This document shows, in pieces, positions 1 to 42,108 of a stretch of 42,108 nucleotides of DNA. Location of the stretch: contig CAINDV010001020.1 in NCBI GenBank assembly GCA_903847485.1, forward strand, positions 1-42,108, given 5' to 3'. The stretch is from an uncultured Verrucomicrobiota bacterium (GTDB taxonomy: Bacteria > Verrucomicrobiota > Verrucomicrobiia > Limisphaerales > JAJXZI01). The notes beneath the pieces were generated by a model. The model did not search any database, was not told where the DNA came from, and saw only the letters and a program-made list of their open reading frames with translations. Positions within the stretch are counted from its first letter, which is position 1; the number at the start of each line of letters is the position of its first letter. Both the position numbers and the translations under genes were made by a program.

Positions 1-629
1 CCAGTGCCAGCAAGGTCGCCAACGCTAACGAACCGTTCCACCCGGCATATTCCGGCACCCGGCATACTGCTACCTATGCCGTTCCCGGCATAGGCGTCAA
101 ACCACTGCTTGAGTTCCTGGCGATCACGGTTGCCGTCCACGATGAGGTTTAGCTCAATGTTGTTGCCAGCATTGCCGAGGCCGAGGCCGCGCACGGTGAA
201 GTTGGAACTGCCAAGGATGGCGTCTTCCACCCCAGCGGTGGCGACGTGATACATCTTTCCGTGAAGGAGGTTGGATTGCTTGATGGTTTTGATGTCCGCC
301 TTGCGCTCGATCCAGTCAGCGCATTCCCTGGCGACGCGCTTCTGCTGAAGCTTATTGGCAAGTTCCAAGCCGTCGGAATCAATGATGAAGGCCTTCTTCT
401 CAGTTTTACTCGGGTCGAGCCGGTTGACGAAGGACGGCTCGCCGAAGAGAAAGTCGAGGTGTTCGATGCAGTCTAATTCCACCTTGAGCGCGTCATAGGC
501 ATAGATGGTGAAGTAGGCCGAGACGATGGAAAGCTTCGATCCGTTCTGCGTTTTCGCCCGGAGGAAGTCGGCGACCGTTCCTCTGGTATGGTTGTCGCGC
601 AGGCCGGAGGTGTTAGTTGGCGTGGGCAT
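1..629 (-). CDS. Phospholipase D-like domain protein (N-terminal part, runs off left edge; possibly a PLD-helicase type protein)
   Basis: Manual minus-strand reading from ATG at 629: MPTPTNTSGLRDNHTRGTVADFLRAKTQNGSKLSIVSAYFTIYAYDAL...NLLHGKMYHVATAGVEDAILGSSNFTVRGLGLGNAGNNIELNLIVDGNRDRQELKQWFD. Has an HxK...GSSNFT HKD/PLD motif. Missing from the supplied ORF track, probably because it is open to the edge. Confidence 0.75.
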   Translation of the reverse strand, partial: MPTPTNTSGLRDNHTRGTVADFLRAKTQNGSKLSIVSAYFTIYAYDALKVELDCIEHLDFLFGEPSFVNRLDPSKTEKKAFIIDSDGLELANKLQQKRVARECADWIERKADIKTIKQSNLLHGKMYHVATAGVEDAILGSSNFTVRGLGLGNAGNNIELNLIVDGNRDRQELKQWFDAYAGNGIGSSMPGAGICRVERFVSVGDLAGT

Positions 630-785
630 TTAGTTGAGAGAGAAGTTTCCAGTGTTATTCGATGCTTTGGTGCGGCGGAGGGCAGTGTTCATGCGGTCGG
701 GTTCGCCGGGGATGGCGGTGGCACAATTCCAAAGACAGGTGCCGCAGTGGACGCATTTCTAGCGGGCGAAGGCCGGCATAGTGAA
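630..785 (-). pseudogene. Decayed copy of the ETF-QO C-terminal 4Fe-4S (FixX-like) tail
   Basis: Minus reading PAFAR*KCVHCGTCLWNCATAIPGEPDRMNTALRR... matches PAFDREKCVHCGACLWNCATAIPGEPDRMNIAFRA of the 1585..3513 gene; GAG (E) is TAG (stop) here. Its TAA stop directly abuts the ATG of the PLD ORF. Confidence 0.85.
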
Positions 786-798
786 TTGACAATAGAAC

Positions 799-1236
799 TC
801 AAAGCAAAACTCCTGGTTCAACATTGAAACGTCGGGCCAAGGTGCGAATGTGATCCACTGTCAGGCGGCGCTCTCCGCGCAGAAGTTTTGGGCCGAGCGA
901 ACGGTCGCTGCCCAATATCCGCGAAAGATCGGCGGCGGATAGTTCATGTTGTTCGAGTAAGAACTTGAGGGTGTCCAGCGGTGTGCTTTGGGGCCACTTT
1001 ACCTGCTTTCGGTCGTAGGCTTCAATGAAGGAGCTGACCGCTTCCAAATAGTCTGTTTGGTCGGGATTGAGGCGATCCTCGAAGCCTAGAAGGGATTCAA
1101 TGGCATTACAGGCGGCAGCGTAGTCCGAATCGTCATGGAGCGGGCGTGGGACATAGTGCTGGCAAAGCCCTGTGTAATCCTTCGGCAAAGTCACGAAGGA
1201 TTTGGGGCCGGCGTCGGTGCGAATGGTTGTTTTCAT
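799..1236 (-). CDS. higA: HigA-family antitoxin (XRE HTH)
   Basis: 145 aa; C-terminal HTH ELSAADLSRILGSDRSLGPKLLRGERRLTVDHIRTLARRFNVEPGVLL; start overlaps the higB stop by 4 nt. Confidence 0.85.
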   Translation of the reverse strand: MKTTIRTDAGPKSFVTLPKDYTGLCQHYVPRPLHDDSDYAAACNAIESLLGFEDRLNPDQTDYLEAVSSFIEAYDRKQVKWPQSTPLDTLKFLLEQHELSAADLSRILGSDRSLGPKLLRGERRLTVDHIRTLARRFNVEPGVLL

Positions 1237-1541
1237 AATTCATTCTTCCAGGTGTCTTGGCTGTATTCGGCATGGGTAAGAAATCGCAGGGCAAAGACCA
1301 TTCCCGTATTGAAATGGACGGCACATAGCAGACGAAACTCATTGCCGCCCACGTTGAACACCGCCACTTTACGCGCGCTTCTTACCGTGGCTAGGTCAGC
1401 GGACGGAAAGGTTTGGCGCATGTCCGCGAAGGAACCCCAACGGACGGGGCGCACTACTTTGACCCATTGGCGCATAGAGGAAGCCGCTCGCGCATGGTCG
1501 TTGGCCCACTGGCGGATGGTGCCTTCGGCGATGATTCGCAT
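1233..1541 (-). CDS. higB: HigB-family mRNA interferase toxin
   Basis: 102 aa; MRIIAEGTIRQWANDH...ADLATVRSARKVAVFNVGGNEFRLLCAVHFNTGMVFALRFLTHAEY, HigB-like; coupled to higA. Confidence 0.85.
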   Translation of the reverse strand: MRIIAEGTIRQWANDHARAASSMRQWVKVVRPVRWGSFADMRQTFPSADLATVRSARKVAVFNVGGNEFRLLCAVHFNTGMVFALRFLTHAEYSQDTWKNEL

Positions 1542-1584
1542 GGGGACAAATTGTCTTCGGCCAGCCTGGCAGTCAATTTGAAAC

Positions 1585-3513
1585 TCAATTCTCCGCCGAG
1601 TGCAATCCGCCGGTGCCGGCGCGGAAGGCGATGTTCATGCGGTCAGGTTCGCCGGGGATGGCGGTAGCACAATTCCAAAGACAGGCACCGCAATGGACGC
1701 ATTTCTCGCGGTCGAAGGCCGGCACGGGGCCTTCGCCGGGAGTTATGGCTTGTCCGCTACAAGCCTCGATGCAAACCTTGGTGCCGCACTGTTTGCATAA
1801 CTCCGGGTGGAGAAAGACGACATGGTCCGCATAGCCCGGCGGTGCCTGGACCTTACCGCCCATGAGCAAGGCGTCTTGATGGGAGACGAGTAACTGTCCA
1901 TCATAGGGAATCGCCGGCCAGCCGACCTTGTCCATCAGGGCACCGTGGAGTGAGACGCTCTTGGCGCGACATTCCTCGCGGAGGCGGGCGATCTCGTCGG
2001 GTGATATGCGGTCGCGGTAGTAGTCTTCGAGACTCGGAATGCGCTGCCAAGGCGGCACTGGCTCACTGCTTAGGTTGAGACGGCCGTCTGTCAGGCCCGC
2101 CAGTGCCATGCCGATCATGCCGCGGACGACGCCGTGTTGGAAGCCATCGCGTGATTTCTCGGCGGCAATGGCTTCGGCTTCGACCCAACTGGCGCGACGG
2201 AGTTGCACGTAGGTTTCGTCGAGATTTTGCTTGGTGAAAGGTTTCTTCGCTTTGAGCAATTCCAGGACGGCTTGGGCCAATTGAGCGCCGGTGGTCCAGG
2301 CTTCGTCCACGCCAGAGCCGGTGAGGACGTTGGTGCTGCCGCTACATTCGCCGATGCGGGCGTAACCGTCGCCGGTAAGATGCGGTTCGCCGCGGCGGCC
2401 GGATTCGCCGAGGGTCTTGGCACCCCAGGAGCGGAGCTTGCCGCCCTGGAGATATTGCCAGAGGTAGGGATGAAGCATCCAGTGTTGGAGATAGCGATAG
2501 GCGGTGCGCGCGGGGTTGTCGAACCACGACGGCACAAAGATGCCGAGCGACGCGACACGATCGGGGTGGACGTAGAGGAAGCCGAATATCTCTGGTTCGG
2601 GATAGCCAAAGGTGTGCAGCACTGTGCCCGGCTTGAGAGTCGTGTCTGCGGGCAAGTCCACCACGAACTTCATGCCGATGGCCCAATCGCGGGTGTGATG
2701 GCCTTCGGGCATACCGAAGTGGGCGTCCAATTGCTGGCCGATGGCACCGACGGGGCCATCCCCGATAACCGTGAGGGCAGCGCGGATGTCCATGCCGGGC
2801 GTGAAACCGTCGCCGGGGCGGCCTTGTTTGTCCACGCCTTGATCGAGCAGGCGGACGCCGACGACCTTTCGGCCATTAGTGGCACAGGCATCTTGCCTGT
2901 GCGTTGTTTCTGTAACACACAGGCAAGATGCCTGTGCCACTTCCTCGATCAACACTTCCGACACCGGCGTGCCGGGCCAGATTTGCACGGTGCCGGTGCC
3001 TTGCACTTGCGCGCCGACCCATTGCATGAACTGCCCCATAGAAAACACCAGTCCGCCGGTCTTATGGAGGAAACCCGGGGTCCAAGGTAACTCGACCGCA
3101 CTTTGCGAGCAGGGCAGCGCCCATTGCAGCAGCTTGACCATTTCATCCGCCGCGCCGAGGGCCATCGAACGGCGGCTGGCACCCACCGGGTCGAGCAGAT
3201 AGAGCACCTTCTCCTCACCGACGGGCGCGGACATGGGAATGCCGGCGTGGTCAAGGTCGGGGAAAGTGGCGCGCAAGCCGCGGGCTTTGGTGACGACGCC
3301 GGAGACGCCGAAGCCGATGTCATCGGCGCGCTCGTAACAGAGCACTTGCGGTGGCAGGCCGGGCATGACGGCGCTTTCGACGGCGGGGGTGCCGTCGGGA
3401 TTGACGAGTTGCTGGGACAGCGTGGCGAGGAAGCCTGCCGTCGCCGGCCCGAAGCCGACGCAGACGATGTCCACATCCATGCGCTGACGTTCTACGATGG
3501 GTTCGGTGCTCAT
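1585..3513 (-). CDS. Electron-transfer-flavoprotein:ubiquinone oxidoreductase-like FAD protein with C-terminal 4Fe-4S domain
   Basis: N-terminal FAD-binding region DIVCVGFGPATAGFLATLS; GSGVDEAWTTGAQLA; C-terminal CKQCGTKVCIEACSGQAI...KCVHCGACLWNC and tail GTGGLHSAEN. Confidence 0.8.
   Translation of the reverse strand: MSTEPIVERQRMDVDIVCVGFGPATAGFLATLSQQLVNPDGTPAVESAVMPGLPPQVLCYERADDIGFGVSGVVTKARGLRATFPDLDHAGIPMSAPVGEEKVLYLLDPVGASRRSMALGAADEMVKLLQWALPCSQSAVELPWTPGFLHKTGGLVFSMGQFMQWVGAQVQGTGTVQIWPGTPVSEVLIEEVAQASCLCVTETTHRQDACATNGRKVVGVRLLDQGVDKQGRPGDGFTPGMDIRAALTVIGDGPVGAIGQQLDAHFGMPEGHHTRDWAIGMKFVVDLPADTTLKPGTVLHTFGYPEPEIFGFLYVHPDRVASLGIFVPSWFDNPARTAYRYLQHWMLHPYLWQYLQGGKLRSWGAKTLGESGRRGEPHLTGDGYARIGECSGSTNVLTGSGVDEAWTTGAQLAQAVLELLKAKKPFTKQNLDETYVQLRRASWVEAEAIAAEKSRDGFQHGVVRGMIGMALAGLTDGRLNLSSEPVPPWQRIPSLEDYYRDRISPDEIARLREECRAKSVSLHGALMDKVGWPAIPYDGQLLVSHQDALLMGGKVQAPPGYADHVVFLHPELCKQCGTKVCIEACSGQAITPGEGPVPAFDREKCVHCGACLWNCATAIPGEPDRMNIAFRAGTGGLHSAEN
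2878..2941. repeat. Intragenic perfect palindrome inserted in frame in the ETF-QO-like gene
   Basis: AGTGGCACAGGCATCTTGCCTGTG / CACAGGCAAGATGCCTGTGCCACT, 24-bp perfect arms, 16-bp loop; each arm also contains CACAGGCA-TCT-TGCCTGTG. Encodes AQASCLCVTETTHRQDACAT within the ORF. Confidence 0.95.
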
Positions 3514-3582
3514 TGAAATAACTAGGTGTTGCGGTCAAAGGGCGGCGAATGATTGCGTCACCGACAGTGTCTTGGCAAGCGC

Positions 3583-4833
3583 CTACTCTGGCGTCTTGGG
3601 AAGCGGTGCCAGCAGCGGGTCCAACGAGTGCCGGTGGATGCCGAAGAAGTCTTTGAAGCGCAGAATGCGCTCCCGGGCCGCAGTGTCGCGGAAAGGTTCA
3701 CCGACTTTCACCGCCGCCAGCATGAGATTTTTGGGCGTGTGCTCGGAGGCGACGAACTCAATCAACTTCACCCGGTAGCCGGCCCATTCCAGGAACAGCG
3801 CCCGCAAGCCATCGGTCGCCCATTCCGCCATGCGCTCCGCCATGAGGCCGTGGCGCAAGACCTCAGCCAGCGGTTGCGGTTGGCCGAGTTGCGGCCGCAC
3901 TTCCTGGTGACAACACGGAGCCACCACCAGCAAGCGCGCCCGCGCCTCGACGCCGCGCCGGAGGGCGTCGTCGGTGGCGGTGTTGCAGGCGTGCAAAGCG
4001 ATGAGAGCGTCCAGCAGCGGCAGCTCGGCGGAAGCAATATCGCCAGTCACAAAGGTCAAGCCCGCCGCGCCGATGCGTACCGCCACGGAGTTGGCTCCGG
4101 CGGTCAGTTCCGGGCGCGTCTCTACTCCAAGGACGCAGACTGGTCGCTGCCACACGCGGTGGAACAAGTGCCACGCGCCGAAGGTCAGATAACCTTTGCC
4201 ACAACCCATGTCGGCGACAGTGAGGAGCGGCGCGTCTGCGACCGCCGGAGCGCCGGCCCAGCCGCAATCGGCGGCGAGGTGCGCGAGAATTTCTAAGTAA
4301 CGACTGATCTGGTGATGCTTGTCTGCCATCGCGGGACGGATCCTGCCACTGACGTCGGCGATGCCCAGGCCTTCCAGCCAGTCGCGGGCGGAGGCGTCGA
4401 GGAAGGAATGCTTCGCCTCGTCGTGCGAACGCGGTGGGGCAGTCTTGGTCCCCGGGCGGTGAGTAACGAGGTGGACCTCACCGCGAGCGGGGATTCCCAA
4501 TTGCCAGTCCCGCCGGGTAGTGGCTAGGTGGGCGTTGCGGAAAGTGACGCCGAGTTGCGCCCGCACCCAGGCCAGCCCCTCGGTCAGCGGCAGATTACGC
4601 GTCACATCGCGCTGAGGCTGCCGGAACGTGAGCGAGAGGTGCGGCACAGCTTTGAGATCAATCAGGCGGATTAGGATTTTGCCGACGCTGGCCAGTTCGC
4701 CGGTGGCGGGCGCGACCGGGCTGGAAAGCGTGACCCGGACCAGCGAATCATCTGCGCAACTGGCGGCGAGTTGCGCGAGGAAACGTTCAACGGCAGAGGG
4801 TGTGGCACTCAGTGGCGCGACGATTTCGTTCAT
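3583..4833 (-). CDS. Class I SAM-dependent methyltransferase
   Basis: VADMGCGKGYLTFGAWHLF (SAM motif I), LLDALIALHACNTATDDAL, LLVVAPCCHQEVRPQL. ORF open to 4920; internal start MNEIVAP at 4833 is more likely. Confidence 0.7.
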   Translation of the reverse strand: MNEIVAPLSATPSAVERFLAQLAASCADDSLVRVTLSSPVAPATGELASVGKILIRLIDLKAVPHLSLTFRQPQRDVTRNLPLTEGLAWVRAQLGVTFRNAHLATTRRDWQLGIPARGEVHLVTHRPGTKTAPPRSHDEAKHSFLDASARDWLEGLGIADVSGRIRPAMADKHHQISRYLEILAHLAADCGWAGAPAVADAPLLTVADMGCGKGYLTFGAWHLFHRVWQRPVCVLGVETRPELTAGANSVAVRIGAAGLTFVTGDIASAELPLLDALIALHACNTATDDALRRGVEARARLLVVAPCCHQEVRPQLGQPQPLAEVLRHGLMAERMAEWATDGLRALFLEWAGYRVKLIEFVASEHTPKNLMLAAVKVGEPFRDTAARERILRFKDFFGIHRHSLDPLLAPLPKTPE

Positions 4834-5081
4834 GGCAATAGTTTCATCGCACCGGCTGGAAGCGGCAAGCGCCAAGTCGGGGAACCGGCGATTTTGTTGC
4901 CCTTCCGAACACTTGGACAAGTATCCGAACAGCAGGGAGGGATGTCCAGATAGTGAGCTGACCCGGAGGTTAGCCTACAGTTCCGCCAGCCAGGGCAATG
5001 GATCGTAAGTCTGTTCAAGGGAGGCTCGCGGTTGACCGGCGGATGGTCTGCGGGGACGGGCGGGAGTTCAGCATAGGGGAA

Positions 5082-6953
5082 CTAACGCCTCGGTGTTTTC
5101 GTGCTTTTCGTCAGACCGTGAAGGGCTTTCTTGACGGACCAATCATTTCGCTGCAACGCACCCTCCGCAAGCTGGCGTGCCACACCGGTCAATTCCTGCA
5201 CGATACGAATGGCGCGGTCGCACAACTTGGCATTCGTGGGCCGCACCTCCACCATCAGGTTTTCGACCACCTTTCCCAACTGCACCATAGACAAGGTCGT
5301 CAAGATATTGAGCAGGAGTTTCGTGGCGGTGCCCGCCTTCAGTCGGGTGGAACCGGTTAGTATCTCCGGTCCTATGGCCGGCGCGATGACGAGTGTTGGC
5401 CGGGTTCCGCGTTTGAACACAAGGTTGGGATTGAAGCAGATAAGAATCGTGGTGGCACCTAACTCGCGCGCCGCGTGCAGCGCGCCCCAGACGAACGGAG
5501 TGCGTCCACTGGCGGCGATGCCCACCACCACATCTTTCCGGCAAACACCGCGGCGGCGCAGGGCCTGTGCGCCGTCGGCGACGTCGTCTTCCGCATCCTC
5601 CTGCGCGCCGTGCCAAGCCTGATCGCCCCCGGCCACAATGGCTTGAGTCATCTCCGGCGAGACACTGAACGTGGGCGGGCATTCATAGGCATCCAGTGCT
5701 CCCAGACGACCGCTCGTCCCGGCCCCGACATAGAACAGTCGGCCGCCGCTACGAAAGGCACGAACCGTGAGTAGAACCGCCTGACTGATTTTCTTTTGCT
5801 CGCGCAGGAGCACCGCCGGAATGGTGGCATCCTCACTGAGCATGAGGCGGATGGCCGCAGCGACTGACATCTGATCTAGCTTGCGCGAGAGCGGATGGCG
5901 CTGCTCCGTGGGCGAGAGACCCCTAGACTGGGGAATCAAATCGGCCGCCGCAGTTGGACGCGGCGTCACCTCGCATTCAGGAACAGCACAAGGTTGTTTC
6001 GCTGACTGATAAGAGGGCGCTTCACTCTGTTGCTGCGCCAGTTGCACCGCTCCCCAGGCACCCTCGCGGGCCAGCAATTTCACCACCGCCCCGGGCCAGT
6101 CGGCCCTAAGCCGGTTCCCCACCTGGCGAGCGAAGCCGGGTTGCTTCTGGAGGACACTGCCGGTGAGCACAAACTCAACTGGGCGGCCCTTCTGCGATAG
6201 GCGGCGCGCGCAGGCGATGGCGTTATGCGAAATCATCTCTACGGACTCAGCCAGAATTTCCAGCGCAATTCTGTCGCGCTCCGCCGCAGCCGCAAATAGC
6301 TCGACGGTCAGAGCGGCCAGCGCGGCTTTATCCGCCTCGCTGGCCCAGGCAATAAGTTGGTTCGGCGATTCTAACTCCAGCACGCGGAGGCATCGCTGGC
6401 CCAGTGCGGGCCAAGTGCCGGTTTCATCAAACGTCCGAAAAACGGCCTGCAGCGTGCGCAGAGCGATGTCATAGCCGCTGCCCCGGTCACCGAGTAGGTG
6501 TCCCCAGCCGCCAGTCAGCACTTTCCCGCCCTGCGCGCTTTGTCCGTAGCACGAGGCCCCGGTGCCACTGATGACAATGACGCGCACTATCTTGGCGGCG
6601 CTCGACTTGTCGCTCGCGGCCGCGAGGGCCGTCTCCAGATCGTTGCCCGCCCAGCACGGGACCGCTGGCCAGATGTGGGTCGCCGCAGCCCGAATACGCT
6701 CCCGGTCTTTCTCGTCCAGCGCCCCCGCCATGCCAATACCGAGCGCTGTCGGGAGCGGCGTCTGACGAGCAATGTTCTGTAGCAGACCGAGCAATTGAGC
6801 TTCACTCAGCAGCCGTAGGTTAGCCGGGGCATTCTCTTCTATCCGCTGCCGGCACTGGCCGTTGGCATCAGCGAGAATAGCCACGCTCTTAGTCGCACCA
6901 GCATCAATTCCGAGAAACAGCGGGATGGGGCGCGGCGTGAGTTTCGATGTCAT
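5082..6953 (-). CDS. murQ: Fusion: N-acetylglucosamine kinase-like (BadF/BadG family) + N-acetylmuramic acid 6-phosphate etherase (MurQ)
   Basis: N-terminus LFLGIDAGATKSVAILADANG (ASKHA ATPase); C-terminus GGRLFYVGAGTSGRLGALDAYECPPTFSVSPEMTQAIVAGGDQAWHGAQEDAEDD...GIAASGRTPFV (MurQ SIS domain). Confidence 0.9.
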   Translation of the reverse strand: MTSKLTPRPIPLFLGIDAGATKSVAILADANGQCRQRIEENAPANLRLLSEAQLLGLLQNIARQTPLPTALGIGMAGALDEKDRERIRAAATHIWPAVPCWAGNDLETALAAASDKSSAAKIVRVIVISGTGASCYGQSAQGGKVLTGGWGHLLGDRGSGYDIALRTLQAVFRTFDETGTWPALGQRCLRVLELESPNQLIAWASEADKAALAALTVELFAAAAERDRIALEILAESVEMISHNAIACARRLSQKGRPVEFVLTGSVLQKQPGFARQVGNRLRADWPGAVVKLLAREGAWGAVQLAQQQSEAPSYQSAKQPCAVPECEVTPRPTAAADLIPQSRGLSPTEQRHPLSRKLDQMSVAAAIRLMLSEDATIPAVLLREQKKISQAVLLTVRAFRSGGRLFYVGAGTSGRLGALDAYECPPTFSVSPEMTQAIVAGGDQAWHGAQEDAEDDVADGAQALRRRGVCRKDVVVGIAASGRTPFVWGALHAARELGATTILICFNPNLVFKRGTRPTLVIAPAIGPEILTGSTRLKAGTATKLLLNILTTLSMVQLGKVVENLMVEVRPTNAKLCDRAIRIVQELTGVARQLAEGALQRNDWSVKKALHGLTKSTKTPRR

Positions 6954-6997
6954 GCGGGCAATGACTAAAGGGTAAATGCTCTTGCGGTGGTCTGTTG

Positions 6998-9900
6998 CTA
7001 CTTAGTCTCGTCCACGATGAGTTCGACGATGTGGACGGAAGGATTGGCGCTGTTCTTGAGCAGGTTAATGCGGACGTAGCGGGCGTCTGTCTTTGGAAAC
7101 TTCCCGGAGTAACCATTGGCCGTCGCGCGAATTTGATTTTCGGAAAAATCCAGCACCTTGTTCCAGTGCTGGCCGTCCACAGAGACCTCGGCGTTCCATT
7201 GGTAGTAACGACCGCCGTCCCAGTAAGTGATAACGTTGATGAAATTGATTGGTTGGACCTTTTCCAAATCCACCTGTAGCCACTGCGGCGCGGGGCCTCC
7301 GTCCCAGTAACTCTCCGCATTGTCGGCTTGGCCGTCCACGGCGACCTTGGGAGCTTGGCCGTTCGTTGGATCCGGTGATGGCCCGACAGTAACTGGCTTG
7401 CCCGTGGCAAGGTTAGGCCGCGAGGGAATCTTGCTGCGAAACCAACTGCCCACGAGATAGCCTTGCTGTCCACCTTGGCTATCAAAAAGTCCGGCGCGCA
7501 AATACACCGTTTTGTCCACGGTGATGGCCCCGACATAAGTCTGCCAATGTTCGTTGGGCAGGCTGTTGTCGAGAGTATATTTTAACGTCAGCCCTGGACG
7601 ATTAGGACGGAGTGTCAAGGTGAGCGGTTCGGTGAAGGTGTTCTCGTCGCCGACAAACTTGCTCTGCGCCTGAATAGTGACGGTATGCACGAGCTTCTCG
7701 AGCAGGGCATCCGTGTGCGCGAGCCGCGCTTTGAACTCGGCTAAGGTGCCGCCAGCCTGCGGATTCCAGGCGCGTTCGGCCACCAGCGCGAGCCGGTCCC
7801 GCAGACTCTGAATCTCGATGTTCTCAGGGTTTTCCCACGAACAAAGCTGCGTGCCCATCAGCTTCGCGGAGTCAGTAAGGGTGGTGTAATCGGTGGCACC
7901 TTCCCGGCCGAATTTCGGCAGCGCCCAGTCGAACAGGAACTCCAGCGACTTCTTGTTGTCGCGCACGATGTAGAGGGGTGTCCAGGTGGCATTGGCGACC
8001 GCATAGCCGCTCTTCACGATATCGTTCGGGTTACGGCCCTGCGACCACACCATGACCAGCGCGTCCTTCGGAAGCGGATAGGCGCCGCCGGTATTCCAGG
8101 CTTCTTCCCAGACGATGGTCTTCTTGCCGCGTTTCGCGACGACCGCGTGCAGATCAACGATGAATTTGCAATAGAGATCGTGGACGCTCTTGATGCCGAA
8201 CTTCGCCTGAGCCTCCTTGTATTCCGCCGTCTGATCCAGCCCGCCGAGGCCCACTTCGTCCGCGCCTAAGTGGATGTAGGGAGTGCTTTGGAAGACATCC
8301 ATCACCTCGTTCATCAGTACGGTGAGTGCTGCGAGGGTCTTGGGACTGGCGATGTTGACCGTCGAGCCGTTGCCGGGAAGTCCGAAGATGTCCTGGGCAT
8401 CGGCGATAAGTCGGCCGGAATGGCCGGGCAGGTCTATCTCCGGCACGAGATAGACGCCGCGTTCCTGCGCGAACCGCTCCAGCGCTTTCATCTCACCAAG
8501 AGTATAGGGCGTGATGTGCGACTTAGATGCCGGTTCGAAGCGGGCGAACTCCTGGTTGCTCTTGCCGAGGTGCGGAAACTTCGTGGACGGAAACATGAAT
8601 AACTGGTCGTCCGTTAGATGAAGGTGAAGGTAACGAATCTTGTACAGGCGGCACAACTCAATCACCTGCTTGATGCCGCCCGGCGAATGATACTTGCGGG
8701 CAAGGTCAATCAGCGCCCCGCGAAACGGATACGCCGGCTCATCCGCAATGTTCACCAGGGGCACGGTCAGTATGTCGTTCGCGACGCGTAACGCTTGCAA
8801 CAGTGTCACCGTGCCCGAAGCGACACTCTGGTAGCTACCTCCTTTCACGGTAGCCAAATCCTTCACTTCCAAAGTGTAGGCCTCGCCCTTCACGTCTGGA
8901 TCGAGTTGGAGCACTAAATCGCCCGGCTCACCTTTGCCTGAGCCAGTGGCCAGTCGGACGCCGGTGGTAAGAAAGATGTCGTCGGCGAGAACTTTTGCCA
9001 GCGGTGCCAGTTCTGTGCTGGTGGCAAGAATGCGGCTGCCTTTGGTCAAGGTAAGTGATCCTTGGCCCAGTGTCAGTCTTCTGGGCCACGGAACCAACTG
9101 CGGACTTCCTTCCGTCAGGGTAGTCTCCGGAGCAGTGTCCAAGGCTTGCCACACTAAAGTCACAGTGTCCGCCACCTCCTTCACCGTCAGTTCTCTCTTA
9201 TTCCAGTCAATCCTGCCCAAGGCCGCGCGAGTCTCCTTGGCAATCGGCAGCTTCCACTCTCCGGCAAACACCTGGCTAAGATCCTTTTGCGCCGCCACAC
9301 TGGCGCACAACAACCAATACCAGCACTGGTGCAACGCCCCCTCCTTGGTGCCGGGGTTGGAGGTGGGACAAGCGGCTAACTCGTGGAAGAACCGCTTTAC
9401 CCAGGCATCTCCGCCATTCTCGCGACGTAGCCGCAGCATGGCGGAGGCGTAACGCACCGGCTGGTCGGACGGTTCGATTACCTGCCCGCTCCGATCCTTG
9501 ATGCGGCTCACCTTTTCTCCCACCCCAGTGCTCATGGTAAACAGATCGAGGAAGGTCAGCCCGCTCGTGGAAAACAGTGGCTCCACTCCCTCGATCACCT
9601 TCCGTGTTTGTGCATCCGTATCTTCGTATTTCAGCGTGTCCATGCAGACATAGCGCATAAACACTGCAACCCCGGTGATATAGCACGAATGGCGGTCGCC
9701 GAAGGTGTAAAAGTTCCGTCCCATTTCGTAAAACACGTAATGCGGCATGGCTTGGGGGTGGGTTTTGAGTTCGGGATAATTGTGGTCGTAGAACATCGCC
9801 AGTTCAATCCCCGTGGCCCCGACATAGCCACAACCCGCCCCACAGGTCAGCTCGTATCGAGGGACGGCCGCGATGGTGACTTTGCCCTCGAATTGTCGCA

Positions 9901-10201
9901 GGGGACTTGGCATCCGGCCGGTCAGGTCGGCATACAATTGCCAGCCGGCGTCGAGGCGGGAAACCCAGATCCCCATCAAGCTCGGATCTAGAGTGTCGTC
10001 CGTGGTCAGGAAAATAACATTCGCGCCCGTCCAAGGCGTCAGTTGCAGGCTCAGGCCTCGTTCTTCCCAGGACTTAGGCTGAAAGGCGTATTGGGAGTAG
10101 TCGAACCGTCCGCCAGGTTTCAAGGGGGTAACATCTGCGGCCCCCAGATGAGATACGACCAAGGTTAGTAAGAGCAGCAGGATGCGGCGGAATATCGCCA
10201 T
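6998..10201 (-). CDS. GH20 beta-N-acetylhexosaminidase with N-terminal peptidase-like region and C-terminal F5/8-type carbohydrate-binding region
   Basis: RYLHLHLTDDQLFMFPS, VPEIDLPGHSGRL, YIHLGADEVGLGG (GH20 catalytic D-E). ORF open to 10282; start MAIFRRILLLLLTLVVSHLGA (signal peptide) at 10201 preferred. Confidence 0.85.
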   Translation of the reverse strand: MAIFRRILLLLLTLVVSHLGAADVTPLKPGGRFDYSQYAFQPKSWEERGLSLQLTPWTGANVIFLTTDDTLDPSLMGIWVSRLDAGWQLYADLTGRMPSPLRQFEGKVTIAAVPRYELTCGAGCGYVGATGIELAMFYDHNYPELKTHPQAMPHYVFYEMGRNFYTFGDRHSCYITGVAVFMRYVCMDTLKYEDTDAQTRKVIEGVEPLFSTSGLTFLDLFTMSTGVGEKVSRIKDRSGQVIEPSDQPVRYASAMLRLRRENGGDAWVKRFFHELAACPTSNPGTKEGALHQCWYWLLCASVAAQKDLSQVFAGEWKLPIAKETRAALGRIDWNKRELTVKEVADTVTLVWQALDTAPETTLTEGSPQLVPWPRRLTLGQGSLTLTKGSRILATSTELAPLAKVLADDIFLTTGVRLATGSGKGEPGDLVLQLDPDVKGEAYTLEVKDLATVKGGSYQSVASGTVTLLQALRVANDILTVPLVNIADEPAYPFRGALIDLARKYHSPGGIKQVIELCRLYKIRYLHLHLTDDQLFMFPSTKFPHLGKSNQEFARFEPASKSHITPYTLGEMKALERFAQERGVYLVPEIDLPGHSGRLIADAQDIFGLPGNGSTVNIASPKTLAALTVLMNEVMDVFQSTPYIHLGADEVGLGGLDQTAEYKEAQAKFGIKSVHDLYCKFIVDLHAVVAKRGKKTIVWEEAWNTGGAYPLPKDALVMVWSQGRNPNDIVKSGYAVANATWTPLYIVRDNKKSLEFLFDWALPKFGREGATDYTTLTDSAKLMGTQLCSWENPENIEIQSLRDRLALVAERAWNPQAGGTLAEFKARLAHTDALLEKLVHTVTIQAQSKFVGDENTFTEPLTLTLRPNRPGLTLKYTLDNSLPNEHWQTYVGAITVDKTVYLRAGLFDSQGGQQGYLVGSWFRSKIPSRPNLATGKPVTVGPSPDPTNGQAPKVAVDGQADNAESYWDGGPAPQWLQVDLEKVQPINFINVITYWDGGRYYQWNAEVSVDGQHWNKVLDFSENQIRATANGYSGKFPKTDARYVRINLLKNSANPSVHIVELIVDETK

Positions 10202-10362
10202 GATGGATCCATTCAAGACGGCGCGGGCCGGTCCCGCTGCCGCACGCATTCCGATTGTCGTTATCATTACAGTTCTGTTCATTATATTTCCGTTGGTTAT
10301 TGTTACCTGTCTTGACTCATTGAATCACATCCTGCACGCGATTGAATTCTTGGCGAGTTGTC

Positions 10363-13300
10363 TCACGGCGCGACGACGACCTTGCCCTTCCCATTAATCC
10401 ACTTTTCCGCAGCGGCGGTGTAGGTACCGGCGGGTTTCTTGACGTTGTTCACGCTGAGGGCCTTGACGGTCAACACACCGCTGTGGCCCTCGGCGCTATC
10501 GGTCTTGATAGTGGTGTTGCCTGCCATCACCAGCGCGGCCACGGTCTCGCTGCAGCCGTTGAGACTTAGGTAGGCCGCGCCGTTGTTTCCAGCGTTGATC
10601 AGCGTGATGGTGGCGGTGTCCTTGATCTGGTTGCTGTGAATCCAATGCAGGCAGTCGTTGAAACCTTGGCCGCCCACAACCACATCGCCGCTGATGGCAT
10701 CCACGCCGTCGGGCTTCTCCAACTGCACGCGCCCCTTGCGGGCGAGGAACTTGCCAGTGGTCGTGTTGGGATTGTCGCCGGCCAATCGTAACGGGGCGTC
10801 CTTGTAGCCGGTGTACGACGGGCCCATCAGCAGCACCACATCGCCCGTGCCAGAAATCGTTCCCAAGTAGCACAGCGGGTTGCCGTCGCCGCTGTCGAAG
10901 GTGATGGTGTGGCCGTTGCTAACCAGGTCAATGTCGCAGGTTCCCACACCGACCCAGAATTCGGTGTCGCCGGTCATATTGCCAATGTTACCCGAACCGA
11001 TCTGACCAGTGGGGTCACCGTAGCGTCCCTTGACGTTCACGCGCGGATCAATGGTCACGCTGCCGCTGCCCTCCAACCAAGGCTGCGGGGCCTTGTGGCT
11101 GCCGGTGGCGATCTTCTTGCCATAGACGATGAGTTGCTTTACGGCTAGGTGTCCGCCGCTGCCGGTGCGGATTTTGGCCTGGCCGTCAACCATTACCTTG
11201 GCCAGTGCGGCCTTGTGCCCCGCGAGGTCCAGAAAGCACGGCTGGGCCTTGCCATCCAGCGTGACAGTGGCGAAGGGCGCGATTTGTCCGTCGCCAGCCA
11301 ATATGACGGCATCGCCGGCGTTGGCGATGTCGCTGCCGCCCACAAATAAGTTGCCGGGGATGGCAATGACGCCCGCAGGCTTGTTGAGTTTCAGCACGCC
11401 GCGGGATAGAACGGTGTGGCCTTTGTAGGAACTGGTCGAGGGGCCAGTGATCTCCAGGGGCTGCCTAGAGGGGGCCTGTCCGCCCGCGGCAGCATCGAAT
11501 GTCACGGCACCGTTGCCCGTGATGAAGCCGCTGTACGAGGTGGGTTTGTCGCCTGGCGCACAGAAAGTCAGGCCAAACTCGCCCGTCATTACCGGGATGG
11601 CGCAGTCGCCGGTGGCCGGGCCGAAGGTCGTCGCCGCAGTCAGTACTGCGATGTTGTTTTCGCCGATAACCGTATTGGCATTGGTGATCACTCCGGCGGC
11701 GTTGACATACTTCACATTGCCCACCACTACGAAACCGCTGCCTACAATCCAGGTGTTAGCCGAGGTGTACACGCCCTTGGGCAAGCTCTTGCCGTCGATC
11801 GCCAGGGTGCCGACGGTCAGGATACCGCCAGCCTTCTGATCGTCGGTCACAATCTTGGTGTGCGGAGCCATCTTGAGGCTGGCGAAATTATCATTGCAGC
11901 CATTGAGGTTGAGGGTCGCTCCGCCCTTGGGCGAGTCGAGCAGTTCCACAACGGCCGCGTTGTTGAGCTGGTCACTGTTGGCCCAATAAAGGCAGTCGTT
12001 GTCGCCCTGGCCCCCAACGATGACTGTGCCGCCTACGGCGTCCACCCCCGCGTCCTTGGCGAGAGTCAACCGGCCGGACTTGACCAACCAGGTGCCCTGC
12101 ATCGTGTTAGGCTCCTTGCCGCCGAGAATCATCGGAGAGTTACGGAAGTTGCCGTCGGCCCCGCCCATGAAGACCTGCACCTTGCCGGTGCCAGAGATGG
12201 GACCGTTATAGCCCATCGCATTGCCGCCGCCGCTGTCGAAAGTGAGCGTAAATCCCTTGTTAATCACGGCATTCGGCCCGGCCGGGGGCGCCCACTGAAA
12301 GGCCGTATCACCTTTGAGCACCCCAATGTTGTCTTCGCCCAGAGTCTTGGCCGGTTCGGCAACAACGCCGGCAAGCTCGACCATCAGCCGGAGCTTGATT
12401 TCGCGGACAACCATCGGCTCGGCCTGTGGCAAACCGCACCACAGGCGCACGGCCTTGACATTGTTATCGCTTAGAACGGCCTGGGCGGTACCCTTGGCCA
12501 GCTTGGCAACGGCGACATACTTGGCTCCGTCAGCCGAGACCTGCAGTTCCGCGCCCTCCAGCAAGCCCTTGCCGTTGATGCCGGTTAGGACTTCGATGGC
12601 GTACACGAGCGCAGGCTTGGCGAGTTGGATGGTAAGATGATCGCCGGCCTGGGGGGCCGCGGCGGACTTGTAGAAAGTGGCGTCATTCCCGTCTAAGGCG
12701 AACACGGGCTGAAGCATGTCGCGTGTGCCGGCGGAGGCGGTGAAAGCGGCGTCCAGCCGGGCTTTGGGAGGCAGACCGATGAGCTTGCCAACGGCCGCGT
12801 CCTGTGCCTGGAAGCGCGCGGCGAAACCCTGTTCGGTCACGGTATTGTCGGGGCCCCAGGTGCGTTCCTGGCGGGCGGCGACGTTGCGGACCATGCCAGC
12901 TAACACTTCGACCGATTGCTCCCAAGCCACTAACGTGGCACCAATAACCGCGTCGCCCTTCCTAAGCGTGCTGCCGTTGCAGACATACATGCTCCACTGT
13001 TCCCAAGGAACGCCCAAGTTCCACGGACAGGTAATGGTGGCATAGCCCAGGGGAATGAGTTGGCTGGCTGTGTTATTGTTTCCGACCCACGTCATGACGA
13101 TGATGTCTTTGGCCGCCGTGTCGGCCAGGCCTTCCCACTTAATGGCCTTCTTGCCGCGCTTCTTGACCATCTCGTTGACGCGGGCGATGAAGTAGTTGGC
13201 CAGTTCGCCATCGTTCTTGAGGCCATGTTTATCCATGAAGGCCTGGTATCCGCTGTGAAGCGAGACCCGGCCCATAGACACTTCGTCGCTGCCAATGTGG

Positions 13301-14370
13301 AAGTAGGGGGACGATTTGAACACATCGCATATTTCACCGATGATCGCGTCCAAGCCAGGGTAGATTTCCTCGCTGGCCATGTTCATACAGCCCATGCCGA
13401 CAGGCTGTTTGGTTTCGGGATTGAGGGCATCAAAAATCTCGGGCAGCGAGCGCAGGGCGGCCCCGCTGTGGCCGGGCACTTCCAGCTCCGGCACGATCGC
13501 AATGCCGCGCGCGTCGGCATAGGCGACGAGGCTCTTAAGTTCCTCCATCGTGTACACCTTCGGAGCCAAGCCGCCATGGGTGCCATGGTTCTTGGATCCC
13601 AGTTGCGGATACTGGGTGGACGGGAAGCACCATCCCTGGTCGTCGGTCAGGTGCAGGTGCAGATAGCGCACTTTATACACGCGGCAGGTCTCGACCATCT
13701 TCTTGAGCCACTCCGTGGGCTGATACTGTCGGCCACAGTCAACCATCATCGCGCAGTAATCCGCGTGGGGCCAATCCTTGATGGCGAGCTTGGGCAACGC
13801 CACCTGGCCGCCCGACTGACTGATCGCCTGCAGCAGGGTCGTGCTCCCCTCGGCCACCGCGCGGTAGTCGAAGCCTTCCACCACGGCCTGATCACCGATG
13901 GTGACAGTGTGCGCGCCGTCGGTAGTGCGAACCAGTACCGGCGGGCGTGCCACCAGGATTTGCTCGTCGGCCTTGATGGCCTGGTTTATCTTGAGGACGA
14001 TGTCGCTGGCGCGGGGCGGGTCGGCGGCAACGGTGAGATTCAGTCCCGTCAGCAAGTTGATCTCATCAGAGAGGATGTCGGCGATCACCCTAAGTTTGTC
14101 GTCGCCGACGACAATGCGGCTGGCGGTGGTGAGTTTCATCTGTCCTTGTTTCACCTCAATCGCCTTGGGCCAGGGAATGAGGTTGAGGCCGGGATGGGTA
14201 TCTGCCGGGTCACCGCCGGCTGCGGCCCAAGAGGCCAGACTCGTTAGCAACGCGTACGGCAGTAACCAGCGCAAACCTCCTTGCCTATTACTGCCACAAA
14301 TTTGCCGTTGGGACCGCAACTGCGGAACTGACCGGTTGGCCGGGGCGAGAGGAAGCCTGGTCATGTTCAT
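10363..14370 (-). CDS. GH20 beta-N-acetylhexosaminidase with C-terminal autotransporter-associated beta-strand repeats
   Basis: YLHLHLTDDQGWCFPS, VPELEVPGHSGAAL, YFHIGSDEVSMGRV; repeated GENNIGVL...GxxGPISGTGKVQVF...KSGRLTLAKDAGVDAVGGTVIVGGQG modules. Confidence 0.85.
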   Translation of the reverse strand: MNMTRLPLAPANRSVPQLRSQRQICGSNRQGGLRWLLPYALLTSLASWAAAGGDPADTHPGLNLIPWPKAIEVKQGQMKLTTASRIVVGDDKLRVIADILSDEINLLTGLNLTVAADPPRASDIVLKINQAIKADEQILVARPPVLVRTTDGAHTVTIGDQAVVEGFDYRAVAEGSTTLLQAISQSGGQVALPKLAIKDWPHADYCAMMVDCGRQYQPTEWLKKMVETCRVYKVRYLHLHLTDDQGWCFPSTQYPQLGSKNHGTHGGLAPKVYTMEELKSLVAYADARGIAIVPELEVPGHSGAALRSLPEIFDALNPETKQPVGMGCMNMASEEIYPGLDAIIGEICDVFKSSPYFHIGSDEVSMGRVSLHSGYQAFMDKHGLKNDGELANYFIARVNEMVKKRGKKAIKWEGLADTAAKDIIVMTWVGNNNTASQLIPLGYATITCPWNLGVPWEQWSMYVCNGSTLRKGDAVIGATLVAWEQSVEVLAGMVRNVAARQERTWGPDNTVTEQGFAARFQAQDAAVGKLIGLPPKARLDAAFTASAGTRDMLQPVFALDGNDATFYKSAAAPQAGDHLTIQLAKPALVYAIEVLTGINGKGLLEGAELQVSADGAKYVAVAKLAKGTAQAVLSDNNVKAVRLWCGLPQAEPMVVREIKLRLMVELAGVVAEPAKTLGEDNIGVLKGDTAFQWAPPAGPNAVINKGFTLTFDSGGGNAMGYNGPISGTGKVQVFMGGADGNFRNSPMILGGKEPNTMQGTWLVKSGRLTLAKDAGVDAVGGTVIVGGQGDNDCLYWANSDQLNNAAVVELLDSPKGGATLNLNGCNDNFASLKMAPHTKIVTDDQKAGGILTVGTLAIDGKSLPKGVYTSANTWIVGSGFVVVGNVKYVNAAGVITNANTVIGENNIAVLTAATTFGPATGDCAIPVMTGEFGLTFCAPGDKPTSYSGFITGNGAVTFDAAAGGQAPSRQPLEITGPSTSSYKGHTVLSRGVLKLNKPAGVIAIPGNLFVGGSDIANAGDAVILAGDGQIAPFATVTLDGKAQPCFLDLAGHKAALAKVMVDGQAKIRTGSGGHLAVKQLIVYGKKIATGSHKAPQPWLEGSGSVTIDPRVNVKGRYGDPTGQIGSGNIGNMTGDTEFWVGVGTCDIDLVSNGHTITFDSGDGNPLCYLGTISGTGDVVLLMGPSYTGYKDAPLRLAGDNPNTTTGKFLARKGRVQLEKPDGVDAISGDVVVGGQGFNDCLHWIHSNQIKDTATITLINAGNNGAAYLSLNGCSETVAALVMAGNTTIKTDSAEGHSGVLTVKALSVNNVKKPAGTYTAAAEKWINGKGKVVVAP

Positions 14371-14446
14371 TCGATCATATTTTCGGTTTAGTTTTCAGTT
14401 CAGGTTTCGGGCGGGACTAAACCCATAAGCGCCTGGGCGGTTGCTA

Positions 14447-16060
14447 TTACTGCTTCCCCAAGGCTCTGAAGATACCATCGCCGATCAGGTTGGCGAGCAA
14501 AATGTTACCTGGGCCGGTAGGGTGAACACCATCATAGGTGAGGAAGCCCGATGTCTTGATGTAGAGCGTCCCGTCCACGCGGAGTTGGGCATTGTGATTC
14601 TGGAGGTAAGCGACATAGGCCTTGCGGAGATCTACCAGGGTGGTGCCGGTGGCTTGCGTCACCTTGCGCGTGACTTCGGAATACGCCTCGATCTTGGGAT
14701 CGTCGCCGTTGTTCCCGTCGGACAACTCGCCATGCACGGTCATTGTGGCCAGCACCGGTACGGTCTTGTTAGCCTTCGCGGATGCGATGAGGTCGCTCAG
14801 GGCTTTCTCGAAGACCTCCGGGGTGGTGTTCCGCCACCAGACGTCGTTGATGCCGATGAACACCACGACCACATCCGCCTTGTCCGCGCTGATCATTTCG
14901 GCGAAAGGCTTCTGGGCACTGTTACCGGGAAAGGCACTGTTGGTTACCCCGTCACGGACCTGTAACACACCGCCGCCATTGATCCCGCGGTTGACCAGTT
15001 TGACACTCCTGCTCTGGGTGCCTTCGCCCGTCTTGATCGCCTGATTGATCACTCCAATGAAGCCGTCCTGCCAGGTAATGGAGTCCCCGAAGAAGTCGAT
15101 CGTCAGACCGTCCTTAAGGGGGCTTCCTTTGCCCGTGAGGCTGGCCAGACCTGGCACCTTGTAGAGTTTGGCGCGTGTAACCTCGGCCTTGGGCGAGACG
15201 TCGAACGGCGGGTTGATGGCCCTGACCAGCACGTCCGGGACCAACTGTCCGTCGCGCGTCATCTGGGCGGCATACAGACCCGCGGGCAGGCCCGCAGGCT
15301 TGTCGAACCCGATGCGGGCAATCTGTTCCTTGCTGAGACCTTTGCCGTCCTTGCCAAAGGTCAGTTTGTCCTTGCCAGGTTTGTAGCTGAGAATCGTCAT
15401 GGTCTTGGTGAGCTCCCACGGACAGGCGCTGCAATCGCCTATGGTTAGCATCGCGGGTTTGTCACCCATGTCTATCACAGAGTGAGAGCCTATCGTCAGT
15501 GAAGCGAATTTCTCGTCGTGGCCGCGGAGTTCCAGCCCACTTACGCCAGTGCCGCTCAACGTGACGCTCGCGGCGTCATTGATCTGGTGAGACTTGTTGA
15601 GTTGAACCATCGCGCTTTCCTTGGTGCCGATGATCAGGTCGCCGGGGATGGCGTCCAAGCCGGCGGGCTTATCCAAGTCGAGCACGCCTCGGGTCAGCGT
15701 GAAGGTGCCTCGGAAGGTGTTGGGCTTGTCTCCACTCAGGACCGAGGGTGCCACCTGGGGCACGCCGCCACCGCGCCACTCGAACGAACCTTGACCTGTG
15801 ATTGCGCCACTGAAGACTGTGTGGTTGCCCCCGCCGGTTTCCATCACGAACGCATGGCCGTTGAGGTCGATGTCGCCGGGCACCATGCCGGTCCGCCATC
15901 CGAACGTCGCGTCGCCGACCAGATTGTAACTGGCATCTTTGCCAAATTCTTCGTTGGGATTCTCGTGGTTCCCGGTGATGTCGGTGGCACGGGCCAGACC
16001 CGCCGCTGACGCTACGCACGCCGCCGCCAGAACGATAACTCGCTTCATAAGTGCTCTCAT
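14447..16060 (-). CDS. SGNH/GDSL hydrolase with N-terminal autotransporter-associated beta-strand module
   Basis: IDFFGDSITWQDG, VVFIGINDVWW, YDGVHPTGPGN (SGNH blocks); N-terminal solenoid resembles the 10363..14370 protein. Confidence 0.8.
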   Translation of the reverse strand: MRALMKRVIVLAAACVASAAGLARATDITGNHENPNEEFGKDASYNLVGDATFGWRTGMVPGDIDLNGHAFVMETGGGNHTVFSGAITGQGSFEWRGGGVPQVAPSVLSGDKPNTFRGTFTLTRGVLDLDKPAGLDAIPGDLIIGTKESAMVQLNKSHQINDAASVTLSGTGVSGLELRGHDEKFASLTIGSHSVIDMGDKPAMLTIGDCSACPWELTKTMTILSYKPGKDKLTFGKDGKGLSKEQIARIGFDKPAGLPAGLYAAQMTRDGQLVPDVLVRAINPPFDVSPKAEVTRAKLYKVPGLASLTGKGSPLKDGLTIDFFGDSITWQDGFIGVINQAIKTGEGTQSRSVKLVNRGINGGGVLQVRDGVTNSAFPGNSAQKPFAEMISADKADVVVVFIGINDVWWRNTTPEVFEKALSDLIASAKANKTVPVLATMTVHGELSDGNNGDDPKIEAYSEVTRKVTQATGTTLVDLRKAYVAYLQNHNAQLRVDGTLYIKTSGFLTYDGVHPTGPGNILLANLIGDGIFRALGKQ

Positions 16061-16107
16061 GTTTCTTTCAAATAATCATTTCTATGTTCAGCCTGGCTCC
16101 GCGAGCT

Positions 16108-18666
16108 TCACGGCTGCACCGGAACCACGCCGGCATAGTCCCTGCCAATACGGATTTCGTCAATGACATAGCTCCCGCAGCCGTACGGTTGCATCCCGAT
16201 CGAGAGCGTGTCGGACTCGGGGTTGTCGAAGCTGCGTGTGATGACGTTGGCGTCCGTGTCACCAGGCTGTTTGCCGGGCGTAGGGTTGACCCACATGTGA
16301 ATCAGGTCGTTGCCTCTGTGGAAGGTGTAGCGCACGACAATGAGATAGGTTTGGTCGGCCAGCATTTTGCCGCCGCCGGAGGCGGTGTAGACCGAGAGCC
16401 CGTCACCCCAACCCTTGCCGACATTGGCATGCCCGATGTTCACCGCGATCTCGCCGATTTCGGGCTTTTGAGCGCGAATGAGATAACTCGTCCAGATTTG
16501 CGTGCCGTCTTGTCCATACGGGCTGGCCAGGTTGCGCTGGACTTTGACATGCGGTGGCCGCCGGCGATTAGTTTCGTCCGCGTCGGTGGACTCCACCTGC
16601 AGCGCGCGCCCGCTGGTCTTCAGGCCAGGGTAAGTTAGACCGGTGGTCGTGATGAGCAGCGGGGCATTGAATTCTTCAACCTTCCAAGCCGTTTTGAAAC
16701 CGGTGCCACCGTGGAGTGTGTCAAGCGCGGTCCCGGCGGGATAGTCGAAAGACTCGTATGCGATGGGAATCGTCACGCCTGCACCTGTCGAGCCTTTGGC
16801 GGGCTGGCCGAATTCCGATGCTCCTATCGGATTGATACTGCGCACCCAGTAGAAGTACGTATGCCCGGCATTGACCTTGTCGTCGCGGAAGGTGTTGAAT
16901 TGCGTTAGGAACGAGGCGGGGATCTTTCCCGAGATCGGCTGAGCTTTGGCTGAATCGGCCGTGTCCGCGCGATAGACCTGGTAGTATTCGGGATAGTTGT
17001 CGCTCTCCGCACACCAAACATCCACGGCGGCAGGCAGGCCGCCCTGGGTGGCAGTCACACACCCAGGCGGGCTGGAAGGACGGCGTTCGCGAATGAGGTG
17101 ATTGACCAGCGGCGAGACCTGCGCAAACGCGGCGGCGGCCTTCTCCCACGCGCCCTTGGGATAGGGCCAGGGCTGCAAATTCCAGATGTGCTCGGCAAAG
17201 AACGCAATACATGGAACAATCATCTCCAGGTGCCCTTCGCTCTGAGAGGGGTCGGCAAAATCCCACGTAGCCAACATGCTGCCGATGATGCCGTTCTGTA
17301 AGTGCGAGCAGTCGCGGGCTTTGATAGGCTCGCCGAAGGTTCCTTCGCCCCCAAAGCGGCTGAGGTGAAACTCGTCAAAGATCCACTTACCCTGATTCTG
17401 GGCCTTGCTACGACTGCCGGACAGCACGTAGAGTGGCGTCCAGGACACATTGCAAAGCTCGTAACCAGCCGCCAGCAATCCCTCCGGCGTTCCGCCCCAA
17501 GTGGCGCTGTAAAAGTCCACAACTATGTTCTTCTGGTGCGGGGTGAGATCGGGGTCCGCATCGCCGGGACCGTTCCAATACATCATCTTGATGTCGGGAT
17601 TCTTTTCCTTCAGGAAGCCCAGCATCCTGACGGCCTCTTGGCTGTTGCACCCGCCCTCTCCATAGACCGGGCCGATGTGGTAGTAAGGCAGTTTGCCGTC
17701 GGGCCAGCTCCTGGCGAACTGATCGTAGGACCGTTGGGTCACTACCTTGACAAAATTCCAGAAGCGCGGATCGTCCGCCAGATCACCCTTGATCTCGTAT
17801 TTGCCTTGGTGGTCAACTTCGTCCACATAGCAGGCAAACGTATCGTTCGTGTTGAAGTCCACAGTTAGCGCGGCCGGCCAAAACGGATCGTTGGGCCTCA
17901 TTTCATTGTGCGGCAGGAGGCCCACGCCTCGCTCTTTTGCATAGGCAATCACGTCCTCCATCTCCTGCTTGCTCCAGGCCGAATGCTCTTTGAGAAGCTG
18001 GGGATCTGCCCCATTGCTGGAGTCCATGACCGCCCCCACCCATAAGGCCTCCGTAGTGTGTAACTGGAGCACCCGGACCTTGTAGAACCGCATGAGTTCG
18101 ATGACCTTCTTGACCCACTGAGGTGAGTGATAGCCTCCGCGGATGGAGACTTGCAGCGCCCGAAACGCGCGGTCGGCGGCGTCCTCGACCGTCATGTGCG
18201 CGATCTTCAGTCCATCCCCATCCCTTTCGAGCGTCTGTAAGACCGTCATCATCCCGAAGGCGACGGCCTGGTAAGTTCCGCCCTCAATGGCTACCGTCTT
18301 GCCCACGGAGATGCGGTAGGCGTCGGGTCCCTTGAGTTTGGGGTTGTCCGCCACCAACCTCAATGCAATGTCTCCGGCCGCCGCTGGTGCCGACCCGGTG
18401 GGCAAGGTCACCCGATGCACCCGTTCAATGTCCGACGCAAACACCTTGGCCAAGGGCTCTAGGTCGGCCCCTTGGGCAACGATGCGGCTCCCCGCCCGGA
18501 GGGAAAGGCTGCCGTTTCCGAGGGTGATCACCTTCGGCTGAGGCAGGATGGCGGGGGCCGCGTTCAAAGGTTGGCGAGAGATCCCCAGGCAGAGAGTAAG
18601 CAGGGAGACAAAGACTAGCGCGATGACCGGCCACTTGTGGAAGAAAAGGGCAGGTTTGGCGCTCAT
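16108..18666 (-). CDS. GH20-like secreted protein (possibly catalytically divergent) with FN3-like and LamG-like C-terminal regions
   Basis: GH20-like N-domain PQPKVITLGNGSLSLRAGSRIVAQGADLEPLAKVFASDI; SPQWVKKVIELMRFYKVRVLQLHTTEALW; YYHIGPVYGEGG at the usual HxGxDE position. ORF open to 18975; start MSAKPALFFHKWPVIALVF at 18666 preferred. Confidence 0.7.
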   Translation of the reverse strand: MSAKPALFFHKWPVIALVFVSLLTLCLGISRQPLNAAPAILPQPKVITLGNGSLSLRAGSRIVAQGADLEPLAKVFASDIERVHRVTLPTGSAPAAAGDIALRLVADNPKLKGPDAYRISVGKTVAIEGGTYQAVAFGMMTVLQTLERDGDGLKIAHMTVEDAADRAFRALQVSIRGGYHSPQWVKKVIELMRFYKVRVLQLHTTEALWVGAVMDSSNGADPQLLKEHSAWSKQEMEDVIAYAKERGVGLLPHNEMRPNDPFWPAALTVDFNTNDTFACYVDEVDHQGKYEIKGDLADDPRFWNFVKVVTQRSYDQFARSWPDGKLPYYHIGPVYGEGGCNSQEAVRMLGFLKEKNPDIKMMYWNGPGDADPDLTPHQKNIVVDFYSATWGGTPEGLLAAGYELCNVSWTPLYVLSGSRSKAQNQGKWIFDEFHLSRFGGEGTFGEPIKARDCSHLQNGIIGSMLATWDFADPSQSEGHLEMIVPCIAFFAEHIWNLQPWPYPKGAWEKAAAAFAQVSPLVNHLIRERRPSSPPGCVTATQGGLPAAVDVWCAESDNYPEYYQVYRADTADSAKAQPISGKIPASFLTQFNTFRDDKVNAGHTYFYWVRSINPIGASEFGQPAKGSTGAGVTIPIAYESFDYPAGTALDTLHGGTGFKTAWKVEEFNAPLLITTTGLTYPGLKTSGRALQVESTDADETNRRRPPHVKVQRNLASPYGQDGTQIWTSYLIRAQKPEIGEIAVNIGHANVGKGWGDGLSVYTASGGGKMLADQTYLIVVRYTFHRGNDLIHMWVNPTPGKQPGDTDANVITRSFDNPESDTLSIGMQPYGCGSYVIDEIRIGRDYAGVVPVQP

Positions 18667-18919
18667 CTTCGGGTTGTGGCACCAGGCTTTCTGCACAGTA
18701 TGACCGTCTTCAACAGTTCGCCCGTTCTGTCGCATACTAATCTTTGTGGAAACATTTACCAGCGCAGCGTGCAAAATATCGGGTGTAACGTCAAGAAACC
18801 AAACTGTTATCAGCTCCACTCCCAGCGGGTCAAACTCGATTCCCACGCCCGAAGATGGACGGCCGTAGGCCCCGATGTTGGCTTGGCTTCTGATCGGAGC
18901 AGACACAGAGAAGAGTCTC

Positions 18920-19056
18920 AGAGCATGTTTGAAAAGTCCCCCCAGTGGTAGGGCGAGGCTTCTGCCGAGCCTCAACGACAGCGGCAGTGCGACGTTACCG
19001 AACGGCTCGGCAGGAGCCTCGCCCTACACCGCTGGGCGACTTTTCAAACACACTCT
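18920..19056. mobile_element. MITE-like palindromic element, copy 1
   Basis: AGAGCATGTTTGAAAAGTC ... GACTTTTCAAACACACTCT terminal inverted repeats, internal GGCGAGGCTTCTGCCGAGCC / GGCTCGGCAGGAGCCTCGCC. Confidence 0.85.
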
Positions 19057-19148
19057 CAGAACTCCTGCCCCGTGGCCTTGGTGGGAAGAGGCACGTGGAA
19101 TGGGCGTGCCCCCCCCCCACCCCTTCCCTCCACTGCCGTTGACTTGAA

Positions 19149-19315
19149 GAATGACCGGATGCGCGCCGTTTAGTGCCAGCTCCGTAGGAGCGCCATGTTG
19201 ATAGCCACGTCCAGCCCAGAAATCTCCCCAGCCCCGGAGGGGCGAAATGTCTTGGCGGGGTACATGCATTCCGCCCCTCCGGGGCTGGCACTGAACGGCG
19301 CGCATCCGGTCATTC
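19149..19315. repeat. Long palindromic element between the two MITE-like copies
   Basis: GAATGACCGGATGCGCGCCGTTTAGTGCCAG ... CTGGCACTGAACGGCGCGCATCCGGTCATTC with inner CAGCCCCGGAGGGGCG / CGCCCCTCCGGGGCTG. Confidence 0.85.
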
Positions 19316-19454
19316 CTTAGAGCCTGTTTGAAAAGTCGTCAGCGGTAGGGGAGGCTCCTGCCGAGCCTCTACGGCAGCCGCCGCGCGCTGGTTCCAAAAG
19401 GCTCGGCAAGAGCCTTGCCCTACCGCAGCAGGCATTCTCAAACAGGCTCTAAGG
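19315..19454. mobile_element. MITE-like palindromic element, copy 2
   Basis: CCTTAGAGCCTGTTTGA ... TCAAACAGGCTCTAAGG 17-bp perfect ends; same family as copy 1. Confidence 0.85.
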
Positions 19455-19803
19455 GCCATTTAGAACCGACTCCTTTACGAACAAAAACCGGGGACGTGAT
19501 CTCGCGCAGGGCAGGCAGGCGTTCAACACGTCCGGGCAGGGCGGCGGGGCGGCAGGCGCTTGACGATGAGCTTGCTCTCCGGCGGGGCCGGGGCCAGAAG
19601 TTGCCAGAGACTTCCAACCCGTAGGCGTGGGCCAGCCACTCCAAGGTGGACAGACGCAACTCCCGATTCCGACCGGCCTCGACAGCTTGGTAATACTTGT
19701 AGGAAATGCCGGAACGCTCCGCGAAGGCTTCCGGCGTCAGCCCGTGAGCCGCGCGCAGTTCCCAGAGCCGGGCCAGGAGGTGCGTCAGAGTGAACTTGGC
19801 CAC
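19438..19803 (-). CDS. XRE-family HTH regulator, probably frameshifted near its C-terminus
   Basis: LLARLWELRAAHGLTPEAFAERSGISYKYYQAVEAGRNRELRLSTLEWLAHAYGLEV HTH; the tail is read into the MITE-like element. Confidence 0.75.
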   Translation of the reverse strand: MAKFTLTHLLARLWELRAAHGLTPEAFAERSGISYKYYQAVEAGRNRELRLSTLEWLAHAYGLEVSGNFWPRPRRRASSSSSACRPAALPGRVERLPALREITSPVFVRKGVGSKWPLEPV

Positions 19804-19879
19804 TCACGCTGGTGTCGGCGCTGTCCGCCTCCAGGTCCGCCTTGCTTTTTCTGCCACCGCCGTGCCACGCTATGCCGCG

Positions 19880-22723
19880 ATGCCTCTCTCGTGGAATGAA
19901 ATCAAGCACCGCGCCATCGCCTTTTCCAACAAGTGGAAAGACGAGACCCGCGAGTCCGCCGAACGCCAGTCCTTTTGGAATGACTTCTTCAACGTCTTCG
20001 GCGTAGAACGCCGCTGCGTCGCCAGCTACGAGGAGCCGGTGAAGAAGCTCTCCGGTGACTGGGCTTACATTGATCTGTTCTGGCCCCGCACCCTGCTCGC
20101 CGAACACAAAGGCGCGGGCAAAGACCTCGGCAAAGCGCACGCCCAAGGCATGGAATACATCCGAGCCCTCGCCGACAGTGGGCGCGGCCACGAAGTCCCC
20201 CGCTACCTCATCGTCTCCGACTTCCAGCGGATTGCCATTCACGACCTGGAGCCGGGGCCAGACCCCGACGCGCCCCTCTTCCAGCGCCTGCCGCCTTCCT
20301 TCGAGTTTCCCCTGGCTGACTTCCATAAGCACATCCGCCACTTCGCCTTCATGGCGGGCTACCAACAGCACCGGCTTGATCCCGAAGATCCCGCCAACGA
20401 AGACGCCACCCGGCTTATGTGCGCCTTGCACGATGCCTTGGAGGCCGGCGAATACGGCACCGACACCACCGGCCACGCGGGCCATGAGTTAAAGCAATTC
20501 CTTGTCCGCCTGCTCTTCTGCCTCTTCGCCGAAGACAACGGCATCTTCCCCAGCCGCGCCTTACAGTTCTATCTCCAAGACCACACCGCCGCCGATGGCT
20601 CCGACCTTGGCCCGAAGCTCGGCCAACTCTTCGCCGTGCTCAACACCCCCGAAGACCGCCGCCAGAAGAATCTCGACCCGGAGTTACTCCAGTTCGCCTA
20701 CATCAATGGCGATCTCTACCGCGAGCGCCTGGCCCTTCCCGCCTTCACCACGGCCATGCGGGAGCAACTCCTCGCCTGCGCCGCCTTCGATTGGTCCCGT
20801 ATCTCTCCCGCCGTCTTCGGCAGTCTCTTTCAGGCGGTAATGGATAAGAAGGAACGCCGCCAGATCGGTGCCCACTACACCGCCGAGCGCAACATCCTCA
20901 AAGTCATCCGCTCCCTGTTCCTCGATGACCTCCGCGCCGAATTCACCCGCGCCAAAGCAGCCAAGATCGGCCAACGCGAGCGCCTTATCGCCCTCCAGAA
21001 AAAGATCGCCACCTTGCGCTTCCTTGATCCCGCTTGCGGCTGCGGCAACTTCTTGGTTATCACCTACCGTGAGTTACGCGCCTTGGAACTGGAAATCCTC
21101 CTTGCCCTCCACAGCGGCCAGCAAGAAATGACTCTCGACGAGGTCAACAAACTCTCACTCCTCGACGTGGATCAGATGTTCGGGATTGAGCTGGAGGAAT
21201 TCCCCGCCCGCATTGCCGAAGTCGCCCTCTGGCTTACCGACCACCAGGCGAACATGGCGCTCAGCGTAGCCTTCACACAGCTCTACCGTCGCATCCCGCT
21301 GCGCAAAAGCCCGCACATCCACGTCGCCAACGCCCTCCGCACCGACTGGCGCACCATCCTGCCGCCGACGGAGTGCAGCTATGTGCTCGGCAATCCGCCG
21401 TTCGTCGGGAAGCATTTGCTCAACGCCGATCAGCAAATGGATATGGATGCCGTGTGGGGAGAATTGAACGGCGCTGGCTTTCTCGACTACGTGACCGCGT
21501 GGTATCGCAAAGCCGCCGAATACATCCACGGAACTCGCATCGTAGTCGGCTTTGTGTCCACGAACTCCATCTCACAAGGCGAGCAGGTCGGCATTCTCTG
21601 GACGGAACTTTTCAACCGCTTCCGCATCAAGATCCACTTCGCACACCGGACTTTCGCGTGGGTGAGTGAAGCGCGCGGAAAAGCACACGTCCATGTCGTC
21701 GTCATCGGCTTTGGATGCTTCGATGTTCCGCAGAAGCGCATTTACGATTACGACACTGACCCAGAAACACCGACAATCTCTCCCGCCGCGAACATCAGCC
21801 CCTATCTCATCGAAGGCTCTGACTCCGCCTTGCCCATTCGGCGGAAACCCATCTGCAATGTTCCGCCAATCGTGAACGGGAACAAGCCAGCCGACGGCGG
21901 ATTTCTTATCGTAGAGCAAGAGGATCGTGCGGACTTCGTCCGAGATAACCCCGGCGTCGCGCCGTATCTCAAGCCTATGCTCAGTGCCGACCAATACCTC
22001 AATGGCGAGGAACGCTGGGTTCTATGGCTTGTTGGTGCTCCGCCGCAACTTGTTCGCGACAATCCCGGATTGCGCGCCCGCGTTGAAGGCGTTCGTGAGT
22101 TTCGTTTGAAGAGCCCGAAGGCTTCCACGAAGCGCATGGCGGACAAGCCAACGCTGTTCGACCAAATCCGTCAGCCGACGCGGCCTTACATTGTCATTCC
22201 GCGACACTCCTCAGAGAACCGGCGCTACATCCCGTTTGGATACTTCGGCCCGGAGACAATTATCAGCGACAGTTGCACCGCCGTTGCTGATGCCGAAATA
22301 TTCCACTTTGGCGTTTTGTCTTCAGGAATGCACATGGCTTGGATGAAGCAAGTCTGCGGAAGATTGGAGAGCCGATTCCGCTACTCCAACAAGATCGTTT
22401 ACAACAACTACCCCTGGCCCATAACGCCGACGGCGGTTCAGCGTATGGCGGTGGAGAAGGCCGCCCAGCGGGTGCTCGACGCCCGCGCCGCCTACCCCGC
22501 CGCCACGCTGGCCGACTTATACGACCCGCTGGCCATGCCGCCCGCCCTAGCTGCCGCCCACACCGCGCTGGATAAGGCGGTGGATAAGTGCTACCGCAGC
22601 GACCCTTTCCCCAGCGACCGCGCCCGGGTGGAGCACCTCTTCGCCCTGTACGAGCAACTCACCGCCCCGCTTGCCCCCACCGCCCGCCCCAAAACCCGGC
22701 GGCGCAAGAGCAACTCTCCCTGA
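19880..22723 (+). CDS. Type IIL/IIG (MmeI-like) bifunctional restriction-modification enzyme
   Basis: N-terminal D-x9-E-x-K (YIDLFWPRTLLAEHKGAG), LDPACGCGNFL (MTase motif I), YVLGNPPFVGK (NPPF motif IV). ORF from 19790; ATG at 19880 (MPLSWNEIKH) preferred. Confidence 0.85.
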   Translation: MPLSWNEIKHRAIAFSNKWKDETRESAERQSFWNDFFNVFGVERRCVASYEEPVKKLSGDWAYIDLFWPRTLLAEHKGAGKDLGKAHAQGMEYIRALADSGRGHEVPRYLIVSDFQRIAIHDLEPGPDPDAPLFQRLPPSFEFPLADFHKHIRHFAFMAGYQQHRLDPEDPANEDATRLMCALHDALEAGEYGTDTTGHAGHELKQFLVRLLFCLFAEDNGIFPSRALQFYLQDHTAADGSDLGPKLGQLFAVLNTPEDRRQKNLDPELLQFAYINGDLYRERLALPAFTTAMREQLLACAAFDWSRISPAVFGSLFQAVMDKKERRQIGAHYTAERNILKVIRSLFLDDLRAEFTRAKAAKIGQRERLIALQKKIATLRFLDPACGCGNFLVITYRELRALELEILLALHSGQQEMTLDEVNKLSLLDVDQMFGIELEEFPARIAEVALWLTDHQANMALSVAFTQLYRRIPLRKSPHIHVANALRTDWRTILPPTECSYVLGNPPFVGKHLLNADQQMDMDAVWGELNGAGFLDYVTAWYRKAAEYIHGTRIVVGFVSTNSISQGEQVGILWTELFNRFRIKIHFAHRTFAWVSEARGKAHVHVVVIGFGCFDVPQKRIYDYDTDPETPTISPAANISPYLIEGSDSALPIRRKPICNVPPIVNGNKPADGGFLIVEQEDRADFVRDNPGVAPYLKPMLSADQYLNGEERWVLWLVGAPPQLVRDNPGLRARVEGVREFRLKSPKASTKRMADKPTLFDQIRQPTRPYIVIPRHSSENRRYIPFGYFGPETIISDSCTAVADAEIFHFGVLSSGMHMAWMKQVCGRLESRFRYSNKIVYNNYPWPITPTAVQRMAVEKAAQRVLDARAAYPAATLADLYDPLAMPPALAAAHTALDKAVDKCYRSDPFPSDRARVEHLFALYEQLTAPLAPTARPKTRRRKSNSP

Positions 22724-22792
22724 GCCGAAGAGCGCCAAAAGAACAATTGCCTGGCAGCTAAAACCGTTTATGTTTAAGCAGTTACAACCTAT

Positions 22793-23026
22793 ATGAGCGA
22801 ACTCAAGCAAGTTGATTGGCGGAAGGATGCTAAATTGACCGACTTCGGCCCGGACGACGAAGAGCTTGCACAGACTCCACAAGATGTGATTGACGTTCTG
22901 GGGTTTGACCCGAAAGAGTTATTCAGTGAACCTCATCCCGCCGCCAGCACCAACGGGCAACGGTTCTATCGGGCACGGGCGGTGGAGTTACGGCAACCGG
23001 GAGCGACTGACCCCTTTACGGCGTAG
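22793..23026 (+). CDS. Small acidic hypothetical protein downstream of the R-M gene
   Basis: 77 aa MSELKQVDWRKDAKLTDFGPDDEELAQTPQDVIDVLGFDPKELFSE..., same strand and 70 bp after the R-M gene; C-terminus enters low-complexity DNA. Confidence 0.5.
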   Translation: MSELKQVDWRKDAKLTDFGPDDEELAQTPQDVIDVLGFDPKELFSEPHPAASTNGQRFYRARAVELRQPGATDPFTA

Positions 23027-23255
23027 TCCGCCCCCTTCGCGCTTATTGGCCGGGACGCCTACGCCGGGGGCCTCCACGGCCCCCCCAGTGCCGGGCCGGC
23101 GTGGAAGGGTTCGCGGCGCATGGGAAAGATTGTCTTGGCTGGCGTTTTCAACGATTATTGGAACTCTTCGGCGGCGGTGCCATAACAAATCTTGCAGGTT
23201 CGCGGAAATCGCCTACAAACCCCTTGCGGCACAAGCGCAAGCGAGAGCCGACCCC

Positions 23256-23579
23256 GCCGAAAGGCATTGGTGGCAACTAGGTGGTGGTGGTGCCGTTCCA
23301 TTTCGCAATGCGGGCATCGGACGCCTGCCGCAAGGCATTGGTGACCTGGTGATCTCGTTCCCAAACTTTTTGAGTTTTTGAGTTTCGGCTTCGCTCCGCC
23401 GAAAGGCATTGGCGACAACACCGGAGTCAAGCGCACATTCGTCTGGCCATAATAGTTCCCGCCCCACCGCCGAAAGGCATTGGTGACTTGATGGAACATA
23501 AAGGGGTCAGTTCTTGGTATTGATAAGTGAGGCGGAGCGTAGCGGGCACCGGCCCGCCGCCGAAAGGCATTGGTGACAC
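23256..23579 (-). repeat. CRISPR-like interspersed direct-repeat array: five copies of about 21 bp (GTCACCAATGCCTTTCGGCGG on minus strand)
   Basis: GCCGAAAGGCATTGGTGAC-type cores start at 23256, 23327, 23398, 23469 and 23559; intervals 71, 71, 71, 90 bp with unlike intervening sequence. Confidence 0.75.
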
Positions 23580-23917
23580 AAAAATTGGTTTTGACTTGGT
23601 TTGACCAGGTTTAACTAAATGGCAGTGGTCCGACGGGCGAGGGGCTGGCGACTCCTCACCCTGCCCTCTCCTCGACCGAGGAGGAGAGGGTGGAGCGGCC
23701 ACGGATGGCGCGGGTGGCGCGGATGGCGGGCGGGGTTTGCAGCCGTAGCGGCGTCTCGGCAGAGCGCCGGATTCTTGGCCCGAGCAAGGGAAGTTGGCGG
23801 CGGTCTGCCGACGCGCCGCTACGCTGGCAGGGGCGGGAAAAGCCGCCGGAATGGCGGTGGATGGGTTGGTTTGGGCGATTTGGGGCGTTTGGCGGTGGAA
23901 ATCGCGCAAGTTGTTGC

Positions 23918-24235
23918 AAATGAGGCATCTAGGCAGAAACACAAGGCTTCTAGGCAGCGGTACAAGGTTTCTAGGCTGCCAAATAAGCCTTCACGGCACG
24001 CCAACAGGACTTCACGGCTGGCGAACATGGTTTCCAGGCTGCGAAACAGCGTTCCACGATTGCCGGACATGGCTTCACGGAACCGGGACAGCATTCCACG
24101 GCTGCCGGATGGCGCTTCAAGGTTACGCCACGGGATTCCCAGGCAGCGGAACGCGGCTTCACGGTTGCGCCACGGGCCTTCACGGCTGAGAAACAGATTT
24201 CCAAGGCTGGTGGATCGCGCTTCGCGCTTTGGCGT
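23918..24235 (+). repeat. Degenerate 21-bp tandem repeat, about 15 units
   Basis: Units like ggcttctaggcagcggtacaa / gacttcacggctggcgaacat / ggcttcacggttgcgccacgg; plus-frame heptads (x)SRLxNx, and several other frames are also open. Confidence 0.85.
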
Positions 24236-24719
24236 GCTCTCCTCGCTGGGCACGAAGATCGTCCGATTCGAATCGGTCGCCGCGTTGTGGAACACCGCCC
24301 CCTCGGCCCGAAAGTTCACCATCGAGAAGTTCCTGGCCGCCCCCGGCGTGCTGGTGCTGGGTAATGATCCGGTGTTGCGCGACAGCATCTGGCCCATCAA
24401 CGCCCTGCTCCTCGAAGCGCTGACCCAAGAGATTCTGCGCCGGCGATTCTTTGTAGGAGCCGACGTAAGTAGGCTCTGATCGCTGGGAAGTTTGAGCCTC
24501 CTCACGTCGGCTCCTACAGGGTCGGATTGGTTTGTCCTGGATGAATTCCCCGCCATGGAGCGGGTGGATTGCATTCATGACCTGCTGCGGCGCGGTCGCT
24601 CCAAGGGCACCTCGGTGCTGCTGAGGATGCAGGGAGGCATCCACTTCATTGTTGGCAACCCGCGCCGCAGTCCCGAAGCGGTCAATGAGGAGCAGGGTAT
24701 TGGCTGGCTCGTTGATTAG
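24236..24719 (+). pseudogene. Remnant of a VirD4/TraD-type coupling-protein-like ATPase, interrupted by a palindrome
   Basis: Part 1 LGTKIVRFESVAALWNTAPSARKFTIEKFLAAPGVLVLGNDPVLRDSIWPINALLLEALTQEILRR; palindrome; part 2 DWFVLDEFPAMERVDCIHDLLRRGRSKGTSVLLRMQ (DEFP Walker-B-like, RGRSKG). Confidence 0.65.
24452..24518. repeat. Palindromic element inserted in the coupling-protein-like remnant
   Basis: TGTAGGAGCCGACGTAAGTAGGCTC ... GAGCCTCCTCACGTCGGCTCCTACA, 25-bp arms with 2 mismatches. Confidence 0.9.
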
Positions 24720-24812
24720 AACATTCGCTGCGGAAGCGGCGCGCGCGAACCATGCAATCGCTGCCGCGAAAACGGCTTGCGGCCACGGGGGATCGGCCGT
24801 CCGAACTCTCGG

Positions 24813-26258
24813 TCATGGGGCCGGCTGGCCACTCTTACCGGCGGGCGCTTCCTCCGGCGCGGTCTGCCAACCGCCGCCCAGAGTCTTGTAGAGTTGGATC
24901 ACAGCGATTAGTTCACTGGCTTGGACCTGGACCTGGGCGCGCTGCGTCGGGTAAAGCTCCTGCTGCGCTTGGAGCACTTCGTAGTAACTGGACTTCCCGT
25001 TGAGATAGCGCTGGGTGGCCAGCTCGACGGAGGAAGTCAGGGCCGCGACGGCTTGCTCGTCGAAGGTGCGGACCTCGGCGAGTTTCTGCCGGGTAATAAG
25101 GGCGTTGGAAACTTCCTGAAAGGCAGTGAGCACGGTCTGCTCGTAGCTGGCTTTCGCCTCGTCGAACTTAGCCTTGGCCGCACGATACTGGGCGCGGAGG
25201 GCACCGCCTTGGAAGAGCGGGCCAGCGAGCGTCGCCCCAACATTCCAGGCACTGGCCGAGCCGCCGGTGAAGGCGGATAACTCCGGGCTGACTTTGCCTA
25301 AGAAGGTGGTCAAGCCAAGCTGCGGGAAGAAGTTCGCGAGGCTCGCGCCGACGTTGGCATTGGCGGAGATAAGTGACTGCTCGCTGGCGAGCACGTCGGG
25401 CCGGCGCTGAAGCAGTTCGCTGGGCAGGCCGGCGGGAATCTCCGGCGGGAGTTGGGGCTGGCTAAGTGAACCGGTGCGCGCGATGGGGCCGGGGCTGCGG
25501 CCCAGCAGAACATTGAGTTGGTTCTCCGTGGTGGCAAGGTCTAACTCCAGTTGCGGAATCCCGGCAGCGGCATTGGCCAGCGCGGCGGAGGCACGGTCGG
25601 TTTCGAGCTTAGAGGCCACGCCTTTGGTGAGCCGGTCGTAGAATATCCGGTAACTGCCGGCGTAGGCATTAGTCGCGGCGCGCTGGATCTGGAGTTCCTG
25701 ATCTAAGTCGAGAAGCTGGAAGTAAGCCGTGGCGACATCACTTACTAGCGTGATCGTGATGCCCCGGCGAGCCTCATCGGTGGCGAGATACTCGGCGCGG
25801 GCGGCCTCACTCAGGCGGCGGATGCGGCCCCAGAGATCAATCTCCCACACGGCGTTAAGCGTCAGCGAGGCGGTGCTTTCGGTGGCACCGCCAAGCGCGG
25901 CAGGATTGTTGAAGGCCGCGTTCTTGCCGCGCCCCACGCCACCGTTGTAGCCGATCTGCGGAAAGAGCGGCGCGCGGGCGGCGACCGCCATATTGCGCGC
26001 CTGTTCGACGCGGGCGACGGCTTTCTTAAGGTCGTAGTTGTTAGTTAGCGCGGTGCGGATCAGTTCTTGCAACGTGGCATCTTTGAAGACTTCCCACCAC
26101 GGTAGGTCGCCCAGTGAGTTAGTGCCTTGGTCGGTGGCGAAGCGGTAACTGGTCGGTGTGTCCACGGCGGGACGTTGATACTTCGGTCCCATGGCGCAGC
26201 CGCCGAGCAGCGCCAAGCCGACGAGGAATCCGAGACAGTGACTAAGGCGTGAGTTCAT
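24813..26258 (-). CDS. Outer-membrane factor lipoprotein of NodT/OprM type
   Basis: Lipobox LALLGGCAMGPKYQRPAVDTP; WWEVFKDATLQELIRTALTNNYDLKKAVARVEQAR; RRPDVLASEQSL. Confidence 0.9.
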   Translation of the reverse strand: MNSRLSHCLGFLVGLALLGGCAMGPKYQRPAVDTPTSYRFATDQGTNSLGDLPWWEVFKDATLQELIRTALTNNYDLKKAVARVEQARNMAVAARAPLFPQIGYNGGVGRGKNAAFNNPAALGGATESTASLTLNAVWEIDLWGRIRRLSEAARAEYLATDEARRGITITLVSDVATAYFQLLDLDQELQIQRAATNAYAGSYRIFYDRLTKGVASKLETDRASAALANAAAGIPQLELDLATTENQLNVLLGRSPGPIARTGSLSQPQLPPEIPAGLPSELLQRRPDVLASEQSLISANANVGASLANFFPQLGLTTFLGKVSPELSAFTGGSASAWNVGATLAGPLFQGGALRAQYRAAKAKFDEAKASYEQTVLTAFQEVSNALITRQKLAEVRTFDEQAVAALTSSVELATQRYLNGKSSYYEVLQAQQELYPTQRAQVQVQASELIAVIQLYKTLGGGWQTAPEEAPAGKSGQPAP

Positions 26259-26309
26259 GATGTCAGTTTGCTTACAGTTAAAGGTTGGGGAAGACAGGGG
26301 GAAATGACG

Positions 26310-26817
26310 AATGACGAAGCCCGAAATCCGAAGCTGGCCCTTACAGAGCCGAGTTGCTGGCAGAAAAATGGCGGGTAAAAATGGCGAGATTCTGGCCCAA
26401 AACCAGTGCGGTAGGGCGACGCTTTAGCGGAGCCGCAACCAGAGCGGAGCGCCGACATTCTTGTCGGCGAGACCTTGGACGGTACAGGTTCAGAACTCCT
26501 GACCCGTGGCTTTGGTTGGAAGGGGCGGCTGGAATTAGTGTGGAACTCCCCACCCCCTTCCCTCTCCCCATCGGATGGGAAGAGGGTGCCCGCCAGGGCG
26601 GGTAAGGGGCTTTCGGCGGGCTCACTTGCTTGCCACGGCTCAGGGTTTCTGGGACTGGCCGACAAGAATGTCGGCGCTCCGTCTGGGCAGAAGCTCCGCC
26701 GGAGCGTCGCCCTACCGGCAAGGGGTTTGGGTAAGAGCCTATCCATTTTTACCCGCCATTTTTCTGCCAGTAACTCGGCTCTGTCAGGGCCAGCTTCGGA
26801 TTTCGGGCTTCGTCATT
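26310..26817. repeat. Nested large inverted repeat of about 0.5 kb
   Basis: 75-bp arms AATGACGAAGCCCGAAATCCGAAGCTGGCCC...GGCGGGTAAAAATGG and its reverse complement (2 mismatches); inner arms with GTAGGGCGACGC...GCGCCGACATTCTTGTCGGC and reverse complement. Confidence 0.9.
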
Positions 26818-26867
26818 CATTCGTCATTTGTCATTTGTCATTCGTCATTCCAAGTGTGGTCGGCAGT

Positions 26868-27632
26868 TCAAGGTTTCGCTTGGGGCACCGCGCCTTCCTG
26901 GATGTATTTCACCAGGGACTTGGCGATGGCTGAACCCATAGCTTTGACATCCCGTTCCGTCTCGCCGCGGGAGATGACAAACTTAGCGGCCATGGCGTAG
27001 GGGTTCATCATGACCAGGCCGCCAGGCGTATGCTTCTGGCCATTGTCCGAACCTATGCAGAGGAATGGCTGGCGCGGGTTGTTCGCCAGATCGGACACGA
27101 TGACTTCGATGGAAACTTTGCCCGAACCGGCACCAAACCCGACGGTGGCCTCTTCGACGCGGTTGCCTTCCTGCACCCGCTCGAACCAGCCACCTAATAG
27201 CCAGCCATCCTTGGGCAAGGAAGCGTCGGCGGGGAAGAAATCCGGCCTTAGTCCGGTGACACTGGGACGGCGCTCGGCCTTATAGCCAGCTTTCTTCAAG
27301 TCGCTGGTAATCGTCTCGCCGAGTGTCTGGATAATCTTTTTCGCCTTGGACTCCGAGTCGTCGCCACGCATGGCTTGGGCGTCCTGCCGCAGGCGAGCCA
27401 GCGGGCCGCCGCCCAAGCCTGCCTTCTCCGGGAGCGTCGGCGAACGCTGGATCATGCCTAGCGGAAGATAGAAGTCGGTGACATAGATGATCTTCGGTGC
27501 GTTGGTGGCCGGGAGCGCCCCGACGGGGGTGTTATCCACCACGCTAGGTTTGCGGCTGGAACTTCCGGCGCAACCGCCGAGCAACGCCCCGGCTGCCAGC
27601 AGCGTAAGAGCGCTTTGGATTCTTAGTTTCAT
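26868..27632 (-). CDS. DUF4410-like lipoprotein
   Basis: Lipobox GALLGGCAGSSS; IIYVTDFYLPLG; ISRGETERDVKAMGSAIAKSLVKYIQEG. Confidence 0.65.
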   Translation of the reverse strand: MKLRIQSALTLLAAGALLGGCAGSSSRKPSVVDNTPVGALPATNAPKIIYVTDFYLPLGMIQRSPTLPEKAGLGGGPLARLRQDAQAMRGDDSESKAKKIIQTLGETITSDLKKAGYKAERRPSVTGLRPDFFPADASLPKDGWLLGGWFERVQEGNRVEEATVGFGAGSGKVSIEVIVSDLANNPRQPFLCIGSDNGQKHTPGGLVMMNPYAMAAKFVISRGETERDVKAMGSAIAKSLVKYIQEGAVPQAKP

Positions 27633-27752
27633 GTGTTCAAGCGGTTCAGTAATTCGGCCGGCCGCTGGCGCAACCGCGCCCGCACCCGCAACGACATATT
27701 GCCGTGCCCAAGCCCCGGCGTCCAGCGCGGCGAGTGGCCGAGTGACAGCGGT

Positions 27753-28310
27753 TCATGGCGGGACGTGCGGGCAGTTTGGTGGCTTGTTCGCAAGGAGGGG
27801 GGCCGGCACCGCCGCCAACGCATGTTTCTGCCGCTGCTGTTTGAGCAGTTGCATCTGTTGATCTTGAAACTCCTGCGCCAGCGCCAGCAGCACGGCCGTG
27901 GACCAGGCGAAGCCCAGCAGGCCCGCCGTGGCGATCATACCTTCGAGCAACCGCCAGTTCAGGGGCAGGTTAAACGAGCTTCCCACCGTCGTGTATTCGT
28001 TCAGAGCGAAGTATCCGGCGGTGCTGAAATTGACGAAGCAATGTTTCCACTGGAAAAAGCCCGCCCACATTATGATTTCGACGATGTGGACTAACATGAT
28101 CAGCCAGCTTGCCAGGATGAGCTTGAACATACCAGCGGCGAACGCCGGTTGGTGCGCAAACCTGGCCTTGAAGGCGTTGCTGAAACGCAAGGTCCAAAGC
28201 ATACCGAAGCTGTGGATGCCCAAGGTGAGGGCGACCAGCACGACTCCCCAGATGATCTCCTCTATCCCTGCTACGTATTGCAATTCGATGACGGGACTGT
28301 TAGTTGACAT
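27753..28310 (-). CDS. Multi-pass membrane protein, ion-channel (pore-loop) type
   Basis: Hydrophobic segments; FNFSTAGYFALNEYTTVGSSF resembles the pore region of two-TM ion-channel proteins. Start MSTNSPV at 28310. Confidence 0.55.
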   Translation of the reverse strand: MSTNSPVIELQYVAGIEEIIWGVVLVALTLGIHSFGMLWTLRFSNAFKARFAHQPAFAAGMFKLILASWLIMLVHIVEIIMWAGFFQWKHCFVNFSTAGYFALNEYTTVGSSFNLPLNWRLLEGMIATAGLLGFAWSTAVLLALAQEFQDQQMQLLKQQRQKHALAAVPAPLLANKPPNCPHVPP

Positions 28311-28329
28311 GGTAAAACTAACGGTTGGC

Positions 28330-30912
28330 TCACGAGCGTGGAGCAGCCGTCCCGCTGGCCTCATTCGTCGGTGAAGCCGGCTCCTTGGCGTCGCTCCGGG
28401 GAATCACTTGGACGGGGATCGGCTTATCAGCCGTGAGACGCATGTCGCGCTGGGGGAAGGGGATGGCGATGCCGTTTTCGGCAAACGCGCCGGCAATCAT
28501 GTGGCGCAGGTCGCTGGCGATCTGCGCGGCGTTGTGCTTCACGACATCCACCCAGTAACGTAACTCGAACGTCAGGGCGCTGTCGCCGAACTCCATGAAG
28601 AGCATTTGCGGCTTCGGCTCCTTATTCACCAAGCCGTGACGTTCGGCCACCTCGCCGAGCAGTTGCACCACGCGGCGCGTATCGGAGCCATAAGCTACGC
28701 CGACAGTGACCGTGAACCGCACGGTGCGGTTAGAGTAGGTCCAGTTAGTCAGGTTGTTCTCCAGTAAGGCGCTGTTGGGTATTAGTGTCTCGGTGCCATC
28801 CCAGCGCTGGATCACGCTCGAACGGAGGCCAATCCCAGTGACTGTGCCGCGCTGGCCAACGACATCCAACACGTCCCCGACCCGGAACGGGCGCTCGAAT
28901 AGGATGATAATGCCACTGATGAAGTTCTTGAGTAGGTTCTGGGTGCCGAACCCCACGCCGATGGCCAGGGCGCCGCCGGCAAAGGCGAAGACGGTCAGCG
29001 GAATCTTAACCGAGACTAGGCTGAACGCGATCAAGCAGAGTAGCAGCACCACCCGCACCCAGCGGCGGATCAGGCTCGCTTGGTTCGGCTCAATCTTAAG
29101 CCGCTTTACCGCCAGCGGCTCGACCAGGCGCGCGACCAGTCCAGTAAGCCAATAGCCCACGACGAGAATGAGCACGGCCAGGGTTATCTTGCCCACGGTG
29201 ACGGGGCGTTTGCCGTAGATGGACTGGCCGTCCACGATGATCGTGTCCTCGGCCACGAACAGTTCAAAACGCCACAGCTTGGAGACGAAGGTGGAAGTCT
29301 CGGCGAATAGATCCTTCACCCGCCCGGTGAAGGGCAGCGCCTGACGGTCAAAGTCGAGTGCCTCCCGCCAGCGCGAGACTACTTGCTCACGCTTCTCCAG
29401 GTTTTGCAGCGCGCGCTGGTACAAAGCCTCCCGCTGCTGGTAGGTCTCCAACCGTTCCCGCGTCAAGGCCGGGTCCGCCGCGGCGTCGCCCTGGTTTTGC
29501 AGGCGATTCTGCTGTTCGGTGACCTGGCTGGCCGCGAGCTCAATCTGCTGCCGGTAGTACGGTTTGGCCGCCTGGATAAGTCCGCTCACGCGGGTTAGTC
29601 GCTGGTAGGCCCGTTGTAACTCGGCGAGATCGCGGCTGCCGAACACGGCCAGCCGCATCTGCCACATCTGGAGCTCGCCGCCCAGACTCTCGAAGAGTTG
29701 TCGTAACACGGTCAACCGCTGGATACTGGTCTGCGCTTGGAGACCCCGCACCTCCACCACTTCCTGGAGGTGAAGCAGGACAGCCGCATTAGTAGTCCCG
29801 GCGAACTGCTCTTGCAGGGCGTGGCGCAGGTGTTCCCGGGCCTCAGTCAAGGCCCGCTGGCACGCCTCGATATTGGTGTCCGCTGCCTGAACCTCTTGGT
29901 CAAGTCGGCGTTGTTCTCTGGCTAAGTTGTCCAGGACTTTGTCGAGGTGCGCCTGAGTAAAGGTAACCTGCTGGGCGGCCACAGCCAGTTGTCGCTTGGT
30001 GGCGGTCAAGCGCTGACTAACCTCAACCATCTCTTCGGTGGCGATCTGGCGCTTCGTTTCTAAGGACGCGAGCGAGGCAGCCGCCGTGCGCTGCCGCGCT
30101 TGCTCCAGTTCCCGCTGCCAGGCCAGACGTGCGACGAGGGTGGGATCTTTGGTCCCTTCCGATTGCTCGGCGAAGCGGCGGAGCTTTTCGTCGGACTCCT
30201 TCAGGGCCGCTTGCGCGTCGGCCAGGAACTCTTCGATCACGGTGCGCGTGATCTCGGCGGCTCTGACTTTGGCATTGAGGGATTGGAGGGCGTTCCGTAA
30301 GTCGTCCACTAATAAGACCGAATACGGCGGCGGCTCCGCGAAACCGGTCCAGGAGTTGACGGTGCTCGCAAGATCCTGCTGCCGCTGCCGGGCGGCCTCC
30401 AACGCGGCCAGGTCCTCCAGGTGAAGCTGGCAGGTGCGGACTAATCGTTGCAGCACGGAACGGTAATCTATGGCTTCCGGCACCGTGGCACCGGCCGGGA
30501 GGTTGCTGGAAGTGTTCTGGGCCGCCTGGGCACGGCTCAAGTCAGCCTGGGCTTCCGCGAGTTTGGCCCGCAGGCTGGCGGCTAGTTCACCCACTCCTAA
30601 GCTGACGCCGTTGGTGGCCAGGCGCGGCGTTACGTCGCCCGCCAGCAATCCGCCAGCACTAAGCCGGGCCGATTGCGCCACTGCGTTGCTGGCCAAAACC
30701 AGACAGCAGAGGAGGACGATGAAAAACCCGAAATCCGAAATCCGAAATCCGAAATCCGAAATGGCTTCCTGCCGTTGGTCGAAAGCTGCTCTTTCTGGAA
30801 GGCGACTTAGACAAAGTGATTCGGATTTCGGATTTCGGATTTCCTTCGGATTTCGGATTTCGGATTTCGGATTTTCCCCCTCTCCCCCGCCATTGTAAAT
30901 TCCGGTTCTCAT
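28330..30912 (-). CDS. MscS-family mechanosensitive channel with long coiled-coil periplasmic region
   Basis: FAFAGGALAIGVGFGTQNLLKNFISGIIILFERPFRVGDVLDVVGQRGTVTGIGLRSSVIQRWDGTETLIPNSALLENNLTNWT (MscS core). Confidence 0.9.
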   Translation of the reverse strand: MRTGIYNGGGEGENPKSEIRNPKEIRNPKSESLCLSRLPERAAFDQRQEAISDFGFRISDFGFFIVLLCCLVLASNAVAQSARLSAGGLLAGDVTPRLATNGVSLGVGELAASLRAKLAEAQADLSRAQAAQNTSSNLPAGATVPEAIDYRSVLQRLVRTCQLHLEDLAALEAARQRQQDLASTVNSWTGFAEPPPYSVLLVDDLRNALQSLNAKVRAAEITRTVIEEFLADAQAALKESDEKLRRFAEQSEGTKDPTLVARLAWQRELEQARQRTAAASLASLETKRQIATEEMVEVSQRLTATKRQLAVAAQQVTFTQAHLDKVLDNLAREQRRLDQEVQAADTNIEACQRALTEAREHLRHALQEQFAGTTNAAVLLHLQEVVEVRGLQAQTSIQRLTVLRQLFESLGGELQMWQMRLAVFGSRDLAELQRAYQRLTRVSGLIQAAKPYYRQQIELAASQVTEQQNRLQNQGDAAADPALTRERLETYQQREALYQRALQNLEKREQVVSRWREALDFDRQALPFTGRVKDLFAETSTFVSKLWRFELFVAEDTIIVDGQSIYGKRPVTVGKITLAVLILVVGYWLTGLVARLVEPLAVKRLKIEPNQASLIRRWVRVVLLLCLIAFSLVSVKIPLTVFAFAGGALAIGVGFGTQNLLKNFISGIIILFERPFRVGDVLDVVGQRGTVTGIGLRSSVIQRWDGTETLIPNSALLENNLTNWTYSNRTVRFTVTVGVAYGSDTRRVVQLLGEVAERHGLVNKEPKPQMLFMEFGDSALTFELRYWVDVVKHNAAQIASDLRHMIAGAFAENGIAIPFPQRDMRLTADKPIPVQVIPRSDAKEPASPTNEASGTAAPRS
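30726..30874. repeat. Inverted arrays of 7-bp repeats CCGAAAT / ATTTCGG
   Basis: Five CCGAAAT units at 30727-30761; ATTTCGG units in two short runs at about 30829-30874; spacer about 65 bp. Confidence 0.95.
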
Positions 30913-30922
30913 TCGCCCGGCC

Positions 30923-31103
30923 TCACTTCATGCCCTGCCTGACATCAATCAACAGTTGGTCCGCATAGTCTATCCGGATGAGGCCCAGGCGGGGGAACTC
31001 CAGATCGAGAATGACATAGATAGTAAGCGACATGATGAAGGCGAAGCCGAGGATGTGGAACCAACTGAACTGCGGAGCGTCCAGAAAGCAAATTCCTATC
31101 AAT
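30923..31103 (-). pseudogene. C-terminal fragment of a DUF4239/bestrophin-like membrane protein
   Basis: Minus reading IGICFLDAPQFSWFHILGFAFIMSLTIYVILDLEFPRLGLIRIDYADQLLIDVRQGMK* with no N-terminal part. Confidence 0.65.
31066..31103. repeat. 38-bp direct repeat, left copy, bounding the insert at 31.1-32.55 kb
   Basis: TGAACTGCGGAGCGTCCAGAAAGCAAATTCCTATCAAT; 36/38 identical to 32513..32550. Confidence 0.95.
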
Positions 31104-31127
31104 AAAATTCAAATCGCTAAATGCTTG

Positions 31128-32171
31128 TCATATAAATTCGATTTCTTTACCCTGCCAGTAACTGGCGATACGTCCCATTTGGACGTAGGTTTCCATCCCC
31201 CCGCAGTGCACCCCGCGTGCCTCTATAAACTGCACGAGCGAACTGTCAGGCATACAAGTTCCTGAAGAATCAGATACAACCATTAAGGCTATCGGTGGTC
31301 TTCCGGCGGAAATGTCAGCATCAGCCATTGCCCGTAATGCCCCAAGAAGCGTAGCCTGATGTTCTATGCTTTCAGAGTATCTCGCTCCTAATACTCTTGG
31401 TCCTATATCCTCATAAAATGTTGGACTCCTTCCATTCACCTTCACATGTTCGACAAGAATAAGATATAAGATTTTCAGCCATTCGTTGGTGTCCTTATCG
31501 AAAGCATTCAAGCACACTTTAACGGTGGTTGAAGTCTCGGGATTTGAATCGGTTGGGTTGCGATTCTTATCAGAAGGTATTTCAAGATCACGAAGAGTTT
31601 CAATCTCGGATATTGAATATGATTTTCCACACCGGCAAATGGCGGCGTTTGATTTAAAATCAAAGTCATCAGATCTTATTCCGAGAGCATATTTTGATAA
31701 AAACGCTCTGTCCTCTGGAGACTGATAAGGTTGAATAGCAGAACGTGTATTCTTAAGATACAGTGTGCAATATGTCCTGCCACATTTGCATCTGAAGACG
31801 ACGTCCCTGCAATGCCTACAACGCACATACTCGCCAAGTGAAAAAGTCGCGGTAACATCCCATTCATGTCCATCCTTTTTGATCCCTCCGCAGAGACGAC
31901 ATATGCAGCCATTCCATTTGTGCCCTTCCTGACGAGTCTTGCCGCATTTCAAACATTTGCAACCTTCCCAAGAGTGAACAGCGGCCTGCATTTTGTCGCA
32001 TTTGGCGCACTTCTCGCAATCCTTGGAATAATCGTGGTTCTCGTCACGCGTCTTATTGCATATCCCACATTTGCAACCAGCCCACTCGTGGTCTTGATCG
32101 CGGTTCTTTCCACATACTGAACATTTGCAATCCGTCCATTTGTGGAATCCTAATTTGCATAACAGGCTCAT
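31128..32171 (-). CDS. Protein with N-terminal tandem Cys/His (zinc-ribbon-like) repeats and uncharacterised C-terminal domain
   Basis: MSLLCKLGFHKWTDCKCSVCGKNRDQDHEWAGCKCGICNKTRDENHDYSKDCEKCAKCDKMQAAVHSWEGCKCLKCGKTRQEGHKWNGCICRLCGGIKKDGHEW: five units of H-x-[WY]-x2-3-C-x-C-x2-C. Visibly AT-richer than flanks. Confidence 0.8.
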   Translation of the reverse strand: MSLLCKLGFHKWTDCKCSVCGKNRDQDHEWAGCKCGICNKTRDENHDYSKDCEKCAKCDKMQAAVHSWEGCKCLKCGKTRQEGHKWNGCICRLCGGIKKDGHEWDVTATFSLGEYVRCRHCRDVVFRCKCGRTYCTLYLKNTRSAIQPYQSPEDRAFLSKYALGIRSDDFDFKSNAAICRCGKSYSISEIETLRDLEIPSDKNRNPTDSNPETSTTVKVCLNAFDKDTNEWLKILYLILVEHVKVNGRSPTFYEDIGPRVLGARYSESIEHQATLLGALRAMADADISAGRPPIALMVVSDSSGTCMPDSSLVQFIEARGVHCGGMETYVQMGRIASYWQGKEIEFI

Positions 32172-32192
32172 AGTTTTTTCCTTGTTTGTATA

Positions 32193-32550
32193 TTAATTCT
32201 CCACCGAGTGTATTCCACCTGTGCTGGCGCGGTTGGCGATGTTCATGTGTTCGGGATTGTTCGGATTAGCCTGCGAACAATTCATCAGGCACGCGCCACA
32301 GCGGGAAGTTGATTTAGACATTGCCGGATTTGGGTTTGTTTGCTGCTTTTTCGTATTCACGCAAAGTTTTTTCCTATTCCGCGATGCGTTCCTCGATTTG
32401 CCTGCGGTCGGCGAGGTGTTCGTCCATTTCCATTTTCGGAAACATGGACTCCGCGTAATACGGCAGATGGCCGGAGGTTTTATACATTTTGTCTTGGGCT
32501 GGTTTCTGGCGTTGAACTGAGGAGCATCCAGAAAGCAAATTCCTATCAAT
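32193..32550 (-). pseudogene. Mosaic of gene fragments: possible ThrRS-like piece plus a third copy of the ETF-QO ferredoxin tail
   Basis: CGACLMNCSQANPNNPEHMNIANRASTGGIHSVEN* versus CGACLWNCATAIPGEPDRMNIAFRAGTGGLHSAEN*; another frame reads KMYKTSGHLPYYAESMFPKMEMDE. Confidence 0.7.
32513..32550. repeat. 38-bp direct repeat, right copy
   Basis: TGAACTGAGGAGCATCCAGAAAGCAAATTCCTATCAAT; overlaps the PPK2 stop codon. Confidence 0.95.
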
Positions 32551-33475
32551 GCTCTTGCTGGGTAGCCTCCGGCTCGGTCGGCTTACCCTGCTTCTCCTTG
32601 GCGGCTAAGAGTTGCTGCCACTTTTTCTTCCCGATCTTCTTCTCTTCTTCCTTCTCCGCGTGATGGTATTGGCGCGTGATGGCCTTGAGGTCCACGGTCG
32701 GTTTCGGGAACTTCATGTCCATCGCTTGCATCGTTTCCGCGACAATCTTCGCCACCGCGAGATTGCGGAACCACTTATTGTCCGCGGGGATGATGAACCA
32801 CGGCGCGTGCTTAGTGCTAGTCTGGCGGAGAAGGTCTTCGTAAGCCTCGGTGTAATCATCCCAGAACTCCCGCTCCGTATAGTCAGTCTCGCTGATCTTC
32901 CAATGACGGGCCGGGTCGTCCAGCCGTTGCTTGAAACGCGCGAGCTGTTCCTCCGGACTGATGTGGAGGAAGAACTTGAGGATGCGCGTGCCATTCGCCA
33001 CCAACCCTTGCTCAAAGTCATTGATCATCGCGAAACGCTTTCCCCAGACCTTGTCGGGAACCAACTTATGCACGCGAGTTACCAGCACGTCTTCGTAATG
33101 CGAGCGGTTGAAGATCACAACCTCGCCCCGCTTTGGCACCTGTTCTTCTATCCGCCAGAGAAAGTCATGCGCGGCCTCTTCTTTCGACGGTGCCTTGAAG
33201 CCGTGGACCCGCGCGCCCTGCGGATTCATCGCGCCAAGCACATGGTTAATAGTGCCATCCTTGCCGGCGGCGTCGAGCGCCTGCAGGCAGATGAGCAATG
33301 ACTGCTTGCCCTCGGCATAGAGCAGATACTGCAAGGCGCGTATTTCCCGGTCGAGTTTCTCGACTTCCTTAGCCGCCGATTTTTTGCGGTCGTGGTCCCC
33401 AGTGAAGTTGGGGTCAATCTTCTTCAAGCGGACCCGGCTGCCGGGCTTTACTTTCAATAGTTTAGTGTATTTCAT
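32546..33475 (-). CDS. ppk2: Polyphosphate kinase 2 family protein
   Basis: LLICLQALDAAGKDGTINHVLGAMNPQGARVHGFKAPSKEEAAHDFLWRIEEQVPKRGEVVIFNRSHYEDVLVTRVH (PPK2 Walker A and lid). Confidence 0.92.
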   Translation of the reverse strand: MKYTKLLKVKPGSRVRLKKIDPNFTGDHDRKKSAAKEVEKLDREIRALQYLLYAEGKQSLLICLQALDAAGKDGTINHVLGAMNPQGARVHGFKAPSKEEAAHDFLWRIEEQVPKRGEVVIFNRSHYEDVLVTRVHKLVPDKVWGKRFAMINDFEQGLVANGTRILKFFLHISPEEQLARFKQRLDDPARHWKISETDYTEREFWDDYTEAYEDLLRQTSTKHAPWFIIPADNKWFRNLAVAKIVAETMQAMDMKFPKPTVDLKAITRQYHHAEKEEEKKIGKKKWQQLLAAKEKQGKPTEPEATQQEH

Positions 33476-33651
33476 GGTTGTAGAGTAGGATAGCCGGTCG
33501 TTTTGACCAGCTTAATTTGTGGTTTGTCGGCGGGCGACCGGGAGCGAGACTCGACCAACACCAGACCGCCGCCGGAAGCAACGATTCGTCATTCGGATTT
33601 CGGACTTCATTCGTCATTCGCCTAGGAGTTTGGGCTGAATAGTCGGTTAGT

Positions 33652-36600
33652 TTAGTGAGCCGGCGTGGCGGGCGGGTTAGCTTCAGCGGGCTTGGCCCCC
33701 TCGTGTTTGCCGCCGCCCAGTTTCTCCACCACATAGAACGTGACCGGGATAAGGAAGATCGCTATGGCGCTGGCCGCCAACATACCGCCAATGACGGTGA
33801 AACCCATGACTTGCCGCGAGAGAGCGCCGGCCCCGCTCGCCTTGGCCAGCGGCACGCAACCCAGGATGAAGGCGAAGCTGGTCATCAAGATCGGACGCAA
33901 CCGCAGCCGGGCACCCTCCAGCGTGGCGTCCAACAGCGGTTTGCCTTGCTCATAACTCATCTTACAAAACTCAACGATGAGAATGGCGTTCTTAGCCGCC
34001 AGGCCGATGAGCATGACTAAGCCGATCTGGGCGTAGATGTTGTTCTCGTAGTGGCCGACCATGAGGGCGGCGAACGCGCCGAACACGGCGATAGGCGTGC
34101 CCAGCAGCACGCTGAACGGCAGGCTCCAGCTCTCGTATTGCGCCGCCAGGATCAGGAACACACACAGTAGCGAGAAGCCGAAGATAACCATCGGGGAGAT
34201 GCCTTCCTGCGCCTTCTTCTCCTGGTAACTCATGCCCATGTAGTCGTAACCCATTCCGTCCGGCATGGTCTGGGCGAAGACCTCTTCCAGCGCCTTCATG
34301 GCCTGCGCCGAGCTGTATCCGGGCCGAGCCGAAGCGTTGATCTGGGCGGACTCGTGGAGGTTGTAGCGCAGGGTAAACTCCGGGCCGATGGTGTTAGTGA
34401 CGCTGGTGACGGCGGCCAGCGGCACCATGTTACTGGCGTTGTTGAGGACATAGAACTGGCCCAGGTTCTGGGCGTCGTTGCGGTAATCGCCCTCGGCCTG
34501 CACATACACCTGCCACTGGCGACCGAAGCGGTTGAAGTAGTTCACAAACGCGCCGCCCATGAAGCATTGCATCGTCTGGTAGACGTCCTGAAGCCGCACG
34601 CCTTGCTGCAAGACTTGGTCGCGGTCCACGTCCACATACACCTGCGGCACCGACAGGAGCGCGGTGGTGAACACGCCGGCTAACTCGGGCCGCTTCTGCG
34701 CCGCCGCGATGAACTTAGTTAGATTAGGCACCAGAAACTCAACGCCCTTGCCCGAACGGTCTTCGAGGATGAAAGTCACGCCACCGGACGCGCCGACGCC
34801 GGGAATGGCCGGCGGCGGAAAGGCGAAACCCACCGCGCCGGGCAGCTTGCCGAACTCCCGGTTCAGATGCTCCTTGATGGCGATGTATTGTTCCTCGGGC
34901 TTCTTGCGCTCGTCCCACTTATCCAGTGTGATGAAGAAGAAGGCGCTGTAAGTGTTGTTGACGCCGCTTAACATGCTGAAACCAATGACTGAGGTGTAAT
35001 ACTTGATGCCCGGCGTCTGCTTGAGAATCTCCTCAGCCTGCCTTACCACCTCATCGGTGCGTTGGAGGGAGGCGGCATTGGGCAACTGCACGCCGGCAAA
35101 GACGTAGCCTTGGTCCTCATCCGGCAGGAAGCTCGCCGGCACTCTCTTTCCGAAGAACCCCGCCAGCACGGTCAACCCGACGAGCAGCAGCAGCGCGATG
35201 GCGCTCTTGTGGATCAGCACGCGACACAGGCCGACGTAACCGTCGGTGGCTTTGCCGAAGAGTTGGTTGAAGCCGTCATAGAACTTCTGGAGCAGCCCGG
35301 TGCCCTTGGCCTTGGGCCGGAGGAGCAGGGCGCACAGCGCAGGCGACAGGGTAAGGGCGTTGAACGCGGAGATCACGACGGACACCGCGATGGTCACCAC
35401 GAACTGTTGATAGAGTCGCCCAGTGATGCCGGGAATGAAGGCCGTGGGGACAAACACGGCCGCCAGAATGATAGCGATAGCCATGACCGGGCCGGAGACT
35501 TCCTGCATGGCCTTAAGCGTCGCGTCCTTGGGTGACAAGCCTCTCTCGATGTGATGCTCGACTGCTTCCACCACCACGATGGCGTCGTCCACCACTAACC
35601 CGATGGCGAGCACTAAGCCGAAGAGTGACAGCGTATTGATGGAGAAGCCGAACAGGGGGAATAGCGCGAAGGTGCCGATAAGTGACACCGGCACAGCGAG
35701 CAGCGGGATGAGTGTCGCCCGCCAGCCTTGGAGGAAGATGAAGACCACGATGATAACTAGCGCCAGCGCCTCCACGAGTGTCTTCTGGATTTCCTTCATG
35801 CCCTCCGTCACCGCCAGCGTGGTGTCCAGCGAGACTACATAGTCCATGTCCGGCGGGAAGCTCGCCTTAAGTTTCGCCATGAGCGCCTTGGCGTCGGCCG
35901 CAGCCTGGACGGCGTTGGAATCGGGAAGCTGGTAAAGCGCGACGAGTGCCGAAGACTTGCCGTTGAGCCGCGCCTTCATGCTGTAATTCTGCGCGCCCAG
36001 TTCGATGCGGGCCACGTCCTTCACCCGCACGATGGCCCCGCCCGGCGCGGCGCGCAGCACGATTTCGCCGAACTGTTCCGCCGTTTCCAGGCGGCCTTGC
36101 GCCCGCACCGCATAAGTGAATTCCTGCCCGCTGGGCACCGGCTCGCCACCTATCTGGCCGGCGGGGTTCACGTTGTTCTGGGCCTGGAGGGCGTTGATGA
36201 TTTCCGGCACCGTGATGCCCATTTGCGCCAACCTATCGGGCCGGACCCAGAGGCGGATGGCGTATTGCCCGGCACCGAAGACTTGGACGCTGGCGATGCC
36301 CGGCACGCGGGTCATCTGGTCGTTAATGTTGATGTAGGAATAGTTGGCTAGAAAGATACCGTCGTAGGTGTTGCTCGGCGAATAGAGCGCGAACATGATA
36401 AGTGGCGCGGCGGTGGACTTCTGGACGGTGACGCCTTGGTCAGTCACGGCGGAGGGTAGTTGCGAGTTAGCCTGGCTCTGCCGCATCTGCGCGAGGATCT
36501 GATCGGTGTTCGCGTCGGTCTTGACGTTGAAATCCACCACCAGCTTCATCGAGCCATTGTTGGCGTTCAGGGAATACATGTATTCCATGTTATCCACGCC

Positions 36601-36810
36601 GGACATCTGCTGCTCAATAGGCGTGGCCACCGACTGGTCCACGGTGACGGCGTCGGCACCGGGATAGCTGGCCTGCACCTGGATCTGCGGGTCGGCGATG
36701 TTAGGGAACTGTGCGATGGGCAGGCTGGACATCGCGACCAGGCCGATGATGACCATCAGGATGGCGATGACCATCGCGACGATGGGGCGGTTGATGAAGA
36801 ATTTGGCCAT
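33652..36810 (-). CDS. RND (HAE1/AcrB-type) efflux permease
   Basis: MAKFFINRPIVAMVIAILMVIIGLVAMSSLPIAQFPNIADPQIQVQASYPGADAVTVDQSVATPIEQQMSGVDNMEYM; 1052 aa. Confidence 0.97.
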   Translation of the reverse strand: MAKFFINRPIVAMVIAILMVIIGLVAMSSLPIAQFPNIADPQIQVQASYPGADAVTVDQSVATPIEQQMSGVDNMEYMYSLNANNGSMKLVVDFNVKTDANTDQILAQMRQSQANSQLPSAVTDQGVTVQKSTAAPLIMFALYSPSNTYDGIFLANYSYININDQMTRVPGIASVQVFGAGQYAIRLWVRPDRLAQMGITVPEIINALQAQNNVNPAGQIGGEPVPSGQEFTYAVRAQGRLETAEQFGEIVLRAAPGGAIVRVKDVARIELGAQNYSMKARLNGKSSALVALYQLPDSNAVQAAADAKALMAKLKASFPPDMDYVVSLDTTLAVTEGMKEIQKTLVEALALVIIVVFIFLQGWRATLIPLLAVPVSLIGTFALFPLFGFSINTLSLFGLVLAIGLVVDDAIVVVEAVEHHIERGLSPKDATLKAMQEVSGPVMAIAIILAAVFVPTAFIPGITGRLYQQFVVTIAVSVVISAFNALTLSPALCALLLRPKAKGTGLLQKFYDGFNQLFGKATDGYVGLCRVLIHKSAIALLLLVGLTVLAGFFGKRVPASFLPDEDQGYVFAGVQLPNAASLQRTDEVVRQAEEILKQTPGIKYYTSVIGFSMLSGVNNTYSAFFFITLDKWDERKKPEEQYIAIKEHLNREFGKLPGAVGFAFPPPAIPGVGASGGVTFILEDRSGKGVEFLVPNLTKFIAAAQKRPELAGVFTTALLSVPQVYVDVDRDQVLQQGVRLQDVYQTMQCFMGGAFVNYFNRFGRQWQVYVQAEGDYRNDAQNLGQFYVLNNASNMVPLAAVTSVTNTIGPEFTLRYNLHESAQINASARPGYSSAQAMKALEEVFAQTMPDGMGYDYMGMSYQEKKAQEGISPMVIFGFSLLCVFLILAAQYESWSLPFSVLLGTPIAVFGAFAALMVGHYENNIYAQIGLVMLIGLAAKNAILIVEFCKMSYEQGKPLLDATLEGARLRLRPILMTSFAFILGCVPLAKASGAGALSRQVMGFTVIGGMLAASAIAIFLIPVTFYVVEKLGGGKHEGAKPAEANPPATPAH

Positions 36811-36825
36811 AGGTCAGAGGGGTTG

Positions 36826-36954
36826 AGTAAATCCGAAACCCGAAATCCGAAATCCGAAAGCAGCCCGAAGCCCGAAGTCCGAAGCGGTGCCGGGTGTCAG
36901 GGCGGGTTGGGTTTCGTACTTCGGATTTCGAATTTCGAATTTCGGATTTGTACC
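36826..36954. repeat. CCGAAAT/ATTTCGG-type palindrome between the YhcG-like and RND genes
   Basis: aatccgaaacccgaaatccgaaatccgaaagc...gtacttcggatttcgaatttcgaatttcggattt. Confidence 0.9.
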
Positions 36955-36956
36955 GG

Positions 36957-38039
36957 TCATGGCTTTGTTCCCTTCGCCTTCGTGGCCGGGGCCGCCAGTT
37001 GGTAGAACTCGTGCAGCTTCTGTTGGAGCAGCTTCTTGTCCGGTAGGACGGCTTGGTATTCAGCGACGAGCGCCGGAGAAACCGCCCGGCTCAGGGCGTA
37101 TTCGACGACTTCGTTGTCCTTAGTGGCGCAGAGCAACGCGCCGATGGACGGGCGCTCGTGGGGCTTGCGGACATCGCGGTCGAGGGCTTCGAGATAGAAC
37201 TCCATCTTACCCAAGTGCTCCGGCTCGAACTCCCCGACCTTTAAGTCAAAAGCCACCAGCGACTGGAGCGCCCGGTGGTAGAAAACGAGGTCAACGCGAA
37301 AGTCCCGGCCCCCAACTTGCAGGAGGTATTGCTCGCCGACGAAACAGAAATCGCGACCGAGTTCGACGAGGAACTTCTTAAGGTTGGCCACTAACCCCGC
37401 GTGTAAGTCGGCTTCGGAATGGACTTCCGGTAGGTTGAGAAAATCGAGGAGGTAAGTGTCTTTGAAGACGGTTTCGGCGACGGGGTGCAATTCTCTCACC
37501 ACTGGTGAGAGTTTTGGCGGAGATAGGATGGTGCGCTCGAACAGGGCGCCGTTAAGCTGGCGTTCGAGTTCGCGCTTACCCCATTTTTCTCGAATGACTA
37601 GGCGAAGGTAAAACTCCCGTTCTTCTGCGCGTTTGCTCTTGGAAAGGATTAACAAGTTATGCGTCCAAGACAATTGTCGCACCAGTGGTGCGACTTTCTT
37701 GTCGGCCCGGTAAGTTTCGTAGAACTGCCGCATCCGAAACAGACTGGCGCGGGTGAAGCCCTTGATGTCCGGATGATGTCGAGCGATGAAACCAGCCAAC
37801 CGGTCCACCACCCCTTCACCCCAGAAGGCGACTGACAGCTTGCGGCTGATGATCTCCCCGACGCGCCAATACAGGTCTATCAACTCCGTATTAACCGCCT
37901 GCAACGCCCTGGCCCGCGCCGACTGGATCAAACCCACCACTTCCCCGAACGCCTGCGCCTCGCGGCCCGCCGCCGGCGGCCGACTGGCTTTCGCCGGTGC
38001 CTTGACGGGGAGCCGCTTAGTTGACGGTTTCCTCTGCAC
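36957..38039 (-). CDS. yhcG: YhcG/DUF1016-family PD-(D/E)xK nuclease-like protein
   Basis: DLYWRVGEIISRKLS...GFTRASLFRMRQFYETY...LSWTHNLLILSKSK...REKWGKRELERQLNGALFERT...VFKDTYLLDFLNL...DLVFYHRALQSLVAFDLKVGEFEPEHLGKMEFYLEALD. Confidence 0.9.
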   Translation of the reverse strand: MQRKPSTKRLPVKAPAKASRPPAAGREAQAFGEVVGLIQSARARALQAVNTELIDLYWRVGEIISRKLSVAFWGEGVVDRLAGFIARHHPDIKGFTRASLFRMRQFYETYRADKKVAPLVRQLSWTHNLLILSKSKRAEEREFYLRLVIREKWGKRELERQLNGALFERTILSPPKLSPVVRELHPVAETVFKDTYLLDFLNLPEVHSEADLHAGLVANLKKFLVELGRDFCFVGEQYLLQVGGRDFRVDLVFYHRALQSLVAFDLKVGEFEPEHLGKMEFYLEALDRDVRKPHERPSIGALLCATKDNEVVEYALSRAVSPALVAEYQAVLPDKKLLQQKLHEFYQLAAPATKAKGTKP

Positions 38040-38084
38040 GTCGTTGTTAAAGGCTGGCCTGACTTGTTACTTGGCGGAAGTTCC

Positions 38085-39299
38085 TTACTTACCCTTCGCC
38101 TTCGCCGCCGGGGCCACGGCCTTCTCGCCCGCCTTCTCCACAAACGGCACCGGGTTCACCACCGCGCCGTCGCGCACCTTCTGGATACCTTCCGCCACCA
38201 CGCGGTCGCCGGCCTTCACACTGCCTTGGATGAGGCCTTGGATGACCCACTCCTGCCCGACAGGCTCGCCGACACTTACCGGCCGCATACTTACCTTGTT
38301 ATCAGTGCCCACGACCGCGACTAACGAGCGGCCTTGCACGTCCGTCACCGCCCGCTGCGGCACGAGGAGGGCATCCTTCTGGGTGTCGAGCAGCGCCCGG
38401 ACGCGGACGAACATACCCGGTACCAGCAGTTTATTGGAATTAGTGAACTCACCCACGACCGTGATGGTGCCGGTCTTCACATCCACCTGGTTGTTGGCGA
38501 ACCGCACGCGCCCCGGCTCGGAATAGACCGTGCCAGTCGCCAGGACCAGTTCCAGTTCCGGGCCTGCGTCGGCGCGCGCCGCCTTGCCTTCGGCCAAACG
38601 ACGCTCCAGCATTTTGGTCACCAACTGCTGGGACACCGAGAAATACACGCGGATCGGATCCATCTGCACCACGGTGGTCAACAGGCCGGTGCCGGGGCCG
38701 ACGAGATCGCCAACCTGGGCCTTGGCCAGGCCGGCGGACCCGGTCACCGGGGCGCGGATGGTGGTGAAGTTGAGATTCAACTCGGCCTCCTTCACCACCG
38801 CTTGGGCGCTGGCCACCTGGCCGTCCGCCGCCTTATCCGCCTGCACGGCGTCGTCCAGTTCCTGCTTGCTGATGGCTTGGGATGCGGCCAGCGGCGTGTA
38901 ACGTTCCACGTCGAGGGCGGTCTTCCCCTTCTGGGCTTGTGCCTCCATGAGTTGCGCCTTGGCCTTGGCCAAAGTAGCCGCAAACGTGGCCGGCTCGATT
39001 CGGAATAGCACCTGCCCGTTAGTCACATCGCTACCTTCCGAGTAGTCCCGACTAATTAGGTAACCACTCACCTGAGCGGAGATCGTGGCATTGACCTCGC
39101 CTTCCAGTGTGCCCACCGCGTCGCGATAAATCGGCACATCCCGCTGCGTCACGGCGACCACCGCGACGTCCGGTGCGGCCAGGGGTTGGGCGGCTTCCTT
39201 CTCCTTGCAACCGGGCAGCCAAACTAACCAAGCCAGCAGCCCAACCGGCGCTGCCATTTTCCGCATCAAATGTCGTGTCATAGCGTAATTACGTTCCAA
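38085..39299 (-). CDS. RND efflux membrane-fusion protein (AcrA/MexA type)
   Basis: LPGCKEKEAAQPLAAPDVAVVAVTQRDVPIYRDAVGTLEGEVNATISAQVSGYLISRDYSEGSDVTNGQVLFRIEPATFAATLAKAKAQL. Confidence 0.95.
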   Translation of the reverse strand: MERNYAMTRHLMRKMAAPVGLLAWLVWLPGCKEKEAAQPLAAPDVAVVAVTQRDVPIYRDAVGTLEGEVNATISAQVSGYLISRDYSEGSDVTNGQVLFRIEPATFAATLAKAKAQLMEAQAQKGKTALDVERYTPLAASQAISKQELDDAVQADKAADGQVASAQAVVKEAELNLNFTTIRAPVTGSAGLAKAQVGDLVGPGTGLLTTVVQMDPIRVYFSVSQQLVTKMLERRLAEGKAARADAGPELELVLATGTVYSEPGRVRFANNQVDVKTGTITVVGEFTNSNKLLVPGMFVRVRALLDTQKDALLVPQRAVTDVQGRSLVAVVGTDNKVSMRPVSVGEPVGQEWVIQGLIQGSVKAGDRVVAEGIQKVRDGAVVNPVPFVEKAGEKAVAPAAKAKGK

Positions 39300-39417
39300 C
39301 TAGAGCCCAGACTAGTGCAACGGCGCGCTGGCGGAAAGCAGAAATGCCACGGCCGCGGTTCCAGCTTCCTCCAGTGCTGCTTTCCTCTTTCCGCTTTTCG
39401 AGCAAACTACCCCGCGC

Positions 39418-39861
39418 CTAGAATCCGCCCCATTCGCCCCAGCCAGTCCCGGTTCCCCAGCCCGGCGTGTCGTAACCGCTGGTGACGTCAACCTGCTGAT
39501 TCACGAGCGCCTCACCCCGCGAATCCCGGGCCGCCTGCGCATCTTCCGCCGCCAGTCGCAGACCGTCGAGAGTGTTCTGGTAGGCTTGATACTGGGCCTG
39601 CTTACCCACATAGAGCACGTTCTGAGCGTGGTCCGGATAGACGTAGTAAGCGGTGCCGCTCCGGGTCACGACGGAAACCTTGCCCGCCGGCAGGGTCTTC
39701 ATCTGTTGCTGCTGATCCGGCGTGGTGGCCGGTATGATTTTGAAGCCGGACGAAGCCAGCAGACTGGGCGTGGAATACGCCTTCGACGTCGCGCAACCCG
39801 GCGTCATGGCCACCAGTGCGACCGCTCCCAACACCGCCAATAGGATGGTTTTGTTACTCAT
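39418..39861 (-). CDS. Small lipoprotein (paralogue A)
   Basis: Start MSNKTILLAVLGAVALVAMTPGCATSK at 39861; LLASSGFKIIPATTPDQQQQMKTLPAGKVSVV. Confidence 0.7.
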   Translation of the reverse strand: MSNKTILLAVLGAVALVAMTPGCATSKAYSTPSLLASSGFKIIPATTPDQQQQMKTLPAGKVSVVTRSGTAYYVYPDHAQNVLYVGKQAQYQAYQNTLDGLRLAAEDAQAARDSRGEALVNQQVDVTSGYDTPGWGTGTGWGEWGGF

Positions 39862-39948
39862 AAATGATCGTCTTCCGTTGTTGTCTGTATTACTGGTTTC
39901 CGTCGCGTAATGCTGGTAGTTTCGCAAGCCCGACCGTGCTGGTTGCCC

Positions 39949-40434
39949 CTACCACACGCCCCACGGCCCCCACACGCCCCAAGGCCCGCCCCACGCCGCT
40001 CCCCACACGGCGTCTTCGGCAGCATTCATAGCTTGCGACTGCAAGTTCGCTTCCGTGGCGACGCGATTATCGGTAGCGATTTGCCCGTAAACCTTCGCCT
40101 GCTGCTGGCCCAACAGGAGACTCTGATAGGTGTCATACTCAGCATTCCGACCAACGTAGAGTTGCTTGTTGGCGGGATCCGGGTAAACGAAAAAGACCTG
40201 CCCATTCCGCTTCACGAACGAAATCCGGCCCGTCGGGAGAGTCTGGAGATGCTGCTGCTGCTCGGGCGTCGTGGCCGGCATAATCTTGAAGCCGGACGCG
40301 GCCAGCAGGTTCGCGGTTCGGTTCGTCGTCGCACAGCCCGTCACCATGACCCCAAGCGCCACGGTCCCGACGACCAGCACTGCGATCACGGATAAGAGTT
40401 CAAGAATGGTATTTTGCTTCTCGCGCATGGGCAA
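39949..40434 (-). CDS. Small lipoprotein (paralogue B)
   Basis: VTGCATTNRTANLLAASGFKIMPATTPEQQQHLQTLPTGRISFVKRNGQVFFVYPD, clear paralogue of the neighbouring gene; C-terminal GPWGVWGPWGVW. Confidence 0.7.
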   Translation of the reverse strand: MPMREKQNTILELLSVIAVLVVGTVALGVMVTGCATTNRTANLLAASGFKIMPATTPEQQQHLQTLPTGRISFVKRNGQVFFVYPDPANKQLYVGRNAEYDTYQSLLLGQQQAKVYGQIATDNRVATEANLQSQAMNAAEDAVWGAAWGGPWGVWGPWGVW

Positions 40435-40528
40435 AGGCTACCGAAGCTTGACGGCGGTTGCAAGGCGGAAAACCGATAAAATTCTTATTCCGCAGGGCGG
40501 CCTCAAGCTCGGTATGGCCCAGGCCCAG

Positions 40529-40757
40529 AACTCCTGAGCCGTGAGCACCAATTCCAACTGGCAAGGAAACGAGGTGAATCCAAGCACGCCGGGTCAGGGG
40601 ACCCGGCCTACAGCAAGGGCGCGGTTCTGTAGGTCCGATGAGGACCCCGGGCCTGTAGAGTCGCGCCTTTGCTTGTAGGCCGGGTCCCCTGACCCGGCGC
40701 GCTGGGACGCATCCCGTTTCCTCGCCGGTTGGAATTGGTGCTCACGGCTCAGGAGTT
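40529..40757. repeat. Long palindromic element of about 230 bp
   Basis: AACTCCTGAGCCGTGAGCACCAATTCCAAC...CGCCGGGTCAGGGGACCCGGCCTACAG with its inverted counterpart CTTGTAGGCCGGGTCCCCTGACCCGGCG...GTTGGAATTGGTGCTCACGGCTCAGGAGTT. Confidence 0.93.
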
Positions 40758-42034
40758 TTGAGTCTTCGGCGCGGCGGGCGGGGCCGGCTCGTTTTCCGCG
40801 ATCCAGTAGCGGGGCGTTTCGCCCAACTTGGCGCATAACTCGTTTACTTCGCGTTGGAGTTCAATCATCCGCCGTTCATGACCGACGGCGACCTGGTTGG
40901 ACCGTGTCAGGGCGTCATTGCGGACGCGAAGTTCCTCGGTCTGTTGCCGCAGCGCCGCTTCCGTGTGTCGGCGCTCGGTGATGTCGCGGTAGATATACTG
41001 GTAGTTACCGTCCTGCATCTTTTTGGAACGTATTTCTACTGGCACGGTGGTGCCATCGGGGCGAAGCAAGGTGCGCACATTGACGACGATGCACCCCATT
41101 CTTAGCCGGTTATAGTCCAGCGGTTGGGCGTTCAGTTTCTGGGGGTCAAATAGCTCGTGGACCCGGCGGAGGAGAACTCCCCCAAATTCCGGCCGGCCAG
41201 CTTCTGCATTTGCGAATTGGCGTGGGTTATCCTCCCATCAGGAGTGCCGAACAAGATTCCGTCCACGGCAAAATGAATGGCGTCCCAGTACTTGGTCCTG
41301 CTCTCCCGCAGCGCCGCCTCGGCCTGCTTGCGTTCGGTGATGTCGCTCAGCACGAGGCGACAGACGAGCGGGACGTCTTCGTCCTGCACTAAGTTGCCCT
41401 CCAGCCGCGCCCAGAAGGCGTGGCCGTCTTTCTTCACCATCCGCAACTCGCAGGCTGGCGGGGGACCGGCCGCCAAGAGTTGTTGGCGGAGCAGGTAATA
41501 AGTGTCCTGGTCCTCTTTGAGGATGAACTGGGAGAATGGCCGTTTGACCAGCGCACTCCGCACCACGCCCAGCAAGGTGGCGGCGGTGAGGTTAGTCTCC
41601 AGGATAACTCCCGGTTCACTGAGGGTGACATAGCCCACCAGGGCTAAGCCATAGAGATCGAAATAGCGGGCCTTGGTGGCGGTTAGTTCCGCCTGCGTCC
41701 GGCGCAGCTCCTCGTTTTGCATCTCCAGCTCGATCTGGTGGACCTGGAGTTTGTGGAGGGTCTCGGGGGTGGCCTCGGGCGCTGCGGGGCGGAGCTGGTG
41801 CGCCGCTTTGGCGCGCTGGCGGAGGGTGGGGGTGGTCGGACTGGTCGGACTGGTTGCGGAGACCCTTGCACTCGGGGCAGGCGGAGCAGCCCCAGAAGGG
41901 TTGGCCGGCATGGGTCCCGTGCTGGGCGGTGCGCTGGCGCATGGGCCGGCCGCAGAGTGGGCAGGCCAAGGTGGCTGGCTGGTCAGACTTGTCTGACGGG
42001 TCTGACTGGCCAAGTCTAAGGACATATAGGTCAC
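40749..42034 (-). pseudogene. Multi-PAS sensor protein gene, frameshifted at a C/G homopolymer (or a sequencing indel)
   Basis: 42034..41132 and 41099..40749 read as PAS segments (YWDAIHFAVDGILFGTPDGRITHANSQMQKLAGRNLG | GVLLRRVHELFDPQKLNAQPLDYNRLRMGCIVVNVRTLLRPDGTTVPVEIRSKKMQDGNYQYIYRDITERR), joined by +1 G at the CCCCC run 41179-41183. Confidence 0.75.
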
Positions 42035-42108
42035 TTGAGGACTCTGATAGCCTCGGGTATTTCTCGTATCGATGTCAGCTCCGTTCCGGCTCCGCTCCGC
42101 TCCGCCTC

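Follow-up and report, generated by a model that had tools for sequence, protein, structure and literature searches.

A yhcG-type nuclease gene probably inserted into the 3' end of an efflux adaptor gene

The stretch of DNA considered here (the window, 42,108 nucleotides from an uncultured Verrucomicrobiota bacterium) contains an MFP-RND efflux operon that is split by a nuclease gene, with the minus-strand order MFP, yhcG, RND. This arrangement probably arose by insertion of yhcG into the last codons of MFP with a short target duplication, after which yhcG read into the old MFP end. The splitting of the operon by a YhcG-like nuclease gene had been proposed in an initial annotation made from the sequence alone, and gene order and Pfam matches confirm it; the end coordinate given there, 38120, takes in the MFP copy of the repeat described below and lies outside yhcG itself (36957-38039).

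The locus and its direct repeat

The features of the locus are as follows.

38085-39299, minus strand: MFP, the RND periplasmic adaptor gene and target (HlyD_D23, 2.1e-9, Pfam; RND_mfp, 5.6e-70, NCBIfam); present end ...AVAPAAKAKGK*
38092-38115, minus strand: upstream repeat copy (24 nt), in the 3' end of MFP, GGCCCCGGCGGCGAAGGCGAAGGG
36994-38091, minus strand: putative insert of about 1.1 kb, bounded by the two repeat copies and without transposase or integrase
36957-38039, minus strand: yhcG, 360 aa, GTG start; DUF1016_N (34-169) and YhcG_C PD-(D/E)XK nuclease (190-342); PADLOC phage-defence candidate PDC-S02
36970-36993, minus strand: downstream repeat copy (24 nt), in the 3' end of yhcG and in its reading frame, GGCCCCGGCCACGAAGGCGAAGGG
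36949-36969, minus strand: putative displaced original MFP end (AACAAAGCCATGACCGGTACA), made up of the final codons (..TKP), the TGA stop and the beginning of the spacer; now terminates yhcG
36829-36949, no strand assigned: CCGAAAT inverted-repeat element, dispersed (19-mer 124 times in the genome), within the old MFP-RND spacer
36811-36828, minus strand: what is left, next to RND, of the presumed ancestral spacer, CTCAACCCCTCTGACCT (cf. CTGACCT of the orthologues)
33652-36810, minus strand: RND permease gene (AcrB type; ACR_tran, E=0, Pfam), formerly close 3' of MFP

The product of yhcG belongs to the YhcG/DUF1016 family: it has DUF1016_N followed by YhcG_C, at 137.5 and 184.5 bits (curated cut-offs 32.8 and 32.5; E-values 4.2e-40 and 1.5e-54). 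The catalytic residues of a PD-(D/E)XK nuclease, Asp and D-L-K, can be read in its sequence (FRVDLVFYHR...AFDLKVGEF), and close homologues have DLK or ELK at this motif; the protein may be an active nuclease. It also matches the PADLOC PDC-S02 models (best 2.2e-129). By gene calls and Pfam, the insert carries no methyltransferase; it consists of yhcG alone and is not a restriction-modification (R-M) system. Nor does the 1.1-kb insert have the transposase, integrase or terminal inverted repeats of an insertion sequence or integrase-borne element, the sole inverted-repeat-like feature at its ends being the self-complementary GGCCCCGGC within the repeat. Lying within the operon, yhcG is probably transcribed from the operon promoter, and nothing suggests that it plays a role in efflux. 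A search for RND or MFP genes beside other yhcG genes gave one distant RND-like match (L068, 24%), so the efflux setting is evidently particular to this genome.

The 3' ends of MFP and yhcG have in common GGCCCCGGC(GG/CA)CGAAGGCGAAGGG, identical at 22 of 24 positions. The pattern matches twice in the whole window and in none of 100 shuffles, and its 13-nt core is found four times in the 9-Mb genome, two of the occurrences being these copies. Direct repeats of like quality surrounded none of 141 control genes from sampled stretches of the same genome, 2 of 126 from relatives (both simple repeats) and 2 of 357 other genes in loci carrying yhcG. The gene thus sits between direct copies of target-gene DNA, as expected of insertion with long target duplication. 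The detectable duplication, however, extends over only 24 nt, below the order of 100 bp that is usual in such cases, and it is imperfect and rich in Ala and Lys codons, all of which counts against insertion. Also, with a MAG of 75.65% completeness and 5.08% contamination, an assembly artefact is possible.

The probable original end of MFP

A search of 320 genomes of the same order for MFP-RND orthologues turned up ten MFP orthologues (58-69% identity over MFP) in which RND follows at a short distance and yhcG is absent; they represent the empty site at a relatedness no closer than the order. Their MFP-to-RND spacer mostly measures about 30 nt, in many cases with CTGACCTATG at its end; the spacer ahead of RND in the window ends CTCTGACCTATG once the dispersed CCGAAAT hairpin is left out. 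(The closest orthologue, L148:1360-1490, likewise has a longer spacer, filled by a repetitive element, GAGCGTGGAGCGTGAAGCGTGG.) MFP ends close to ATKAKGTKP, the ending predicted for relatives with contiguous genes, were indeed found: ...APKAKASKE* in L148 (AAPAPKAKASKE), ...EAKP in L149 and, with TGACCGG at the stop, ...AETAKP* in L153 (AAPAAQAETAKP) and ...ATGAEDAKP in L152 (followed by TGACCGGTT). The MFP of L150 ends ...PEKKP*. In the window it is yhcG that ends ...APATKAKGTKP* followed by TGACCGGT (tail letters AAPATKAKGTKP; DNA beyond the repeat ...AAAGCCA TGA CCGGT), and MFP now ends AKGK*.

The two ends were compared with those of the ten orthologues after alignment on the stop codon, using the part beyond the 24-nt repeat (the last 9 nt, the stop and 6 nt; 18 positions) and a background of 618 gene ends. 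The yhcG end has a mean identity of 9.4 of 18 to the orthologue MFP ends, and no background end scores as high (0/618; mean 6.27 +/- 0.94). The window's own MFP end scores 5.0, a value reached by 575 of the 618. When the best-matching orthologues are left out, at most 2/618 background ends reach the yhcG end, and none do when the background is limited to ends stopped by TGA (0/361) or to those that in addition have KP-like last residues (0/42). If the flanks are joined at the repeat and the 1122-bp repeat-to-repeat segment is removed, the result is a 406-residue MFP whose tail aligns gap-free to that of L148 (KAKGTKP / KAKASKE) and scores above the present tail against eight of the ten orthologues. 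From this likeness of ends and the gap-free reconstruction, it is most likely that yhcG carries the displaced original MFP tail. The earlier idea that yhcG bears a copied MFP C-terminus therefore needs amendment: the repeat is at both 3' ends, but the yhcG end is no copy of the present MFP C-terminus. Rather, it looks like the original, and AKGK* like the altered one.

L148 and the present MFP in the window both have TAAGGA at the stop, which leaves room for the present end being native. The likeness was rejected as an argument for a native end, as it is not significant (314 of 567 background ends are as similar).

Might the tail be a trait of YhcG itself? In a set of about a hundred homologues, conservation stops at LHEFY and the tails beyond it vary; many of those from Verrucomicrobiota and Planctomycetes carry Lys/Arg-rich ones, and two homologues (L069 and L175) have LAAPA, as in the window. 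KAKG is absent from every tail in this set. Since homologues have basic tails, a few with LAAPA, an Ala/Lys-like tail proves little alone, and part of the repeat may be native to YhcG, given the LAAPA held in common with L069 and L175. The tail had been seen as an apparent extra beyond LLQQKLHEFY, and YhcG proteins elsewhere with the same Ala/Lys tail were to tell against the insertion reading. They do so only loosely, their tails being basic, twice with LAAPA and never with KAKG. A mere family trait was rejected as the source of the tail, for none of the homologue tails is like that in the window.

According to the insertion model, yhcG, which encodes a PD-(D/E)XK nuclease in the PDC-S02 group, would have entered the last MFP codons as a one-gene cargo, perhaps in a single event, leaving a target duplication of at least 24 nt. 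With the insertion point inside the MFP reading frame, MFP would now end on a stop brought by the insert (AKGK*) and yhcG on the old MFP end, reading into it in frame and adopting the old codons, stop and spacer (...KAKGTKP*, TGACCGGT). The molecular route would most likely be the recombination behind the "insertion with long target duplication" of R-M genes. Insertion at a gene 3' end, with duplication of the tail and its in-frame fusion to the cargo, had been suggested at the outset, and the repeat, the empty sites and the first rank of the yhcG end among 618 support it, while the event as such and its mechanism are inferred.

Repeats at other yhcG loci and alternatives to insertion

In 143 distinct yhcG loci, the upstream and downstream flanks of genes were surveyed for direct repeats scoring at least 18. 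Such repeats flank yhcG in 11 of the loci, but only 2 of the 357 other genes taken from these loci as controls (p = 3.5e-5, one-sided Fisher test; a first version of the survey gave 4/77 and 0/288 controls). At loci other than that in the window, the repeats are 20-184 nt long. Several can be read as gene ends. The 3' end of hsdM is found before and after one yhcG in L097, and again before a second DUF1016 gene; in L037 it is repeated ahead of hsdS, and the repeat in L136 is a 5' part of hsdM. In L200, yhcG is followed by a repeat of the 3' end of a gene whose product is called heparinase-like on resemblance alone, and the repeat in L176 is the 5' end (start) of a squalene/phytoene synthase gene. 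In at least two loci the repeat supplies the yhcG stop codon: in L039, the repeat covers 47 nt from the hsdS stop into the 5' end of hsdR, and yhcG stops at the repeat's copy of this TGA; in L075, the repeated 5' end (start) of hsdS overlaps the yhcG stop. The notion that all the flanking repeats are target duplications was rejected, as an origin from a gene end can be read off only in the seven loci just named, and the repeats in L103, L217, L194 and L219 may be dispersed repeats. Even so, the finding of related nuclease genes with duplicated host-gene ends suggests that they move as single genes. Separately, a single type I R-M locus, L097:4800-6815, contains two DUF1016 genes that differ from each other, and the hsdM 3' end occurs three times around and between them.

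These observations bear on other accounts of the repeat. Perhaps yhcG arrived with its own Lys-rich tail and stop, and the 24-nt match reflects only two Ala/Lys-rich tails encoded by the same preferred codons. Lys/Arg-rich tails are native to YhcG homologues of the PVC group, and LAAPA in L069 and L175 would fit, but the lack of KAKG in any homologue tail would not; nor would the rarity of comparable repeats around sampled genes of the same genome (0/141) or the segment beyond the repeat, which, stop and spacer included, is closer to orthologue MFP ends than any of the 618 background ends, the 42 TGA-stopped, KP-like ones among them. We consider such a coincidence quite improbable. Alternatively, the tail of an incoming yhcG may already have resembled that of MFP, so that a crossover within the tract swapped the ends with no target duplication as such. 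The GGCCCCGGC part may have belonged to both partners from the start, as YhcG homologues have LAAPA and MFP orthologues APA, and the two copies disagree at 2 of 24 positions. The repeats in L200, L097, L037 and L039, however, are plainly host-gene ends with no counterpart in YhcG, and recombination through short homology is accordingly an unlikely source of the arrangement.

Insertion at the 3' end of a gene with direct repeats on either side is also the classical outcome of site-specific integration, and one could imagine a recombinase that integrated a cassette or island, with the 24-nt repeat as the attL/attR core. Yet the 1.1-kb insert encodes yhcG alone, with neither integrase nor terminal inverted repeats, and the repeats vary by locus, gene 5' ends included, with no common core among the identified yhcG insertion sites. 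A recombinase of this kind is very hard to credit.

If insertion with a short target duplication is accepted, one may go a step further and suppose that yhcG genes are minimal single-gene mobile elements, whose own nuclease helps to make the break and the target duplication, and that the mobile unit would end at or before its stop codon (as the window, L039 and L075 would indicate), capturing C-terminal residues and a stop from its landing site. We offer this tentatively, as a rather doubtful extension. The wider interest of the locus lies in the transposase-free movement of single genes of the defence type: a footprint recurring at one nuclease family, in which ends of both restriction and housekeeping genes are duplicated, makes self-promoted insertion of YhcG testable. 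The locus also shows how the site where a gene lands may provide it with another C-terminal tail and stop codon, and how an unrelated gene may end up in an operon.

Known insertions and other footprints in the window

Insertion with long, variable target duplications has been described for R-M genes of Helicobacter pylori and other bacteria (reviewed in PMC3874152; illustrated in PMC1643837; PMC3031569), going back to Nobusato et al. 2000 as those articles describe it. As there, direct copies of target DNA within a host gene enclose a gene unit that has no transposase, the cargo is of the defence type, and the empty site is seen by comparison with genomes that lack it. The present case differs in that the cargo consists of one nuclease gene instead of an R-M system, that the duplication is of 24 nt only, and that the cargo runs in frame into it and takes the stop codon of the target. 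Moreover, the R-M insertions were described mainly from close Helicobacter strains, whereas here the comparison is with orthologues about 60-70% identical.

The YhcG family (COG4804, PF06250) was predicted to be a PD-(D/E)XK nuclease by Kosinski et al. 2005 (PMC1189080), who noted one homologue in a type I R-M cluster of Methanosarcina and no other association. The protein in the window has the full DUF1016_N and YhcG_C architecture and the D-x-K nuclease motif, but that description has no conserved neighbourhood and no mobility, in contrast to the insertion footprints found here at several loci. No paper on such footprints for YhcG was found among open-licence articles. As for PDC-S02, the window protein matches its models, but its gene sits in an efflux operon and not beside defence genes, and a defence role is that of a candidate.

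Two further loci in the window have similar footprints. The parallel drawn earlier with higBA (799-1541) holds: it lies between 104-nt, 90% identical direct repeats (675-778 and 1621-1724) that represent the 3' end of an ETF-QO-like gene (1585-3513, minus strand), the distal copy with an in-frame stop. The third insertion-like footprint is a 38-nt direct repeat (95%; 31066-31103 and 32513-32550) that begins at the stop of a ppk2-like gene (32546-33475, minus strand) and flanks a zinc-ribbon-like ORF (31128-32171; 347 aa, no Pfam match).

Other repeated sequence was seen as well. At 32193-32300 (minus strand), the end of an ORF is similar to the C-terminus of ETF-QO (RCGACLMNCSQANPNNPEHMNIANRASTGGIHSVEN); the intact gene lies far off, and this is apparently a relic. 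Inverted-repeat elements of the CCGAAAT type are found at 36829-36949, 30717-30887 and elsewhere, some copies forming the start of the ORF at 28330-30912. A dispersed repeat, CAGAACTCCTGNCCCGTG, occurs at 19051-19130, 26485-26564 and 40520-40543 (up to 75 nt, 79% identical), and 23246-23577 holds five copies of a 29-nt repeat with GAAAGGCATTGGTGAC, mostly 71 nt apart.
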